Shown here piece by piece: positions 1 to 64,000 of a stretch of 64,000 nucleotides of DNA. A program made the translations under genes and the position numbers. The DNA comes from an uncultured Bacteroidales bacterium (lineage in GTDB: Bacteria; Bacteroidota; Bacteroidia; Bacteroidales; Muribaculaceae): the NCBI GenBank assembly GCA_949289215.1, contig CASENC010000024.1, positions 30,760 to 94,759 on the forward strand. Direction: 5' to 3'. The notes beneath the pieces are model-generated. The model did not search any database, had not been told where the DNA came from, and saw nothing but the letters and a program-made list of their open reading frames with translations. How positions within the stretch are numbered: the stretch's first letter is position 1; the number at the start of each line of letters is the position of its first letter.

Positions 1-1360
1 GGTCGGCCGAACCCGAAGTTTGGTAAGAATATCCGGCACGAATACTGAAGTTATCGGTCAACCTGTACTCGGCACCCACCTTAAAAATATGTGAAGCCTT
101 GTAATAATTGTCAACATCGGTATTCAGGTCGATAAAATCATTGCCATAATCATCTTCGGCCTCCATCGTCTGGTTGCCGATGTATTCATAATCAAAGCTC
201 AAAATTCCCCGGCCGCCAATCACGGCAGCTGCACTTGCCACAAATCTCCACGGAGTGCGCAAGTTGTAATTGAATTCCGATATATACCCTTCGTCGGTAA
301 ACGATTCACCTCTATTCACTATCCCGTCGGCTTCATAATGATAATTGACATCGGCGTAATATTCGTTACGCAGCGAATAATAAGTAGGCGTGTGAAATGC
401 AAACCCCAGTCGCAACTCGTTTATAGGCTTGAGGATTACTCCGAGGTTGAAATTAACACCCGTTCCTGTGGTACGGCTGTAATTGTGCACCCCATAATCG
501 GCAACACCACGCCTTATCTCTTCATAATCGTTACCGTCGGTAGGATCGTTGTAAGTAACCGACACATATGCATTCTGCAAATTTTCGCCGTAATAAGTGT
601 CAAGATTATGCTCTATCGAACTTATACCCAGGCTCATGCCCCAATACAGCGTATTGGCTACGTTACCGCCGAAATTAAATGTAAAATCATCTATTCCACC
701 CGACTCGAATGTCTCGAATGTCGCAGCACCCTTTGTGCCATCACCCCAAAGGCCTTGTATGCTGTTATCCACAGCGTTTGTCATAAATGAGTTATAGGCA
801 AGTATGTCCATCCACCCGGCATTGCCGTCAAGATAAGGATTGAACCCCTTGTAATAACTGTCATATGTCAAATCATCGAGCGAGACACCGCTACCGGCTG
901 TCACTCCTGCCATATAATTGGAGAACGACCCCGACAAATTGTTAATCGTTCCACGGTAGTGGCGATTAAACGATGCCGCACGGTTATAAGTAAATCCCCA
1001 ATTGATATTGGGCATTATCTCGGAATCGAGCCGCAATGCACCCACATAACCGGCATTGTTGCAATAAAATTTAAAACGGTCGGTAGCCACACTTGAATTG
1101 CCACTCTCGGTTGTGGTGCTGCCTATGTCGAAATCAAACGTGATACCGACATCCGAACTGCGATATATACCTATGCCGCCGGGATTAAGGTTTATGGCCG
1201 ACAAGTCACCCCCAAGTGCCCCGAAAGCTCCGGCCATCGACATATACCGGGCCGTGCCGCGCATCTCACGTTGCGAAAACTGATAAATGTCGAAAGCCGA
1301 CTGTGCCATTACCGATACCGGTAATAACAACAACGAATATGCTAAAATCTTCTTTTTCAT
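1..1360 (-). CDS. FadL/OmpP1-like outer-membrane transport protein (3' end cut off by window edge)
   Basis: The minus-strand frame is open from the ATG at 1358-1360 to the left edge, so about 453 codons are visible and the C-terminus is missing. It begins MKKKILAYSLLLLLPVSVMA, a clear signal peptide, followed by QSAFDIYQFSQ and then a segment rich in Gly/Ala (RYMSMAGAFGALGGDLSAI, NPGGIGIY). This resembles the N-terminus of Bacteroidota OMPP1/FadL/TodX-type proteins. The rest alternates aromatic and polar residues as in a beta-barrel. FadL-family proteins move hydrophobic compounds across the outer membrane; the substrate here is unknown. The upstream minus-strand gene ends about 90 bp away beyond a hairpin, so this gene may have its own promoter, though none is obvious. 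Confidence 0.75.
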   Translation of the reverse strand, partial: MKKKILAYSLLLLPVSVMAQSAFDIYQFSQREMRGTARYMSMAGAFGALGGDLSAINLNPGGIGIYRSSDVGITFDFDIGSTTTESGNSSVATDRFKFYCNNAGYVGALRLDSEIMPNINWGFTYNRAASFNRHYRGTINNLSGSFSNYMAGVTAGSGVSLDDLTYDSYYKGFNPYLDGNAGWMDILAYNSFMTNAVDNSIQGLWGDGTKGAATFETFESGGIDDFTFNFGGNVANTLYWGMSLGISSIEHNLDTYYGENLQNAYVSVTYNDPTDGNDYEEIRRGVADYGVHNYSRTTGTGVNFNLGVILKPINELRLGFAFHTPTYYSLRNEYYADVNYHYEADGIVNRGESFTDEGYISEFNYNLRTPWRFVASAAAVIGGRGILSFDYEYIGNQTMEAEDDYGNDFIDLNTDVDNYYKASHIFKVGAEYRLTDNFSIRAGYSYQTSGSAD

Positions 1361-1391
1361 AAGCGCATCTTGTTTATGGTAATTTTAAATT

Positions 1392-1423
1392 TTGTGCCGT
1401 CACACACATTATGGACGGCACAA
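1392..1423 (-). terminator. Hairpin between two minus-strand genes, possible terminator
   Basis: A perfect 10-bp inverted repeat (TTGTGCCGTC at 1392-1401, GACGGCACAA at 1414-1423) with a 12-nt loop lies 28 bp after the stop of the gene at 1452-2864. The tail read on the minus strand is AT-rich (AATTTAAAATT) rather than a clean U-tract, so termination is likely but not certain. Confidence 0.5.
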
Positions 1424-1451
1424 ATGCGTTTTTACTAAATTCATATTTTCA

Positions 1452-2864
1452 TTATCGACGGCCACGGCCTCCGCCACCTCCACGCACGGCCCCTCCACCA
1501 CCACGAGAGTATCCGCCGCTGCGGGTTGTTGACTGGCGGTAACTGCTACCCCGGCTGTATGACGATGTGCGATTGCTGCTGCGGTAGGTCGATGTACTGC
1601 GACTCCTATTGTAGCTCGGAGTAGTAGCACTACTGCGGTAGGTCGATGTGCTGCGGTTAGGACTGCGGTAATACGATGTGCCCCGACTCGTCGAGCGATA
1701 CCCTGTCCGGCCTGTTCCAAATGTCGAAGTCGTGGTTGCCGGACGGCGGTTGAGCTGATTGGTGCGCCTTACCGTGGTTGCAGCCCTGCGTGTGCCCGTC
1801 GCAACCGAAGGTGTGCGGTTAACTCTATTGCCGGTAACGGCACTTACACGATTGCCTGTCACATTATTTATCCGGTTGCCGGTGGTTACTGCTCCCACAC
1901 GGTTTGCAGCCAAATTACCGGTTGAAGCATTCACCCTATTTACGCGTGTCCTGTATCGGTTTACCGAGTTATTTAAAGCAACACGGTTTCCCGTCCGCCT
2001 GTTTACTGCCGAAGTCACGGCTTGCCTTCGCGTCGAGTTGCTTATGCGCCCACCGGCAGTTGCAGGCCTGCGGTTGCCTGCTGCCATCATGCGCCCTCCG
2101 CCGCCACGGGTCACACCTGCGGCATATCCGCGATGACGCCCGGTATTGGCATACAGACGACGGCCTCCGGCCGAATAATGCCTCGGTGGTGTCGGACGCC
2201 ACCAGTCATGATAATAATGGTGGTGATGATAAGCATAATATGGCGCACACCACCCCCATCCCCAATAAGGACGATACCATGAATAATGCCAGTACGGACG
2301 GTAATACCATGGGTCGTAATACCACGGGTCGAGCCACGGGTCATACACGCTCAGCCCCCAACCCCATGTTCCAAACGAGACAGTCGCACCAAGCGGGCTG
2401 ATGTAGGTAGTTGCCGGCGTACCCACGACAATATTCACATCGGGACGGGTATATACATACAAATCAACGGCTTCCTCGTCGGCACAGCTGTCTATAACCT
2501 CGGGATTGTGGAAACGCCTTATGCGCTCGGTGTAACGGAATGTGTCTCCGTCCATGTCGGCAACAGCGGCGGTATCTATGCTTACGGTGTCGCCGGCCGT
2601 TATCGCATAATGGCGGTTATACTCGTCAACATCGCGCATATCAACCACGCTGCCGGTCCATCCTGTGGTTTGGTCGGCAGTATAATAATCGGCAACAAGC
2701 TCGTCATCGGCTACAGCCTTCACCGGCTCGACGGACGGTGTTTTTTCGGCGACAGTCTTTTTTTCCTGCGAACTGTCATAATAAATATCGTCATAATCTT
2801 GCGCGGCCACCAAGGCAGTCGCAGCGCAAAATATGCTCATAGTTGCAAAAAAACGTAATTTCAT
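1452..2864 (-). CDS. Exported low-complexity protein rich in Tyr/Trp/His and Arg/Asn/Ser/Gly repeats
   Basis: Product of about 470 aa with a signal peptide (MKLRFFATMSIFCAATALVAA). The ATG at 2862-2864 is chosen because AAAGGAGAA lies 7 nt upstream; an in-frame start 30 nt earlier lacks this. The first 130 residues are acidic (DDYY, DEEAVDLYVY). Next comes a Pro/Tyr/Trp block (YDPWLDPWYYDPWYYRPYW) with a His run, then about 230 residues of degenerate repeats built on NRVxxVTGNR and RSTSTYRSS, ending in Gly/Arg-rich sequence. No catalytic domain is recognisable. The composition suggests a surface or periplasmic structural or polyanion-binding protein, which is inference. The antisense ORFs here come from repetitive codons. 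Confidence 0.7.
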   Translation of the reverse strand: MKLRFFATMSIFCAATALVAAQDYDDIYYDSSQEKKTVAEKTPSVEPVKAVADDELVADYYTADQTTGWTGSVVDMRDVDEYNRHYAITAGDTVSIDTAAVADMDGDTFRYTERIRRFHNPEVIDSCADEEAVDLYVYTRPDVNIVVGTPATTYISPLGATVSFGTWGWGLSVYDPWLDPWYYDPWYYRPYWHYSWYRPYWGWGWCAPYYAYHHHHYYHDWWRPTPPRHYSAGGRRLYANTGRHRGYAAGVTRGGGGRMMAAGNRRPATAGGRISNSTRRQAVTSAVNRRTGNRVALNNSVNRYRTRVNRVNASTGNLAANRVGAVTTGNRINNVTGNRVSAVTGNRVNRTPSVATGTRRAATTVRRTNQLNRRPATTTSTFGTGRTGYRSTSRGTSYYRSPNRSTSTYRSSATTPSYNRSRSTSTYRSSNRTSSYSRGSSYRQSTTRSGGYSRGGGGAVRGGGGGRGRR

Positions 2865-2926
2865 AACAGCGTTCTCCTTTCTAATTCTACACATTAGATA
2901 TGCTATGTGGCAACAAGTTTAATTTC

Positions 2927-2934
2927 CAAACATA
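2927..2934 (-). promoter_or_regulatory. Candidate -7 box for the low-complexity exported protein
   Basis: TATGTTTG on the minus strand fits TAnnTTTG. It sits about 60 nt upstream of the start codon at 2864. No good TTTG is found at the -33 position, so the call is weak. Confidence 0.35.
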
Positions 2935-2949
2935 AAATTAGTCATTTGT

Positions 2950-2980
2950 TTTGTTATGACAATATAAAGTGGTATTTTTG
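2950..2980 (+). promoter_or_regulatory. Bacteroidota-type promoter of the lipoprotein/DUF5723 operon
   Basis: TTTG at 2950-2953, a 19-nt spacer, then TATTTTTG at 2973-2980, a full match to the TTTG / TAnnTTTG pattern. Transcription would begin near 2986. Confidence 0.6.
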
Positions 2981-3096
2981 TAGCATAATTTGGCATATCT
3001 TAACAGCCATAAAGTGAAGTGCTCTGTGCTATAGAAGCTATAGAGAAGTTCATGAATATGAAACATTTCAGTGATTTATTTTCAAAATTATTCATA

Positions 3097-4785
3097 ATGT
3101 TTAGCTCTACACGTATCTTATCCTGTGCGGTAGCATTATCGGCTTTATGCCTTGCTGCCTGCGACGAAGAGTACGACCTATCGAAAGACATAAACACCGA
3201 TATCCAAATCGGGAACCGATTCAAAGTACCGGTAGGTCGCACCGACACCGTCTATCTTAGCCGTATCATCGAGGAGTCTGAGACGCTGACCGAAAACAGC
3301 GGTATCTACGAAGTGACTTCCGAAGGAAACACCAGCACCGTCATCGATCCTTTCGACGATGTTGAAATCCACAACTTCACCCCTGAAATCGAGGACCTGA
3401 TTATTAGCATTCCACAGGGAGCTTCTGCCGGAGTAGAAGCCGATGCAGGCTCGGCAAAATCATCAGGCAGCTATAGCATCGACGAAGAATTACCACGGGA
3501 AGTCCAAGAAATATATTGCGCCGACTTCAAGGGTGACGTAATATCCACTTACTTGGAATTATCGCTCGGCTCATTGCCGGAAGGGACTGAAGCCGTGACA
3601 CTTACCAATCTTAACATGATTTTCCCCGACTTTGTCCACTTGACCAACGGCTCCAACCAATTCCACATCGACCGTGTGACACTGAACGCCGCTCAACCAA
3701 CGGCTTCTTACACCATCGACATTGATTGGCTTGAAATAGGCCATGACGAACAAAGTCATTACATCGCCAATGGAGCAAACGGGCGCAAGCACTTTATTGT
3801 CACCGAATCAATCGACATAACAACCAATGCATCGATAACCATCGGAGAAAGCATCCCGACACAAAATATTCAAGTGGTATTTGAGTACTATATGGACGAT
3901 GAAACTGCCGCACTGGAAAAGATTGCCGGGAAATTCAACACCACAGCCAACATAAGCTCGAATATCGCAATCAACGACATTCCCGATTTCTTGCGCAGCG
4001 AGAACACGCAATTGTCTCCCCAAGAAATATATGTTTACCTCGACCTCGACAATCCGGTAAACGTCACAGGCAATTTCTCGCTCGACATGACTTCGACCAA
4101 CAAAACGCAATCAAGCAATGCCTCGGCAAGCATCAAGGTGTTGCCGGCTGCAATGAACAATATCCTCATCTGCAACTACCAGGCTTCGGTAGCCGGTTAT
4201 ACCACTGTCGAAGAACCATCACTCACCAATTTGTTCCAGTTCGTACCCGACAACATCGGAATAAACTCCGATGACCTCATACTCACCAGTACCGACAACT
4301 CGCAAATGATACGATTAGGCAAAAGCTATGACATTACGGCCGACTATCGCGCCGTGGTGCCATTCAAATTCAATAACTTGAACATCGAGTACACCGATAC
4401 AATCGACAACCTGCTGTCGGACCTTGAAGACGTGGCCGACAAAACCGACCGACTGATTGTGCGCGGAGTGGGTGTGACAAATATTCCGACCGACCTGGTG
4501 GCTTCGGTAGAACTTTACGACATATATGGCAACATACTTAACGGTATCGATGTGGATCTCTCGAAATTCCGTTTCGATGCCGCTCCCGACGGAGTAGAAG
4601 CAACCAACAATCTGGAACTGGCACTTACCGAGCGTGAAGGCTCTGACGACCTCGAACGCCTGGAAATGATAGTTTTCATAATCAATGCAGCTTCAACCGA
4701 GAACATCACGCTGCGGCCTAAGCAATACTTGCTTATAAAGGATATATTCGTTGAAATTCCCGACGGGATTAACATGACACTATAA
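3097..4785 (+). CDS. Large outer-envelope lipoprotein of unknown function
   Basis: About 562 aa from the ATG at 3097. The product begins MFSSTRILSCAVALSALCLAAC, a lipoprotein signal with lipobox LAAC, followed by acidic residues (DEEYD) typical of exported Bacteroidota lipoproteins. ATGs at 3052 and 3058 are in frame and possible, but would give an unusually long signal region. The mature part is rich in Asp, Thr, Asn and Ser and looks like repeated beta-strand domains; no enzyme motif is seen. It ends 14 bp before the DUF5723 gene and shares the promoter at 2950-2980. The two products probably work together at the cell surface, but the role is unknown. Confidence 0.7.
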   Translation: MFSSTRILSCAVALSALCLAACDEEYDLSKDINTDIQIGNRFKVPVGRTDTVYLSRIIEESETLTENSGIYEVTSEGNTSTVIDPFDDVEIHNFTPEIEDLIISIPQGASAGVEADAGSAKSSGSYSIDEELPREVQEIYCADFKGDVISTYLELSLGSLPEGTEAVTLTNLNMIFPDFVHLTNGSNQFHIDRVTLNAAQPTASYTIDIDWLEIGHDEQSHYIANGANGRKHFIVTESIDITTNASITIGESIPTQNIQVVFEYYMDDETAALEKIAGKFNTTANISSNIAINDIPDFLRSENTQLSPQEIYVYLDLDNPVNVTGNFSLDMTSTNKTQSSNASASIKVLPAAMNNILICNYQASVAGYTTVEEPSLTNLFQFVPDNIGINSDDLILTSTDNSQMIRLGKSYDITADYRAVVPFKFNNLNIEYTDTIDNLLSDLEDVADKTDRLIVRGVGVTNIPTDLVASVELYDIYGNILNGIDVDLSKFRFDAAPDGVEATNNLELALTEREGSDDLERLEMIVFIINAASTENITLRPKQYLLIKDIFVEIPDGINMTL

Positions 4786-4799
4786 TACCACCAAAAATC

Positions 4800-6158
4800 A
4801 TGAATTCTATAAGAAAATATATATTGGCGGCTGCTATAATACTTGCGTCCACCGCAGCTTGTGCCCAAACACTCAACTCCCTCTACTTCCTCGAAGGAAA
4901 CAACCAACGCCACAAGCTCAACCCCGCGTTCACCTCGGGCCACGGTTTTGTGACTTTCCCGTTATTAGGCAACTTGAACCCGACACTCAACTCAAATATC
5001 GGACTTGGAACTTTCCTTTATCCGCAAGGAGATGAAATAGTCACATTCATGCATCCTTCAATATCAAACGAAGAAGCCATGTCGAAATTCAAATCGATGA
5101 ACGTGTTTGAATTTGACTTAAACCTCGACATCTTGACGGTTGGCTTCAATGCGTGGGGGGGTACTAATACCATCGGCATAGGTTTACGCAGCCAAAGCGG
5201 GTTTTACATTCCCAAAGGCATATTCCAATTTTTGAAAGAAGGTCAAACTGCCGAAGAACAGGAATACGACATCGATAACTTGGGTGCCCAGTCTCAAAAC
5301 TACGTAGAACTGGCACTCGGCCATTCACACCAAATCACCGACCGCCTTTCGATAGGTGCCAAAGTCAAGGTGCTGGTGGGTGCATTATATGCCAAAGCAA
5401 GTGCCGAAAATATGCGCATATATATGTCGGACAACGAATGGCGCATCACCGAACGCAGCCGCTTGATTGCCTCAAAAGGCATGAATTATGAATTTGACGA
5501 AGACGGCAACTTGTCTGACTTTGATTTCAGCGACTTCGGTGTCGCAGGTTACGGGCTTGGCTTCGACCTCGGTGCCGTTTACCGCATCACCGACGAAGCA
5601 ACCGTGTCGCTGGCCGTAACAGACATCGGTTTCATTTCATGGAAAGATTGCTCGGTTGCACATAACGATAATGAAGAATTCGTATATAATGGGTTTGACA
5701 ATATCGGAGCCGAAGATAATCCCGATGGCAGCAACGACTTTGAAGATGCAGCCGATGAGCTGGGTGACAGTGCCGAAGGGTTGATAAACTTCAGAGATAG
5801 CGGAAAGCAAGGCCACACATCGTCGCTTTACACCACAATCCGTGCTGCCGGTGAATATGGCATACTGAATCACAAAATCTCATTTGGCGCACTTTACACC
5901 ATGCGCATAGGCACACCACGGGTATATACCGAGGGGATGATAACCGCAAACTTCAGGCCTACGGGTTGGTTTAACGCTGCAATCAACGGTTCGCTCTCCA
6001 ACGTGCGCAGTTCTATGGGTGCCGTGCTCAACTTCCATCCAGGGGCTGTAAACTTCTTCATCGGTACCGACTATATCCTCGCAAAATTCAGCAAACAAAT
6101 AATTCCCGTAAACGCTGCAAAATTCAATTTTGCCATGGGTCTGAGCTTTAACATCTGA
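4800..6158 (+). CDS. DUF5723 family outer-membrane protein
   Basis: 452 aa with signal peptide (MNSIRKYILAAAIILASTAACA). The mature protein starts QTLNSLYFLEGNNQRHKLNP, a sequence typical of the Bacteroidota DUF5723 family. It continues with Gly/aromatic alternating segments such as LGLGFDLGAVYRITDEATVS that suggest a beta-barrel in the outer membrane. DUF5723 proteins have no assigned function. The stop codon overlaps the ATG of the dihydrouridine synthase gene (TGATG), so the genes are co-transcribed and probably translationally coupled even though their roles look unrelated. Confidence 0.75.
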   Translation: MNSIRKYILAAAIILASTAACAQTLNSLYFLEGNNQRHKLNPAFTSGHGFVTFPLLGNLNPTLNSNIGLGTFLYPQGDEIVTFMHPSISNEEAMSKFKSMNVFEFDLNLDILTVGFNAWGGTNTIGIGLRSQSGFYIPKGIFQFLKEGQTAEEQEYDIDNLGAQSQNYVELALGHSHQITDRLSIGAKVKVLVGALYAKASAENMRIYMSDNEWRITERSRLIASKGMNYEFDEDGNLSDFDFSDFGVAGYGLGFDLGAVYRITDEATVSLAVTDIGFISWKDCSVAHNDNEEFVYNGFDNIGAEDNPDGSNDFEDAADELGDSAEGLINFRDSGKQGHTSSLYTTIRAAGEYGILNHKISFGALYTMRIGTPRVYTEGMITANFRPTGWFNAAINGSLSNVRSSMGAVLNFHPGAVNFFIGTDYILAKFSKQIIPVNAAKFNFAMGLSFNI

Positions 6159-7078
6159 TGAAAATATTTTCAGCACCTTTACAAGGCTACACCGATTGTG
6201 CTTGGCGGAATACCCATTCACGGGTATTCGCCGGCACAATCGATTGTTATTATGCTCCATTTCTGCGGCTTGACAAGGGTGATTTCCGCAACAAGGACTT
6301 GCGCGACATTGCCCCCGAGGCCAATTCAGCCTACCGGCTTGTTCCCCAGGTAATAGCTTGTCCTCGCGAACACTTCTCGGTTCTCGTGGGAAAAGTCGCA
6401 TCAATGGGTTACCGTGAAATCGACATTAATATGGGTTGCCCGTTCCCACCGGTGGTGAAACGGCATTGCGGGGCCGGTGTTTTACCTTACCCCGAAGAAG
6501 TGAAAGCCATGCTTGCCGTCCTCTGTGAATATCCCGACGTGGCATTCTCGATAAAAATGCGCCTGGGTGCGGAAAATTGCGAGGAATGGAAGGCATTAAT
6601 GCCCATAATTGCCGCCATGAATCCCGTTCATGTGACATTGCACCCTCGCACTGCACGGCAACAATATGGCGGAGAAATCAACATGGAACAATTTGGTCGT
6701 TTCTACGACGAGGCCCCATTCCCTGTGGTGTATAACGGAGACTTGCGCACCGGCGACGACATAACCTCGGTATCCACACGCTATCCACGCCTTTGCGCAA
6801 TGATGATAGGCCGCGGACTGCTTTACAATCCCGCATTGGCATACAGCGGCAACGATGCGCGGCATAAGATCATGGAAATGCACCGCCTGCTGTTTGAATA
6901 CTACCGTAACCATTTGTGTGGCGATGCGCACCTGCTTGCGAAAATGAAATCATTGTGGGAATATTTCCTTGCCGAAACCGGCGACCGAAAGTGCCGCAAG
7001 AAAATACTCAAAAGTTCTTCGATCGAAAAATACAATGCTGCCGTTGAAGAATTTTGGCAATCACTCAATAACTACTAA
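6158..7078 (+). CDS. tRNA-dihydrouridine synthase
   Basis: 306 aa TIM-barrel flavoenzyme that reduces uridines in the tRNA D-loop. It starts MKIFSAPLQGYTDCAWR, the usual Dus N-terminus (AP-x2-G-x-TD). The NMGCP motif at residues 91-95 carries the catalytic cysteine (C94). KMRLG near 157, HPRTARQQYGG near 185 and NGDL and MIGRGLL further on bind FMN and substrate. Length is normal for the family. Which Dus subgroup it belongs to cannot be decided here. The gene is joined to the upstream DUF5723 gene by TGATG, and its 3' end overlaps the convergent CPBP protease gene by 4 bp. Confidence 0.9.
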   Translation: MKIFSAPLQGYTDCAWRNTHSRVFAGTIDCYYAPFLRLDKGDFRNKDLRDIAPEANSAYRLVPQVIACPREHFSVLVGKVASMGYREIDINMGCPFPPVVKRHCGAGVLPYPEEVKAMLAVLCEYPDVAFSIKMRLGAENCEEWKALMPIIAAMNPVHVTLHPRTARQQYGGEINMEQFGRFYDEAPFPVVYNGDLRTGDDITSVSTRYPRLCAMMIGRGLLYNPALAYSGNDARHKIMEMHRLLFEYYRNHLCGDAHLLAKMKSLWEYFLAETGDRKCRKKILKSSSIEKYNAAVEEFWQSLNNY

Positions 7079-7941
7079 CGAATTTTCTTCCCGCACAACA
7101 GCAGGAATAAAACCGTCGTCACGAGACTCAACAGTGCCACCACGGGAAACTCCCCGACACCGGGAACTCCGTAGGAGTCGATATCGGCAAATGCCGGACT
7201 GTTCATTGCCAAATATCCGAATATCACAGCAAGCGAATTATTAAGGGCATGGGCAATTACCGGCAACCATATCGACCCTCCCTTCCATGCAAGGTAACCG
7301 AAAAACGCACCTAACAGCAACCGAGGGAAAAAGCCATAAAACTGAAAGTGCAACGCGCTGAATATCACGGCAGTCACCCACACAGCGACATGGCCGTTAA
7401 TGCCTCGCAGCAAGAAGATGCGTTGCTGTGCTCCTCGGAAAAACAGTTCCTCGCCAAATCCCGTAAGCACGCCTACAATCAGAACCGACACGGCAAGCAT
7501 TCCCGCCGAACGTGTGGCAAGCAACTCATCGGTCACAGCACGAGCCGCTGCCTCGGTACTGCGGAACCATTGTTCCAGAGCCGAATCAGGCAAATCAATC
7601 GATTCGTTCAAGTACACAAGGTAATTCATCGCAGGCATCGACAATATCAATGTCATTATTACAACGAATATCTGCCATCCGCCAGGTTTCCTGTCAAGAG
7701 CCAGTAACGATACAGGCTGTGGCGTTATATAATAGGCCGTCAGCAAAGCCGGCAGAATAAACACGCATATGTTTTGTAACGCCGACGACGCGTATATCAG
7801 TGCCATGCGGTTTCCTATAATGCCGGCAAACAACGCCGAAATAATTGTAGTAAACAACAGGCAAACGATAAATGCCCCCCACAGCAGCAAAATACGCTTA
7901 TAATAAGGCTTAAACTCCTTTCGGTATATCAATTCATCCAT
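7075..7941 (-). CDS. CPBP family intramembrane glutamic endopeptidase
   Basis: 288 aa with about eight hydrophobic segments. The CPBP (Rce1-like/Abi) signature is present: GEELFFRG, with Glu164-Glu165 and Arg169, then FSALHFQFYGFFPRLLLGAFFG containing the conserved His and the F-x4-G region. HALNNS near 245 supplies a further conserved His and Asn. Bacterial CPBP proteins are membrane proteases that often act on small peptides or membrane proteins; the substrate is not evident. A TATTTTTG -7-like box on the minus strand at 7962-7969 may drive it. The gene is convergent with dus and shares no terminator with it. Confidence 0.85.
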   Translation of the reverse strand: MDELIYRKEFKPYYKRILLLWGAFIVCLLFTTIISALFAGIIGNRMALIYASSALQNICVFILPALLTAYYITPQPVSLLALDRKPGGWQIFVVIMTLILSMPAMNYLVYLNESIDLPDSALEQWFRSTEAAARAVTDELLATRSAGMLAVSVLIVGVLTGFGEELFFRGAQQRIFLLRGINGHVAVWVTAVIFSALHFQFYGFFPRLLLGAFFGYLAWKGGSIWLPVIAHALNNSLAVIFGYLAMNSPAFADIDSYGVPGVGEFPVVALLSLVTTVLFLLLCGKKIR

Positions 7942-8012
7942 TCCTTATAAAAAACTTTCCACAAAAATACTAAATAATACACAAAACATAGTTACAATCA
8001 AAAACTAATACC

Positions 8013-8020
8013 TAAATTTG
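8013..8020 (+). promoter_or_regulatory. -7 box of the DUF4251 gene
   Basis: TAAATTTG matches TAnnTTTG about 28 nt before the start codon. The expected -33 position shows only a weak match (TTAC). A clear ribosome-binding site, AGGAGA at 8034-8039, precedes the ATG at 8048. Confidence 0.45.
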
Positions 8021-8047
8021 ACATAACATATATAGGAGATTTCGATT

Positions 8048-8665
8048 ATGAAACAGATGATGAGAATTTTAGTAATACTTGCAATTGCCGCATTTTCGGC
8101 ACAAGCAATACCGGCACAAGAGTTGAAGCAAATTACCGGTATCCCCGAGAATGAAACCAAGGAAGAACGCAAAGCCCGTGAAAAGAGGCTCGAAGCACTG
8201 CGCGACTCTATTGCATTTGTCGAAGCACAAATGGCTCTCGATTCAAGTTATTTCGTAATTACTGCCGACCGCATAATGCTCGACAATCGCGTGAATATCA
8301 TGTCGCCCAATGCCGGAACCAACTTTGTGCTTGTACAAGGAGACAAGGCCATAGTGCAATTGGCTTTCAACACAGGATATTCGGGACTTAACGGACTGGG
8401 GGGCATAACCGTGGAAGGGACCATAGGCAACCGCAAGACCAAAGTCTCAAAGAAAGGCGACATCAGCTACAGCTTCAGCGTAAACGGCATTAGCATATCA
8501 GCCCAGGTATATATAACCGTCTATAAGAATACAAATCAAACAATGGTTTACATCAACCCCAATTTCAACTCAAACACAATGACGGTATATGGCCCGCTTA
8601 TCCCCTACGACCACAACGGCGACCGTTACGGCAACAAGGTGTTCCAAGGCCGGACTATTCCATAA
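8048..8665 (+). CDS. DUF4251 domain exported protein
   Basis: 205 aa with signal peptide (MKQMMRILVILAIAAFSAQA). After a charged linker (KEERKAREKRLEALRDS) the rest matches the DUF4251 pattern: DSSYFVITADRIML, then SGLNGLGGITVEGTI and ISAQVYITVYKNTNQTMVYI. This is a small periplasmic or outer-membrane-associated beta-rich domain found across Bacteroidales, function unknown. The gene stands alone, with a good ribosome-binding site, and is convergent with the epimerase gene; only 33 bp separate their stops and no hairpin is seen there. Confidence 0.8.
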   Translation: MKQMMRILVILAIAAFSAQAIPAQELKQITGIPENETKEERKAREKRLEALRDSIAFVEAQMALDSSYFVITADRIMLDNRVNIMSPNAGTNFVLVQGDKAIVQLAFNTGYSGLNGLGGITVEGTIGNRKTKVSKKGDISYSFSVNGISISAQVYITVYKNTNQTMVYINPNFNSNTMTVYGPLIPYDHNGDRYGNKVFQGRTIP

Positions 8666-8698
8666 TAAGCCGACGATGTGCTGCACATAATATTGCAA

Positions 8699-9832
8699 TT
8701 ACAGCAACTTCACGCCTATGCCCGGGCGGTCGAGGGGTACTGTGACTTGGCCGTCTATGATTTTTATCCCGTCGAAGCGATCATTTGAAATGAGCAAATT
8801 ACCGTCAAGGTCGGCCCAATCGACCAGCGGAGCCAATTGCGCAGCAGCAGTCACGGCACACGAAGTTTCGGTCATGCACCCTATCATCACTTTCATGCCC
8901 AGCGCACGCGCAAGTGTCACCATTTTGTAAGCCTCGTGCATTCCGGTGCTTTTCATCAGTTTTATGTTTATGCCGTCATAATATTCGGCAAGCCGCGGTA
9001 TGTCGGGCAGGCGTTGGAACACTTCATCGGCAATTATCGGCAGCGGGCTGCGTTCCCTCAACCATGCAGTCTCCTTAAGCATTCCACCGGGCATAGGCTG
9101 CTCCACAAACAGGCAATTCTTGTCGCTCAGCCATTCCACCATTTCAAGTGCATACTGCGGGTCGTTCCACCCTTGATTGGCATCTACGCAAATAGGCACG
9201 TCGGTCATGCTGCGTATTATTTCCACAAGTTGCTTGTCGTTGTCAAGCCCCATTTTCACTTTTATCACTCTATACGGCTCGGCTTCCTGCATCTTCTGCC
9301 TCACCACGTCCTCGGTGTCGATGCCTATCGTGAAACTGGTGCATGGCGACTTTTCGGGCGACAATCCCCAAATACGATACCAGGGCTGCCCCATTATCTT
9401 TCCCGTAAGGTCATGCAACGCAATATCTATCGATGCTTTGGCAGCACGGTTCCCCTCTTCTATGGAATCGACATACTGCAAAATCTCCTCCATGCGGAAC
9501 GGGTCGCCGAATTGTCCCAAATCCACCTTTCCAAGGAAGCGGCATACACTCTCGACACTTTCGCCCAAATATGGCGGCATCGATGCCTCACCATATCCCA
9601 CTATGCCGTCATATTCTATTTCAACCTGCACATCGGGTGTAGTGGTACGGCTTGATTTCGCGAGATTGAATGAATGCTTCAATTGCAACTCATATGGCAT
9701 ATACGACAAATTTAACCGTCCCGACCTCCCTTTTATGTGGTGGGTGGCATTGCCAAATGCCGAAACCGATATTGGCGATGCAGCCGCCATCAACCCCATG
9801 CCGGCCAACCCTATGAATTTACGCCTGTCCAT
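8699..9832 (-). CDS. L-Ala-D/L-Glu (dipeptide) epimerase, enolase superfamily
   Basis: 377 aa. The N-terminus MDRRKFIGLAGMGLMAAASP looks like an export signal, possibly Tat-type because of the RR. The fold is that of the muconate-lactonizing/enolase superfamily: KVK at 191-193 (general base Lys), metal ligands Asp217 (VDAN), Glu244 (FVEQP) and Asp269 (ADE), and a second catalytic Lys at 291 or 294 (IKLMKS). In Bacteroides an AE epimerase gene lies beside an NlpC/P60 peptidase gene, as it does here. The two would release L-Ala-gamma-Glu from murein peptides and epimerise it. The start overlaps the stop of the peptidase gene (TAATG), indicating coupled translation. Confidence 0.85.
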   Translation of the reverse strand: MDRRKFIGLAGMGLMAAASPISVSAFGNATHHIKGRSGRLNLSYMPYELQLKHSFNLAKSSRTTTPDVQVEIEYDGIVGYGEASMPPYLGESVESVCRFLGKVDLGQFGDPFRMEEILQYVDSIEEGNRAAKASIDIALHDLTGKIMGQPWYRIWGLSPEKSPCTSFTIGIDTEDVVRQKMQEAEPYRVIKVKMGLDNDKQLVEIIRSMTDVPICVDANQGWNDPQYALEMVEWLSDKNCLFVEQPMPGGMLKETAWLRERSPLPIIADEVFQRLPDIPRLAEYYDGINIKLMKSTGMHEAYKMVTLARALGMKVMIGCMTETSCAVTAAAQLAPLVDWADLDGNLLISNDRFDGIKIIDGQVTVPLDRPGIGVKLL

Positions 9833-10767
9833 TATTGCTTATTAAAATACCACGGATGCAATCTCACCGGAACAATACCCTTGTTGGTACCGACATTTCC
9901 GGCAACGCGCCGTATCGAATGTAACGGTCTGCCAAGGTAATCGGCATCATCGGGGTCGATGCTGTTATACTTCACCATTCCCGAACAATGTATGCACTCG
10001 CCATCGGCAATGTACAACCCGACATGGGTCACCTGACCTGCCGAATTGCCCCAAAACAGCAAATCGCCTTTCCGGGCTTCCTTCCAATCCTCGGGCCTTA
10101 TGCTTGTTCCATATAGTGCCTGTTCCGAAGCGTCGCGTTGCAATATTATGGCATTGGCAAAATAACAATTTTTTGTAAACCCCGAACAATCAGCCATTTT
10201 AGTCGAAGTTCCGCCCCATAAATAAGACATTCCAAGCATACTGCGGGCAGTACTTATTATCAAATCGGCATCGAAAGCCTGCCGGGCCCATGTGTCAAAA
10301 TCGGCTACATCTTGCTTACGCACATATCCCACACGGCCGTCGGGCGTGGCTGCTTTCACCCATGCCCCGGCATCGCCCTTGTATTCAAGTATGCATCCAA
10401 GCACAAGGTCGCTTACGGCAAAATTTGCTAATGTGTCGGCGACAAGCGTCGATTGCATAGCAGTGACAACCACCCGGCGCGATTTACGCCACACTTTCAT
10501 CTGTTCTTCGGTTACTGTTCTCACCAACGATGACGGAACATATGCCACATAATCATCAGGGCCTTGAACATAATACCACTCCCCCTTTTCTTTTAGGATT
10601 TTCAACGGGGTACCCATAATCGCCTGGGTTGACATCTCGGACGAATGTCGCCCCTCGGTGCGCATTGATGCAACCGCTACATCCACTATTGCCCATCGGC
10701 CATAGCCGGGCACGGGCAGGGCAACGATTGCCAAAAACAATATTATGCCGAATATTTTTCTATTCAT
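9832..10767 (-). CDS. NlpC/P60 gamma-D-Glu-diamino-acid endopeptidase with SH3 domains
   Basis: 311 aa with signal peptide (residues 1-23). Two bacterial SH3-type domains span about 25-155 (GTPLKILKEKGEWYYVQGP, then GAWVKAATPDGRVGYV). The NlpC/P60 domain follows, with catalytic Cys194 in MADCSGF, His248 in QVTHVGLYI and third residue His260 in CIHCSG. This layout matches dipeptidyl-peptidase VI-type enzymes that cut L-Ala-gamma-D-Glu from diamino acid in murein peptides. It lies in a tight operon: its ATG overlaps the stop of the guanylyltransferase gene (ATGA) and its stop overlaps the epimerase start. Confidence 0.88.
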   Translation of the reverse strand: MNRKIFGIILFLAIVALPVPGYGRWAIVDVAVASMRTEGRHSSEMSTQAIMGTPLKILKEKGEWYYVQGPDDYVAYVPSSLVRTVTEEQMKVWRKSRRVVVTAMQSTLVADTLANFAVSDLVLGCILEYKGDAGAWVKAATPDGRVGYVRKQDVADFDTWARQAFDADLIISTARSMLGMSYLWGGTSTKMADCSGFTKNCYFANAIILQRDASEQALYGTSIRPEDWKEARKGDLLFWGNSAGQVTHVGLYIADGECIHCSGMVKYNSIDPDDADYLGRPLHSIRRVAGNVGTNKGIVPVRLHPWYFNKQ

Positions 10768-12041
10768 AATCTTACCTCGATCAATTGCAACAGTGTTGAC
10801 GCAGTGATTTCATACATAGCACTTTTGGCTACCTTCACCACATCACCGGCCGACAATTCATTAGTGCCGCTTCCGGCAATATTAATAATTCCGTGTCCCG
10901 ACAGCACAGTCAATACACAGTTATGCCCTTCTTCACAAAATTTCGCGGTCTTGCCTTGGAACACCGTCATGTGTGAAGTCTCGGTTCCATCGATTGCATC
11001 AACAACCCGACGGTTGCCCCAACCAAATTCCTCATACCGCGGTTCTTGCGGCAGCTTATCGACGAATGTTTTCAATTGCTCGCAATGTTCCTTATCGGCA
11101 ACCAATATGCCATCGGGACTTGCCGCTACAATCAAATTACTTGTACCTATGCACAACAACGGTAATCCTAATTGGTTAACCACTTGCGACCCGCATTCGG
11201 GGTTATCAACCACGGCATTGCCTATGCAATGGCCGGGCAACTCGTCAGCAAGAGCATTCCACGTGCCCAAGTCGCGCCACACGCCCGAAAACGGCAATAC
11301 GGCAATCGACCGAGCTTTCTCGGCTACCTCATAATCAAAACTTATCTTTGGCAACTCTCCATAACGGCTGCGCACCTCGGCAAACGACCCGGCTTGCACA
11401 TACCGTGCCGTAATCGCCTTCATATATCCTAACCGGAACGCAAACACGCCGCCATTCCACAATGCTCCACTTTTTATAAGTTCGGCGGCTCGCTCCTCGG
11501 TAGGTTTCTCGGTAAACCCGGCCACACGCATTACAGGTTTGCCGGCCTCGCCTTCTTGCGGCACCACATATCCGAACTTTGACGATGCATATGTTGGGCA
11601 TATACCCATCAGCACCAAATCACCATCTCCGGCTTCAACAGCCGCAGCCATTCGTCCGATAGTGGAAAAATAGCCTTCGTCGGTAAACGGATCACAAGGC
11701 ATCACCACGACCACTTCATCATCACCGCACCCTTTCTCCAATGCAAGATAAGAAGTTGACAAAGCTATGGCAGGGAATGTATCGCGCCGTTCGGGTTCGG
11801 TCACGATGTCAACACCTTTGCCCAACTGGGCCTCTATCACACCTCGCTGGGCAGCACCGGTGGCAATTGTCACATCGCAACCCAGGCCGGCCTCACGTAT
11901 CTGCCTGACTACTCGTTGCACCATCGACTCCACATCACCTGCAGGAGATGGCAACACACGGACAAACTGCTTTGACCTTGCATTATTCGACACCGGCCAA
12001 AGCCTCTTTCCCGAACCTCCCGACAACAAAATAATCTTCAT
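10764..12041 (-). CDS. Mannose-1-phosphate guanylyltransferase
   Basis: 425 aa. The N-terminal nucleotidyltransferase domain carries the signature LLSGGSGKRLWPVSNNARSK (residues 5-24) and GFTEKP near 170, which bind GTP and the sugar phosphate. A short C-terminal cupin-like segment (VLTVLSGHGIINI) resembles the tail of GMP/phosphomannose-isomerase proteins but seems too short for a full isomerase domain. It makes GDP-mannose for glycans. It is the first gene of the three-gene minus-strand operon and has a textbook promoter upstream. Why GDP-mannose synthesis is tied to murein-peptide recycling is unclear. Confidence 0.88.
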   Translation of the reverse strand: MKIILLSGGSGKRLWPVSNNARSKQFVRVLPSPAGDVESMVQRVVRQIREAGLGCDVTIATGAAQRGVIEAQLGKGVDIVTEPERRDTFPAIALSTSYLALEKGCGDDEVVVVMPCDPFTDEGYFSTIGRMAAAVEAGDGDLVLMGICPTYASSKFGYVVPQEGEAGKPVMRVAGFTEKPTEERAAELIKSGALWNGGVFAFRLGYMKAITARYVQAGSFAEVRSRYGELPKISFDYEVAEKARSIAVLPFSGVWRDLGTWNALADELPGHCIGNAVVDNPECGSQVVNQLGLPLLCIGTSNLIVAASPDGILVADKEHCEQLKTFVDKLPQEPRYEEFGWGNRRVVDAIDGTETSHMTVFQGKTAKFCEEGHNCVLTVLSGHGIINIAGSGTNELSAGDVVKVAKSAMYEITASTLLQLIEVRL

Positions 12042-12071
12042 ACTATTTTATTTATTAGATTTGTCATTCCA

Positions 12072-12102
12072 CAAAATTAATACTTTATACCATTACGGCA
12101 AA
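12072..12102 (-). promoter_or_regulatory. Promoter of the guanylyltransferase-NlpC/P60-epimerase operon
   Basis: On the minus strand, TTTG (12099-12102), a 19-nt spacer and TAATTTTG (12072-12079) match the Bacteroidota consensus exactly. Start of transcription is expected near 12066, 25 nt before the ATG. Confidence 0.65.
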
Positions 12103-12189
12103 TTTTTCAACCCACATTGATGCCCCATTGAAATGGTTTTATCGAAGATTATTCGTAACTTCGTGCATTATAAATGCAAACCAAGAAAC

Positions 12190-13062
12190 ATGAGTAAAAA
12201 ATTCTTTGCCATAATCACATTACTGTTATCCACAATTGCCGTAAATGCAGCTTCACAACAATGGATGCGTTTCCATTGCGAAAAGGACACCGCCGTCATA
12301 AACCAATTGCTTAAAAGCGGGTATGACAGCAAAATCATCGACCCCGGCAAGCTGATGGCATTCTATGGCAACAAACTTTTAGGCACACCATACGTTGCTC
12401 ACACGCTTGAATGCGATGAAGGTGAAGAATTGCTTACGATAAATATCGAGGAACTCGACTGCACCACTTTCGTGGAAACACTTTACGCCCTTACTCGCAC
12501 CACGCTCAACGGCCGCTATTCATGGCGCGATTTTGCCAACAACCTTGAAAGCATAAGATACCGCAACGGCCAAATCGACGGTTATGCCGGACGATTGCAT
12601 TACATAAGCGACTGGATTATCGACAATGCACACCGCGGGCTGGTTACCGAAATCACATCGTCGATACCCGGTACACGATATGAAACAAAAACTCTCGATT
12701 TCATGACTTCGCACCGCGACCTGTATCCGGCCCTTGCCGACAGTGCCACATTTGCACAACTGAAATCGTTTGAAATCGCATACCGCTCCCACAGATTCCC
12801 TTACATTAACAAGAACTCGGCCGGCTCAAAAAAAGTTACCGAAAAATTAAAAAACGGTGACATAATAGCATTAGTCACAAAAACCGACGGCCTTGACGTT
12901 TCGCACATGGCAATCATTGTCGCCGATGAAAAGGGCGTTTTCCATATGCTTCATGCCTCATCGGCCCAAAAAGAAGTGATACTTGAAAATGACGACTTGA
13001 AAGAGACATTGCGACGCAACCGCAGTTGCTCTGGAATACGTGTAATCAGAATTAAGGAATAA
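12190..13062 (+). CDS. DUF1460 family exported N-acetylmuramoyl-L-alanine amidase-like protein
   Basis: About 290 aa from the ATG at 12190, chosen because it gives a clean signal peptide (MSKKFFAIITLLLSTIAVNA). An in-frame ATG 57 nt earlier adds a basic stretch that looks like 5' leader. The motif ELDCTTFVETLYALTRT has the candidate nucleophile Cys91, and LDVSHMAII later supplies the likely His. This pattern is that of DUF1460, an NlpC/P60-like papain fold reported to act on murein. The gene is divergent from an operon that also contains a murein peptidase, which fits a cell-wall theme. Six bp separate it from the HAD gene. Confidence 0.82.
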   Translation: MSKKFFAIITLLLSTIAVNAASQQWMRFHCEKDTAVINQLLKSGYDSKIIDPGKLMAFYGNKLLGTPYVAHTLECDEGEELLTINIEELDCTTFVETLYALTRTTLNGRYSWRDFANNLESIRYRNGQIDGYAGRLHYISDWIIDNAHRGLVTEITSSIPGTRYETKTLDFMTSHRDLYPALADSATFAQLKSFEIAYRSHRFPYINKNSAGSKKVTEKLKNGDIIALVTKTDGLDVSHMAIIVADEKGVFHMLHASSAQKEVILENDDLKETLRRNRSCSGIRVIRIKE

Positions 13063-13068
13063 AAAATT

Positions 13069-13719
13069 ATGGAGAACTTTGGCTGCCTCTTCGATGTTGA
13101 CGGCGTGATTATCGACAGCGAAACACAATATTCAGCTTTTTGGAACGAAATTGAAAGCATATATCCCACCGGAATACCCGGTTACTCGATGAAAATAAAA
13201 GGCTCGACATTACCGGTAATTCTAAACCGATATTATGCTTCCGAGGCAACAAGGCAAGATATTTTGCGCCGCCTTGAACAATTCGAGGACACCATGCCTT
13301 TAGGCATATTTCCGGGTGTCATCGATTTCTTGGACGAACTAAAAGCCGCCAAGATACCTTGTGCCATAGTCACCAGCAGCACACGCGCCAAAATGGAACG
13401 CCTGCACTCACTGCACCCCGAATTATGGCAATACTTCACAAGCATAATCGACGGAGACATGGTAACCCATCCGAAGCCCGACCCCGAATGTTACCTGAAA
13501 GGTGCGGCGTCGATAAATCTCAGGCCGACACAGTGCGTGGTATTTGAAGACTCTATCAACGGCATCAAAGCAGGCAAGGCTGCCGGCTCATATCTTGTGG
13601 CTCTATCCACCACACTGCCTGCCGATACTTTAAAAACAATGGAACCCGACATGATTATTCCATCATTTGCCGGATTCCACGTTTCGACGTTATTAAGCAA
13701 AGGCATTAACAAGCCTTGA
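13069..13719 (+). CDS. HAD-family phosphatase (beta-phosphoglucomutase-like)
   Basis: 216 aa. Motif I is DVDGVIIDSE (nucleophile Asp9 and Asp11), motif II is VTSST, the lysine lies in HPKPDPE and motif IV is VFEDSINGIKAG. The helical cap follows motif I directly (subclass I cap), as in beta-phosphoglucomutase, phosphoglycolate phosphatase and sugar-phosphate phosphatases. The exact substrate cannot be assigned. It follows the DUF1460 gene after 6 bp, probably in one transcript, and its 3' end overlaps nadC on the opposite strand by 14 bp. Confidence 0.85.
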   Translation: MENFGCLFDVDGVIIDSETQYSAFWNEIESIYPTGIPGYSMKIKGSTLPVILNRYYASEATRQDILRRLEQFEDTMPLGIFPGVIDFLDELKAAKIPCAIVTSSTRAKMERLHSLHPELWQYFTSIIDGDMVTHPKPDPECYLKGAASINLRPTQCVVFEDSINGIKAGKAAGSYLVALSTTLPADTLKTMEPDMIIPSFAGFHVSTLLSKGINKP

Positions 13720-14554
13720 AACTCATATCCAACCCTTTCACCGAATGGGTAAGCGCACCCACCGAGATGTAATCTACACCACACTCGCCATATTGGCGCA
13801 AATTGGCAAACGTTATACCGCCCGACGACTCGGTTTCATAACGACCGCCAACCATCTCCACAGCCTTCTTGGTTAATTCGGGAGTGAAATTGTCAAACAT
13901 TATACGGTCAACGCCTCCAAGGTCGAGAACCTGTTGCAATTCATCGAGATTGCGCACCTCGATTTCAATCTTCAAGTTCTTGCCCGTACGCTTCAAGTAA
14001 TCGTGGCACTTATTGATTGCATTGGCAATTCCACCGGCAAAATCCACATGATTGTCTTTCAGCAAAATCATGTCAAACAAGCCTATGCGGTGATTCATGC
14101 CACCACCTATCTTCACTGCTTCCTTTTCAAGCAATCGCATTCCGGGAGTAGTCTTGCGAGTATCCAGCACCTTGGTTTTCAAGCCTTTCAATTCCTCCAT
14201 ATACTTATGCGTCACGGTTGCGATGCCGCTCATGCGCTGCATTATGTTAAGCATCAACCGCTCGGTTTGCAACAACGACTGCACACGGCCTTCCACCTCG
14301 AAAGCTATATCGCCCGGTTTCACGTGAGCACCGTCACCAATGAAAACCGTCATTTTCAAATCCTTGTCAAAACGGTCAAACACCATGCGGGCAATCTCCA
14401 CTCCGGCCAAAATGCCTTCTTCCTTTACCACAAGATGCGATTTCCCCATCTCGTCGGCAGGAATGCAGCACAATGTAGTATGGTCTCCATCGCCTATGTC
14501 CTCGGCAAAAGCCAAGTCGAGCAATTCATCTATAAGTTCTTCTCTTGTCTTCAT
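13706..14554 (-). CDS. nadC: Nicotinate-nucleotide pyrophosphorylase (carboxylating)
   Basis: 282 aa. Converts quinolinate and PRPP to nicotinate mononucleotide, CO2 and pyrophosphate in NAD synthesis. The N-terminal domain has EDIGDGDHTT. The barrel contains LNIMQRMSGIAT, then KVLDTRKTTPG, with the quinolinate-binding Arg and Lys, and GGGMNHRIGLFDMILLKDNH. IEIEVRNLDEL, DRIMFDNF and SSGGI complete the family pattern. Length is typical. It reads toward the HAD gene and overlaps its end. Confidence 0.95.
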   Translation of the reverse strand: MKTREELIDELLDLAFAEDIGDGDHTTLCCIPADEMGKSHLVVKEEGILAGVEIARMVFDRFDKDLKMTVFIGDGAHVKPGDIAFEVEGRVQSLLQTERLMLNIMQRMSGIATVTHKYMEELKGLKTKVLDTRKTTPGMRLLEKEAVKIGGGMNHRIGLFDMILLKDNHVDFAGGIANAINKCHDYLKRTGKNLKIEIEVRNLDELQQVLDLGGVDRIMFDNFTPELTKKAVEMVGGRYETESSGGITFANLRQYGECGVDYISVGALTHSVKGLDMSFKAC

Positions 14555-14588
14555 AATATTCTAAAACAATTTCTTATTTGTTGTGTTG

Positions 14589-14619
14589 CAAAGTTACTGC
14601 AAAAAAACCAAACAGCAAC
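14589..14619 (-). promoter_or_regulatory. nadC promoter
   Basis: Minus strand GTTG (14616-14619), 19-nt spacer, TAACTTTG (14589-14596). It lies in the short gap after the antiporter gene, so nadC is probably transcribed independently. Confidence 0.55.
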
Positions 14620-14625
14620 CATTTT

Positions 14626-16104
14626 TCATGCCTCGTCGGCACCGGGAGCCGAAGATGATTGCTTGCGGTTTTCCGATATAACCAGCAACTTATCACCGGC
14701 GTGCAATTCAAGGCTGCCATTGGGTATCATAAATTCATTTCCACGCTTAACGAGCATCACAAGTGTGCCGGCCGGAAGGTTCATGTCGGCAAGCCGGTTG
14801 CCGTCGAGCAAATCTTCGGCCGAAAGTGTCACATCACGTAATTGAGTATCTATCTCCTCGGGAATTTCCACGCCAAACTCGCTGCCCTCTCGCTGCAAAG
14901 GCAGGTCGAGCTTTAACCATCGAGCCACGGTAGAAATAGTCATGCCTTGCAACAATAATGACAACAGTGTTATGAAAAATACTACATTGAACACCGAGTC
15001 GGCACCGGGAATGTTTGCCACAACCGGATAAGTGGCAAAAATAATCGGTACTGCTCCTCGCAACCCTACCCACGACACAAACAAGCGAGCCTTGCCGCTC
15101 ATTTTCCTGAATGGCAACAGACAGGCAAAAACGCTCAACGGACGAGCCACCACTATCATAAACACGCCTATTAGCAACGCGCTGCCTGCCATGCCCAACA
15201 TTTCATGAGGATTAACCAGCAATCCGAGCGACAGAAACATGACTATTTGCACAAGCCACGTAAGCCCGTTCATGAAAGTATTGATTTCCTTGCGGTTAAC
15301 TAATCGTGCATTGCCTACTATCACACCAGCTATATACACGGCAAGGTAACCGTTGCCTTTTACCAAATCGGTGAGTGTAAATGTCACAAAAACAAGGCTG
15401 AGCAACAAAATGGAATACAACGATGCATTCGACAAATTCACTTTATTTATCAGCCAAACGCTGAACTTGCCTGCCGCATAACCTATCACACCGCCAAAAA
15501 GGAATTGCAACCCCAGGTCGCGGGCGACTATGCCTAAACTCCAATCGCCACCGCTGCCTATTACTTGAATTAAAACTATGGTAAGCATATAGGCCATGGG
15601 ATCGTTACTGCCGCTTTCAAGTTCAAGCATCGGCCGCAGGTTATACTTCAGGTTCATGCGTTGAGAACGCAACAAGTTGAACACCGATGCCGAGTCGGTT
15701 GATGACATTGTGGCGGCAAGCAACATCGACGTAAGCAGGCTTAACTGTATGCTTGTACTGCTCCAACCCGAAATGTAATAGATAAACAATCCCGTGAGGA
15801 CTGTGGTGAGCAGCACTCCTACAGTCGATAGCAATACCCCTTGCACAAGTACGGGCCTCACTTCGCTGATTTTGGTGTCCATACCGCCCGAGAACAGTAT
15901 GATGCTCAATGCCATCATGCCTATCAGCTGCGCATCTTCGGCACTGTTGAACTGAATTCCAAGCCCGTCACTGCCGAAAAACATTCCTATAAGCAGGAAC
16001 AAGAACAATGTGGGTATTCCAAACTTGTAGCCGGCCTTACTTATCAAAATACTGATGAATATCAATACCGACCCGATTAATAGAAAATTTTCGGCTGTAA
16101 TCAT
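14626..16104 (-). CDS. K+/H+ antiporter, NhaP2/CPA1 type with RCK-C domain
   Basis: 492 aa. About twelve membrane helices fill residues 5-390. Family residues are visible: FSGGMDT, STDSASVF in the helix with the conserved Asp, and ESGSNDP with the Asn-Asp ion-binding pair. From about 415 a cytoplasmic TrkA-C/RCK-C domain (LAGTLVMLVKRG-like stretch, HAGDKLLVI) indicates ligand control. This architecture matches NhaP2/CvrA potassium/proton antiporters, which adjust cytoplasmic K+ and volume. The gene follows the C_GCAxxG_C_C gene by 24 bp on the same strand. Confidence 0.88.
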   Translation of the reverse strand: MITAENFLLIGSVLIFISILISKAGYKFGIPTLFLFLLIGMFFGSDGLGIQFNSAEDAQLIGMMALSIILFSGGMDTKISEVRPVLVQGVLLSTVGVLLTTVLTGLFIYYISGWSSTSIQLSLLTSMLLAATMSSTDSASVFNLLRSQRMNLKYNLRPMLELESGSNDPMAYMLTIVLIQVIGSGGDWSLGIVARDLGLQFLFGGVIGYAAGKFSVWLINKVNLSNASLYSILLLSLVFVTFTLTDLVKGNGYLAVYIAGVIVGNARLVNRKEINTFMNGLTWLVQIVMFLSLGLLVNPHEMLGMAGSALLIGVFMIVVARPLSVFACLLPFRKMSGKARLFVSWVGLRGAVPIIFATYPVVANIPGADSVFNVVFFITLLSLLLQGMTISTVARWLKLDLPLQREGSEFGVEIPEEIDTQLRDVTLSAEDLLDGNRLADMNLPAGTLVMLVKRGNEFMIPNGSLELHAGDKLLVISENRKQSSSAPGADEA

Positions 16105-16128
16105 GACTTTACTTTTATGATGTCTCCC

Positions 16129-16617
16129 TTATTCTTTTTCGGTATATCCGTTACGCTCGTTAAGCATTTCGGCATAAATGCGGCAACCAAGGCCCACCAT
16201 GCCCACGCATGGCCGCTTGCGGTAATATTCGTTGGTGCGGGCACTCGGCATGGTACTTTCTTTCACTCCGGGTTTCAACCCAAGCAACTCGGCACATATC
16301 AATGAGCCGGTTTCCTGCTTGAACCTGGCGGCAAGGTCCTGCACCAATTGGTAATTGTCGCCTCTGCCTTTAAGGTCGCCGGCAACCACCGACCCGTTTT
16401 CAAGCCCTGCAAGCAGGAACATCCCGTTGGCTCCGCCGCAAGTCAGCCTCATGCGGCCTATGCCGGCACCAAACGATGCCGAGACGCGCAATGCCATATC
16501 CTCGCTCAATCCATACACATCGGCAAAAGCCAATACCACCGATTGAGCACAATTATACCCTTTCTTGAAATTCTCCATTCCGCGCCGTTCGCGCTCTTCA
16601 ACATCTAATTTTTCCAT
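16129..16617 (-). CDS. C_GCAxxG_C_C family protein
   Basis: 162 aa, soluble. The cysteine pattern is GYNCAQSV, then GAGIGRMRLTCGGANG, later ICAELLG, then KRPCVGMVGLGCRIYAEML. This is the order and spacing of the C_GCAxxG_C_C family, small redox or metal-associated proteins of unknown biochemical role often found near oxidoreductases. The start (MEKLDVEERERRGMENF) overlaps the stop of the glycosyltransferase gene (TAATG). An internal Met (residue 14) is another possible start. Confidence 0.8.
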   Translation of the reverse strand: MEKLDVEERERRGMENFKKGYNCAQSVVLAFADVYGLSEDMALRVSASFGAGIGRMRLTCGGANGMFLLAGLENGSVVAGDLKGRGDNYQLVQDLAARFKQETGSLICAELLGLKPGVKESTMPSARTNEYYRKRPCVGMVGLGCRIYAEMLNERNGYTEKE

Positions 16618-17756
16618 TATGCTTGTTTTCCTAATACTTTCTTATAAACGTCCATTGTATTCTTTGCTATCGATTCGCGTGTAAACCGGTTTGCATGGCT
16701 ATATCCCTGTTCAATCATCGACTTGCGCAGCCTGTCATCGCTCAAAATCTCACCAATTGCCGTTGCCATTCCGGCTTCATCGTCGGGGTCAACATAACGG
16801 CTTCCCTCGCCCCCGGCCTCTTCAAGGCACGACCCTGTAGCAGCCACCACAGGAACGCCGCAGCATAAAGCCTCAAGGACTGGTATGCCGAATCCCTCGT
16901 AACGCGACGGATATACAAATACAGCCGCCGACTGGTACACCGCAGACAAATCGTTGAAATGTATCTGCCTGAACAAGACATTGCTGCCAAGATTATACTT
17001 AGCAACATATTCTTTCACTTTTTGGGCATAGCCGGTTTCCCGGCCCACTATCACAAGGGGCAAAGCCATGTTACCCATGACCCTGAGAGCCTTCACCGCA
17101 AGCAGCACATTCTTGCGCTCCTCGACCGTACCCACATATAGCATGAATTGCCCCTCGGGCAGATTGTATTTTTCCCTCACCGATGCCAATTCCTTTTGGC
17201 TGCGCTCAACCCTGAACCCATCGTCGCATCCCTGGTACACCACATCGATTTTATCGGCACTGATACCATAGCTTCTCACTATGTCACGCTTGGTGCATTG
17301 GCTCACGGCAATTATGCGGTCGCTGTTTTCACACGCCCGCCTGAACTTGTAATCATATATAAGCCTGTCGGCCGGCTTGTAACAATGCGGATAATATAAA
17401 AATATCAAGTCGTGAATGGTTACAACCGTTGGCACTGTGTTATGCGAAAGCGGCAATTCGTTGCTGAGCCCGTGGAAGATATCAATCCCGTCTCGACTGT
17501 AATCTCGCACTATGCCACTACCCACACGCCACAGCCCCGACAGCATCCTGTCGATGCCTCGTTGCGGACCTGCAAGATTTATGTTTTTCCGACTTAGTAA
17601 CGGTTCAAGCCGGTTGTTATATCGCAATTTAGGGGCATACAACACATATTCGTTTTCGGGATAATATTCCGAAAGCACATCCACAACAAGCCTGCTGTAA
17701 TTGCCCAGCCCGGTCTTGTTGTTCACTGCACGCTTGGCGTCAAATCCTATCTTCAT
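16617..17756 (-). CDS. GT-B glycosyltransferase, family 4
   Basis: 379 aa from the ATG at 17754-17756. The product begins MKIGFDAKRAVNNKTGLGNY, a typical GT4 start with the glycine loop. The C-terminal half has LYVGTVEERKN, VYPSRYEGFG and PVLEALCCGVPVVA, with the E-x7-E catalytic/UDP-binding motif. Donor and acceptor are unknown; a mannosyl or glucosyl transfer for surface glycan is plausible. The frame stays open for 33 more codons upstream, but those codons run through a terminator and the promoter at 17784-17791, so they are not coding. It heads an operon with the C_GCAxxG_C_C protein and the antiporter. Confidence 0.85.
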   Translation of the reverse strand: MKIGFDAKRAVNNKTGLGNYSRLVVDVLSEYYPENEYVLYAPKLRYNNRLEPLLSRKNINLAGPQRGIDRMLSGLWRVGSGIVRDYSRDGIDIFHGLSNELPLSHNTVPTVVTIHDLIFLYYPHCYKPADRLIYDYKFRRACENSDRIIAVSQCTKRDIVRSYGISADKIDVVYQGCDDGFRVERSQKELASVREKYNLPEGQFMLYVGTVEERKNVLLAVKALRVMGNMALPLVIVGRETGYAQKVKEYVAKYNLGSNVLFRQIHFNDLSAVYQSAAVFVYPSRYEGFGIPVLEALCCGVPVVAATGSCLEEAGGEGSRYVDPDDEAGMATAIGEILSDDRLRKSMIEQGYSHANRFTRESIAKNTMDVYKKVLGKQA

Positions 17757-17783
17757 TGTCTGGGTTGAGCTATGTAGTTTCCG

Positions 17784-17791
17784 CAAAGTTA
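17784..17791 (-). promoter_or_regulatory. -7 box of the glycosyltransferase operon
   Basis: TAACTTTG on the minus strand, about 27 nt upstream of the ATG at 17756. A weak TGTG lies 20 nt further upstream. It sits immediately after the terminator of the candidate small RNA. Confidence 0.5.
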
Positions 17792-17814
17792 CGCATAATT
17801 CGGGAGTAATACAC

Positions 17815-17978
17815 ATAAAAAAGCCCCGTACAATCACTGCAGGGGACTTTCTCATAAACGATATTTACAGAATGTATTGCGATTGTCAATACACCATTTT
17901 CTCGTATTAACCAACTCGTATTAGAAGGTGTGAAGTATCAAGCCTTTATTATTGAAAATATAGAACTCGGTTTTATTA
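17815..17978 (-). ncRNA. Candidate small RNA between methyltransferase and glycosyltransferase genes
   Basis: About 160 nt are bracketed by a -7 box (TAATTTTG, minus strand 17984-17991) and a strong intrinsic terminator (17820-17850). No convincing ORF starts inside and stops before the terminator. Read on the minus strand, an internal hairpin is formed by GGTGTATTG and CAATACATT around the 7-nt loop ACAATCG (17871-17895). A TAATACGAG motif occurs twice just upstream of it. The unit could be an independent sRNA (a 6S-type RNA is one possibility) or the long 3' end of the methyltransferase mRNA. No family could be recognised by eye. Confidence 0.4.
17820..17850 (-). terminator. Intrinsic terminator of the candidate small RNA
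   Basis: Minus strand: AAAG, one bulged base, CCCCTGCA, loop GTGAT, TGTA, bulged C, GGGGCTTT, followed by further Ts. Twelve pairs including one G-U, then a U-tract. Confidence 0.7.
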
Positions 17979-17983
17979 CGTTG

Positions 17984-17991
17984 CAAAATTA
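17984..17991 (-). promoter_or_regulatory. -7 box of the candidate small RNA
   Basis: TAATTTTG on the minus strand; 77 bp downstream of the methyltransferase stop. A TTTG-like -33 element at normal spacing is not clear (ACCG at 19 nt). Confidence 0.4.
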
Positions 17992-18067
17992 AATCCCGAT
18001 TATTACAAACCGGTAACAATCCCGTTAAAATAGCAATACAAATGCCTGCGCATATTTCTTATTCTCA

Positions 18068-18886
18068 TTATTGTATTTTATAGCCGAGCAATGAACTGAA
18101 ACGATAGCATAACCGTGGTATCCTGCCAAGGATTTGACCAAAGAAAAATCCCCACCTGTGCCGAAAAAATTTCATATAGTTTGCCTGGTCGATAAGCCGC
18201 AGTGCTGGCTCCCAACGTTCAACTTCATGCCCGTCGTCTATCCCCGATAAGATGCGGGCCTGCTGCCGCTTCATCGAATCGGGTTTCACGCCACGCTTGC
18301 TCATCATTGTACCGCACACGTCAAACCACAATTCACCTCCGCCGAAGCGCATGGCTATATTATGCAAAAACCACCGCACCTTCACCACAGGAAAATACAT
18401 AAGCACACCTTCGGCTACAAATATGAAGTTGCAATCCCGGTGTACATCGCGCAACTCATCCATCCACCCGGTTTCGAGCAACGATGCCGCAATGTAACAA
18501 TCATCAGGTTGCTCGGGAATGAATTCACGGCGCAAAGCAATGACTTCAGGCAAATCGAGTTCATAAAACATAGCGCCAGTATCACAGCCTATGCGTTGAT
18601 AGCGCGTATCAAGCCCACAACCCACATTGACGACGACCGTTTTCTCATGTGATGCGACAAAACGCCTCACGGCATCATCAAAATACCGGCCTCGCACCAG
18701 ACACCCGACTTCACTCAACGGTGCCCTGTCGAACTGTGAATAATCATACTCGATACTTTCCACAATGCGTTCCGCAGCCTTGTCGTCAAGAATGGGATTT
18801 TTGCGGTGACTCTCTTTGGCACGCATATAAAGCGGTATCAGCAGCGTCTCGGCCACAACACTCTTAAATTCATGTTTTTGTTTCAT
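18068..18886 (-). CDS. Class I SAM-dependent methyltransferase, leucine carboxyl methyltransferase-like
   Basis: About 272 aa from the ATG at 18884-18886 (an in-frame ATG 24 nt earlier adds an unlikely leader). The N-terminal part (VAETLLIPLYMRAKES) and the SAM-binding motif VVVNVGCGLDTRY at about 85-97 are those of the LCMT/PPM1 and polyketide O-methyltransferase group (PF04072). FVAEGVLMYF further on is also typical. Substrate is unknown; bacterial members methylate carboxyl or hydroxyl groups of small molecules. It is a single gene with its own promoter and no neighbours suggesting a pathway. Confidence 0.8.
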   Translation of the reverse strand: MKQKHEFKSVVAETLLIPLYMRAKESHRKNPILDDKAAERIVESIEYDYSQFDRAPLSEVGCLVRGRYFDDAVRRFVASHEKTVVVNVGCGLDTRYQRIGCDTGAMFYELDLPEVIALRREFIPEQPDDCYIAASLLETGWMDELRDVHRDCNFIFVAEGVLMYFPVVKVRWFLHNIAMRFGGGELWFDVCGTMMSKRGVKPDSMKRQQARILSGIDDGHEVERWEPALRLIDQANYMKFFRHRWGFFFGQILGRIPRLCYRFSSLLGYKIQ

Positions 18887-18945
18887 ATTTCTTTTATTAT
18901 TAATGAACATTCTTCGATTCGTTCATGAAAAAAAGACTTTATCTG

Positions 18946-18953
18946 CAAAAGTA
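18946..18953 (-). promoter_or_regulatory. -7 box of the methyltransferase gene
   Basis: TACTTTTG on the minus strand 60 nt before the start codon, with ATTG 20 nt further upstream (18974-18977). Confidence 0.45.
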
Positions 18954-19023
18954 TCATACCGCTACTTCACCGGCAATCCCCATTAATAGGTATTTCAAAC
19001 ATTGCCATATACCAACAAAAAAA

Positions 19024-19058
19024 GGTTGCCGCCTCCAAGCAATCGGGAAACGGCAACC
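19024..19058 (-). terminator. Terminator of the TonB receptor/beta-helix lipoprotein operon
   Basis: Perfect 8-bp stem GGTTGCCG/CGGCAACC followed on the minus strand by a run of seven Ts, 31 bp after the lipoprotein gene's stop. Confidence 0.85.
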
Positions 19059-19088
19059 ACAAGTTGTTGCGTATTTCTTCAGTATCGA

Positions 19089-20636
19089 TTAATAATCGGT
19101 GTTGTTAGGATCGAAGTTTGTCCAACCGTCCATCCAGTTGTCATCGGCGGCAAAAGCTCCAATGTAGCTTACATTGTCCATGCCGTCAACTCCTTCAAAC
19201 GAAGCGGCTGTCAGCAACGGGCTGCCTGCTTGCGGCATATAGCCGGCACCTATATTGTCGGGATCGGAAAGCATCAGCGAAGAAGCATCATCATATACTT
19301 TATTACCCGATTGCGACAAGAAGTAAGTGTGAGAATAAGATACTTGATTTGCATCGATTACCGTATCGTTAACAGCATCGTAAAGGACATCTTCATATAT
19401 GCCGTTGAAATCACTGCCAAGAATATCCATACCGGCAAACCAAACGTTTTGTACCTTTACAGTACCGTTCTTTGCCATGTCAACAGTGTTGCCGCGCTGA
19501 CCGTCGATGATGATACCAACGGGGAAACCTACTGCTACCGAATTGTGGCAGTTCAAGCGGCTGCCGCGACGAATTTGCATGGCCGACTGGAATTGGCCGA
19601 GGGCAGAACCGTTATTCGGGAAGTAATCACCACCGTTGATGAATTCATTGGCAGTATTTGCAAAATTGTCACGACCGCACGGGCCTACGAAAGTAACATT
19701 GCTGAATGTGCAAGTGGTATAAGGCTCGATATCGGCACCATCGCTGCAGTTATCCGACTCAAAACCATTCGACCTTGAAGTATCGGCAATGCGGGGATCT
19801 CGGAATGACAGACAGAACTGAACGTTTCCGCTGAAACCGTTGTCGGTATCGAAATCATCGTCCCAACCCCTATAAGCAATAAGATACTTGCAATCGACAG
19901 TACCGCCAAACCACTCGAACGAATCGTCGTTGCTGAACGATACCTGAACATGGTCGATCTTTGTGCCACTACCCACCGAACCGAGTGTCAATCCGTTGAT
20001 TTCCTGATCGGTTTGGAAAGGATAACCGGCAAACTCGATGCGAACATAGCTCAATACACCCGAGTTGTCGTCGTCGATGCTACCACCGTGATGACTGCGC
20101 GGGCCACCTTCGATTTGCATATCATCCTGGTTGTTGCGAGCCTGGCCGCAGATGATTACACCACCCCAGTCACCCGGCTTGCGTTGTCCTTTCGGTGAAT
20201 TAGAAGTGAACACAATAGGTTCGGTTGCCGACCCTTGGGCAATCAACTTACCGCCTTTTTCAACGATGAGCGATGCCATTGTGGTCTTGTCGCCCTTGAT
20301 AACCGTACCCGGTTCTATGGTCAATTGCGCTCCGTTGGCTATATACACCCAACCTTTAAGCAAATATGTTCCTTTTTTAAGCGTTTGGTTGCCGGTAAAA
20401 ACAAAATCTTTATCGCCATTACCAATAACAGTTCCTTCAGGATTTTCAGTACCATCTTCGTTAAACAATAGGTGATCACAGCTTACGGCACCATTGTCTG
20501 TTCCCCACACATAATCACCTTCACCGGGTTCCTCGGTTCCCGGACCCGAAGGTTTCTCCTCATCATCACTACAAGACACCGAGAACATAGAGATACCGGC
20601 AATGAGTGCATAAACAAAATAACTTTTAAACTTCAT
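19089..20636 (-). CDS. Right-handed beta-helix lipoprotein paired with a TonB receptor
   Basis: About 515 aa from the ATG at 20634-20636. It starts MKFKSYFVYALIAGISMFSV followed by SCSDDEE: a lipoprotein signal with Cys22 and an acidic surface-export tail. The body has short glycine-rich turns and repeated strands (LTIEPGTVIKGDKTTMASLI, GKLIAQGSATEPIVF, WGGVIICG, GVLSYVRIEFAG) that suggest a parallel beta-helix of the pectate-lyase type. No catalytic residues can be assigned. It is the last gene of a two-gene unit 61 bp after the TonB receptor gene, and takes the position SusD would hold in a glycan locus, so it may capture the receptor's ligand (inference). Confidence 0.75.
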   Translation of the reverse strand: MKFKSYFVYALIAGISMFSVSCSDDEEKPSGPGTEEPGEGDYVWGTDNGAVSCDHLLFNEDGTENPEGTVIGNGDKDFVFTGNQTLKKGTYLLKGWVYIANGAQLTIEPGTVIKGDKTTMASLIVEKGGKLIAQGSATEPIVFTSNSPKGQRKPGDWGGVIICGQARNNQDDMQIEGGPRSHHGGSIDDDNSGVLSYVRIEFAGYPFQTDQEINGLTLGSVGSGTKIDHVQVSFSNDDSFEWFGGTVDCKYLIAYRGWDDDFDTDNGFSGNVQFCLSFRDPRIADTSRSNGFESDNCSDGADIEPYTTCTFSNVTFVGPCGRDNFANTANEFINGGDYFPNNGSALGQFQSAMQIRRGSRLNCHNSVAVGFPVGIIIDGQRGNTVDMAKNGTVKVQNVWFAGMDILGSDFNGIYEDVLYDAVNDTVIDANQVSYSHTYFLSQSGNKVYDDASSLMLSDPDNIGAGYMPQAGSPLLTAASFEGVDGMDNVSYIGAFAADDNWMDGWTNFDPNNTDY

Positions 20637-20697
20637 GTTGTTTTGATTTTTGAAAATGTTTAACAAGTAATTATATTTCTCTCTTTTATAATAGTAG

Positions 20698-23484
20698 TTA
20701 GAACGAATAGCTTACACTTACCGAATAGTTGCGTCCGGGATCGAATTGACGCGTAACCTCTTCAATTTCGCCATGCGATGTTTCTTCAAATTGCTTATAG
20801 CAAATATCTTCCGACAAAATGTTGCGCAATGAGAGCTTAACCTCGAAGTGGTTGCCGAATTTCTTCGATGCGCTCAAGTCAAGTGTGTTGCGTGGCATTT
20901 CATACGAATCGGGTATATTCACCACGTTGTCGCCGCTGCCAAGGCTGCGCCCTACTCCAACAATGCGCTTGCCAATACGGTTGTAAAGCAACGCCACATT
21001 CAAGTCGAGGTTGCGGGGCTGATAGAAAATCCCTGCATTGACAAGATAAGGCGACTGGCCTTGCATGGGACGGTCTTTCTCTTTCGACCCTTCGGGGAAA
21101 ACCACTTTACTTTTAATCAATGCGCCATTGAAATTGATGCCGAAATCATTCAGGCCGATAAAATCAAGGTTCTTCTTTATCTCGACTTCAACACCGTATG
21201 TGTCGGCACCTTCGGCATTCTCATACGAGTAGGTAAGACTCGTGCCGCCATTCACTGTATATGTCCATTCTATAGGGTTCTTGAAGTGCTTATAGAAAAG
21301 CGATACCGATACCAGTTCACCCGATGCGGGATAAAACTCATAACTCAAGTCAACATTATCGATATATGCAGCTTCAAGGTCGGTGTTACCCTGTACGTTG
21401 CTGGCAAGGTCGAAATCATAGTAAACCGACGGTGACACTTCACGAAACTCGGGGCGGTTGATGCTGCGGCCGTATGACACACGAGCCTGATGCTTGTCCG
21501 AGAATTTATATGCTGCATTCACCGAGGGGAAGAAATCGCTCGTCTCATAGAACAGGCTTCGCGGGCTTTCTTGATAATCACGAGTATTGCTTATAAGTTC
21601 CATCTTGTTATATTCATATCTCACACCGGCATACACATTGAACTTGTTAACCGGTATGTTTATTCCCACATAACCTGCCATGAGCTTGTTATTGCCATCG
21701 TAATTGTTAGTCCAACGCACATTTTCAAGCATATACAACTTGTCGGCACCATAGTTTCCATCAACGAGCAATTCGGTGGGTATATCCATATACATGAATC
21801 CCGAGGGGAGTGTGCTGTTTACCGGGTTATAAGAGTAGATGAAATCCCTTGCCCTGTAACTGCGAGTGCGATAATCGCCATATAAACCCACCCTGAGTTC
21901 GGGCTGTATTTCACCAATCCAATATTTGTCACGGAAATTCACGTTAAGCGATGCCGTGTGCTCGTTAAGGCGGGTAAACTCCCGTTCTATGTCGTTGGCA
22001 CTCGACAATCCAAGGTGACCGCGATCAAGTGCGTCGTTTATCACATAACGGCGACGGTCGGGCATACAATTGTTGGCGTAAGCATATCCCACGCTCCAGT
22101 CAAGGCGGCGGTCATCGGTAAGTTGATGGCGACCCGTGAACTGCCCGTTATATGTGGTGCGGCTCATGTAATAATATTCGGCACTCTGCTCGTTATTGCT
22201 CTGAGCATCGATTCCCACACGTGAGGTGTAACGGTCGCGACCCACTTGGTTGAATATATTCTTGAACTCATAACGATTGTTTCCGTCGGCACTCAAGTAA
22301 GTCAGGTTAAGCATTGCACCTATCTTAGCATAATGGTTATACTGGTTATCCCGGCTGTTACGCAGATACACAGGGCGGTCGTTTGCCACATCGTATGCGC
22401 CAAACAGCGAATTTTCCATATTCAATATTGTACGGTAACTGTTACCATAATTCAACGTTCCAAGCAGGGCAAACGTTTGTCCTTCATCACTTATCCAGCG
22501 TCGGTTAAGTTCGGCGTTGAACGACACGTCGGCCACCGGCTTTTTATTGCGAATGCGCCAGTCGTTATTCAGCCCGTTCTTTTGCAAATCCACACTGTTG
22601 TCAATTCCCGGAATACCTGTAAGCACACCGTTGATACCACCGTCAAGACTGCGGAAACCGCTGTCGAAGCCAAGGAAATCGGTACTGCTGCCAAGCGCAT
22701 ACCTGAAGTCGCTGAAGTGTGTATTATCGTTGATGCTGCCGCCGAGCGAAACCTTGAAAAAATTGGTGGCAGGTATGTCCTTCGTATTAATCATGACAAA
22801 GCCACCACTGAAGTCGGCCGGATACTCGGGCGACGGCGACTTGATGATAATCATGTTATCAAGCTGAGACGACGGTATCATATCAAACGAATATGCCCGC
22901 GAATCGGCCTCGCTACTGGGGACGGCGCTGTTGTTAAGCCACACATTATTATAGCGTTGCGACAATCCGCGCACCATCACAAACCGGTCTTCAATAAGGC
23001 TGATACCGGGAACGCGCTTGATAACTTCCGACGCATCGCTGTCTTGCGTGCGGCTGATTTGCTGCGCCGACACACCCGACTGCACCACAAGGCTGTTTTT
23101 TTGCAAATTGACAATGGTTCCTTCCGAATCGCGGCGAGCTTGCGCCGTAACCACCACTTCGCTCAGCGTTTGGCTCTCCGACTCCATCACAAAGTCGGCA
23201 ACCGTCAATCCTTCCACGTTTACCTCTTTCGATTGCGTCTTATAAAACACATACGATGCTTCCACCACATACTTGCCATTGCGCAACCCCGGAATTTCAT
23301 AATTCCCGTCAACGTCGGTTGCCACTGTGATGCCGGCACTCGGCAGCGACACAGTGGCACCTATCAACGGTTCGTTGTTCTCGTCGGTCACTCGGCCCTT
23401 CAATGCTGCCGCATCGGCAGCCAACGCAACCAATCCTGTAAATATCAAAAGAAAAAACCTCAAACAATTTCTACTTCTCTCCAT
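20698..23484 (-). CDS. TonB-dependent outer-membrane receptor with carboxypeptidase-like N-domain
   Basis: 928 aa. Signal peptide (1-27) is followed by a carboxypeptidase-D regulatory-like domain (LKGRVTDENNEPLIGATVSL through about 112). The TonB box region (LSEVVVTAQARRDSE) and plug (ASEVIKRVPGISLIEDRFVM, then RGLSQRYNNVWLN, about 140-250) come next. The 22-strand barrel ends in aromatic NYSVSVSYSF. The short N-domain and lack of a SusD partner differ from SusC receptors. It imports an unknown ligand using TonB energy. It is transcribed with the beta-helix lipoprotein. A 432-codon antisense ORF covering its 5' part is a shadow. Confidence 0.9.
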   Translation of the reverse strand: MERSRNCLRFFLLIFTGLVALAADAAALKGRVTDENNEPLIGATVSLPSAGITVATDVDGNYEIPGLRNGKYVVEASYVFYKTQSKEVNVEGLTVADFVMESESQTLSEVVVTAQARRDSEGTIVNLQKNSLVVQSGVSAQQISRTQDSDASEVIKRVPGISLIEDRFVMVRGLSQRYNNVWLNNSAVPSSEADSRAYSFDMIPSSQLDNMIIIKSPSPEYPADFSGGFVMINTKDIPATNFFKVSLGGSINDNTHFSDFRYALGSSTDFLGFDSGFRSLDGGINGVLTGIPGIDNSVDLQKNGLNNDWRIRNKKPVADVSFNAELNRRWISDEGQTFALLGTLNYGNSYRTILNMENSLFGAYDVANDRPVYLRNSRDNQYNHYAKIGAMLNLTYLSADGNNRYEFKNIFNQVGRDRYTSRVGIDAQSNNEQSAEYYYMSRTTYNGQFTGRHQLTDDRRLDWSVGYAYANNCMPDRRRYVINDALDRGHLGLSSANDIEREFTRLNEHTASLNVNFRDKYWIGEIQPELRVGLYGDYRTRSYRARDFIYSYNPVNSTLPSGFMYMDIPTELLVDGNYGADKLYMLENVRWTNNYDGNNKLMAGYVGINIPVNKFNVYAGVRYEYNKMELISNTRDYQESPRSLFYETSDFFPSVNAAYKFSDKHQARVSYGRSINRPEFREVSPSVYYDFDLASNVQGNTDLEAAYIDNVDLSYEFYPASGELVSVSLFYKHFKNPIEWTYTVNGGTSLTYSYENAEGADTYGVEVEIKKNLDFIGLNDFGINFNGALIKSKVVFPEGSKEKDRPMQGQSPYLVNAGIFYQPRNLDLNVALLYNRIGKRIVGVGRSLGSGDNVVNIPDSYEMPRNTLDLSASKKFGNHFEVKLSLRNILSEDICYKQFEETSHGEIEEVTRQFDPGRNYSVSVSYSF

Positions 23485-23642
23485 TACTGTTATACCTATT
23501 GTTTTACAAATTTTTCACGGTGCAAATTTCCGCCTTTGGTGTAACAACGTTTTTTCATAGCTGTGACAATTCGGTTACGAGTATAACAACACCTTTACAT
23601 CAAAGTAACATTACAATTACAGTTCACACACGGACATGAAAA

Positions 23643-23674
23643 AAGCCTGTCGAACTCAACCGTCCGACAGGCTT
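23643..23674 (-). terminator. Terminator of the LruC-domain gene
   Basis: Perfect 10-bp inverted repeat AAGCCTGTCG/CGACAGGCTT with a 12-nt loop, followed on the minus strand by six Ts. It lies about 125 bp after the LruC gene and 160 bp before the TonB receptor gene, so the two are separate transcripts. The rest of this 314-bp gap shows nothing firm. Confidence 0.88.
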
Positions 23675-23798
23675 CCTCCTACCGCTTTAGCATAGTTAGC
23701 TTCTTGTCCTATTCATACTACTCCTGCTTATAATCATTTATGCAGAATATCGGTCACTTAATTGCTGATACATGGATGTACCATTCCGTGTTCTATTC

Positions 23799-25790
23799 TT
23801 ATTTCTTGTTTCTGTACCAGTCGGCATATTGCCCCGAAGTCGGGCATCCGGCTTCAACCCAATTGTCATACATAGGATATTCGCCTTCACAGCCTATTGT
23901 AACAGGTTCGGTAACAGGTTCCCAACCGGTAACGCCGGCAAGGCTGATTGCAAACGGATACTTTCCATTCTTGTTTACATAATAAGCATCGTCGGCTTGC
24001 CCTTGTTGTGATAAATCGGCCCAATTTGTCGCAGCCATCTTTGGCAAATGCACTTCCTTGCGGCCTTTGCTGCCTGCAACATAGTTGATGACAATGAACG
24101 GATTGAATTCATCGTCAAAGCCCTTGTGCGCAAGTTCTCCGTCCTTGAATGTACGAGTCAACGTGTAAGTCTCCCCTATCGAGGCCTGTGCATCGGTAAG
24201 CATGATGAACTGGTTACCCTCTTCTATCACAGCGGCACCTGCCACAGCTCCAACGGTATTCGCAGCCACGGTGAACCCGAATGCATCGATATAATCGGCA
24301 CTACCCTGCAAGTTTACCACCTTGAAAGCATCTTCTATCTTGGCGATGTAACCATTGCTGTTATGGGTCACCGTACGTGATTGTTCCACAATCACATCAT
24401 TAAGGTCGTAATCACCGCCGGTGGGCCAGATATCTTCAAATGCGATAGTGGCAGTCTCGGTGTATGAATCCTCGGTAGGTTCTTCTGGCTCTTCGGGTAA
24501 ATCCGGACGATCAGGATTTTGAATCACATCGGGATTAGACTCTACATAAAACAGTATATCGTCAAACGAGTTGTCGCTACCGTTCACATTGTTAGTTTGA
24601 TCTTCAAAACCTATGATTACACGCCCCGACTCGGTGTCGTTAAGCGTAATGCACCCTTTCTTTTGACGACGGTTATATTCGCTGTTGGAATATATTGCCA
24701 TATTACTTTTGTAAACATCGGCAATACCATCGTTAATATCCCCTATTTCCCATGATTCATAACCTTGATGCCACTTGCCGCCACCTACTGTGCGGTCGAG
24801 ATTCGGGAACAATATCCAGCCTATGGTGTATCCACCGGGAAAATCATCGGTTCCACGCTCATCATAGTTTTCTCCATAAAATTGCAGACGTGCCTTCACG
24901 GGATGGTTAGGGTTACCATCGGTAGTCAACGGGAACACAACATATTTAGGAAGGTTTCTCACATCGGGCGTGGTACCTGTCTTATAGTAATAATACCCCA
25001 TGGCATTTTCATACTCACCGGTAGCCAAAAGAAACACAAGGTCGAGATGGCAACTTTTAAGTTCTTCACCGTTATACGTCGTCGGGATGGTAACATTGGT
25101 GTCTTCCGAGTCACTTACCAGATTGCTATTATCCTTCTTGTTGCCACGGCGGTCGGTCAAGGAATTTTGCACACGTCGAAGCAAGTTTGCAGTCTCGTAA
25201 CTGATATCTACGGCATACATACCTGCTACATTTTCATTATACGCCCAATAAGTCGTTTTATTCGTATATGAATATCTTGAAATATCGGTATATAATGAAT
25301 ACAAATTGCTTGAAAAACGATCAACATTGCCGACGTTGTAACACGGGTCTTCAACACCGGCACGGGTCGCCAATGTACCCGGCAGTTCGGGCAACTCAAA
25401 CTTATAAGTTATGGCATTGTTTTCCACTTTCAACTCCAGGCAACGCGGAATGCCATAAGAGCCGGAGCAGAGATATACGGTCTTAACATAGGCCGGCAAT
25501 GTAACGGCAGCTTGGTAACGGCTGTTTTCGTCGGTGAAACCTCCGTAATACGGTTCAACATCTTTCCTGGTTCCATCTTCGTTGTACGGGTTTTCGATAT
25601 ACAGTTTGAAATTGGTACTGTAACCCTCGTAACCATAATCAATGTCGAGTGTAACTTCATTCTCGGTCGAGAAATCAGAAATTTCTGCAATGAAAGGCAT
25701 CTCGCCACCCACAGCAGCTGGCTCTTTTTCCACACATGAAGCCATCATGCACAATAAAGTGCCTGAAATAAGGCAAAGTGATTTACGCAT
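23799..25790 (-). CDS. LruC-domain lipoprotein (DUF4114/DUF4842)
   Basis: 663 aa. The N-terminus MRKSLCLISGTLLCMMASCV has a lipobox with Cys19 and is followed by EKEP. About 15-150 is a beta-rich domain. A DUF4114-type stretch (SFDDILFYVESNPD, about 415-430) is followed by an acidic Pro/Glu linker. The C-terminal DUF4842/LruC domain (TATIAFEDIWPTGGDYDLND, then EVHLPK) completes the architecture. LruC-domain proteins are exported, probably calcium-binding surface proteins in Bacteroidota and Leptospira. The role is unknown. It has its own promoter and terminator. Confidence 0.82.
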   Translation of the reverse strand: MRKSLCLISGTLLCMMASCVEKEPAAVGGEMPFIAEISDFSTENEVTLDIDYGYEGYSTNFKLYIENPYNEDGTRKDVEPYYGGFTDENSRYQAAVTLPAYVKTVYLCSGSYGIPRCLELKVENNAITYKFELPELPGTLATRAGVEDPCYNVGNVDRFSSNLYSLYTDISRYSYTNKTTYWAYNENVAGMYAVDISYETANLLRRVQNSLTDRRGNKKDNSNLVSDSEDTNVTIPTTYNGEELKSCHLDLVFLLATGEYENAMGYYYYKTGTTPDVRNLPKYVVFPLTTDGNPNHPVKARLQFYGENYDERGTDDFPGGYTIGWILFPNLDRTVGGGKWHQGYESWEIGDINDGIADVYKSNMAIYSNSEYNRRQKKGCITLNDTESGRVIIGFEDQTNNVNGSDNSFDDILFYVESNPDVIQNPDRPDLPEEPEEPTEDSYTETATIAFEDIWPTGGDYDLNDVIVEQSRTVTHNSNGYIAKIEDAFKVVNLQGSADYIDAFGFTVAANTVGAVAGAAVIEEGNQFIMLTDAQASIGETYTLTRTFKDGELAHKGFDDEFNPFIVINYVAGSKGRKEVHLPKMAATNWADLSQQGQADDAYYVNKNGKYPFAISLAGVTGWEPVTEPVTIGCEGEYPMYDNWVEAGCPTSGQYADWYRNKK

Positions 25791-25859
25791 ATTTATAGTA
25801 TTCTTAAATTAGTAGTTTTATATAACTTCATCAAAAACAGCAGACTGCTTTCTTCGCCA

Positions 25860-25892
25860 CAAAGCTATGCCAAAAATATCAATTATCGCAAA
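25860..25892 (-). promoter_or_regulatory. Promoter of the LruC-domain gene
   Basis: Minus strand TTTG (25889-25892), 21-nt spacer, TAGCTTTG (25860-25867). Predicted 5' UTR of about 64 nt. Confidence 0.5.
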
Positions 25893-25925
25893 CTTTCATT
25901 ATTAATGAAAGTTAAAAACACAAAA

Positions 25926-25953
25926 GTGCGCTCCCATTTCCATAGGAACGCAC
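25926..25953 (-). terminator. Terminator after the glucan phosphorylase gene, possibly bidirectional
   Basis: Stem GTGCG/CGCAC extended to about 10 pairs with G-U pairs, 35 bp after the stop of the phosphorylase gene. The minus-strand tail is TTTTGTGTTTTT; a seven-T run also follows on the plus strand. Confidence 0.75.
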
Positions 25954-25987
25954 CTTTTTTTCTATAAAAGAATATCAAACTGCGATA

Positions 25988-28543
25988 TTACAGCCACTTA
26001 ACATATGCGAAATCTTGACGGTGCGGAAGATCGCTGTTGTTGGGATATACGCGGAACGAATAACGGAACGAACCTGCATACTTGATCTTGTCCTTCACAT
26101 AATATGTGAGATTGTCACCGTCAACATTGGTAATCGTAAGCGGAATTCTATCAACCAACTTCGAATCACGGTCGGCATCGCTGTAAACAACGAGTTCCAC
26201 GCCGAGGTCTTTGCCAAGACCTGCAGTATAGAGCACCACCGTAGCCTCAAATTCGTCACCGTTAACGGCAGTCGTCTTCAATGCATCCGATACCTGGATG
26301 TCAACGGCATGAATATCGTTCCACTTCGAAGCAACGTTTTCTTTCCATGCAACTATTTCCTTAGCCTTGGCATAATTGTTTGCCATAAGCTCGGTCGAAC
26401 GCTTGCCTTCCTTGCAGTAGAAACGGTCGATGTAATCGTTGATCATGCGCGTCATGGTGTAGTGAGGCGCAATGTGAGCGATAGAATTCTTGATATATTG
26501 TACCCACTCGGGCGAATAACCCTTGCTGTTCTTTGCAAAGTAAAGCGGAATAATCTCGTTTTCAAGCATCGAATAGATAGTGGCAGCATCGAGCTTGTCT
26601 TGCTGGCCCTGGTCGGTGTAAGTGCGTTTGTCGGTCAAAGCCCATCCTGCACCTTCACGGTAGCCTTCATACCACCAACCATCTTTTACCGAGAAGTTAA
26701 GCACACCATTCATTTCGGCCTTTTCGCCCGATGTACCCGATGCTTCGAGAGGACGGGTAGGTGTGTTCAACCAAATATCAACACCGCTGACAAGGCGCTT
26801 TGCAAGAATCATGTCGTAGTTTTCGAGGAAAATAATCTTACCAAGGAACTGCGGCATACGAGAAATTTCGATGATGCGCTTTATCAAGCCTTGACCGCCG
26901 CCATCGGCAGGGTGAGCCTTACCGGCAAAAATGAATTGCACGGGGAACTTCTCGTTGTTTACAATCTTCGACAAGCGGTCGAGGTCGGTAAAGAGCAGGT
27001 GAGCACGCTTGTAAGTTGCAAAACGGCGGGCAAAACCTATCATTAACGCATTGGGGTTGATTTTCTCCACAATCGACAAAATGCGAGTCGGGTCACCCTG
27101 GTTCTTAAGCCACGATGCGGTAAAATCTTTCTTTATGAACTCGATGAGCTTGTTTTTCAACTTCATGCGAAGTGCCCAAATATCTTCGTCCTTGGCCTTG
27201 AGAATGGGAGCCCAGGTCTTTTCGTCGCTTTGAGCTTCAAGGTAACCTTCACCGAATATGTCGGCATAGAATTCCTTCCACTCGGTGGCTGCCCACGTCT
27301 GCATATGCACACCGTTGGTTACATACGACACGTGCGATTCTTCCCAAGTATAACCCTTCCATATGCCTTGGAACATCTTCTTCGACACTTCTCCATGCAA
27401 CCAGCTCACACCGTTGGCTTCCTGGCAAGTGTTAAGAGCAAATACGCTCATGCTGAAACGTTCGTTGGTATCGGGATTTTCACGACCCATGTTCATCAAG
27501 TCGGCCCACGAAATACCCAACTTTTCGGGGAACTCGCCCATGTACTTGCCAAACAACGACTCATCGAAATAGTCGTGGCCGGCAGGAACCGGAGTGTGAA
27601 CAGTATAAAGCGAAGTAGCACGTACCACTTCAAGAGCCTGGTTGAATGTGAGGTGTTCGTCTTGAACATAGTCAACAAGACGTTGCAAGTTGAGCAATGC
27701 GGCATGACCTTCGTTGCAGTGGTAAAGTTGCGGCTTGATACCAAGTTTCTTGAGCATCAACACACCGCCTATGCCCAACAAGTATTCTTGCTTGATGCGG
27801 TTTTCCCAGTCGCCGCCATAAAGCATATGGGTGATTGAACGGTCGTATTCCGAGTTCAAGTCGATGTCGGTATCCATCAAGTAAAGGTTCATGCGACCCA
27901 CGTTTACTTTCCAAATGCGGGCATAGATTATGCGGCCGGGATAAGGCACTTCCAGCAACATATGGTTGCCATTCTCGTCAAGAACCGGCTCGATTGGCAA
28001 CTGGTTGAAGTTCTGCGGCTCATAGTTTGCAATCTGCTGGCCATCCATGGCAAGCGTCTGCGTGAAGTAGCCGTAACGGTAAAGGAAGCTCACTGCCACC
28101 ATGTTGATGCGCGAGTCTGAAGCTTCCTTGATGTAGTCGCCGGCCAATATGCCAAGGCCGCCTGAATATATCTTTAATGCGCCGCACAAACCGAATTCCA
28201 TGCTGAAATAAGCAATCGAAGGAACATCGGTACGCATGGGAACTTTCATGTATTCCTTGAAATCGGAATACACCTTCTCAATGCGAGCCATCATTGCCTT
28301 ATCCTTGAGGATGGCTTCATAGCGGTCATATCTCAATTGTTGCAAAAGCATAACCGGATTTTGCCCTGTTTCCCTCCACAGGTCACGGTCAAGGTCGTGG
28401 AACAATGCTTTGCCTTCGCTATTCCAAACCCACCAAAGGTTCTTGGCCAATTCTTCCAGCATTTTCAATTTTGCGGGAAGTTCTGATTTAACAGTCAAAT
28501 CCCTCCATGCAGGGGAATTGGTGTTACTAACTTGTAGTTTCAT
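25988..28543 (-). CDS. glgP: Alpha-glucan (glycogen) phosphorylase, GT35
   Basis: 851 aa. Releases glucose-1-phosphate from glycogen or maltodextrin using pyridoxal phosphate. The sequence is that of the shorter alpha-glucan phosphorylase group: [20 protein letters not shown], then [20 protein letters not shown]. The last carries the PLP-binding lysine near residue 600. A distinctive N-terminal DUF3417-like segment ([17 protein letters not shown], about 36-52) is present. It follows the glycogen synthase gene by 34 bp on the same strand, so synthesis and breakdown enzymes share a transcript. The strong terminator at 25926-25953 ends it. Confidence 0.92.
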
Positions 28544-28577
28544 TTTCGATTTTGTGATATTTTGGGTTAGTTAATTC

Positions 28578-30248
28578 TTAGATGTTCACTCCGCCTTGGT
28601 TCTTCACATTGGCCAAGGCTTCATTATATGCCTCATAATAGAACTTCATGAATTGCTTCCATTGTGCCTGCTTCGAGGTGGCCGATGCTGCCGCTCTTAT
28701 GCCGGCAGTCGTCTTGGCATCGGTCGAGAGCAGTTGCAACACATTGCTTGCTATTTGCGATACCACATCGTTGTAATTGGAATCGTTGCGATGAAGCACT
28801 TTCACACCGCAAGTGGTGAAGCCGTTTTCAAAATCGTCAAGCACCCATTGCCCGAAACCTGCAAGGTCGGTGGTAATAGTCGGCACGCCGAATGCTATGC
28901 TTTCGAGCGGAGTGTACCCCCAAGGCTCGTAATACGATGCAAATACCGTGCAGTCAAGTCCCGGCAACAAGTCATAATAAGGCATATCGAATATGCCATC
29001 AGTTCCATTCAGGTATGACGGCACATATATAATCATGAAATGGTCGTCGTTGGCATAATGCATTCCAAGGTAATTGATTTTACCGTAAATGGCATCTTGG
29101 GAATAATTATGCAACGTGTGTGTTATCATGGAATTTTCAAGACGTTCGCACTTGCCTGTCTTCATGGCTGCCATAAGGTCGCGGCGAGCCTCATCGACCC
29201 ACGCCGGCACAAACATGAACGCAAGCACCTTTTTACCTTCGCGTCCGGGCGTGTTGCGAATACTGTTCATTGCATCGATAAACACATCATAGCCTTTATT
29301 CCTGAATTCGTTACGGCCGGCCGTGGCAATGATGAAAGTATCATCATCGGCAAGGTCTATTCCCGTCAGCGCACGAGCCACCGGTAACATCTTTCCGCGA
29401 GCGGCGGCACGCCTTGTGGGATAATCTTTCTTTGTAGGCACAAATGTTTGTTCAAATCCGTTGGGAGTAACCAGCGGTCTGCGCCCGAGCAGCTGCACAC
29501 ACTCCCTTGCAGTGACTTCACTCACAGTGGTAAAGCTGTCGGCATTCCATGCAGCGGCTTTCTCAAGCGAATGTTTCGACTGCATATTAAGCTCTCCTGC
29601 CATTTGGTCGCCGTTATATCCGGCAAGATAATCATACAGGGGCTTATTGTTGCAGCAAATGCTGCGGCCTATGCTTGTGGCATGGGTGGTGAACACCGTT
29701 GCAATGCTCGGCATATGCGATTTCAGGTAGAGCAGCCCCATTCCGGTGGTCCACTCGTCGAAATGAGCAATCACCTTGCTCTTGCCATCGTTGTATTTGT
29801 CGAGATATATGCTCTCTATCACCAATGCGGCGGCATAGGCAAACATGCAACTGTCGTCATAGTCGCCGTAAGCGTGCAACGAATCTACGCTGAACTTATT
29901 CCACATTTGAGCATAAAGCTCATCCTTGTATGTAAATAATGCTTTATAATCAACAAGTATCACTATCGGGTTGCCGGGAATGGTCCAACGGCCGACACGT
30001 ATCTCCATTCCAAGCGGAAACACGGCCTGCTTGCGCCAATCCTGCAATAATGTCTTTGATTCTTTGAAGAAAGGACACGGATTGTCCTTGCTCCATATAT
30101 CAGGTCCTATAAAAATAACCTTGTCTTTGAAATCATTCTGTAAAGTCTTTGCTTTCGTGGAAAGGACGGCATATATGCCGCCTACTTTATTACACACTTC
30201 CCAGCTTGTTTCAAATATCAAATCCGGCTTTTCTGTGTTTTCTAACAT
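28578..30248 (-). CDS. Glycogen synthase, GT3 type
   Basis: 556 aa. Resembles the eukaryotic-type (GT3) glycogen synthase of Bacteroidales rather than GlgA. It has ETSWEVCNKVGGIYAVLSTK at residues 14-33 (sugar-nucleotide binding), HFDEWTTGMGLLY and TTHATSIGR. The C-terminal part has ATAGRNEFRNKGYD and the catalytic-pocket region YEPWGYTPLESIAFGVPT. UDP-glucose is the likely donor, from family knowledge. It is first in a two-gene operon with the phosphorylase; the amylase gene lies upstream on the same strand behind a 277-bp gap containing hairpins. Confidence 0.9.
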   Translation of the reverse strand: MLENTEKPDLIFETSWEVCNKVGGIYAVLSTKAKTLQNDFKDKVIFIGPDIWSKDNPCPFFKESKTLLQDWRKQAVFPLGMEIRVGRWTIPGNPIVILVDYKALFTYKDELYAQMWNKFSVDSLHAYGDYDDSCMFAYAAALVIESIYLDKYNDGKSKVIAHFDEWTTGMGLLYLKSHMPSIATVFTTHATSIGRSICCNNKPLYDYLAGYNGDQMAGELNMQSKHSLEKAAAWNADSFTTVSEVTARECVQLLGRRPLVTPNGFEQTFVPTKKDYPTRRAAARGKMLPVARALTGIDLADDDTFIIATAGRNEFRNKGYDVFIDAMNSIRNTPGREGKKVLAFMFVPAWVDEARRDLMAAMKTGKCERLENSMITHTLHNYSQDAIYGKINYLGMHYANDDHFMIIYVPSYLNGTDGIFDMPYYDLLPGLDCTVFASYYEPWGYTPLESIAFGVPTITTDLAGFGQWVLDDFENGFTTCGVKVLHRNDSNYNDVVSQIASNVLQLLSTDAKTTAGIRAAASATSKQAQWKQFMKFYYEAYNEALANVKNQGGVNI

Positions 30249-30283
30249 ACAGCATCTAATCCAATCTAATTATTTTGACGGGG

Positions 30284-30291
30284 CAAATATA
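30284..30291 (-). promoter_or_regulatory. -7 box of the glycogen synthase-phosphorylase operon
   Basis: TATATTTG on the minus strand, 36 nt before the start codon at 30248. The -33 region is not a clear TTTG (TTAG at 20 nt). Confidence 0.5.
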
Positions 30292-30380
30292 GTCAAAAAA
30301 AAAGAATTATCCTAAACAGCCCCTGTCGCTTATTACCACCGACAGGGACAAAAGTTCATTAAAATCACCCTTTTATTTCC

Positions 30381-30400
30381 CCACTGCAAAGCCGCAGTGG
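30381..30400. repeat. Small inverted repeat in the amylase-glycogen synthase gap
   Basis: CCACTGC and GCAGTGG with a 6-nt loop. No U-tract on either side, so terminator function is uncertain. Confidence 0.45.
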
Positions 30401-30467
30401 CTTATTTTCCCACGTCGGGGAACGGCTATTTGTAAAAATGTTAAAGTATCCTAATATTACAATGCTA

Positions 30468-30509
30468 CAATGCTGCAAACGTGATATTATTCATCGGTTT
30501 GCAGCATTG
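30468..30509 (-). terminator. Long perfect hairpin after the alpha-amylase gene
   Basis: Thirteen-bp perfect inverted repeat CAATGCTGCAAAC/GTTTGCAGCATTG with a 16-nt loop, starting 17 bp after the amylase stop codon. The minus-strand tail has no good U-tract, so it may act as an mRNA-stabilising structure or a weak terminator. Confidence 0.6.
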
Positions 30510-30525
30510 CAACATTAAAGTGAAA

Positions 30526-31947
30526 TCAATTCTTAACCAATATATAAGATGTGTGCGGCTTTACTGTTCCGGTGAGCTTCCCACCTTTCACGGTGAATTG
30601 AGTTCCGTGAACGGCATCTTTATATTTGCCGCCGGGCAACGCAGTATCGATCGACAAGGCAACTTCATCACCGCTCACATTCACTATGGCTGCGCCTTTT
30701 TTGCCTCGGCACACTTCGGCAACCTTATTGTCGGCACTGAAATATAGTGTTTCAGCCTCACCATGCATTAGGCGGCGGAATTTATTGGCAGCGACCACTT
30801 CGGGATGGAAAAATTCATCACTGCCGCGTGCGCCCACAATGTTGTCGCCCCACACATTTTCGGGAGAACTGTTGTTGGGGCGTGAATAAAACAGCGGAGT
30901 ACCATTTTGCCGTGCGGCAAGAAACACCCACCCCATGCGTATCTGCTCACTCGTAAGTCCGGCCGACTCATGAGCATTGCAATAAGTGTCGTGCGACTCT
31001 ACCCAAGTCACAAGGTTATAAGGATTTACAGGGTGGCTCCAATTGGTAACGTCGGCGGCATCCCAACTGCCGTTTGCAAGCACTTGGCGCAATGTGTGGC
31101 CGTAATTGCTGGCAGTGAGGTTGATATATTGCCCATATTCGGTCTCTTTCACATTCCGGTCTTGCAGCACTTCGCCATACACAAACAGGCTGTCCATGGG
31201 CAACGCCAACCTCAACCCCATTACTGCTTTGCGACCGGTAGCAACATCCCAAAAGTCGTTTTGTTTCGACTTTTCATCAAGAGGATCGCTCGGCAAACCT
31301 ATGTGCTTGGCCGTATCGTAACGGAACCCACGGGCACCGCAAGCCAACAAGTCGTTGACATACGTCATGTAATAATGCTGGAAATAAGGGTTCTCGGTAT
31401 TTACATCAGGCAGGCCGCCCATTTGCCCCGTGGTGCATTCGCGACGATCGTTATAGTCGCGTATTTCGGTAAAACCCGAGGCATGATACAGATTTTCGTG
31501 ACCACCCACCGCAGCATCAAGGTCGTCGCTCACTTTCGTGTCGTCAACAGCTGTATGATTGGGCAAAACATCCACAATCACTTTCACGCCATATTTTTCG
31601 GCTTCGGCACACATATCGATGAAATCTTTGCGGGTACCCATCTGGTAATTGCCTATCTTCCAGTCAACCGGTTGGTACTGGTAATACCACTTGCCGTGGC
31701 CGAAGAGCTGGTTGCCTCCGCCCTTGTCACCTTGCACCTCGGTGACGCAATGTTGCGCAGGAGAAGTTTGCACATAACGATATCCGGCATCGGCTATCTG
31801 CTTCATGTTTTCCTTGATTGTGTTGAACGACCAGCACCATGCGTGCAATATCACATCGTCGTTGGTAACTGTTTCCGAAGGCTTGTCGCCTGCATAACCA
31901 CTCAGCCCTAAAGCGATGGCGAGTGATGTCAAAAATAAATGTTTCAT
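30526..31947 (-). CDS. Exported alpha-amylase, GH13
   Basis: 473 aa with signal peptide (MKHLFLTSLAIALGLSGYAG). The GH13 barrel is complete: VDVLPNHT (region I), GFRYDTAKH with the nucleophile Asp near 210, VYGEVLQ with the acid/base Glu near 258, and VESHDTY with the third Asp near 317. A short beta-sandwich C-terminal domain (VSGDEVALSID through LVKN) ends the protein. It hydrolyses alpha-1,4 glucans, probably in the periplasm. No SusC/D genes accompany it. Placement beside glycogen synthase and phosphorylase suggests storage or malto-oligosaccharide metabolism rather than a polysaccharide utilization locus. Confidence 0.9.
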   Translation of the reverse strand: MKHLFLTSLAIALGLSGYAGDKPSETVTNDDVILHAWCWSFNTIKENMKQIADAGYRYVQTSPAQHCVTEVQGDKGGGNQLFGHGKWYYQYQPVDWKIGNYQMGTRKDFIDMCAEAEKYGVKVIVDVLPNHTAVDDTKVSDDLDAAVGGHENLYHASGFTEIRDYNDRRECTTGQMGGLPDVNTENPYFQHYYMTYVNDLLACGARGFRYDTAKHIGLPSDPLDEKSKQNDFWDVATGRKAVMGLRLALPMDSLFVYGEVLQDRNVKETEYGQYINLTASNYGHTLRQVLANGSWDAADVTNWSHPVNPYNLVTWVESHDTYCNAHESAGLTSEQIRMGWVFLAARQNGTPLFYSRPNNSSPENVWGDNIVGARGSDEFFHPEVVAANKFRRLMHGEAETLYFSADNKVAEVCRGKKGAAIVNVSGDEVALSIDTALPGGKYKDAVHGTQFTVKGGKLTGTVKPHTSYILVKN

Positions 31948-31986
31948 AAGTTAGTTATGTATTGGTATTAAAACAAATAATCGCCG

Positions 31987-32019
31987 TAAAGTTACATAAA
32001 AAATCACTGCCGACGCAAA
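31987..32019 (-). promoter_or_regulatory. Probable alpha-amylase promoter
   Basis: Minus strand TTTG (32016-32019), 21-nt spacer, TAACTTTA (31987-31994), seven of eight bases of the -7 consensus. Confidence 0.45.
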
Positions 32020-32026
32020 CATTTTC

Positions 32027-32057
32027 TTTGCAACTCACCATATTTTTTATAACTTGC
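32027..32057 (+). promoter_or_regulatory. Probable promoter of the small ORF at 32091
   Basis: TTTG (32027-32030), 19-nt spacer, TAACTTGC (32050-32057). It overlaps the divergent amylase upstream region. Confidence 0.4.
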
Positions 32058-32090
32058 GGTTGATTGATAATTAAAAAACACCTAACGCTT

Positions 32091-32435
32091 ATGAAAATCA
32101 AAATCACACTCGTGAGATATTCTGAAAACGACTGGGAAGGATACTCGTCACACGTAGAAGATGAAAAAATTTTGCCGGTCAAGACAGGCATAGTGGAAGA
32201 ATACCCGATATTCAAAATCACCGAAATAAACGATAATTCAATAAAGATAGTGTATAACGACGGTTGCCACGCAAGCATCGGTACTTTTTCATCGGTTGGA
32301 GAAGCCGAATGGGAAAACGACTATGCACAAGAGAAAGAAATAGGAATTAACGAGATGGTTACCGCAAGCCGCAGCACACAGTATAGCGAAAGTATGCATG
32401 GAGAATCGTTAAGCCTGCAACTCATCGAAGATTAA
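32091..32435 (+). CDS. Small cytoplasmic protein, unknown function
   Basis: 114 aa from the ATG at 32091 (MKIKITLVRYSENDWEGYSS). An earlier in-frame ATG at 32064 would give nine more residues, but it sits close to the likely transcription start. Acidic, with no signal peptide or membrane segment. The sequence looks like a single beta-rich fold (FKITEINDNSIKIVYNDG). I do not recognise the family. It stands alone between divergent amylase and convergent ABC-F genes, and has the codon use of its neighbours. Confidence 0.6.
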   Translation: MKIKITLVRYSENDWEGYSSHVEDEKILPVKTGIVEEYPIFKITEINDNSIKIVYNDGCHASIGTFSSVGEAEWENDYAQEKEIGINEMVTASRSTQYSESMHGESLSLQLIED

Positions 32436-32469
32436 ACATCGGTTCCTCGCTCTCTGCGGCGCATACGCA

Positions 32470-34335
32470 TCACTGCTTTTCACTGAGTTCAAGCCAACGC
32501 ATTTCTTTCTCGTCGAGCAATTGCCGCACCTCGTCATATCGAGCCGATTTCTCGGCAATGTCATTTATTACCTCGCCACTGTTAAACAGTGCGTCAAGTG
32601 AATTTTTTTCTGCCGTCAGTTGCTCTATTTCAGTTCCGAGCGCTTCAAACTCTTTACGCTCCATGAATGTCATCTTATTGACATTCCGTTGACGCGGTTG
32701 CGGAGCCGTTTTAGGCTTTTCGGCCTCTTTGCGTCTCGCATTTTCCTGTCGTTGCTCTTCTTGCTTCACTTCGCGGTAATCGCTGCAATTACCCGGGAAA
32801 TCGCGTATCACACCGTTCCCCTCAAACACAAACAAGTGATCGACCGTGCGATCCATGAAAAAGCGGTCGTGCGACACAATTATCACGCAACCCTTGAAGC
32901 CTGCAAGGTAATTTTCGAGCACTTCAAGTGTCTTTATATCAAGGTCGTTGGTAGGCTCGTCAAGTATCAGGAAATTGGGTTTGCGCATAAGCACCGTAGC
33001 AAGGTAAAGCCTGCGCTTTTCCCCACCGCTGAGTTTGGCAATAAATTTTTGCTGGTCGGCAGGCGTGAACAGGAAAAGTTGCAGGAATTGAGATGCAGTA
33101 TATGCCGTTTTCTCGTCAAATCTCACATATTCGGCAATCTCCCTCACGGCATCAATCACCTTCTTCCCTTCGTCGAAACTTATACCTTCCTGGCTGTAAT
33201 AACCGAATTGCACCGTCTCGCCCACCTCGAAACTTCCGCTGTCAAGCGGCTCAATCCCAAGCAGGCATTTAATGAATGTCGATTTGCCCACTCCGTTGTT
33301 GCCAACTATGCCGAGTTTCTCATATCGGGCAAATATGTAATTCAAATGGTCAAGTATCACCTTGTCGCCATAACGCTTGCAGGCATCATGGACCTCGAAA
33401 ATTTTTGAGCCTATATACGAAGCCTTTACGTCAAGTTTCACGTCTTTTTCATTACGCGTTGACCGGGCTTTCTTTTCAAGTTCATAGAAAGCATTGATGC
33501 GATAACGAGCCTTGCTGCCCCGTGCCTGTGGCTGGCGGCGCATCCATTCAAGCTCGGTACGCAGCAAGTTTTTTGCACGTGCCACCTCGGCATTTTCGGC
33601 ATCTATTCGTTCCTGTCTTTTTTCAAGATAATACGAGTAATTTCCGTCATATTCATAAGTGGCACCGCCATCTATCTCCACAATCTTGTTGCACACACGG
33701 TCAAGGAAATAGCGGTCGTGGGTAACCATGAGCAGGGTCATGCGCGAATGCGACAAGTAATCTTCGAGCCATTCTATCACATCCACGTCGAGATGGTTGG
33801 TAGGCTCATCGAGCAACAGCAAATCGGGATTGTCGATAATCACCTCGGCAAGGGCCACACGCTTCAACTGTCCGCCCGAAAGCTCCCCTACCCGCTGGTA
33901 ATAATCATAGATTTTAAGCTGTGCAAGCACTTGCTTAAAATTGTTTTCGTAATCCCACAGCCCCAGTGTGTCCATCTTTACCATATACTTGGTGATTGCA
34001 TCGGCATCACCCAAAGCCACAGCCTGCTCATACCCTTTTATGATCGAGGCCCGTTCACTGCCATCGTCGAGAAAAGTATCAATTACCGACAAATTTTTGT
34101 CCATTTCGGGTACCTGTTCCAGGTAACCCATCCTCACCCCGTTACGCATCACCACCTCGCCACTGTCGGCCGGCTCCACGCCGGCTATGATTTTCATCAA
34201 TGTCGATTTGCCGGTTCCGTTCTTGGCTATCAGCCCTATTTTTTCACCTTCGCCGATACCCAAAGTGACATCGGCAAACAACGTACGGTCGCCAAACGAC
34301 TTGGTTATGCCTTCTATCTGCAATATGCTGTTCAT
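32470..34335 (-). CDS. ABC-F family ATPase (Uup-like)
   Basis: 621 aa from the ATG at 34333-34335 (MNSILQIEGITKSF); nine upstream codons are probably leader. Two ABC modules in one soluble protein: Walker A AKNGTGKST and GNNGVGKST, signature LSGGQLKR and LSGGEKRR, Walker B LLLLDEPTNHLD and FLILDEPTNDLD. The linker is the ABC-F charged helix pair (EKKARSTRNEKDVKL region). A C-terminal coiled-coil extension (about 530-621, EIEQLTAEKNSLDALFNSGE) is the Uup type. ABC-F proteins act on the ribosome or nucleic acids. No membrane partner is present, as expected. Confidence 0.9.
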   Translation of the reverse strand: MNSILQIEGITKSFGDRTLFADVTLGIGEGEKIGLIAKNGTGKSTLMKIIAGVEPADSGEVVMRNGVRMGYLEQVPEMDKNLSVIDTFLDDGSERASIIKGYEQAVALGDADAITKYMVKMDTLGLWDYENNFKQVLAQLKIYDYYQRVGELSGGQLKRVALAEVIIDNPDLLLLDEPTNHLDVDVIEWLEDYLSHSRMTLLMVTHDRYFLDRVCNKIVEIDGGATYEYDGNYSYYLEKRQERIDAENAEVARAKNLLRTELEWMRRQPQARGSKARYRINAFYELEKKARSTRNEKDVKLDVKASYIGSKIFEVHDACKRYGDKVILDHLNYIFARYEKLGIVGNNGVGKSTFIKCLLGIEPLDSGSFEVGETVQFGYYSQEGISFDEGKKVIDAVREIAEYVRFDEKTAYTASQFLQLFLFTPADQQKFIAKLSGGEKRRLYLATVLMRKPNFLILDEPTNDLDIKTLEVLENYLAGFKGCVIIVSHDRFFMDRTVDHLFVFEGNGVIRDFPGNCSDYREVKQEEQRQENARRKEAEKPKTAPQPRQRNVNKMTFMERKEFEALGTEIEQLTAEKNSLDALFNSGEVINDIAEKSARYDEVRQLLDEKEMRWLELSEKQ

Positions 34336-34363
34336 TCCAAGTATAATCAAAAAAAGTAACACG

Positions 34364-34395
34364 CAAAATTACAAAAATAGATTCACCTCTCCAAT
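34364..34395 (-). promoter_or_regulatory. ABC-F gene promoter
   Basis: Minus strand ATTG (34392-34395), 20-nt spacer, TAATTTTG (34364-34371). A second box, TATTTTTG, lies directly upstream. Confidence 0.5.
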
Positions 34396-34441
34396 TTCAT
34401 TTTTTATGCATAACGTGCTGCGATATTCCACATTTTATGTG

Positions 34442-34449
34442 TATTTTTG
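34442..34449 (+). promoter_or_regulatory. -7 box of the udk operon
   Basis: TATTTTTG; GCTG lies 21 nt upstream. AAAGGAAAG directly before the udk ATG at 34480 serves as ribosome-binding site. Confidence 0.45.
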
Positions 34450-34479
34450 TGTCGTTAAAATTTTATTATCAAAGGAAAG

Positions 34480-35100
34480 ATGCTTATAATCGGAATTGCA
34501 GGCGGAACCGGATCGGGCAAAACCACAGTAGTCAACAAGATAATGGAACGGCTACCGGCAGGGGGCGTGGGTGTTATTTCACAAGATTCATACTACAAAG
34601 ATTCAAGCCACGTGCCTGTCGAAGACCGGCAGAAAATCAATTTCGATGAACCGGCCGCATTCGATTGGAGCCTGTTGTTCAAGCATCTGAATATGCTCAA
34701 GGAGGGGAAAGCGATAGAAATGCCCACCTACTCGTTCCTAACTTGTACCCGCCAAAAAGAGACCGTGCACCTCGACCCTCACGACGTGGTTTTGCTCGAA
34801 GGCATACTTGTGTTTTCCGAGCCTAAATTGCGTAACATGATGGACATAAAGGTATTTGTCGATGCCGATGCCGATGAACGCCTTATCAGGGTAATATACC
34901 GCGACTGCATAGAGCGTGGACGCACCCCGCAGATGGTAATAGACCGATATGAACGTGTGCTGAAACCTATGCACAACCAATATATCGAACCAGCCAAGCG
35001 CTATGCCGACCTTATTGTCCCGCAAGGCGGAAACAACGAAGTGGCAATAAACCTGCTCACCGATTACATTAAAAGCCGGCTGAAAGGCAACAGCCTGTAA
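34480..35100 (+). CDS. udk: Uridine kinase
   Basis: 206 aa. Phosphorylates uridine/cytidine to the monophosphates with ATP or GTP. Walker A GGTGSGKTT is at residues 7-15; DSYYKD (about 28-33), NFDEPAAFDW and TYSF follow, as do VVLLEGILVF and FVDADADERLIR(V). RDCIERGRTPQMV is the lid. Length is standard. First gene of a plus-strand unit with the lptB-like gene (30 bp gap) and mutS2 (33 bp gap). Confidence 0.93.
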   Translation: MLIIGIAGGTGSGKTTVVNKIMERLPAGGVGVISQDSYYKDSSHVPVEDRQKINFDEPAAFDWSLLFKHLNMLKEGKAIEMPTYSFLTCTRQKETVHLDPHDVVLLEGILVFSEPKLRNMMDIKVFVDADADERLIRVIYRDCIERGRTPQMVIDRYERVLKPMHNQYIEPAKRYADLIVPQGGNNEVAINLLTDYIKSRLKGNSL

Positions 35101-35130
35101 CCCACCATACTACAACGACGACATAATAAT

Positions 35131-35961
35131 ATGACATTCAAGTGGATAGATAATTTATTCGACAAAAAAGAACGATTAGAAGAAGAACAACTTAAAGCCG
35201 AGTCGCAAACCGAAGACGGTAACATGGTGTTGCGTACCGAAGACTTGGTGAAAAAATATCGACAACGCACAGTTGTCAACCATGTGTCGATTAACGTGAA
35301 ACAAGGTGAAATAGTGGGATTGCTCGGGCCGAACGGTGCCGGGAAAACCACAACTTTCTACATGACGACCGGGCTTATTACTCCTAACGAAGGCCGGATT
35401 TTCCTTAACGACCACGACATCACAAAATACCCGGTTTACAAACGGGCAAAATACGGCATAGGATACCTGCCGCAGGAGCCGTCGGTATTCAGGAAACTGA
35501 GCGTGGAAAACAACATACGCACAGTGCTTGAAATGACCAACACCTCGGCCGAATACCAGCGAGAGAAACTTGAAAGCCTGTTGTCGGAATTCCGCATACA
35601 GAAGGTGAGAAAGAACCTTGGCGACCAGCTCTCGGGTGGTGAACGCCGCCGTTGCGAAATTGCCCGCTGCCTTGCAATCAACCCAAAGTTCATCATGCTC
35701 GACGAGCCGTTTGCCGGGGTTGACCCTATTGCAGTGGAAGATATACAATATATCGTGTATAAACTGAAGGAAAAGAACATAGGTATCCTCATCACCGACC
35801 ACAATGCGCCTGAAACACTCAGCATTACCGACCGTGCCTACCTGCTGTTTGAAGGCAAAATTTTATTCCAAGGCACAAGCGAGGAACTTGCCGAGAATCC
35901 CATCGTTAGGGAAAAATATTTGGGACGAAATTTTGTGTTCCGCCGCAAAAAATTCGATTAA
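35131..35961 (+). CDS. lptB: LPS export system ATP-binding protein (LptB-like)
   Basis: 276 aa. ATPase of the Lpt bridge that extracts lipopolysaccharide from the inner membrane. Walker [11 protein letters not shown]-loop [12 protein letters not shown], signature [14 protein letters not shown], Walker [14 protein letters not shown] and switch His in [18 protein letters not shown] at the C-terminus is LptB-like. The first 31 residues ([20 protein letters not shown] onward) form a charged extension before the ABC domain. A start at the ATG at 35224 would give a conventional length of about 245 aa, so the true start is open. The membrane partners are not in this window. Confidence 0.88.
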
Positions 35962-35994
35962 TCAATTTTTATTGTACAAGAAGCATATTTTTTC

Positions 35995-38445
35995 ATGGTA
36001 TATCCAAAGAATTTCGAGAGCAAAATCGACTTTGCCTCGGTAAGAAGTATGCTCGAAAGCAAGTGCCTCGGCCCACTTGGCATAAAATGCTGCCGGGCAA
36101 TGCGTTTTTCGAGTGATTTCGACACCGTCAAAAAATTACTGGAACAGACCAACGAATTTTTATCAATCATAACTTCGGGTAAGGAATTTCCTCTCAACGG
36201 ATACCACGACCTGACCGAACAGCTTAACTCAATCAAGGCACAAGGTGCTTACATGACAGCCGAGGAACTGTTCAACTTGCGCCGCTCGCTGCAAACCATA
36301 GCCGAAATATCGGCATTTTTCAACAACGCGACCGTCAACGATGCTCCTGCCTATCCACGGCTTGCCGCACTCACCGCTTCGATGTCCACATTCCCGCAAA
36401 TAGTGGCTCGCATCGACGGCATTATCGACAAATACGGCAACATCAAGGACAATGCTTCGCCCGAACTGCTTAACATTAAGCGCAACCTCGCATCGGCAAT
36501 GCAAAGCGTAAACTCGATAATGAAACGCATCATGTCGCAAGGCAAGGAGCAGGGTTATATCGATAGCGATGTGGCTCCCTCGATGCGCGACGGACGCCTT
36601 GTGATACCTGTAGCCCCGATGAACAAACGTAAAATTCGAGGCATAGTTCACGACGAGTCGGCCACGGGGAAAACCATCTTCATCGAACCGGAACAGATTG
36701 TCGAAGCCAACAACAATATCCGCGAGCTTGAAAATGAAATGCAGCGCGAAATAATACGCATTCTCACCGAGACTGCGACATTTATCCGCCCGCACATCGA
36801 CGACCTGCTCAATTCTTACTCCATAATGGGCATAATCGACTTCATCAGGGCCAAAGCCTTGTTTGCCAACGAGACGGGAGGTAATATGCCCGTCCTCGAA
36901 CGCAAGCCTCAAGTGGAATATTACCATGCCGTGCACCCTACCCTGCTGCTGTCGTTACGCTCACAAGGCAAGGAGGTGGTGCCGCTCAACATCAACCTTG
37001 ATTCGAAAAATCGCATCTTGCTGATTTCGGGCCCTAATGCCGGCGGGAAATCGGTGTGCCTGAAAACGGTGAGCATAGTACAATACATGACGCAATGCGG
37101 CCTGCTGCCGCCGGTTTACGACAATTCGCACATAGGGGTTTTCAAGAACCTGTTTATCGATATCGGCGACGAGCAATCGATTGAGAACGACCTTAGTACC
37201 TACAGCTCGCACCTTACCAACATGAAATTTTTCATGAACAACGGTGGCAGCGATACATTGGTACTAATTGACGAATTCGGAGGCGGAACCGAGCCGCAAA
37301 TTGGTGGCGCAATAGCCCAAGCCATACTGAAACGACTCAACGAGAAGCAGATTTTCGGTGTAATCACCACCCATTACCAAAATCTGAAACATTTTGCCGA
37401 AGACACCCCGGGACTGGTGAACGGTGCAATGCTTTACGACCGCCGAAATATGCGTCCGCTTTTCCAGTTGTCGATAGGCTATCCCGGCAGCTCTTTTGCC
37501 ATTGAAATAGCCCGCAACATAGGCCTGCCCGGCGAAGTGATAAAAGATGCCGAGGAGATAGTGGGCAGCGACTACATCAATATGGACAAATACTTGCTTG
37601 ATATTGCCCGCGACAAAAAATACTGGGAAAACAAGCGAACCGAGATACATAACCGCAACAAGCGGCTGCAACAACTCGAAGAGCAATATGAAAACGAAAT
37701 AGAACGCCTTGGCAACGAGCAACGCAACATCATAAAAGAAGCCCGCGAAGAAGCCCGGCAAATATTGTCGCAGAGCAATGCCACAATAGAGCGGACAATC
37801 CACGAGATACGCAAATCGCAAGCCGAAAAAGAGCAAACAAAAGAATTGCGCAAGCAACTCGACGAGTTTAAATCTCAACTCGAAAACGATGAAATACCGC
37901 TCACCGATTTGCGCCGAGGCAGTGCCATAAAACCGCGCAAGCCGAAACAGGCAAAACAAGCCACGCGAAAAGAAGAACCGTCGGAACCGGTCAAAGTGGG
38001 AGACTACGCAGCCATCGACGGCAACAACACTCCTTGCCGTGTACTTGAAATATCGGGTAATATGGCAACAATTGCTATGGGCAACTTCAGGTCGAGGGTG
38101 GCAATAAACCGCCTGCGCAAGGTAAATGCACCTCAAGCAGCATCGCAGCAGCACTCGATAAGCGTTACCATGAGCAACGACATTCGCCGCCGCCAACTCG
38201 ACTTCAAGCCCGACATCGACGTGCGCGGAATGCGTGCCGATGAAGCCATACAGGCCGTGACATATTTCATCGACGATGCCATTCAATTCAACGCCAAGCA
38301 AGTGCGAATACTGCACGGCACGGGAAACGGCATTCTGCGCCAGCGAATACGCGAATACCTCAACACCGTAGCCGGAGTAAAATCCTACCGCGACGAACAC
38401 GTGCAATTCGGCGGTGCAGGCATAACCGTGGTGGAATTGGAATAA
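35995..38445 (+). CDS. mutS2: MutS2-family ATPase/endonuclease with Smr domain
   Basis: 816 aa. Clamp/core domains about 1-310 contain RDGRLVIPV and GIVHDESATGKTIFIEP. The ATPase has Walker A GPNAGGKSV, Walker B TLVLIDEFGGGTEP and the TTHYQNLK motif. A long coiled coil (about 520-640) and KOW-like region lead to the C-terminal Smr nuclease domain with DVRGMRADEA and HGTGNGILR. MutS2 proteins suppress recombination or act on collided ribosomes, depending on species. It is the last gene after udk and lptB; 33 bp separate it from lptB. Confidence 0.93.
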   Translation: MVYPKNFESKIDFASVRSMLESKCLGPLGIKCCRAMRFSSDFDTVKKLLEQTNEFLSIITSGKEFPLNGYHDLTEQLNSIKAQGAYMTAEELFNLRRSLQTIAEISAFFNNATVNDAPAYPRLAALTASMSTFPQIVARIDGIIDKYGNIKDNASPELLNIKRNLASAMQSVNSIMKRIMSQGKEQGYIDSDVAPSMRDGRLVIPVAPMNKRKIRGIVHDESATGKTIFIEPEQIVEANNNIRELENEMQREIIRILTETATFIRPHIDDLLNSYSIMGIIDFIRAKALFANETGGNMPVLERKPQVEYYHAVHPTLLLSLRSQGKEVVPLNINLDSKNRILLISGPNAGGKSVCLKTVSIVQYMTQCGLLPPVYDNSHIGVFKNLFIDIGDEQSIENDLSTYSSHLTNMKFFMNNGGSDTLVLIDEFGGGTEPQIGGAIAQAILKRLNEKQIFGVITTHYQNLKHFAEDTPGLVNGAMLYDRRNMRPLFQLSIGYPGSSFAIEIARNIGLPGEVIKDAEEIVGSDYINMDKYLLDIARDKKYWENKRTEIHNRNKRLQQLEEQYENEIERLGNEQRNIIKEAREEARQILSQSNATIERTIHEIRKSQAEKEQTKELRKQLDEFKSQLENDEIPLTDLRRGSAIKPRKPKQAKQATRKEEPSEPVKVGDYAAIDGNNTPCRVLEISGNMATIAMGNFRSRVAINRLRKVNAPQAASQQHSISVTMSNDIRRRQLDFKPDIDVRGMRADEAIQAVTYFIDDAIQFNAKQVRILHGTGNGILRQRIREYLNTVAGVKSYRDEHVQFGGAGITVVELE

Positions 38446-38496
38446 ATGTTTTTTTGGGGAGCATGACATCCAAGCTCTTTATAACAAGGAAAAAAA

Positions 38497-38526
38497 ACGG
38501 GCTACTGTCTCACGACAGCCGCCCGT
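38497..38526 (-). terminator. Terminator of the exporter/two-component operon
   Basis: Minus strand ACGGGC, GG, CTGTC, tetraloop GTGA, GACAG, TA, GCCCGT, then eight Ts. Ninety-five bp beyond the response regulator stop; it may also stop mutS2 transcripts less efficiently from the other side. Confidence 0.88.
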
Positions 38527-38620
38527 TCAAAATCAACTTCAATTAGAGTGCTTTTTTAAAACTATTTCCCGTAAATGCTACGATAAATAATCTGCTTTTT
38601 GATTGACATATTTACTCCGT

Positions 38621-39358
38621 TTATTCCTCTTTTATTGGTGACAGTATATGTTTGTTGATATATTCACCGAATGTATTTTTATATGTGTCGGAGATAGGTA
38701 TATATTGCTTGCCGAACACAATGCGGTTGCGTTCAATCAAGCGCACCTTAGACATTTGAACGATAAACGAGCGGTGAACCCGCATAAAACGTGGCGCAGG
38801 CAACCCGGTCTCGAATGTCTTCAGGCTCATTAGCGACATCACATACCCGCCGGTGCTTTCAAGATATATTTTCACATAATCTTTCAACCCTTCGATGTAA
38901 AGAATGTCGTCTATGGGAATTTGCACCAGTTTATACTCGCTCTTGACGATGATGCTCTCTATTCCACCGTCTTTCACGGCCATGGCGCGTTCTTCCATCG
39001 TAAACCACCGCATAGCCTTGTTGGCGGCTTCCATGAATTCAGGATAGCTAACGGGCTTGAGCAGATAATCAAGTGCGTTCACACGGAAAGCTTCCACGGC
39101 ATAACGGTCGAATGCCGTCACGAATATCACCCTGCAATGCGGCGGCACCACTCGCGCAAACTCTGTGCCATTAAGCTCCGACATCTGTATGTCAAGGAAC
39201 ACGAGGTCGATATCTTCCTCTATTATTGTTTTTATCGCAGATGAGACCGACGGGAAACCGTTTACCAATTCAAGGAACGGCGTTTTCTCCACATAGCCTT
39301 TTATCAAATCAAGAGCCAACGGCTCATCGTCGATAACACAGCATCTTATTCTTCTCAT
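38621..39358 (-). CDS. LytTR-family response regulator
   Basis: 245 aa. The receiver domain has the acidic pair at 10-12 (VIDDEP), phosphoacceptor Asp56 (VFLDIQM), Thr near 85 and KPVSY Lys near 107. The C-terminal LytTR DNA-binding domain (about 140-245) has YIEGLKDYVKIY, MSLKTFE and FMRVHRSFIV. It is cotranscribed as the last gene after the LytS-like kinase (24 bp gap) and the exporter, so it probably regulates this operon in response to what the exporter handles (inference). Confidence 0.92.
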   Translation of the reverse strand: MRRIRCCVIDDEPLALDLIKGYVEKTPFLELVNGFPSVSSAIKTIIEEDIDLVFLDIQMSELNGTEFARVVPPHCRVIFVTAFDRYAVEAFRVNALDYLLKPVSYPEFMEAANKAMRWFTMEERAMAVKDGGIESIIVKSEYKLVQIPIDDILYIEGLKDYVKIYLESTGGYVMSLMSLKTFETGLPAPRFMRVHRSFIVQMSKVRLIERNRIVFGKQYIPISDTYKNTFGEYINKHILSPIKEE

Positions 39359-39382
39359 AGTTTAAGTATAACTTTTGGTACA

Positions 39383-40495
39383 TTATTTATTTTCCTGCAA
39401 ATCTATCTCAAGCAGCGTTTTGAAAAGGCCGGCTTCCTCTTTTTGCTCCAGGCGATAACGGCCATTGTACAGTATCGATAACTGTCGCTTAAGGTTGGCA
39501 AGCCCTATGCCGCTGCCACTGCAGTCATTACCGTCCTTTGGGAAATAACTGTTGTCAACCCGGCAGACCACCTTCGACCCCATGACTTTTATCTCAATGT
39601 CGATAACCGACTTGTGACTTCCCGACACCCCGTGCTTGAATGCATTCTCAACGAGCGAGATAAACATGAGCGGAGCAATCTGTAACCCTATACCCTGCTT
39701 CTCGTCAATCGACACATTCAACGTGTTATTGCCGGTCAATCGCAAACGCATAAGCTCGATATAATTCTTCACAAAGAGCATATCCTTGTCGAGCGGCACG
39801 GTCTTGCTGTCGTTTTCATACAGCACATACCTCAACAGTTGGCTCAATTCATGCACGGCATATTGTGCCCTCTCTCGGTTTATGCCTATCAATGCATAAA
39901 TATTGTTGAGCGTGTTGAACAGGAAATGAGGGTTGAGCTGGTTTTTCAAATTTTTCAACTCTATTTCCTTGCGCTCCACTGCCATTTTTTGCTCATATTG
40001 TTCCCACTTCAACCATTTCTCGCTGAGTTTCAGTGCTATGCTTATACATATCGACAACGCCATCATCAAGAAATCGCGAGAGAACAAACCATGCACCCCC
40101 ATCATTATCCATCCTTTCTCGGTTAATTCCGGAGGTCGGGGAGGCATTACAGCATCGACTGCCGACGGCATCAATGGCGGATAACATAAATAATGCACCC
40201 CAAAGATAAGAAATAAAAATGAAACTACAAAGAATAAATTAATTATAAAATACAACCAAATTCGCTTTCGATGAAAAAGATATTTATCTATAAGCAAATA
40301 ATAATTAAAATAGAACACAATTATATACCCTATTATATGGATATATACAAACTTTGGCATGGTGCGCCCCCATGACAGCAACATCTCGGGCAAGACAAAC
40401 ACGATGACAAGCACAATAAGGTGCGTGGCAAAGCGTGCAAGCCGTGCATTGCGCCGATAAGGCCCACTTGCAATATTGCTGTCGCGGTCATTCAT
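39383..40495 (-). CDS. LytS-like sensor histidine kinase
   Basis: 370 aa. Four or so membrane helices (about 22-40, 48-70, 80-102, 138-158) precede a His_kinase (PF06580) domain with LKNQLNPHFLFNTLNNIY and phosphoacceptor His190. The ATPase part has LVENAFKHG and GSGIGLANLKRQL. A periplasmic loop at about 105-137 (MPPRPPELTEKG) could sense a ligand. The ATG overlaps the end of the permease gene by 8 bp, so it is translationally coupled to the exporter. Confidence 0.92.
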   Translation of the reverse strand: MNDRDSNIASGPYRRNARLARFATHLIVLVIVFVLPEMLLSWGRTMPKFVYIHIIGYIIVFYFNYYLLIDKYLFHRKRIWLYFIINLFFVVSFLFLIFGVHYLCYPPLMPSAVDAVMPPRPPELTEKGWIMMGVHGLFSRDFLMMALSICISIALKLSEKWLKWEQYEQKMAVERKEIELKNLKNQLNPHFLFNTLNNIYALIGINRERAQYAVHELSQLLRYVLYENDSKTVPLDKDMLFVKNYIELMRLRLTGNNTLNVSIDEKQGIGLQIAPLMFISLVENAFKHGVSGSHKSVIDIEIKVMGSKVVCRVDNSYFPKDGNDCSGSGIGLANLKRQLSILYNGRYRLEQKEEAGLFKTLLEIDLQENK

Positions 40496-41708
40496 ATCTC
40501 AATGCTTCGATTGGGTCGAGGTTTGATGCTTTCTTGGCCGGATACCAACCGAAGAATACTCCGGTAAGCGTACACACAAAGAACGAAAGTATCACCGAAT
40601 AGCCCTGTATGGCTATGGGCCAATTCAAAATCCCTTTCACCACAAATGCCGCCGTGCACCCCATTATAATGCCTATGATACCGCCTGTGATGCTTATTAT
40701 CACCGACTCGATAAGGAATTGCGACAATATGTCGATGCCGCGGGCACCGATGCTCATGCGCAAACCTATCTCGCGAGTGCGTTCGGTAACCGACACGTAC
40801 ATGATATTCATGATGCCTATGCCGCCCACAAGCAACGATATGCCGGCTATGCAGGCAAGCAGCGTGGTCATCATGTCGCTCGTGGAGCTGAGCATATTGC
40901 TCAATTCTTGTTGCGAATGTATGCGGAAGTCGTCATCGTCGGAAGCCTTCAATTTATGGTTGGAGCGCAGCACATCGGTTATCTCGTCGATGGCGACATC
41001 GGTATATTCTTCCGACGTTGCCGAGCATATTATGCCTTGAATATAATCAATGGCGAGCACACGTTTCATCACTGTGGTATATGGGGCAAGCACTATGTCG
41101 TCCTGGTCCTGCCCCATGCTGTTATACCCCTTGGCCTCAAGCACACCTACTACCGTGAGCGGCAGCTTGTCGAAACGTATCACTTTGCCAATGGGGCTGT
41201 CTCCGCCCGGGAACAGTTCATCCACTATGGTCTGCCCTATTATGCACACCTTTGCAGCCGACTTCACGTCGCGGTCGGTAAACACATTGCCATCAGCCAC
41301 TGTCAGGCGGCGAATATCCAGGTAATCGCTTGTCACACCGTTAATCGACGACGGGTAATTATTATTGCCGTTGACATACTGCCCCGAGCTACTCACGTTG
41401 GGCGACACACCCACCACGTGGTCGCACTTGCTGCGTATGGCCTCATAGTCGGCCATCTTCAGCGTTTGCATATCCTCGGCACTTTGACGCACGCCGCCAC
41501 GCATATCGGCACCGGGCATTATCATTATCATGTTCGACCCCATCTCGGATATTTGAGCACGGATACTCTCTTTCGACCCCTGCCCTATGGCAAGCATGGT
41601 TATCACCGACGCCACACCGATGATGATGCCGAGCATCGTCAGGAAGCAACGCATCTTATTGTTGCTTAAAGCCTTGAATGCTATTTTGAATAGATTTGTT
41701 AAATTCAT
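40488..41708 (-). CDS. MacB-type ABC transporter permease
   Basis: About 406 aa from the ATG at 41706-41708 (MNLTNLFKIAFKALSNNKMR); the open frame upstream overlaps the ATPase gene's end and is unlikely to be translated. One N-terminal helix (about 21-43, LTMLGIIIGVASVITMLAIG), a large periplasmic MacB_PCD domain (about 45-270), and three C-terminal helices with the conserved VTERTREIGLRMSIGA loop. FtsX/MacB-type permeases do not move substrate through the membrane but drive the TolC channel by mechanotransmission. It works with the ATPase, adaptor and TolC-like genes beside it. Confidence 0.92.
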   Translation of the reverse strand: MNLTNLFKIAFKALSNNKMRCFLTMLGIIIGVASVITMLAIGQGSKESIRAQISEMGSNMIMIMPGADMRGGVRQSAEDMQTLKMADYEAIRSKCDHVVGVSPNVSSSGQYVNGNNNYPSSINGVTSDYLDIRRLTVADGNVFTDRDVKSAAKVCIIGQTIVDELFPGGDSPIGKVIRFDKLPLTVVGVLEAKGYNSMGQDQDDIVLAPYTTVMKRVLAIDYIQGIICSATSEEYTDVAIDEITDVLRSNHKLKASDDDDFRIHSQQELSNMLSSTSDMMTTLLACIAGISLLVGGIGIMNIMYVSVTERTREIGLRMSIGARGIDILSQFLIESVIISITGGIIGIIMGCTAAFVVKGILNWPIAIQGYSVILSFFVCTLTGVFFGWYPAKKASNLDPIEALRYE

Positions 41709-41721
41709 GACGCCTTTATTT

Positions 41722-42471
41722 CTAATCTTCCTCGGGTGGTAGAGAGTCAAAGACTTCTTGCGCCGAGCGTATATTGGTATTCACCTCGTCACTTACAATC
41801 TTGCCGTCGCGCAACACTATGTTTCGACTGCTGAATTGCGACAAATCGGGATTGTGAGTGACAAATATTATGGTTCGCCCCATGCGGTGCAATTTTTGGA
41901 ACAGCACGAGTATGCTGTAAGATGTGCGGGTGTCAAGGTTACCAGTTGCCTCATCGGCAAGTATCAGCACAGGGTTGTTGACAAGTGCGCGGGCTATCGC
42001 CACACGTTGCTGTTGTCCGCCCGACATCTGGTTTGACTTGTGGTACATTCGGTCGTGTAACCCCACTTGTTCAAGAGCCTCGATGGCACGACGCTCACGT
42101 TCACGGGCCGACACATTGCTATTGTACAGCAACGGCAACTCCACGTTTTCGAGCGCCGTGGTCTTGGGCAGCAGGTTATAATTTTGGAACACGAAACCTA
42201 TCTTGCGGTTCCGCAATCTGGCCCGGTCATTCTTTCCCATGGTACGCACTGCCACCCCGTCGAGATAATACTCTCCGCTTGTGGGAGTGTCAAGGCAGCC
42301 AAGCAGGTTAAGCAGCGTTGACTTGCCCGAGCCCGACGTACCCATGATGGTGACAAATTCCCCGTCGCGAATGGAAAATGACACACCGCGCAAGGCATGA
42401 ACCTCCTCGTTACCCACCTTGAAATAACGCCTTATGTTTTCAAGCCTTATTATCTCTTTTTTGTCAGCCAT
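41722..42471 (-). CDS. MacB-type ABC transporter ATP-binding protein
   Basis: 249 aa from the ATG at 42469-42471 ([17 protein letters not shown]); the longer open frame upstream lies inside the adaptor gene. Walker [12 protein letters not shown]-loop VFQNYNLLP, signature [20 protein letters not shown], Walker [14 protein letters not shown] and switch His in FVTHNPD. Type LolD/MacB. Here ATPase and permease are separate genes, unlike E. coli MacB where they are fused. Its ATG starts 1 nt after the adaptor's stop. Confidence 0.93.
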
Positions 42472-42472
42472 G

Positions 42473-43729
42473 TCAACCTTGCTTTTCCTCGTTTTTCTTC
42501 TTATCACGGTCACGTCCCGGCGGGCCCGGCATGAACGGGTTGCTCTCACGCTCGGGAGCCTGTTCAAGCATCTCGGTGGTATATTGCAAAGCCACCTTGT
42601 CGCCCACATTAAGTCCGCTCCTCACCTCCACATTGATACCGTTTTCCACACCCATTTCAATCTCGGTAGGCACAAGACGGTTATCATCGGTCAACACCCA
42701 CACAAGGCGGCGGTTGTCATCGGTCGAAAGCAACGGGTCGGGAATATCTCCACCCGAAGGTTTCCCGGCCGGGGGTTCAGGCATCTGTTCGGCCACAGGC
42801 AACCCTTCAACGTCGCCAAACTGCATCGGCGAAAAACGCAACACCTTAATAGGCAATGTCATCACATCTTTTTCTTCCATAACCTTGATAGTCACATTGG
42901 CCGTCAGCCCGGGTATCAACTTATGGTCGGGATTGGCCGTACTTATCAGCACCTCATAGGTGGTAACATTAGTGTCGGTGGTGGGACTTATGCGCACTTG
43001 CGTCACCTGCCCTTGAAACAAATCGTCGGGGAACGCATCTACGGTAAATTGAGCATTCTGCCCCACCTTCACCGCACCTATGTCGGCCTCATCCACATCG
43101 GCCACCACCTGCATCTTGTCAAGGTCGCCTATGGTAAACAGGTTGGCAACCTCCATGTTGGAAACCACCGTCTGGCCTATCTCCACTTCACGTGAAATCA
43201 CTATGCCGTCCATCGGCGATGTGATTTCGGCATAGCTCAAGTTGCGGGCCGCCGACACGCGGTTGGCCTGCATACGCTCGTAATCGGCTTTTGCCACAAA
43301 ATAATCGCGACGGCTTGTTTCATATTCATAGTCGCTAATCAGCTGCTTTTGGTGCAACGCCTCGTCGCGCTCGTAATTCTTCTTGGTGTATTCATAATCG
43401 AGGCGCGCACTTTCAAGTTGCGCGTCGGCCGACTGCAAGTCGGCTTCGAGCGTGGTCTTGTCGATTTCGGCAATCAACTGCCCTTCGGTGACAATCGAAT
43501 TAAAATCGGCAAACAATTTTGCCACAATTCCCGTCACTTGCGTACCCACATCCACCTGAGTGACGCACTCAAGCGTTCCGGTAGCCGTGACCGACTCGGT
43601 AATCTCGCCACGGGTGACTGTGGCAGTCTGCAAACTCACTTTCTCTTTTTTCGAACAAGAAGTTGCCAATAACAACAGCGACACCCCAGCTGCCATGCAC
43701 AACTTTGCCCCAAGCATATAACGTTTCAT
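42473..43729 (-). CDS. MacA-type periplasmic adaptor lipoprotein
   Basis: 418 aa. A lipoprotein signal (GVSLLLLATSC, Cys25) is followed by the membrane-fusion fold. Beta-barrel and lipoyl half-motifs TATGTLECVTQVDVGTQVTG and SPMDGIVISREVEIGQTV flank a coiled-coil hairpin (ADAQLESARLDYEYTKKNYE to KADYERMQANR). The C-terminus is Pro-, Asp- and Lys-rich. It links the MacB permease to the TolC-like channel. It follows the TolC-like gene by 21 bp. Confidence 0.92.
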   Translation of the reverse strand: MKRYMLGAKLCMAAGVSLLLLATSCSKKEKVSLQTATVTRGEITESVTATGTLECVTQVDVGTQVTGIVAKLFADFNSIVTEGQLIAEIDKTTLEADLQSADAQLESARLDYEYTKKNYERDEALHQKQLISDYEYETSRRDYFVAKADYERMQANRVSAARNLSYAEITSPMDGIVISREVEIGQTVVSNMEVANLFTIGDLDKMQVVADVDEADIGAVKVGQNAQFTVDAFPDDLFQGQVTQVRISPTTDTNVTTYEVLISTANPDHKLIPGLTANVTIKVMEEKDVMTLPIKVLRFSPMQFGDVEGLPVAEQMPEPPAGKPSGGDIPDPLLSTDDNRRLVWVLTDDNRLVPTEIEMGVENGINVEVRSGLNVGDKVALQYTTEMLEQAPERESNPFMPGPPGRDRDKKKNEEKQG

Positions 43730-43750
43730 ATTCGATATGATGTGATTTTT

Positions 43751-45160
43751 TTACGGCAATGAGATGCCTTTGTTTTGATAATATTCCAGCATTTTCAAGT
43801 TAAGCAGAGCCATATATTTGGCTTGCAGCAGTTGCAACCTCGCCGTCAGCAACGAATTGTGCGACGACAGCAGATCGAGCGTGTTCACAAGCCCCAGGCG
43901 GAACTGCTCGTTGGTCAGTTCATCGGTCAGTTCGGCACTGCGCACGGTTTCCTTTCCGCTCACATATTGCGCTTGTGAATTACGGGCATCAAGGTAAGCC
44001 GTCTCGATGGTCTGTGCCACATCGTTGAGCAAACCACGGTAATCGAGTATGGCACTCAACTTCGACGCGCGTGCCTTGGCCACCTCGGTCTTCGTCTGCT
44101 TGCCGTCGAATATCGGCACCGACAACGTTATCCCTATCTGCTCGTTAAAGTTGTGCTTCATCTGGCTGCCGAATGAATATTGGCTGCTTGAATTGGTACC
44201 TGTGCCCAATGAACCGCTGAGCGAAATCGTAGGCATATAGCCCGACTGCGCAATCTTCACGTCAAGCTCGCTCATGTCGCCCTGCAACGCGCTCTGCCTC
44301 ACCTCGGGCAACCAAGCGATAGCCGTGTTATACACCTCGGTCTTGTCGGGCAGGGGCTGCAATATCATTTCATCGCCAAGCACGATGCTGTCGATTTGCA
44401 TATCATAGTCGATACCCAGTTCAAGCAACTGCTTAAGCTGCATCTTGTTGGTCTCATAGGTGCTCTCGGCAGTCACCACATTGTAACGGTCGGTCTGCCA
44501 CTGCGATTCAAGCTGCACATAGTCCACGCGCGACATCTTCCCGGCCTTCATCAGCTCCTCGCCACGCTTCATTTGCGCTTCGCTCACCGCCATCGTCTGC
44601 CTGGCTATCTCTATCGCCTCACGCGAATAAAGTATCTGCAAGTAATAATTGAGTATCTGCGTTTCAAGGCTGTTGCTCATTTGCTCCACGGCCATGTCGT
44701 TGATGTCGTTTTGCAACTCGCTGCGTTTTATGTTGTTGCGGCGTTGGTTGCCGTTGAACACCGTCCATCCCCCGGTTATCCCGTAACTGCCGTTATAGGT
44801 ATTCTTGTTCACACTGTTCAGCGTGCCGTTGCTCTCGTTATAGGTGAAATTCCCGCCCGCCGGACTGGGATAATTGCTAAGCGAGTGCGACGTTGAGAAA
44901 TTGAACGTCGGCAACCATTGTCCTCGTGCAGCCTCAAGGTCGTAACCGCTCGACTCGCGCGTCAGCCGCGACTGGTGCAAATCAATATTGTTGGCCTTGG
45001 CATATTCAACACATTCGCTATACGACCACGACTGCGGCAACTCGGCTGCCGCCGCAGTCGCTACCTGCACCGTGTCGGTCTGTCCGGCCATTGCCGCTGC
45101 CGGGCAACACATCGCGGCAACCACACACGTGCCTGTTATCCATTCTTTAATTGTCTGCAT
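43751..45160 (-). CDS. TolC-family outer-membrane efflux protein
   Basis: 469 aa from the ATG at 45158-45160 (MQTIKEWITGTCVVAAMCCP, signal peptide); five earlier codons begin with TTG and are less likely. Two OEP repeats: first SYSECVEYAKANNIDLHQSR, then long coiled-coil helices (EIARQTMAVSEAQMKRGEEL; GKMSRVDYVQLESQWQTDRY). The second half repeats it (TYLDARNSQAQY, FRLGLVNTLDLLSSHNSLL). First gene of the six-gene operon TolC-MacA-ATPase-permease-LytS-LytTR, giving a complete exporter plus its probable regulator. Confidence 0.92.
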   Translation of the reverse strand: MQTIKEWITGTCVVAAMCCPAAAMAGQTDTVQVATAAAAELPQSWSYSECVEYAKANNIDLHQSRLTRESSGYDLEAARGQWLPTFNFSTSHSLSNYPSPAGGNFTYNESNGTLNSVNKNTYNGSYGITGGWTVFNGNQRRNNIKRSELQNDINDMAVEQMSNSLETQILNYYLQILYSREAIEIARQTMAVSEAQMKRGEELMKAGKMSRVDYVQLESQWQTDRYNVVTAESTYETNKMQLKQLLELGIDYDMQIDSIVLGDEMILQPLPDKTEVYNTAIAWLPEVRQSALQGDMSELDVKIAQSGYMPTISLSGSLGTGTNSSSQYSFGSQMKHNFNEQIGITLSVPIFDGKQTKTEVAKARASKLSAILDYRGLLNDVAQTIETAYLDARNSQAQYVSGKETVRSAELTDELTNEQFRLGLVNTLDLLSSHNSLLTARLQLLQAKYMALLNLKMLEYYQNKGISLP

Positions 45161-45204
45161 TGTTTCGATAGTCAATTTTAGTCTATTCGTCTATAATTTC
45201 ATGA

Positions 45205-45235
45205 CAAAAGTATATACATCATGCAAAACCACAAA
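45205..45235 (-). promoter_or_regulatory. Promoter of the exporter/two-component operon
   Basis: Minus strand TTTG (45232-45235), 19-nt spacer, TACTTTTG (45205-45212): an exact fit to the Bacteroidota pattern. Transcription starts near 45198, about 38 nt before the ATG. No regulator-binding repeat was recognised. Confidence 0.65.
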
Positions 45236-45448
45236 ACACAATAGATTAAACACCCCCATTTGCACCAATCCCCCAAGATTTAACGCCCAAATCCCCCATT
45301 CCACCCCCGCATCTCCCCCATCTGTTAAAATCCCCTTGCCACATTTTTGTGCAATAAATACTCTGTACTGCATAAAAACAATCCGGCACTGCTCATCAGG
45401 CAACGGTGCGGCTATTGCAAAATATGAGCCACGGGCGGCAAAGCCGTC

Positions 45449-45475
45449 CAGGTGTTTAATTTGCGGAAACACCTG
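45449..45475. repeat. Perfect hairpin upstream of ruvX
   Basis: CAGGTGTTT/AAACACCTG, 9 bp, 9-nt loop. It ends where the first copy of a 29-bp direct repeat begins. Confidence 0.65.
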
Positions 45476-45583
45476 CTTTTGCTCTCGCCTTGCACTAATT
45501 TTCAATAAATCAGGCGGCGGCTCGGCTAAACAAAAAATCGGCAAGCCGTTTTTTTGCTTTTGCTCTCGCCTTGCACTAATTTT
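45474..45583 (+). repeat. 29-bp direct repeat, two copies, in the ruvX upstream region
   Basis: The same 29 bases (core GCTCTCGCCTTGCACTAATT) occur at 45474-45502 and 45555-45583, 52 bp apart. The second copy spans the ruvX promoter: the TAATTTT of its -7 box is the end of the repeat. The first copy ends TAATTTTC, so it lacks the final G. The rest of the 428-bp gap between the TolC gene and ruvX shows no gene. Confidence 0.85.
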
Positions 45584-45584
45584 G
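45553..45584 (+). promoter_or_regulatory. ruvX promoter
   Basis: TTTG (45553-45556), 20-nt spacer, TAATTTTG (45577-45584). Only four bases separate it from the ruvX ATG, so the mRNA may be leaderless or nearly so. Confidence 0.5.
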
Positions 45585-45588
45585 CAAC

Positions 45589-46014
45589 ATGGGAAGAATT
45601 TTATCAATCGACTTCGGACGCAAGCGCACGGGCATTGCCGCCACCGATACGCTGAAGATTGTGGCCAACGGACTTACTACTGTGCCAACGGCTCAGGTTA
45701 TCGACTTTTTGAAAAAATATATGGCCACCGAGGTGGTGGAACTGATAGTGGTGGGACTGCCACGACAGATGAACGGGGAGCCGAGTGAAAGCACAAGGTA
45801 CCTGAAACCGTTCCTCGACAGGCTGCGAAAAGAATTGCCTGCCGTGCCGGTGGAAATGTTTGACGAGCGATTCACTTCAACGCTTGCCCACCGCTCGATG
45901 CTCGACGGCGGCATGAAGAAGATGGACCGCCGCGACAAGGCCATAGTTGACACCATAGCAGCCACCATCATCCTCAACGACTACCTGCAAAGCCGCCAAT
46001 ACCAAAACCGATAG
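45589..46014 (+). CDS. ruvX: Holliday junction resolvase-like YqgF/RuvX
   Basis: 141 aa, RNase H fold. Motifs: ILSIDFGRKRTGIA with Asp8, VVGLPRQMNGEPSE, MFDERFTS with the conserved Asp-Glu-Arg, and KAIVDTIAATIIL with the final Asp. YqgF proteins act in processing of 16S rRNA ends and have been called Holliday junction resolvases; the choice between roles is not made by the sequence. First gene of a plus-strand unit, 4 bp before the Ntn-hydrolase gene. Confidence 0.9.
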   Translation: MGRILSIDFGRKRTGIAATDTLKIVANGLTTVPTAQVIDFLKKYMATEVVELIVVGLPRQMNGEPSESTRYLKPFLDRLRKELPAVPVEMFDERFTSTLAHRSMLDGGMKKMDRRDKAIVDTIAATIILNDYLQSRQYQNR

Positions 46015-46018
46015 ACTA

Positions 46019-47131
46019 ATGAAATGCTTTTATGTAGTGCTATACTTGGTGATTGCCTGCACTGTGGCGGCGGAGGCCTGCACTTCGGCCATCGTTTCGG
46101 GGCGGGTGACTGCCAACGGCCGACCGCTGCTGTGGAAACACCGCGACACAAGCCGACAGAACAACAAGGTGGAACGCATTGCCGCCACCGACTCAACATA
46201 TGAATACGTGGCACTGTTCAATGCCGAAGATACCTTGTGCCGCGAGGCTTGGATAGGATATAATTCGCAAGGGTTTGCCGTGATGAACACTGCCGTATAT
46301 AACCTAAAGGATGATACGGTGACCGGGATGGACCGCGAAGGATTGCTGATGACCGAGGCTTTGCGCCGGTGCACTACGGTCGATGATTTTGAGCAGTTAC
46401 TGTGCTGCCTGCCAAAACCACTCGGCGTGGAGGCAAACTTCGGAGTTATCGATGCCCGGGGAAACGGTGCTTACTTCGAGACCGACAATTGGAATTACAG
46501 GAAATATGACCTTGCCGATGCTCCCGACGGGGTGCTTGTGCGGACAAACTACGCCCACAGCGGACGCAGAGGCGAAGGGAAAGGACACACTCGCGAAGCA
46601 AATGCACTGCAACTGCTAAAGCCGCATATAACCTACCGCGACATATCGGCCGAATTGCTCACCGAGACGCTTTCACGCAGCTTTTACAGCAGCCGCCGGG
46701 GCAAGGATTACACCCACAGCGAAACCACCCTGCAAGCCGACCAGGAGTTTATCCCTCGCCCCACTTCATGTGCCACGGTAGTGGTTGAAGGTGTGGCAAC
46801 AGGAGAAAACCCGTTGTTGACAACGATGTGGGTAGGACTTGGTTATCCGCCGTGTTCTGAAATACGTGCGGCATGGCTCGGTGACAACGGAGTGCCCGAT
46901 GAATTGCGTGGCACAGGGCGCAACGGCCACTCGCCGCTATGCGACGCCGCCATCGCTCGCAAGGACAAAGCATTCTCCGCAAAAGGCGAAATCGACATAA
47001 GCAAATTATACAACAAGCGCGGCACCGGCTATTGCCAATTGCTATTAACACGCAACAAGGAGGCATATCGCCGCGGATATGAAATCATCGGCCGCAAACG
47101 CAGTCAGCTACATGGGAACTCAGAGCATTAA
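46019..47131 (+). CDS. Exported C45/Ntn-hydrolase-like protein
   Basis: 370 aa. A signal peptide (MKCFYVVLYLVIACTVAAEA) precedes Cys21 in CTSAIVSGR. Cleavage there would leave an N-terminal cysteine nucleophile, as in penicillin V acylase, bile-salt hydrolase and acyl-transferase (C45/C69-like) Ntn enzymes. NGRPLLWKHRDTS (about 33-45) and FAVMNTAVYN and GVLVRTNY further on agree with that fold. Substrate unknown: amide or peptide hydrolysis in the periplasm is the likely reaction. It is cotranscribed with ruvX and overlaps the next gene's start. Confidence 0.75.
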   Translation: MKCFYVVLYLVIACTVAAEACTSAIVSGRVTANGRPLLWKHRDTSRQNNKVERIAATDSTYEYVALFNAEDTLCREAWIGYNSQGFAVMNTAVYNLKDDTVTGMDREGLLMTEALRRCTTVDDFEQLLCCLPKPLGVEANFGVIDARGNGAYFETDNWNYRKYDLADAPDGVLVRTNYAHSGRRGEGKGHTREANALQLLKPHITYRDISAELLTETLSRSFYSSRRGKDYTHSETTLQADQEFIPRPTSCATVVVEGVATGENPLLTTMWVGLGYPPCSEIRAAWLGDNGVPDELRGTGRNGHSPLCDAAIARKDKAFSAKGEIDISKLYNKRGTGYCQLLLTRNKEAYRRGYEIIGRKRSQLHGNSEH

Positions 47132-47633
47132 ATTACGTGACGTTTACATCACGCAAGGCACTTTCGGCCACATTCTGCTGTATAGGCATCTGCGCCGTAA
47201 ATGGTGGGCATATGCTGCACCCATAACATTGTGCGCAGCCATGTCGTTTTTCGACATTCGCTTCCTGCTTGTTGCGTTGATGATGATATTTATCATGGTA
47301 CCCATGGCACTGCTGCTTGTTTACATCAACCACGGCCTCGACCCGGTAAACCGTTACAACATAATGCGCAAGGAGCTTATTGCCGATACCGACGGGCTGA
47401 CACTTGTCATGGATGAAGAATATGGCATGAAAAATCGCATAGCCACATTCGGCCTGAACGAAATCGGCAACCACACCACCTGCGCACACTGCTTGTTGCT
47501 CAATCTGCGACAATCAAGGCACCGTTTCATGGCAATCCCTTTAGCTACATTCGCCAACGAGCAGCAACTGCGCTCATTCATCGACATATGTCACAGGAAC
47601 GGCACTGAAACCGAAACGCAGGCCGAGCGATAA
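47112..47633 (+). CDS. Small inner-membrane protein, possibly YcxB-like
   Basis: About 173 aa from ATG 47112 (MGTQSIKLRDVYITQGTFG); an ATG at 47079 is also in frame, and both overlap the preceding gene (20 or 53 bp). Two adjacent membrane helices (about 34-75: WWAYAAPITLCAAMSFF, FLLVALMMIFIMVPMALLL) are followed by a soluble beta-rich domain. RFMAIPLATFANEQQLRSFI at the C-terminus recalls the end of YcxB-like domains. Role unknown. Its 3' end overlaps a decayed minus-strand reading frame by about 43 bp. Confidence 0.65.
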   Translation: MGTQSIKLRDVYITQGTFGHILLYRHLRRKWWAYAAPITLCAAMSFFDIRFLLVALMMIFIMVPMALLLVYINHGLDPVNRYNIMRKELIADTDGLTLVMDEEYGMKNRIATFGLNEIGNHTTCAHCLLLNLRQSRHRFMAIPLATFANEQQLRSFIDICHRNGTETETQAER

Positions 47634-47906
47634 TCCACTCCGCACCACGACGTAAAAACGCCCACCGAAACCAAGTCGAAAACACTCACCGAATTCTTAT
47701 GGCGCAACGGCGGCAACAACTTAAGCAGCAAGCGCGGTGACTGCCATGTGATACCGGCCATGGCATAACGATCGCAAGTGGAATAGGCATAACTGTCGAG
47801 CAGCACAAAACTGTCTGGAAAGCCACGCGACACCGCTAAATGTGTACGGCAGTGCGCAAAGCCAACAAACCGACACAAGCAGCAACAAAATCACCCGGCG
47901 ACTCAT
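47591..47906 (-). pseudogene. Decayed outer-membrane protein gene (N-terminal signal joined out of frame to a barrel C-terminus)
   Basis: The ATG at 47906 starts MSRRVILLLLVSVCWLCALP, a normal signal peptide, but the frame soon becomes implausible and stops at 47721. In another frame the same strand encodes SFVLLDSYAYSTCDRYAMAG followed by ITWQSPRLLLKLLPPLRHKN and ends VGVFTSWCGVDYRSACVSVS then VPFL. That looks like the C-terminus of a DUF5686-like beta-barrel. The simplest reading is a large internal deletion plus frameshift. The product, if any, is non-functional. Confidence 0.4.
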
Positions 47907-47918
47907 AGGCGAAAATCA

Positions 47919-47958
47919 AATAGGGTATTGACACGGATAACCGTGTCAATACCCTATT
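47919..47958 (-). terminator. trxA terminator (18-bp perfect stem)
   Basis: AATAGGGTATTGACACGG, loop of four, and its exact complement, beginning 13 bp after the trxA stop; tail TTTGATTTTCG on the minus strand. Confidence 0.85.
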
Positions 47959-47971
47959 CAGCCAAAACGCA

Positions 47972-48289
47972 TTACAGCAATTCCTTCAACCGGGCTTCGA
48001 TTTCTGCCTTGGGTTGTGCACCCACCATGCGTTCACCCACCGGCTTGCCGTCTTTGAAAAACAATAACGTAGGAATATTGCGGATACCGTATTCGGTGGT
48101 AAGGTCGTTACCATCTTCCACATTATACTTCCCGATGAGTATGCGACCTTCATATTCGGCTGCCAGTTCGTCAATAACAGGTGCCAAGCGTTTGCACGGT
48201 ACGCACCAAGTTGCCCAAAAGTCAATTACAACCGGCTTGCCCGATTGTATTTCTTGGGCAGCGTTGTCGTCGGTAAAAACAAATGCCAT
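47972..48289 (-). CDS. trxA: Thioredoxin
   Basis: 105 aa. Complete thioredoxin fold: VIDFWATWCVPCKRLAPVID carries the redox site, NVEDGNDLTTEYGIRNIPTL the cis-proline (IP). The active site reads WCVPC instead of the usual WCGPC; the change at the residue after the first Cys should alter the redox potential. It is 24 bp after dnaE on the same strand, so the two may be cotranscribed, ending at the hairpin at 47919-47958. Confidence 0.93.
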   Translation of the reverse strand: MAFVFTDDNAAQEIQSGKPVVIDFWATWCVPCKRLAPVIDELAAEYEGRILIGKYNVEDGNDLTTEYGIRNIPTLLFFKDGKPVGERMVGAQPKAEIEARLKELL

Positions 48290-48313
48290 AGTTTTCTGTA
48301 ATTTAATGTGTTA

Positions 48314-51300
48314 TTAATTAATTGTGAAATTTATTTCTTCGGAATTCAGTTTGTTGATGAGTTGCCGCGTGATGGGTATCTTATAACGTGACAGCAACTG
48401 CACATTGCGATGATTTCGTTCATCACAAATGACGAAGTACAAGTCACTGCGATTCTCGGTCGATTGTGTGAGGTACGACTTGAGCATATTCACCAATGAG
48501 GCATTGATGACGGCTTCGGGCAACTTCATGGTGATGCTACGCAACAACTTGCCTTTAACGTTCTCAAGCAGTTCGATCGATGTGATATTAAAATCCACAC
48601 GACCGTTGTACTTATTCTTCTGGTAAGCGCCGCGCACCATTATTGGGGTACCTATCACACCGAATTTGCCGTAGTTTATGAAATTGTTTCCAAACAAGAA
48701 AAACTCGGTGGTACCCGAATAATCTTCCATCTTCAATATGCCGTAATTGGTGCCGCGTTTCGACGGTTTCACGTCGTAACCCACCACGATTCCGCCAAAC
48801 GAAAGTTCCTTATCAAGCATATCCGATTTGTCTTTCAAGTCCTTGATGCGTGTATTGCACCCATATTCTATCTCCACATAGAACGGATCGAGCGGATGCG
48901 CCGAGAGGTACATACCCACCAATTCACGCTCCTTTTCAAGTTTCAAGATATTAGGCCACTTGGGTGCGTGCGGTATGGCAGGACGCGAAGTTTCCACAAT
49001 CTCGTCACCACCAAATAACGAAGTCACCTGCGACTGCTTGTCAAACTGGAACTTTTGCCCATATCGCATTATTACCTCCGAAAAAGTCTCACCCTTGGCA
49101 TTCTTCTCAAAAAAGTCTTCACGGGAAACCTCTTCAAAACAGTCAAACGCCCCCGACAGAGCAAGAGCTTCAAGTGTCTTGCGGTTGCAACTCGACAGGT
49201 TTACACGTTCCACGAAATCGAAAATCGACTTATATGGGCCATTTGCTTTACGCTCGTCGATAATTGCATTTACGGCATTGATTCCCACACTTTTAATACC
49301 TGCAAGACCAAAGCGGATATCTCCACGCTTATTGGCACTGAACGAAACATAACTTTCATTTATATCCGGGCCCTTAACCTCGATACGCATCGACTTGCAC
49401 TCGTCCATGAATTTGGTGAGCTTATCGATATCGCTCAGGTTACGGCTTAGAACTGCAGCCATATATTCCGACGGGTAATTAGCCTTCAAGTAAGCCGTCT
49501 GGAATGCCACCCAGCTATAACACGTGGCATGGCTCTTGTTAAAGGCGTATGAGGCAAATTTCTCCCAGTCGTGCCATATTTTTTCAAGCACATCGCGGTT
49601 ATACCCGCGTTCCTCCCCGCCGTCAAGGAACTTGGGCTTAAGTTTCATCAACTTGTCGATTTGCTTTTTACCCATAGCCTTGCGCAGCACGTCACTCTCA
49701 CCACGTGTGAAACCGGCGAGCAGACGCGACAGCAACATCACCTGCTCCTGATAAACGGTGATGCCATACGTGTCTTTCAAGTATTTTTCCATCACCGGTA
49801 TATCATATTCGATAGGCTTCTCTCCCCTTTTGCGCTTGATGAAATCGGGGATATAATCCATAGGCCCCGGGCGGTAAAGGGCATTCATGGCAATCAAGTC
49901 CTCGAAAGTACTCGGTTGCAACTCTATAAGATACTTCTGCATTCCGGCCGACTCGAACTGGAATGTGCCCACGGTACGCCCCTCGCAATACAGCTTATAC
50001 GTCTTGGGATCATTGATGTCGATACCGCTTATATCAATATCGATACCACGCGTTTCCTTTATATTTTCAAGAGCTTCCTTGATAATCGACAATGTTTTCA
50101 ACCCCAGGAAGTCCATTTTTATAAGTCCGGTCGATTCAATCACGCTGCCCTCATACTGGGTCACAAGCATCTTGTTGCCATCCTTGTCGGGAGCTGTGCT
50201 CACAGGCACCCAGTCGGTGATGTCATCGCGACCTATAATCACACCGCAAGCATGTACACCGGTATTCCGCACATTGCCTTCGAGAGCTTCGGCATATTTG
50301 ATGGTTTCCACAACAGTCGCATTGGGATTGTTGAGTTCGGCCTGGAACTCGGGGAAACATTTCAAGCAATTCTTAATGGTAATTTTATATTTCTTTCCCT
50401 TGTCATCTTCGGGCATATCATTGGGCTTGCTCGGAATGAACTTGGCAAGGCGGTCGCTTTCAGGCAAAGGCAGTTCCTCCACCCTCGCAACATCCTTTAT
50501 TGCCATCTTGGCCGCCATTGTACCATATGTGATGATATGCGCCACCTTCTCAGCTCCGTATTTGTCGGTAACATACTTCAGCACTTTCGCGCGCCCGTCA
50601 TCGTCAAAGTCGATATCGATATCGGGCAATGATATACGATCGGGATTAAGGAAACGCTCAAACAGCAAGTCATATTTAATAGGGTCGATTTGTGTAATAC
50701 CCAAGCAATATGCCACGGCCGAACCTGCAGCCGAGCCACGTCCCGGCCCCACCGAAACACCCATCTCACGGGCAGCCTTGATAAAATCTTGCACAATAAG
50801 GAAATAACCCGGGAACCCCATGTTCTTTATCGTATCAAGCTCAAAATCAATCCGCTCACGGTGCTCCTCGTCAAGTTCATCTTTCCACAACCGTTTTGCG
50901 CCCTCATACACAAGGTATCGCAAATAATCGTTATTGTCGGTAAATCCATCAGGCAACGGGAAATTCGGCAAAATCGGGTCATGGTCGATGGAATAAAACT
51001 CAGTCTTGTCGAGCAATTCAAGAGTGTTGCTCAACGCCTCGGGGAAATCACTGAAAATCTCATTCATCTCCTCCTGCGTCTTCATCCACTCTTGTTTTGA
51101 ATAAAGCATACGCTTGGGATCGTTCAATGCTTTACCCGTCGATACGCATATAAGCCTGTCATGGGCTTCGGCATCGGTCTCGTTAACAAAATGCACGTCA
51201 TTGGTACATACGAGTTTTATGCCAAGCTCTTCCGAGAACTGCTTCAACACGGCATTCACCTCCTGTTGCAAGGGGAAAGTTTCGTGGTTGGCACGCGCCA

Positions 51301-51964
51301 CAGTGGCTTTATGGCGTTGCAATTCAAGATAGTAATCATCGCCAAACACACTTTTGAACCACTTGGCCGACTCCCGTGCTTCATCTATTTGCCCGTTTAA
51401 AATCAATTTAGGGATTTCTCCGCCCAAGCAGGCCGAACATATCATAAGCCCCTCGCGATGACGCTCAAGTTCTTCCTTGTCGGTACGTGGGTGCGAATAA
51501 AACCCGTCGGTCCATGCCTTTGAAACGAGCTTTACAAGGTTATGGTAACCTTTGAGATTCTTTGCAAGCACTATCAAGTGACGACCCGTGTCGTGTTTCG
51601 ACGTGCGATCATACAGCGTCTTCTCGGCCACATACATCTCACAGCCAAATATGGGCTTGAACAGCCGGGCCTGCGCCTCGGATATTTGCCGTTTCAGTTC
51701 CTCGACAGCGGCTGCATCCACGGTTTCGGCATTCTCGGCTTCGGCCAACTGTTTTTTCAGGTCTTTTATTTCCTTGTTGGTGCCTGAATTCACCGAGTTG
51801 CAATAGTTATAGAACTCCTTTATGCCAAACATATTACCATGGTCGGTAAGTGCAATGCCCCTCATGCCGTTGGCAATGGCTTTGTCAACAAGAGCTTTAA
51901 TCGAGGCCTGGCCATCGAGCACAGAATATTGTGAATGTACGTGAAGGTGAATAAACGGTTGCAT
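48314..51964 (-). CDS. dnaE: DNA polymerase III alpha subunit
   Basis: 1216 aa from the ATG at 51962-51964, preceded by AGGAGAA 8 nt upstream. The N-terminal PHP domain begins IHLHVHSQYS (metal-binding His 6, 8, 10). The palm has GPGRGSAAGS and catalytic PDIDIDFDDDGR. GVHACGVIIG, LYRPGPMDYIP, then the tandem helix-hairpin-helix region (IRFGLAGIKSVG) and an OB-fold near 985-1075 follow. Residues about 60-101 hold a charged Ala/Glu/Lys-rich coiled-coil insert (KEIKDLKKQLAEAENAE...) inside the PHP domain. Catalytic subunit of the replicase. Confidence 0.96.
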   Translation of the reverse strand: MQPFIHLHVHSQYSVLDGQASIKALVDKAIANGMRGIALTDHGNMFGIKEFYNYCNSVNSGTNKEIKDLKKQLAEAENAETVDAAAVEELKRQISEAQARLFKPIFGCEMYVAEKTLYDRTSKHDTGRHLIVLAKNLKGYHNLVKLVSKAWTDGFYSHPRTDKEELERHREGLMICSACLGGEIPKLILNGQIDEARESAKWFKSVFGDDYYLELQRHKATVARANHETFPLQQEVNAVLKQFSEELGIKLVCTNDVHFVNETDAEAHDRLICVSTGKALNDPKRMLYSKQEWMKTQEEMNEIFSDFPEALSNTLELLDKTEFYSIDHDPILPNFPLPDGFTDNNDYLRYLVYEGAKRLWKDELDEEHRERIDFELDTIKNMGFPGYFLIVQDFIKAAREMGVSVGPGRGSAAGSAVAYCLGITQIDPIKYDLLFERFLNPDRISLPDIDIDFDDDGRAKVLKYVTDKYGAEKVAHIITYGTMAAKMAIKDVARVEELPLPESDRLAKFIPSKPNDMPEDDKGKKYKITIKNCLKCFPEFQAELNNPNATVVETIKYAEALEGNVRNTGVHACGVIIGRDDITDWVPVSTAPDKDGNKMLVTQYEGSVIESTGLIKMDFLGLKTLSIIKEALENIKETRGIDIDISGIDINDPKTYKLYCEGRTVGTFQFESAGMQKYLIELQPSTFEDLIAMNALYRPGPMDYIPDFIKRKRGEKPIEYDIPVMEKYLKDTYGITVYQEQVMLLSRLLAGFTRGESDVLRKAMGKKQIDKLMKLKPKFLDGGEERGYNRDVLEKIWHDWEKFASYAFNKSHATCYSWVAFQTAYLKANYPSEYMAAVLSRNLSDIDKLTKFMDECKSMRIEVKGPDINESYVSFSANKRGDIRFGLAGIKSVGINAVNAIIDERKANGPYKSIFDFVERVNLSSCNRKTLEALALSGAFDCFEEVSREDFFEKNAKGETFSEVIMRYGQKFQFDKQSQVTSLFGGDEIVETSRPAIPHAPKWPNILKLEKERELVGMYLSAHPLDPFYVEIEYGCNTRIKDLKDKSDMLDKELSFGGIVVGYDVKPSKRGTNYGILKMEDYSGTTEFFLFGNNFINYGKFGVIGTPIMVRGAYQKNKYNGRVDFNITSIELLENVKGKLLRSITMKLPEAVINASLVNMLKSYLTQSTENRSDLYFVICDERNHRNVQLLSRYKIPITRQLINKLNSEEINFTIN

Positions 51965-51993
51965 AGTGTGGTTTCTCCTCAAGATTTCGTCCG

Positions 51994-52023
51994 TAAAATT
52001 ACTAAATCCCCATTACTTGCAAA
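51994..52023 (-). promoter_or_regulatory. dnaE promoter
   Basis: Minus strand TTTG (52020-52023), 18-nt spacer, TAATTTTA (51994-52001). Confidence 0.5.
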
Positions 52024-52121
52024 ACTCTTTCAACCTAAACTTATTAACAATAAATTAATAACCTGCTAACCACGACATTACGCCACCGTCAAACTTATAA
52101 TTGAAACCTGTGTATATGATT

Positions 52122-52152
52122 TATGTTTTTTGCCGGGGAAGTGTTAACTTTG
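52122..52152 (+). promoter_or_regulatory. Promoter of the thioesterase-dprA operon
   Basis: TATG (52122-52125), 19-nt spacer, TAACTTTG (52145-52152). It places the start of transcription near 52158 and supports the CDS start at 52173 over the longer frame. Confidence 0.5.
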
Positions 52153-52172
52153 CCAATCAAAACTGTAATGCA

Positions 52173-52574
52173 ATGCACGAATACATATTTTCACTTGAAA
52201 TGGAAGTGCGCGATTATGAAATCGACAGCGAAGGCATAGTCAACAATGCCAACTACCTGCACTACCTTGAACATACGCGCCACGCATTTTGCCGCCACGC
52301 AGGGTTCTCATTCAAACAAATGCAACAACGCGGCATAATCCCCGTGCTGAACCGCGTGGAAATCGATTACAAGACACCCTTACGCAGCGGCGACACCATG
52401 GTAAGCCGCCTGTGGATAGAAATGAAGGGGGTGAGGTTCATCTTCCATCAAGACATTTTCAACAAAGAAACCGGGCAGCAGGCCGTAGCGGCAGTGGTGA
52501 GCTGCGTTTGCCTTGAAAACGGAAAACTTTCAAGGGGAGAAGCCATTGCCGAAGCATTCAAGAATTATTTCTGA
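52173..52574 (+). CDS. Acyl-CoA thioesterase, YbgC/FadM hot-dog family
   Basis: 133 aa. Starting MHEYIFSLEMEVRDYEID, the family motif RDYEIDSEGIVNNANYLHYL has the catalytic Asp and the Gly-x-Val-x-Asn pattern of 4-hydroxybenzoyl-CoA thioesterase-like proteins; EHTRHAF and NRVEIDYKTPLRSGD follow. It hydrolyses acyl-CoA thioesters, with chain preference unknown. A longer open frame begins at 52101, but the promoter at 52122-52152 lies within it. The next gene, dprA, follows with 4 bp between stop and GTG. Confidence 0.88.
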   Translation: MHEYIFSLEMEVRDYEIDSEGIVNNANYLHYLEHTRHAFCRHAGFSFKQMQQRGIIPVLNRVEIDYKTPLRSGDTMVSRLWIEMKGVRFIFHQDIFNKETGQQAVAAVVSCVCLENGKLSRGEAIAEAFKNYF

Positions 52575-52578
52575 AACC

Positions 52579-53703
52579 GTGGAGTGCGAATTACTTAAAT
52601 ACCGCATGGCTTTGGCTTCGGTGCGGGGAATGGGCATAGAATTAGCCCAACGCCTGCTTGATGTGCTGCCCGATGAAGCCTCGTTTTTCTCAATTGACAG
52701 CAAGAATCTGGGACGGCTGTTGCAAACAAGCAACAAAATTATCGATGGCGACTACCGTCGCCAATTACTCAAAGCTGCCGAAGAAGAAATAAAATTTGTC
52801 AACGACAATGGCATATCGGTAACTTATTTCACCGAACCCGATTTTCCCGCACGGTTACTGAATGCCCCCGACGCACCTATATTATTATATAGCCGCGGAC
52901 GGTGCAACCTGAACCGCAGCAAAGTGGTCAGCATAGTCGGAACACGCCATGCCACACCTTACGGAACTCGATTTTGCGAAATGCTTGTTGCCGACCTTGC
53001 AAAACATTTCAAAAAAGACTTGATTGTGATTAGCGGGCTTGCCTATGGAATCGACATCGCGGCACACCGTGCAGCATTGCGCGAAGGGGTGACGACTGCA
53101 GCCGTCCTTGCGCACGGGCTCAACACCATATACCCTGCCATGCACCGCAGTACCGCAAACGAAATCATCAGCAGCGGCGGAGCATTACTGACCGACTACA
53201 CGTCGCACGACTACATCAGCCGAGCCAACTTCCTCGCCCGCAACCGCATAGTGGCAGCCCTTGCCGATTGCACGATAGTCGTGGAATCGGCCGAAAAAGG
53301 CGGAGCTATGGTGACTGCATCAATAGCCTCAAGCTACAACCGCGACGTATTTGCCTTGCCCGGACGATACACCGACCCGTATTCTGCCGGATGCAATCAT
53401 CTTATAAGCCGCAATATAGCTTCAATGCTTAACTCAAGCGAAGACCTCTTAAAGGCCATGCAATGGGAACATTCCGAAAACGACAAACCGTCGGGACGCC
53501 AACGAGAATTATTCCCCGAACTTTCAGCCGAAGAACAACAAATTCTCAATTATTTAAAACAGCAAGGAGAAAATATGGTACACATCAATGCTATCTATTC
53601 GGCACTGAAGATACCCATGTCGCAACTGTTGGGAATGCTTATCGACCTTGAATTTAAAGGGATAGTGACTCCAGCCCCGGGCAATAAGTATTCGGTGACA
53701 TGA
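52579..53703 (+). CDS. dprA: DNA-processing protein DprA
   Basis: About 374 aa if GTG at 52579 is the start (VECELLKYRMALASVRGMG); ATG at 52606 is a shorter choice, and upstream sequence is within the thioesterase gene. An N-terminal helix-hairpin-helix region (about 8-70) leads to the Rossmann fold with VSIVGTRHATPYG, ISGLAYGIDIAAH, SSGGALLTDY, RNRIVAALADCTIVVES and GNHLI-like GCNHLISR. A C-terminal winged helix (about 320-374) ends it. DprA loads RecA on incoming single-stranded DNA in transformation, though many non-competent bacteria keep it. Confidence 0.9.
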   Translation: MECELLKYRMALASVRGMGIELAQRLLDVLPDEASFFSIDSKNLGRLLQTSNKIIDGDYRRQLLKAAEEEIKFVNDNGISVTYFTEPDFPARLLNAPDAPILLYSRGRCNLNRSKVVSIVGTRHATPYGTRFCEMLVADLAKHFKKDLIVISGLAYGIDIAAHRAALREGVTTAAVLAHGLNTIYPAMHRSTANEIISSGGALLTDYTSHDYISRANFLARNRIVAALADCTIVVESAEKGGAMVTASIASSYNRDVFALPGRYTDPYSAGCNHLISRNIASMLNSSEDLLKAMQWEHSENDKPSGRQRELFPELSAEEQQILNYLKQQGENMVHINAIYSALKIPMSQLLGMLIDLEFKGIVTPAPGNKYSVT

Positions 53704-53751
53704 CAACCGGGCGCAATTGAAGAAATTTTTCATTATTTTCTATCTGAAATA

Positions 53752-53783
53752 TTTGGAAAATCAGAATATTCATATTACATTTG
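53752..53783 (+). promoter_or_regulatory. Promoter of the plus-strand candidate RNA
   Basis: TTTG (53752-53755), 20-nt spacer, TACATTTG (53776-53783): an exact match. It is 49 bp beyond the dprA stop, so it starts a separate transcript at about 53789. Confidence 0.6.
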
Positions 53784-53788
53784 CATTA

Positions 53789-54025
53789 CAAAGATGATAA
53801 ATACCACATCAAAGTAGATTGGGAAACTCATCAAATTTTAATGAAATGCCGAGACAATCTTCTTATTCCAATGGCGGGCCGCATTCCGCAAGGAATTGTC
53901 CTCCGGGGCACGGCGGATTACAAAGGAGGGAAGACCTCAAAACCTGATTATCGGAGTTTCATCGCATCCTTTGGTGTGGCTAATATACGGGAGCTGTTTG
54001 GCATCATGCCTTGCAGCTCCTTTTT
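53789..54025 (+). ncRNA. Candidate structured noncoding RNA downstream of dprA
   Basis: About 237 nt between a consensus promoter and a strong intrinsic terminator. Pairing seen by eye: GAAACTC (53823-53829) with GAGTTTC (53954-53960) closes a large domain. Inside it GACAAT (53853-53858) pairs with ATTGTC (53895-53900), TTCC with GGAA, and GCGG (53874-53877) with CCGC (53886-53889). The frame open through the terminator encodes an unconvincing 116-aa product; a 7-codon ORF (MINTTSK) begins near the 5' end. It does not look like RNase P RNA, SRP RNA or tmRNA. Family unknown. Confidence 0.45.
53990..54025 (+). terminator. Terminator of the plus-strand candidate RNA
   Basis: GGAGCTG (53990-53996) and CAGCTCC (54014-54020) with an inner GGCA/TGCC helix, followed by TTTTTC. 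Confidence 0.85.
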
Positions 54026-54059
54026 CTATATCTTATGTGTGGCACTTATCGATAGTATT

Positions 54060-54202
54060 GAAATAAAAAATAAATCCTCGGCATCACTGCCCAGGATCGC
54101 TTTAAATAACCTTCTAATACCATTAACATAAACCTAAAAACAGAAGTGATTGTCTCACGACACTCATCTTTAGTTTGCCTTAAAACTAATACCATGAATA
54201 AC
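54060..54202 (-). ncRNA. Candidate minus-strand small RNA, convergent with the previous one
   Basis: About 140 nt from a TAACTTTG box to an intrinsic terminator on the minus strand. It contains TGTC-GTGA-GACA, a GNRA-capped hairpin (54151-54162), and ATGGTATTAG twice. A 49-codon reading frame (starts MVLVLRQTKDEC) spans it and continues past the terminator stem, which argues against coding, although a small peptide cannot be excluded. It faces the plus-strand candidate RNA tail to tail. Confidence 0.4.
54074..54097 (-). terminator. Terminator of the minus-strand small RNA
   Basis: Minus strand ATCCT, G, GGCA, GTGA tetraloop, TGCC, G, AGGAT, then TTATTTTTTATTT. Confidence 0.8.
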
Positions 54203-54207
54203 TGATG

Positions 54208-54215
54208 CAAAGTTA
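54208..54215 (-). promoter_or_regulatory. -7 box of the minus-strand small RNA
   Basis: TAACTTTG on the minus strand; TATG (54235-54238) lies 19 nt upstream in place of TTTG. Confidence 0.45.
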
Positions 54216-54373
54216 AGCACAATATGCTATATAACATAATTTCTAAGCAAGAAAAATCACTCGGGTAATATTATTTAACAATACATCATTACGACAGCTA
54301 TTGTTTTAACATTTATATCATATTTCTCCATAATAAATTCAGCGAATATATACAGGCTTACGCAATTTATTCG

Positions 54374-54381
54374 TAAGTTTG
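54374..54381 (+). promoter_or_regulatory. -7 box of the mgtC-like operon
   Basis: TAAGTTTG, 22 nt before the ATG at 54403; -33 element weak. The 150-bp AT-rich stretch upstream (54240-54373) holds nothing else I can identify. Confidence 0.45.
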
Positions 54382-54402
54382 CAAGTTGAAAAATGATTTG
54401 AG

Positions 54403-55128
54403 ATGGAAATTTGGAAAACAATATGCCACGACATAATGTCGAACGATGTGACAGTGATTGGCTCAATCTTCAAGCTTATTATGAGCCTTGCACTCGGATC
54501 GATAGTAGGCCTTGAACGTAAAAGCAAAGGACAGATTGCAGGAGACCGCACATTTGCTCTAATTTCGATGGGAGCGACCTTGGCAATGTTGCTTAGCATC
54601 TACATTCCACAAGAATATTTGGGACTGAAAAACGGCGACCCGGGACGTATAGCCGCACAGGTGCTCACCGGTATCGGTTTCCTTGGTGCAGGTGCCATAA
54701 TACAAATGAAAGGTTCTGTGCGCGGGTTGACCACCGCGGCCGGCATATGGATGGTGGCGACCATCGGCCTTGCTATAGGAGCCGGAATGTATGTGGTTTC
54801 ACTCATAGCCACAGCATTAGTATTGTTTATCCTGGTTACACTTGAACGCTATGACCGCCTGCGCCGCGGTGCAAGCGGACAGTCGAGGGTGATAAACATT
54901 GTGCTTGAAGGTGCAGCCGACTCATTCTCCCCTATTGACGAAATATTGGCACGGCACAACGTGACAATACAAGATCGCTATATTAAATATGATTACACGC
55001 AATGCACCTCGGCCATATCACTCATGGTGTTTACACGTGGCAAAATAAACTTTGAACCGATTTTCAACGAAATCGGGCATACATTACAAGTTAGGACCAT
55101 AACGCTGACAAGCGAAATAAACATATAA
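54403..55128 (+). CDS. MgtC/SapB family membrane protein
   Basis: 241 aa. N-terminal MgtC domain with about four or five helices and the family signatures LALGSIVGLERKSKGQ, GDRTFALISMGATLAML, DPGRIAAQVLTGIGFLGAGA and VRGLTTAAGIWMVATIGLA. A cytoplasmic C-terminal domain (about 160-241) resembles an ACT fold. MgtC proteins support growth under low Mg2+ and modulate ATP synthase or membrane potential in pathogens; in commensals the role is unclear. It is 5 bp upstream of the CPA2 antiporter gene, which suggests a joint role in cation homeostasis. Confidence 0.9.
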   Translation: MEIWKTICHDIMSNDVTVIGSIFKLIMSLALGSIVGLERKSKGQIAGDRTFALISMGATLAMLLSIYIPQEYLGLKNGDPGRIAAQVLTGIGFLGAGAIIQMKGSVRGLTTAAGIWMVATIGLAIGAGMYVVSLIATALVLFILVTLERYDRLRRGASGQSRVINIVLEGAADSFSPIDEILARHNVTIQDRYIKYDYTQCTSAISLMVFTRGKINFEPIFNEIGHTLQVRTITLTSEINI

Positions 55129-55133
55129 CCAAC

Positions 55134-57467
55134 ATGACAACTACCGATATCGCGACAAGTGCCTTTGCCTACTGCCCGGGAATGATAAACGTGGGCATAA
55201 GCACAAGCACACAACACACCGAAATTGCCACAACGACCGATGAACAAGACTCGTCGTTCCAAACCAACAGCCTGATAAGCGACCTTGCACTGCTGCTTAT
55301 AGTAGGAGCCGTAGCTGCAATCATATTCAAGAAATTAAAGCAGCCCGTAGTGCTTGGATATATCGTGGCCGGATTCCTTGTGGGGCCACACTTCAATTTT
55401 TTCCCGACTATAACCAATGAAGCCAATATTGACTTTTGGGCGCAAATAGGCATCGTAGCACTGCTGTTCTCGCTCGGACTTGAATTCAGTTTCAAGAAAT
55501 TGCTCAATGTTGGAGGCTCGGCAGTAATAACAGCCTTGATTATAGTCGTGTGCATGATGGGCATCGGGCTCGTGGTCGGACACCTGCTTGGATTTACATT
55601 CATCGATGCTCTGTTCCTCGGTGCAATGTTGTCCATGTCATCAACCACAATAATAATCAAGGCTTTCACCGACCTCAACATGAGACAACGCAAGTTCACC
55701 GCACACGTGTTTGCCGTGCTTGTGTGCGAAGACCTGTTTGCCGTGGTGATGATGGTTATACTGTCATCAATAGCCATCAACAACAGCGTTGCCGGCGAAG
55801 AAATGCTCATGAGCATACTTAAGCTCGTCTTTTTCTTGGTTATAACATTCACCATAGGTGTGTTTGTAATACCCACGTTTTTCAACTACTTCCGCAAATT
55901 CATCTCCGACGAGCTTCTACTTGTCACAGCCATGGGCCTGTGTATGCTTGCCGCAGTATTCTCGGTGTTTTCAGGTTTCTCGCTCGCACTGGGAGCATTC
56001 CTTATGGGAGCCATATTGGCAGGCACCTGTGAAGCCGAACATATCGAAAAAGTAGTAACACCTGTCAAAGACCTTTTTGGTGCCGTATTCTTCATATCGG
56101 TAGGCATGATGGTTGACCCAACCATCATCGGAGAATATGCCGGGATAATACTACTGCTCTCGGTGGTGGTAATCACAGGAATGACGCTTTTCGGCACCAT
56201 CGGCTCACTTGTCGCCGGACAAGACTTAAAGACATCGATGGAAACGGGGTTCAGCCTCACACAGATAGGCGAATTCGCCTTTATCATAGCATCATTGGGT
56301 ATGTCGCTCGGTGTGCTCAACGACTATATTTACCCAATTGTTGTCGCCGTGTCGGTGCTTACCACATTCGGCACCCCGTATTTCATAAAAATGGCCGAAC
56401 CGGCCTACGGGTTTGTATCACGGCACTTGCCGCAAAAATTGCAATTCCTCATAGAACGTTACAGCACCAATGAAAGCCAGCTCACCGAAGGTCAAGCCCT
56501 GTGGCGTAGCATAGTCAGGCGCAGTATGTGGCGCATAGTGCTTTACACCGTCATCTCCATAGCCATCATACTTGTGTCTGAGCTATATTTCATGCCATTG
56601 ATAAAAGATATTTTCGGTGACAATTGGGGGCAATTCATTGCAGTTGTTGCCACTCTCGTGGTATTAACCCCATTCCTGCTCGCACTTGCCGTGACGGGCG
56701 TTAAACGCTCGGAACGTGAAAAACTTAAGGAACAGGGAAACAAGACCACACTGCCGCTGGTACTGATAATCGTCGTCAGGCTTGTGGTGGCATCGGCACT
56801 GCTCACAGGATACCTTGGCCACATATATTCGCCGTGGGTTGCCATTATTTTGGGAACGATAGTATTTTTCGTCGTCATAGTTTTCTTCTCCAACAAGGTA
56901 AAACGCAGTATGCACGACATTGAAACGCAATTCATGAAAAACCTCAATGAACGAGAATTGCGACGTAGTGGACGTGATGCCGTACTCGTATCTGACTTGC
57001 ACGTTGCCCGCATGACAGTGGGATATGGCTGCCCTTTTGTGGGCGAACGACTGCGTAATGCCGACATACGGCGCCGTTACGGGGTGAACGTGGTAGGCAT
57101 ACAACGCGGAGAGCAACATTTTCCCATCCCTACTGCCGATATGCGCATATTCCCCGGGGATATATTAGGAATCGTAGGCACCGACAGCCAGATACAGGCA
57201 TTGCTGCCCATTGTGGAAAAAACAGGTTCCATCGAAGCGACTTCAGACGACAGGGAAATAAACCTCGTACACTTTGAAATAGGTGACAACTCTCCCCTTA
57301 TAGGACAAACAACAGCTTCAGTACGTCTGCGCGACGATTATTCGGCTCTGCTTGTGGCCATACAACGCGGTACCGAATACCTCAAGCCCGATGGCGAAAT
57401 CCCATTCTGCGCCCATGATATATTGTGGATGGTAGGCGACACCGACAAGATAAAGGCACTAAAATAA
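55134..57467 (+). CDS. CPA2 family cation:proton antiporter (KefB-like) with RCK-C domains
   Basis: 777 aa. After about 45 polar residues come 12-13 helices of a Na+/H+ exchanger domain: KQPVVLGYIVAGFLVGPHFN, LFSLGLEFSFKKL, SMSSTTIIIKAF and CEDLFAVVMM (with the ion-binding Asp). Further helices at about 470-600 are followed by two TrkA-C-like parts (GCPFVGERLRNADIRRRYGV; NSPLIGQTTASVRLRDDY). No Rossmann RCK-N domain is evident between helices and RCK-C. The ion is likely K+ or Na+. It is coupled to the mgtC-like gene and followed after 39 bp by the lysozyme gene. Confidence 0.88.
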   Translation: MTTTDIATSAFAYCPGMINVGISTSTQHTEIATTTDEQDSSFQTNSLISDLALLLIVGAVAAIIFKKLKQPVVLGYIVAGFLVGPHFNFFPTITNEANIDFWAQIGIVALLFSLGLEFSFKKLLNVGGSAVITALIIVVCMMGIGLVVGHLLGFTFIDALFLGAMLSMSSTTIIIKAFTDLNMRQRKFTAHVFAVLVCEDLFAVVMMVILSSIAINNSVAGEEMLMSILKLVFFLVITFTIGVFVIPTFFNYFRKFISDELLLVTAMGLCMLAAVFSVFSGFSLALGAFLMGAILAGTCEAEHIEKVVTPVKDLFGAVFFISVGMMVDPTIIGEYAGIILLLSVVVITGMTLFGTIGSLVAGQDLKTSMETGFSLTQIGEFAFIIASLGMSLGVLNDYIYPIVVAVSVLTTFGTPYFIKMAEPAYGFVSRHLPQKLQFLIERYSTNESQLTEGQALWRSIVRRSMWRIVLYTVISIAIILVSELYFMPLIKDIFGDNWGQFIAVVATLVVLTPFLLALAVTGVKRSEREKLKEQGNKTTLPLVLIIVVRLVVASALLTGYLGHIYSPWVAIILGTIVFFVVIVFFSNKVKRSMHDIETQFMKNLNERELRRSGRDAVLVSDLHVARMTVGYGCPFVGERLRNADIRRRYGVNVVGIQRGEQHFPIPTADMRIFPGDILGIVGTDSQIQALLPIVEKTGSIEATSDDREINLVHFEIGDNSPLIGQTTASVRLRDDYSALLVAIQRGTEYLKPDGEIPFCAHDILWMVGDTDKIKALK

Positions 57468-57506
57468 CAACACACATTAATTTAAGAGCATATATATAAT
57501 CACTCA

Positions 57507-58334
57507 GTGGAAGATATTGGGAAAAAAACGGCTGAAACAGCCGAAAATATCATAGAGACCAAGCCGCGACGCAAACGCATCACAGCCAAGCAGAAAAGGA
57601 AAGCGCAGCGACGACGGCGATGGATTATAGCCGCAACGAGTGCTGCCGTGTGCTTACTGCTAATTGCCGGAGGGCTGGTATATGTGTCGCGCCGGTTGCA
57701 CCGCCCAAACATAGTGGTACTGAAAAGAGAATACCCGATAAGCGGAATCGATATTTCAAGTCATAACGGTGTTATCGACTTTCATCGTGTGGCTGCCGAC
57801 AGCATCACATTTGTCTATATAAAAGCGTCGGAAGGCGCCGATTTCCGTGACCGCCGTTTCAGTGCAAATTGCGACAGCGCAATCAATGCCGGTCTTAAAG
57901 TGGGTGCATACCATTTTTTCCGCAAAAACGGCAATGGCTCGCTACAGGCAGCAAACTTCCTTGATGCCATAGCCGGCAAAATGCTCGACCTCCCACTCGT
58001 TGTCGATGTGGAAGACTGGGGCAACGAAGATGCCGAAAGCGAAACTGTCGTGCGGAATAATCTGCAAGAAATGATCACAACACTCGAAAACCATGGCTGC
58101 CGGGTAATGATATACACCAACAAAGACGGCTACCGCAGCTATATTCGCGACCAATTCTCGCACCTCGACTTGTGGCTGTGCACATTCAAGCACCCACGCA
58201 AGGTCAACGGTTTCGACTGGACACTGCTGCAATACAGCCACTGGGGCAACGTTAACGGCATAACCGGCGAGGTGGACTTAAATGTATTCAATGGCGACAG
58301 CCTGCGGTGGGAATCATGGTTGCGCAACCGATAA
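57507..58334 (+). CDS. Membrane-anchored GH25 lysozyme
   Basis: 275 aa, starting at GTG 57507 (no in-frame ATG lies nearby). A basic cytoplasmic tail (KPRRKRITAKQKRKAQRRRR, 19-38) precedes one membrane helix (39-60). The GH25 barrel runs from about 78: GIDISSHNG (Asp82), FVYIKASEGADFRD, AGLKVGAYHFF and VDVEDWG with Asp167 and Glu169 as the catalytic pair; WTLLQYSHWGNVNGITGEVD ends it. N-acetylmuramidase facing the periplasm. Its place at the end of a cation-transport operon is unexplained. Confidence 0.9.
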   Translation: MEDIGKKTAETAENIIETKPRRKRITAKQKRKAQRRRRWIIAATSAAVCLLLIAGGLVYVSRRLHRPNIVVLKREYPISGIDISSHNGVIDFHRVAADSITFVYIKASEGADFRDRRFSANCDSAINAGLKVGAYHFFRKNGNGSLQAANFLDAIAGKMLDLPLVVDVEDWGNEDAESETVVRNNLQEMITTLENHGCRVMIYTNKDGYRSYIRDQFSHLDLWLCTFKHPRKVNGFDWTLLQYSHWGNVNGITGEVDLNVFNGDSLRWESWLRNR

Positions 58335-58355
58335 GCACAAATATTTAATTTATAA

Positions 58356-58387
58356 TTTGCATTTACACAATCGATACACTAATTTTG
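58356..58387 (+). promoter_or_regulatory. Promoter of the DUF3078 gene
   Basis: TTTG (58356-58359), 20-nt spacer, TAATTTTG (58380-58387). Exact consensus; predicted 5' UTR about 64 nt. Confidence 0.6.
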
Positions 58388-58456
58388 AACCATTAAAACA
58401 CGGAAAGATTGTTTAACGCACCATTCCGTCTTTCTCAATCATACAAATTATTTTTT

Positions 58457-59971
58457 ATGCGTATAATACGACTTCTTACTATATTATCAGCCATAATAGG
58501 ATATGCGCTGCTATCATTTGCCCAAAACGAAAGCGACATAATCGAGAGTACAATTGCCTCACCGCAAGAAGAGACCGACAGCCTTGAAGTGGGAAGCAGC
58601 GAAGTGGTTGACTCGGCATACCGCCATGTGATGGACAGCCTGCTGCGTGCCGACCGCATGCAACGCGACAGCATAGCACGCGCCGACAGTATAGCTCGTG
58701 CCGACAGCTTGCGAGCCGAGATGCGCAAACGCCAAAAGCCGGAAATAAAAATTATAACCATTACACTTGGCGACAGCTCGAATATCAATTTCGATTCGAT
58801 ACAATTGCAGCCAAGCCTCATGTTCATGCCCCTTGTATTCGAACGCCAGGAATTGTTTAACGATAGCATCACATTCAGTGCCGACAGCATGGGAATCAAT
58901 AAAATGGGATTTAATTACGATACACGATTCATCGACGATATTAGGCGCAAGACTTACGACGAACGCCGATTACGCTACCACACCATGCTCTACAATCCCG
59001 AGATTGTACACTACAACCTCGACAACTTGCCTAAGCCGCCCAAACAGTATGAAATAGCTGCCGACCCGGCGACTCGGAAACTGAAGTTCGAGGAAACCGA
59101 TACCGACCCATTGGCAGCCGAAATAGTGGAAGAACTTGACGTGCCCGTTATAAAGATGCGTAATTGGATACACACAATCGACGGGTCGCTGCAATTCTCG
59201 CAAGCATATATTTCCGACAACTGGTATCAAGGGGGCAATAACAACCTCAACATTTTGGGAAACTTCACATGGAACGTAGCATTGAACCAAAATACACACC
59301 CGAACCTATTGTTTGACAATACCGTACAATACAAAATAGGCCTCAGCTCGGCTCCGCAAGACACAGTGCGGAACTACAGCATCAGTGAAGACCTGTTGCA
59401 GATAAACACAAAATTCGGTTACAAGGCTATACGCAACTGGTACTACTCGGCAACAATGCAATTCAAGACACAGATATTCAACAATTATGCCGCCAATAGC
59501 AACAACCTTAGCGCATCGTTCCTCACTCCGGGCGAGTTGAACCTCGGTGTCGGTATGACATATGGCACCAAAAGCAAGAATGGATATGCTTCATTTGACC
59601 TTTCAGTTTCGCCATTGTCTTATAACCTGAAAATATGCCGCGAGAACGATCGCGTCGATCCCACTTCAATGGGTATCGATGCAGGCAAACACGTAAAAGG
59701 TGATATCGGTTCCAATCTCGAAGCAAAACTCACTTGGGCCATAACCCCATCTATAAGTTGGACTTCACGCATCTACACGTTCACCAACTATGACTATGTA
59801 CAAGGCGATTGGGAAAACACTTTCAATTTCCATATCACCAAATATCTTTCTACCCAGTTTTACCTGCATCTGCGTTTCGATGATTCTACCGAGACCGACT
59901 CGGACTGGGGCAACTGGCAGATGAAAGAAATACTGAGTTTCGGCCTCAACTACCGCTTTGCTATGAATTAA
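58457..59971 (+). CDS. DUF3078 outer-membrane protein
   Basis: 504 aa from ATG 58457 (MRIIRLLTILSAIIGYALLSFA, signal peptide). Upstream codons are open but the first is TTG and lies in the 5' UTR. Residues 24-110 are acidic and coiled-coil-like with ADS repeats (RADRMQRDSIARADSIARAD). The C-terminal DUF3078 barrel contains IDGSLQFSQAYISDNWYQGG and NNNLNILGNFTWNV. Ends in alternating aromatic residues (LSFGLNYRFAMN). Function unknown; Bacteroidota-specific envelope protein. Own promoter. Confidence 0.82.
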   Translation: MRIIRLLTILSAIIGYALLSFAQNESDIIESTIASPQEETDSLEVGSSEVVDSAYRHVMDSLLRADRMQRDSIARADSIARADSLRAEMRKRQKPEIKIITITLGDSSNINFDSIQLQPSLMFMPLVFERQELFNDSITFSADSMGINKMGFNYDTRFIDDIRRKTYDERRLRYHTMLYNPEIVHYNLDNLPKPPKQYEIAADPATRKLKFEETDTDPLAAEIVEELDVPVIKMRNWIHTIDGSLQFSQAYISDNWYQGGNNNLNILGNFTWNVALNQNTHPNLLFDNTVQYKIGLSSAPQDTVRNYSISEDLLQINTKFGYKAIRNWYYSATMQFKTQIFNNYAANSNNLSASFLTPGELNLGVGMTYGTKSKNGYASFDLSVSPLSYNLKICRENDRVDPTSMGIDAGKHVKGDIGSNLEAKLTWAITPSISWTSRIYTFTNYDYVQGDWENTFNFHITKYLSTQFYLHLRFDDSTETDSDWGNWQMKEILSFGLNYRFAMN

Positions 59972-59990
59972 AATAATTGCAACATAATTC

Positions 59991-60020
59991 TTTGTACTCG
60001 TTAGTAAATAACTATCTTTG
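59991..60020 (+). promoter_or_regulatory. Promoter of the Rpn-family gene
   Basis: TTTG (59991-59994), 18-nt spacer, TATCTTTG (60013-60020). Long 5' UTR of about 55 nt. Confidence 0.55.
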
Positions 60021-60080
60021 CATTAACAGGCTGCTTAACGCATCATGCAGCCCAGAGACAAGAATTAAAAAACTTTTATT

Positions 60081-61004
60081 ATGAATAATCTGGTACGATT
60101 TGACTGGGCGATGAAACGCCTATTGCGCGATAAGAGCAACTACGTGGTACTTGAAGGATTTCTTTCAACTTTATTGGGAGAAGATATGCACATATGTCGT
60201 TTTTTGGAAAGCGAGTCAAACCAGAAAGATGCAACCGATAAATTCAATCGTGCCGACATCCTTGCCGAAGACACACGCGGACGGTTAATAATAATTGAAG
60301 TTCAAAACAACCGCGAACTTGACTATTTCCACCGAATGCTGTACGGCGTATCGAAAACTGTATCGGAATATATCAACATAGGTGACGCTTATAACAAAGT
60401 GCGAAAGGTCTATTCAATCAACATCGTATATTTCGACCTCGGGCAAGGAAATGATTATGTATATCACGGTAAGACTGAATTCCGCGGATTACATGGTAAC
60501 GACATATTGCGACTGTCGTTACGCCAGCAAGAAATGTTCAAGGGCAAATACGCAGGAGACATATTTCCCGAATATTATGTATTGAAAGTGAACGATTTCA
60601 ACGATGTGGCAAAGACTCCGCTTGATGAATGGATAAAATTCCTCAAAACGGGAGAAATCGATGACACTGCAACTGCCAAAGGGCTACCCGAAGCACGGGA
60701 ACGCTTGCGTATCGATGCCATGCCTGAAGCCGAAAAACGGGCATACGACCGAGACATGGAAGCCCTGCGCTACCAACGCAGCGTAATACAAACAGGATGG
60801 ATCGAAGGCCATGCCGATGGTAAAGCTGAAGGGCGTGCTGAAGGGCGTGCTGAAGGGCGTGCCGAAGGGTTGGCAGAAGGGATGGCAAAAGGTAAAATAA
60901 AAGCTACCAAGGAAATGGCAAAAAAAATGAAAAGCCTTGGAATGCCGACAGATACAATAATGTCACTCACCAATCTGTCAGAAGATGAAATAAACAATAT
61001 ATAA
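60081..61004 (+). CDS. Rpn-family recombination-promoting nuclease / PD-(D/E)XK transposase-like protein
   Basis: 307 aa. N-terminal domain: FDWAMKRLLRDKSNYVVLEG, then FNRADILAEDTRGRLIIIEV with the PD-(D/E)XK core (Asp, and Glu-x-Gln in IEVQ), and YYVLKVNDF. Proteins of this group (PF12784) include Rpn nucleases that raise RecA-independent recombination, and many are annotated as transposases although they have no known transposon ends. Residues about 245-268 are a tandem GKAEGRAEGRAEGR-type repeat encoded by 12-bp DNA repeats. The C-terminal segment is MPTDTIMSLTNLSEDEI. No inverted repeats were found around the gene. Confidence 0.82.
   Translation: MNNLVRFDWAMKRLLRDKSNYVVLEGFLSTLLGEDMHICRFLESESNQKDATDKFNRADILAEDTRGRLIIIEVQNNRELDYFHRMLYGVSKTVSEYINIGDAYNKVRKVYSINIVYFDLGQGNDYVYHGKTEFRGLHGNDILRLSLRQQEMFKGKYAGDIFPEYYVLKVNDFNDVAKTPLDEWIKFLKTGEIDDTATAKGLPEARERLRIDAMPEAEKRAYDRDMEALRYQRSVIQTGWIEGHADGKAEGRAEGRAEGRAEGLAEGMAKGKIKATKEMAKKMKSLGMPTDTIMSLTNLSEDEINNI
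60813..60884 (+). repeat. 12-bp in-frame tandem repeat in the Rpn gene
   Basis: GCTGAAGGGCGT occurs three times without change (60825-60860), flanked by degenerate copies from 60813 to 60884. The unit is a multiple of three, so copy changes would keep the frame and lengthen or shorten an AEGR stretch. Confidence 0.9.
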
Positions 61005-61076
61005 CCAACTGCAAATTACCTGACATCGTTCAGATTAACATAAATTTATCCCCCACATAGTGTGCGCACATGATAG

Positions 61077-61721
61077 ATGATTCCAATTCATAAATATATG
61101 CGGTTAGTATCATGTTTGATAGTATTATTGCTTTCTGCCACTATCGCCATGGCCGACAATGACGGCAAATATTTTGGTGACAAACCGCCAAAGCAATCAA
61201 TCGTCCTTCCAGGATATTCACCCGAAGAAGCAAAAGCACGTTTAGATTCCTCTCCGCTACAGCCGATAGAAGGCATATGGGAATATCCCGATGAAATGGT
61301 AACCGTTGTTGTAGAACGTTTTACATCTCCGCAATTCTCACGCAAACTAAAATACCGAATCGTATTAATCGACAGCGAAGACCTGTCATTACTGCCTGGC
61401 ACTGTAATAGGATACATAGCCGAAAGTGCCGATGACAGCAAATTTGAACTTTGGCTTTACAGTGAACAAGATGAAAGTAACCTGTTCGGCCCCGGCAAAT
61501 GCATTGCCACCCTTAAAGACGAAGGTACATCTCTCATTTTTAAGCGCAGCAGCCTTAAAACACGCATTCGCTTCAATCTCACTCGCTTTCTGCCCAAATT
61601 GTTCAGATTTATTTCTATTTCACCATACATCGACAAAGAAGAACTTCCCGTAGGATTCAGCAAGATATACCCAGCACTCGATGACAATGGAAGCCTGCAC
61701 CACGAAATACGTTACTTATGA
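61077..61721 (+). CDS. Exported protein of unknown function
   Basis: 214 aa from ATG 61077; ATG 61098 (MRLVSCLIVLLLSATIAMA) also gives a good signal peptide and may be the true start. The mature protein is beta-rich (PLQPIEGIWEYPDEMVTVVV at about 62-81, LPGTVIGYIAESADDSKFEL) with IEGIWE recalling lipocalin-like beta-barrel openings. That parallel is only a visual one. No family was recognised. Its end overlaps the next gene (ATGA), so the two are cotranslated. Confidence 0.65.
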   Translation: MIPIHKYMRLVSCLIVLLLSATIAMADNDGKYFGDKPPKQSIVLPGYSPEEAKARLDSSPLQPIEGIWEYPDEMVTVVVERFTSPQFSRKLKYRIVLIDSEDLSLLPGTVIGYIAESADDSKFELWLYSEQDESNLFGPGKCIATLKDEGTSLIFKRSSLKTRIRFNLTRFLPKLFRFISISPYIDKEELPVGFSKIYPALDDNGSLHHEIRYL

Positions 61722-62215
61722 AAACTACCATTCTGATACTCATAATAACAATGCTATTGTCAATAATACCCCACTCCATGGCAAAACGCACACTTGTGCC
61801 ACGCACAAGCAACATGGAACTGATATCTCCCGATGACAGCACGGACACAACCGTCAATGACACATTAGGATTGCCTCAATTTGATGAAAACACAGTCACA
61901 CTGCGAGGGTTTAACAAACGAGTATCAGACAATTATGAAACTTTCTTTGTACAAAATAATTCCCCATTTCCAATATCCGGAATAACCGTATCGCTACGCT
62001 ACACCGATACTGGCGGCACACTATTGCACGAACGCACACTACACATTCCTTGTGACCTGCAACCTGGACAGTCACGACAAGTATCCGTCAACTCATTCGA
62101 CCGCCAACACCTTTTCTATTACTATCTCAGCGGCAAACCTCGCAAAAGTGCCACACCTTTCCAGGTTTCCGCACGCCTGATGGGGTATGATATTCCTATT
62201 CGCCGTTCCAATTAA
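61718..62215 (+). CDS. Exported protein with an FxLYD/immunoglobulin-like domain
   Basis: 165 aa with signal peptide (MKTTILILIITMLLSIIPHSMA). The mature part has FFVQNNSPFPISGITVSLRY and CDLQPGQSRQVSVNSFD, an arrangement resembling FxLYD/DUF domains where a beta-sandwich follows a flexible acidic segment. Function unknown. It is coupled to the preceding exported protein gene by a 4-bp overlap. Confidence 0.65.
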   Translation: MKTTILILIITMLLSIIPHSMAKRTLVPRTSNMELISPDDSTDTTVNDTLGLPQFDENTVTLRGFNKRVSDNYETFFVQNNSPFPISGITVSLRYTDTGGTLLHERTLHIPCDLQPGQSRQVSVNSFDRQHLFYYYLSGKPRKSATPFQVSARLMGYDIPIRRSN

Positions 62216-62295
62216 CTATAAAACAGCCAATACTATATATACATAATAGAAAATAATTTATGCTTATTTTATTACAAGTATAATGTAAATTTTAG

Positions 62296-62303
62296 TAAGT
62301 TTG
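62296..62303 (+). promoter_or_regulatory. -7 box of the SGNH hydrolase gene
   Basis: TAAGTTTG, 25 nt before the ATG at 62329; no clear TTTG at -33. Confidence 0.4.
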
Positions 62304-62328
62304 CCATATATTTTATTGTATAGTATGT

Positions 62329-63510
62329 ATGTTAAGAAATATAGTATTACTCTTAGTCGTCTTATTTTTTTTATCAGTCAAAGCACAAGAGCTTGATTTT
62401 ATTCGCACCGACATCAACAGCATCGAAATGAACGGTGATGACTGGAGTTGCCTCAGGGAAAAAATCGACAGTCTGTTGCTGCCCGAAGAATATAAATTCA
62501 ACATATTACATATAGGAGATTCTCACATCCAAGCCGATTTCATGACATCGGTCACACGCCGCCTGCTGCAGCAGCAATTTGGCAATGGAGGACGCGGTTG
62601 TATAGCTGCATTGAGACTTGCCGGGACAAACCAACCGGACAATTATTCCCTCTTGGCCGATGCAACTCCGGCCGCAAAATGCCGCCTTATAAGACCGGGC
62701 AAAGTAATCTCGCCGGGAATGACTGGCATAGGTGTTGCTTTCAAATCCCCCCAAAGGCTGCTTACGGTAACACTGCACGGCGATGACAGTTTGTTCAGCC
62801 GTGTTGCACTGCTACACTCACCGTCGAATGGATACGATACTGCATACATCGATGGCAATCGGCCATTGCCTGGAATAAAGTTATCGGCATACGCCACCGG
62901 TTACGACCTTGCAACCGAAGTGCAATCATCAACCTTAAAAGTTGATATCGACGGAACTTTCTACGGCGCATACATCACCAACAACCGCCCCGGCATAATA
63001 TACAATGCCATAGGGAACAATGGTGCAAGCTATTCCGATTACCTGAAAATCGAAAATTTCGCAGAACAGACCGAATTGCTTGCCCCCGACCTTATAATAC
63101 TATCATTTGGTACAAACGAAGCATTCGGGCAAACGGGGAATAGCGAGATTTATGCAAACATCGAACGACTGATTACTTCGCTAAAGGCAGCAAATCCGAA
63201 AGCAAAATTCCTGCTTACTACTCCTATGGAATGTCAACGACGCATTCGCCGCTCGCGATATGCCATAAACCGCCGCATTGCCGAAGTCAGGAACGTAATA
63301 ATGAAATACGGCAAAGAAAAGCACATCCCGGTGTGGGATTTATATGAAATTGCAGGTGGTGAGGGTTCTTCAAGGAAATGGCTTCAAAACGGACTGCTGA
63401 GTGCGCGAGACCATGTTCATTGTCAAATAATAGGCTATGAACTGCAAGGTTCACTGCTTGCCGACGCATTACTACACTGCCTGTCACCTGACTACACCAC
63501 ACAACATTGA
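62329..63510 (+). CDS. Exported SGNH/GDSL-type hydrolase
   Basis: 393 aa with a signal peptide (MLRNIVLLLVVLFFLSVKA). Block I is HIGDSHIQAD (Ser65 nucleophile). NNGASYSDY supplies the block II glycine, LSFGTNEAFG block III with the Asn, and SARDHVHC block V with the Asp and His. This sequence pattern is common in Bacteroidota SGNH proteins resembling peptidoglycan or polysaccharide O-acetyl esterases. The middle (about 100-215) is an inserted beta domain. Substrate not known. It follows the two small exported genes after 113 bp and may form an envelope-modification set with them. Confidence 0.8.
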   Translation: MLRNIVLLLVVLFFLSVKAQELDFIRTDINSIEMNGDDWSCLREKIDSLLLPEEYKFNILHIGDSHIQADFMTSVTRRLLQQQFGNGGRGCIAALRLAGTNQPDNYSLLADATPAAKCRLIRPGKVISPGMTGIGVAFKSPQRLLTVTLHGDDSLFSRVALLHSPSNGYDTAYIDGNRPLPGIKLSAYATGYDLATEVQSSTLKVDIDGTFYGAYITNNRPGIIYNAIGNNGASYSDYLKIENFAEQTELLAPDLIILSFGTNEAFGQTGNSEIYANIERLITSLKAANPKAKFLLTTPMECQRRIRRSRYAINRRIAEVRNVIMKYGKEKHIPVWDLYEIAGGEGSSRKWLQNGLLSARDHVHCQIIGYELQGSLLADALLHCLSPDYTTQH

Positions 63511-63644
63511 TGCCGCATGACTTCACTCCTAAATTATTACAACAACCATTATTTCAACATGGCCTTTTTGATGTGCCAAGTTGCTTTAACCCTTATAAAT
63601 ACATCAATATGAAAAAATATTTTGTAAAAAACATGGCCAAAAAT

Positions 63645-63675
63645 TTTGCAGATATAAAAAATAACCGTACCTTTG
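63645..63675 (+). promoter_or_regulatory. tRNA-Val promoter
   Basis: TTTG (63645-63648), 19-nt spacer, TACCTTTG (63668-63675): exact consensus, 19 nt before the mature 5' end. The stretch from 63511 to the promoter holds no gene. Confidence 0.65.
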
Positions 63676-63694
63676 CATCGCAAAACAGAAATAA

Positions 63695-63769
63695 GGGCGT
63701 TTAGCTCAGCTGGTTCAGAGCATCTGCCTTACAAGCAGAGGGTCGGCGGTTCGAATCCGTCAACGCCCA
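63695..63769 (+). tRNA. tRNA-Val (anticodon TAC)
   Basis: Full cloverleaf: acceptor GGGCGTT/AACGCCC, D arm GCTC/GAGC, anticodon stem TCTGC/GCAGA around loop CTTACAA with anticodon TAC, T arm GGCGG-TTCGAAT-CCGTC. Discriminator base A. CCA is not encoded directly after it. Confidence 0.96.
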
Positions 63770-63776
63770 CAAAAAA

Positions 63777-63804
63777 AGAACTTCAAAAATGAAGTTCTTT
63801 TTTT
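63777..63804 (+). terminator. tRNA-Val terminator
   Basis: AGAACTTCA, loop AAAA, TGAAGTTCT, followed by Ts to 63804. The preceding A-run makes it a good terminator in both directions. Confidence 0.85.
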
Positions 63805-63859
63805 ATATCTCATTCCCCACGAAACAGACTAGCGAGAGCCTTGGCAAGACCAAAATAAC

Positions 63860-64000
63860 GGGTCAGTCCGAAAACCCGGTTGTATTCCAACCTTTCGTTT
63901 TTCCGTATTATGCGCACAGCTTAGATAACCTGAACAAGAAGAAAGGTATGTCAACTACTCCCCTGAACTGGCTTCTGAAGGCCTTGACTTTGGCATTGAA
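63860..64000 (-). mobile_element. End of an insertion sequence downstream of tRNA-Val (partial)
   Basis: The window closes inside a transposase gene on the minus strand. Beyond its stop, the sequence GGGTCAGTCCGAAAA (read inward from 63860) is a plausible terminal inverted repeat of the ISL3-like group often seen in Bacteroidales. The partner end is outside the window, so the boundary is a guess. Confidence 0.5.
63908..64000 (-). CDS. Transposase C-terminus, ISL3-like (5' part beyond the window)
   Basis: Thirty in-frame codons from the right edge encode FNAKVKAFRSQFRGVVDIPF then FLFRLSKLCA and a stop (TAA at 63908-63910, minus strand). This closely resembles the conserved C-terminal end of DDE transposases of the ISL3/ISAon-like group in Bacteroidota (pattern SFNAKIKxFRxxxRGVxDxxFFLFRL). 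The short length prevents a firm subgroup. The gene seems intact at this end. Confidence 0.65.
   Translation of the reverse strand, partial: FNAKVKAFRSQFRGVVDIPFFLFRLSKLCA

Follow-up and report, generated by a model that had tools for sequence, protein, structure and literature searches.

6S RNA is a small RNA thought to restrain RNA polymerase once growth stops, and members of its general Rfam family (6S RNA, SsrS; RF00013) comprise a closing stem, a central bubble and a terminal stem, with the predicted template on the bubble's 5′ side. Two further Rfam families are considered here: 6S-Flavo (RF01685) and Bacteroidales-1 (RF01693), the latter carrying the Rfam description "6S-Bacteroidales RNA suggested". 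The Bacteroidales-1 motif has been in print since 2010, where the parts of the paper cited here give it a row in Table 1 and a place in the legend of Figure 5 (PMC2864571). For Bacteroides thetaiotaomicron, the cited passages report a Bacteroides 6S RNA together with two classes of pRNA, all detected by dRNA-seq (PMC7366714), and we infer that this 6S RNA is the RF01693 RNA. 6S RNA is also named among the known RNAs detected in a flavobacterium, in the section cited (PMC9723704).

We analysed a 64,000-nucleotide stretch of DNA (the window) from an uncultured Bacteroidales bacterium of the Muribaculaceae, in which an earlier note, made from the letters alone, had singled out an orphan structured RNA unit between dprA and mgtC and proposed an undescribed Bacteroidales noncoding RNA. 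The RNA between these genes is an already described one, Rfam Bacteroidales-1: in a search with covariance models it matched RF01693 over the full length of the model (1-179 of 179) at 115.1 bits against a curated cut-off of 60, and this was the sole Rfam match over its curated cut-off in the searched stretch. The proposal holds in that the locus encodes a Bacteroidales noncoding RNA that is structured and independent, but neither "orphan" nor "undescribed" survives the comparison with Rfam, since the RNA belongs to a known family whose motif was published in 2010; the covariance-model search that had been suggested as a check spoke against novelty. RNase P RNA, SRP RNA and tmRNA, which the RNA had been said not to resemble, indeed gave no Rfam match at 53752-54025. 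The general 6S model RF00013 left the window without a match at E ≤ 1, so the RNA was not filed under that family, and no match to RF01685 was found in the window's genome at E ≤ 0.001. A model of our own, R1, was made from the 68 RF01693-found sequences of alignment A1 (see below); its second, weak match in the window (35932-36042, minus strand, E 0.076) was taken as chance. Coordinates of all features are collected in Table 1.

Table 1. Features of the 6S locus and of the convergent sRNA gene (window positions)
Feature	Position	Strand	Basis or remark
Promoter of 6S gene	53752-53783	+	-33 box TTTG 53752-53755, 20-nt spacer, -7 box TACATTTG 53776-53783
Predicted primary transcript of 6S gene	53789-54025	+	Start inferred from -7 box
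Bacteroidales-1 / probable Bacteroidales 6S RNA	53802-53987	+	RF01693 115.1 bits; R1 181.7 bits (R1 training set includes this RNA)
Closing helix P1, 5′ strand	53804-53813	+	Covariation in 68 sequences
Helix P2, 5′ strand (GAAACTC)	53823-53829	+	Likely pRNA template, running into single-stranded ATCA
Terminal stem and apical hairpin (P3/P4)	53864-53930	+	Inner part also paired in Rfam structure line
Helix P2, 3′ strand (GAGTTTC)	53954-53960	+	98.9% of cells paired
Closing helix P1, 3′ strand	53970-53979	+	Covariation in 68 sequences
Intrinsic terminator of 6S gene	53989-54025	+	Stem-loop 53989-54021, then T run to 54025; fold and sequence
GibS/FopS-like sRNA gene	54206-54062	-	Convergent with 6S gene, outside the 6S RNA
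-7 box of sRNA gene, TAACTTTG	54215-54208	-	
Imperfect palindrome TTATGTTATATAGCATA	54239-54223	-	Upstream of sRNA

The gap that holds the RNA measures 699 bp and is bounded at its 5′ end by dprA (PF02481, DprA_WH) and at its 3′ end by mgtC (PF02308), which lies on the same strand as the RNA. The consensus promoter described earlier was confirmed as one of the Bacteroidetes type, TTTG-20-TACATTTG: the box TAnnTTTG was present in all eight congeners whose upstream stretches were inspected, and TTTG stood at equal spacing in seven of them, the stretch of the eighth (L035) beginning too far in to reveal it. The strong terminator was recovered as well, as a stem-loop interrupted by an internal loop and followed by a T run. 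A simple promoter and terminator scan, with a promoter pattern of the sigma-70 type, detected neither element of the gene, and a tandem-repeat search of 53700-54402 was empty. With mgtC as the next gene on the same strand, the RNA could be imagined as an mgtC leader or riboswitch acting in cis, but the terminator and then a convergent sRNA gene come before mgtC, which moreover is found beside the RNA in just one of the eight other congeners (L034; the L035 locus stops 235 nt past the RNA) and was not seen in the flanks of 67 loci of other genera, while the RNA itself occurs in 138 of the 149 genomes of the host's family. This reading was rejected on the comparison of neighbourhoods across congeners and other genera, and we regard it as extremely unlikely. 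dprA was upstream of the RNA in seven of the eight other congeners, and neither dprA nor mgtC was beside it in the 67 loci of other genera, 11 of which were viewed with 6-kb flanks and the rest with at most 1.5 kb. Such a changing neighbourhood, with dprA in congeners and not in other genera, is expected for a gene that acts in trans. One congener, L033, has the RNA and lacks dprA within 6 kb, the other seven having the RNA next to dprA.

That some 237 nt here contain no convincing protein also stood up. A 116-aa ORF (53781-54131) might be taken for a short coding gene, as its frame is open across the 186-nt match in the window and in six of the eight other congeners, yet 43 of the 68 rows of the alignment, two congeners among them, carry in-frame stops, the ORF has no Pfam match, and the compensatory changes fit helices; given the stops and the missing Pfam match we rejected a coding gene, which has almost no probability in our estimate. 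Folding of 53789-54025 gave -77 kcal/mol (z = -3.29, equalled by one of 200 shuffles), and folding without the terminator (53802-53981, 180 nt) gave z = -2.32, equalled by two of 200.

Covariation was read from A1, an alignment of 68 sequences (the window, eight congeners, 42 others of the family and 17 from other families of the order) that excludes L069, whose contig ends inside the RNA, and the sub-cut-off loci L071-L077. The long-range helix GAAACTC/GAGTTTC described in the earlier note (P2) forms in the fold predicted for 53789-54025, and beyond it lies an additional helix that had not been listed, P1, which encloses the RNA as its outermost helix. In P1, both-side changes occurred at nine of its 10 bp, and 96.5% of 661 cells were paired, where the structure was derived from A1 itself, so that this and the other percentages of paired cells are biased in its favour and the counts of compensated pairs less so. 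None of 500 shuffles was as good, and when the partner strand was slid, 27.5-57.4% of cells were paired. Five of the seven P2 pairs were invariant in the 68 sequences; near-invariance of this kind is expected of a pRNA template, which P2 probably contains, and gives little covariation evidence. The terminal stem, separated from P2 by the central bubble, had both-side changes at 11 of 12 pairs and about 91% of cells paired, with two pairs unpaired in 20 and 21 of the 68 sequences. Across the whole 29-pair structure 21 pairs were compensated, so the structured RNA came through the proposed check for compensatory changes among aligned homologues. Covariation support comes from P1 and the terminal stem, not from P2, and it is through compensatory change in these two elements that the 6S architecture (closing stem of P1 and P2, central bubble, terminal stem) is kept. 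The window RNA thus matches Bacteroidales-1 from end to end but differs from its Rfam structure line, which pairs the inner part only and leaves unpaired both the covariation-supported P1 and the P2 that is near-invariant in this alignment.

R1 was then run on 40 loci and matched the expected place in 39, the sole miss being L092, an RF00013 locus; two additional matches had E 0.43 and 0.63. The loci matched were all 14 6S-Flavo loci of the order (each below the 6S-Flavo cut-off), all 15 6S-Flavo loci of the phylum (nine over that cut-off), all three RF01693 loci of the phylum sample and all seven sub-cut-off RF01693 loci of the order. As one of the 14 order loci, L087, is the same place as training sequence L066, the independent 6S-Flavo loci, outside the training set, number 28, and all 28 were matched in place at E 2.9e-11 to 0.013. 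RF01693 and RF01685 matches were co-located in all five genomes matched by both models at E ≤ 0.001 (G188, G226, G277, G318 and G360). A second alignment, A2, brought together 38 divergent sequences fitted to R1, leaving out L082 (E 0.013), L092 (no R1 match) and the duplicates L085, L087 and L127 (of L075, L066 and L116), and adding L131, L134 and L138 from the R1 scan of the order. P1 was compensated at 10 of 10 pairs in this alignment, which is itself fitted to R1, and the six inner pairs AAACUC/GAGUUU showed the commonest pair in 214 of 228 cells, the other 14 being one-sided changes to G-U. The terminal stem was looser, one pair failing in 26 of the 38 sequences and another in 18. Of 500 shuffles, 37 reached the number of compensated pairs and none reached any of the other four measures.

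Because R1 finds 28 of 28 independent loci and the matches of the two Rfam models are co-located in five of five genomes, the sequences point to Bacteroidales-1 and 6S-Flavo being a single homologous RNA. They have in common the closing stem and the near-invariant AAACUC/GAGUUU, but they are distinct Rfam families, and the RF01693 and RF01685 models mostly detect different genomes. With the general 6S RNA the window RNA shares the closing stem, the central bubble, the terminal stem and a predicted template on the 5′ side of the bubble; it differs in going unmatched by RF00013, and its presumed partner would be the Bacteroidetes primary sigma factor. We conclude that the unit is very probably the 6S RNA gene of this Muribaculaceae bacterium. 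Weighing against this are the missing RF00013 match, the looser terminal stem of the divergent sequences and the 70 of 119 order genomes (below) in which RF01693, RF01685 and R1 all found nothing. Bacteroidales-1 could instead be a housekeeping structured RNA of another function, resembling 6S RNA only in its rod-with-bubble outline, and it would suit such an RNA that RF00013 fails to detect Bacteroidales-1 and that the wording of Rfam is limited to a suggestion of 6S; the homology to 6S-Flavo and the pRNAs reported for B. thetaiotaomicron in the cited passages (PMC7366714) argue against it, however, and we consider it improbable.

The 138 RF01693 matches in the host's family were one to a genome and all over the cut-off, and among near-complete genomes of the family (at least 90% complete, at most 5% contaminated) 109 of 110 were matched. 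Across a sample of 119 genomes of the order, RF01693 matched 27 (20 over the cut-off), RF01685 matched 14 (none over the cut-off) and R1 matched 38, 19 of which are R1's own training genomes; compared with RF01693 on the same genomes, R1 shared 26, added 12 and lost one (G253). At least one of the three models matched 49 of the 119 genomes. The remaining 70 matched none of the three under strict filters, because of which loss and divergence are indistinguishable in these scans; one of the 70 has an RF00013 match. This is the only RF00013 match among the 119 (G199 C182:939-1115, locus L092), and it may be contamination; the assembly is 85% complete and comprises some 520 contigs. Across a phylum sample of 198 genomes, RF01693 matched four, of which the only one over the cut-off was the window's own genome, and RF01685 matched 21, 15 of them given loci.

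The sRNA gene on the minus strand consists of two tandem seed-bearing units, each with AUGGUAUUAG, and has its own promoter and terminator. By sequence resemblance it is FopS/GibS-like, under all three Rfam thresholds: its units scored 42.9 and 27.0 bits with FopS (RF04319, cut-off 56), and the sRNA scored 25.5 bits with GibS over the full length 1-142 (RF04182, cut-off 115) and 20.4 bits with BTnc231 (cut-off 80.4). Unit 1 has a hairpin of its own followed by U-rich sequence, so that short and long sRNA products are possible. The 6S gene and the convergent sRNA also stand side by side in congener L034. Two more double-unit copies were found in the window's genome (C8:68102-67955 and C7:7303-7158; loci L097 and L106), and the 3′ halves are nearly identical in all copies, the C7 copy differing in its 5′ half. 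Three copies of the window's genome and one of G044 went into a model, R2, which scored over 100 bits at least once in each of the nine genus genomes examined; these include the window's own, and seven of them had given no training copy. In the host's family R2 matched 114 of 149 genomes, where weak matches are indistinguishable from single FopS units and were not counted as the double sRNA; FopS itself was over the cut-off in 141 of the 149. According to the cited part of the FopS study, FopS is conserved within Bacteroidaceae and FopS sRNAs repress SusC-like transporters (PMC11697453), and the range of FopS in the host's family reaches past the Bacteroidaceae named there. Just ahead of their -7 box, several FopS/GibS-like genes (the one in the window and those at L093, L097 and L106) have a palindrome of the type TATGTT-TATAACATA, which may be an operator or correspond to the published promoter motif 2.

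From 6S biology, the Bacteroidales-1 RNA would mimic an open promoter, occupying the primary-sigma holoenzyme of RNA polymerase as growth slows, and would leave the polymerase once a short pRNA had been copied from it. The likely template is the near-invariant AAACUC with the adjoining AUCA (53824-53833), at the central bubble's 5′ side. A candidate pRNA whose first letters would be roughly 5′-(U)GAUGAGUUUC would include GAGUUUC. As this sequence is identical to the 3′ strand of P2, the pRNA could take the place of that strand and thereby open the closing stem.

The finding is settled as a described RNA, and the tentative 6S label in Rfam gains support. The analysis adds the covariation-backed closing stem P1, which the current Rfam structure line omits; its by-products are firmer backing for assigning the RNA to 6S and, on the opposite strand, the convergent GibS/FopS-like sRNA. 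A joint Bacteroidales-1 and 6S-Flavo model might annotate 6S RNA in more Bacteroidales genomes. As a tentative proposal, to which we give somewhat less than even weight, all Bacteroidota 6S RNAs may derive from one RNA whose template AAACUC, with its partner GAGUUU, was frozen phylum-wide through being tuned to the unusual -33/-7 geometry of promoters read by the Bacteroidetes primary sigma factor. If so, the division into two Rfam families and the apparent absence of the RNA from many Bacteroidales families would reflect limits of detection.
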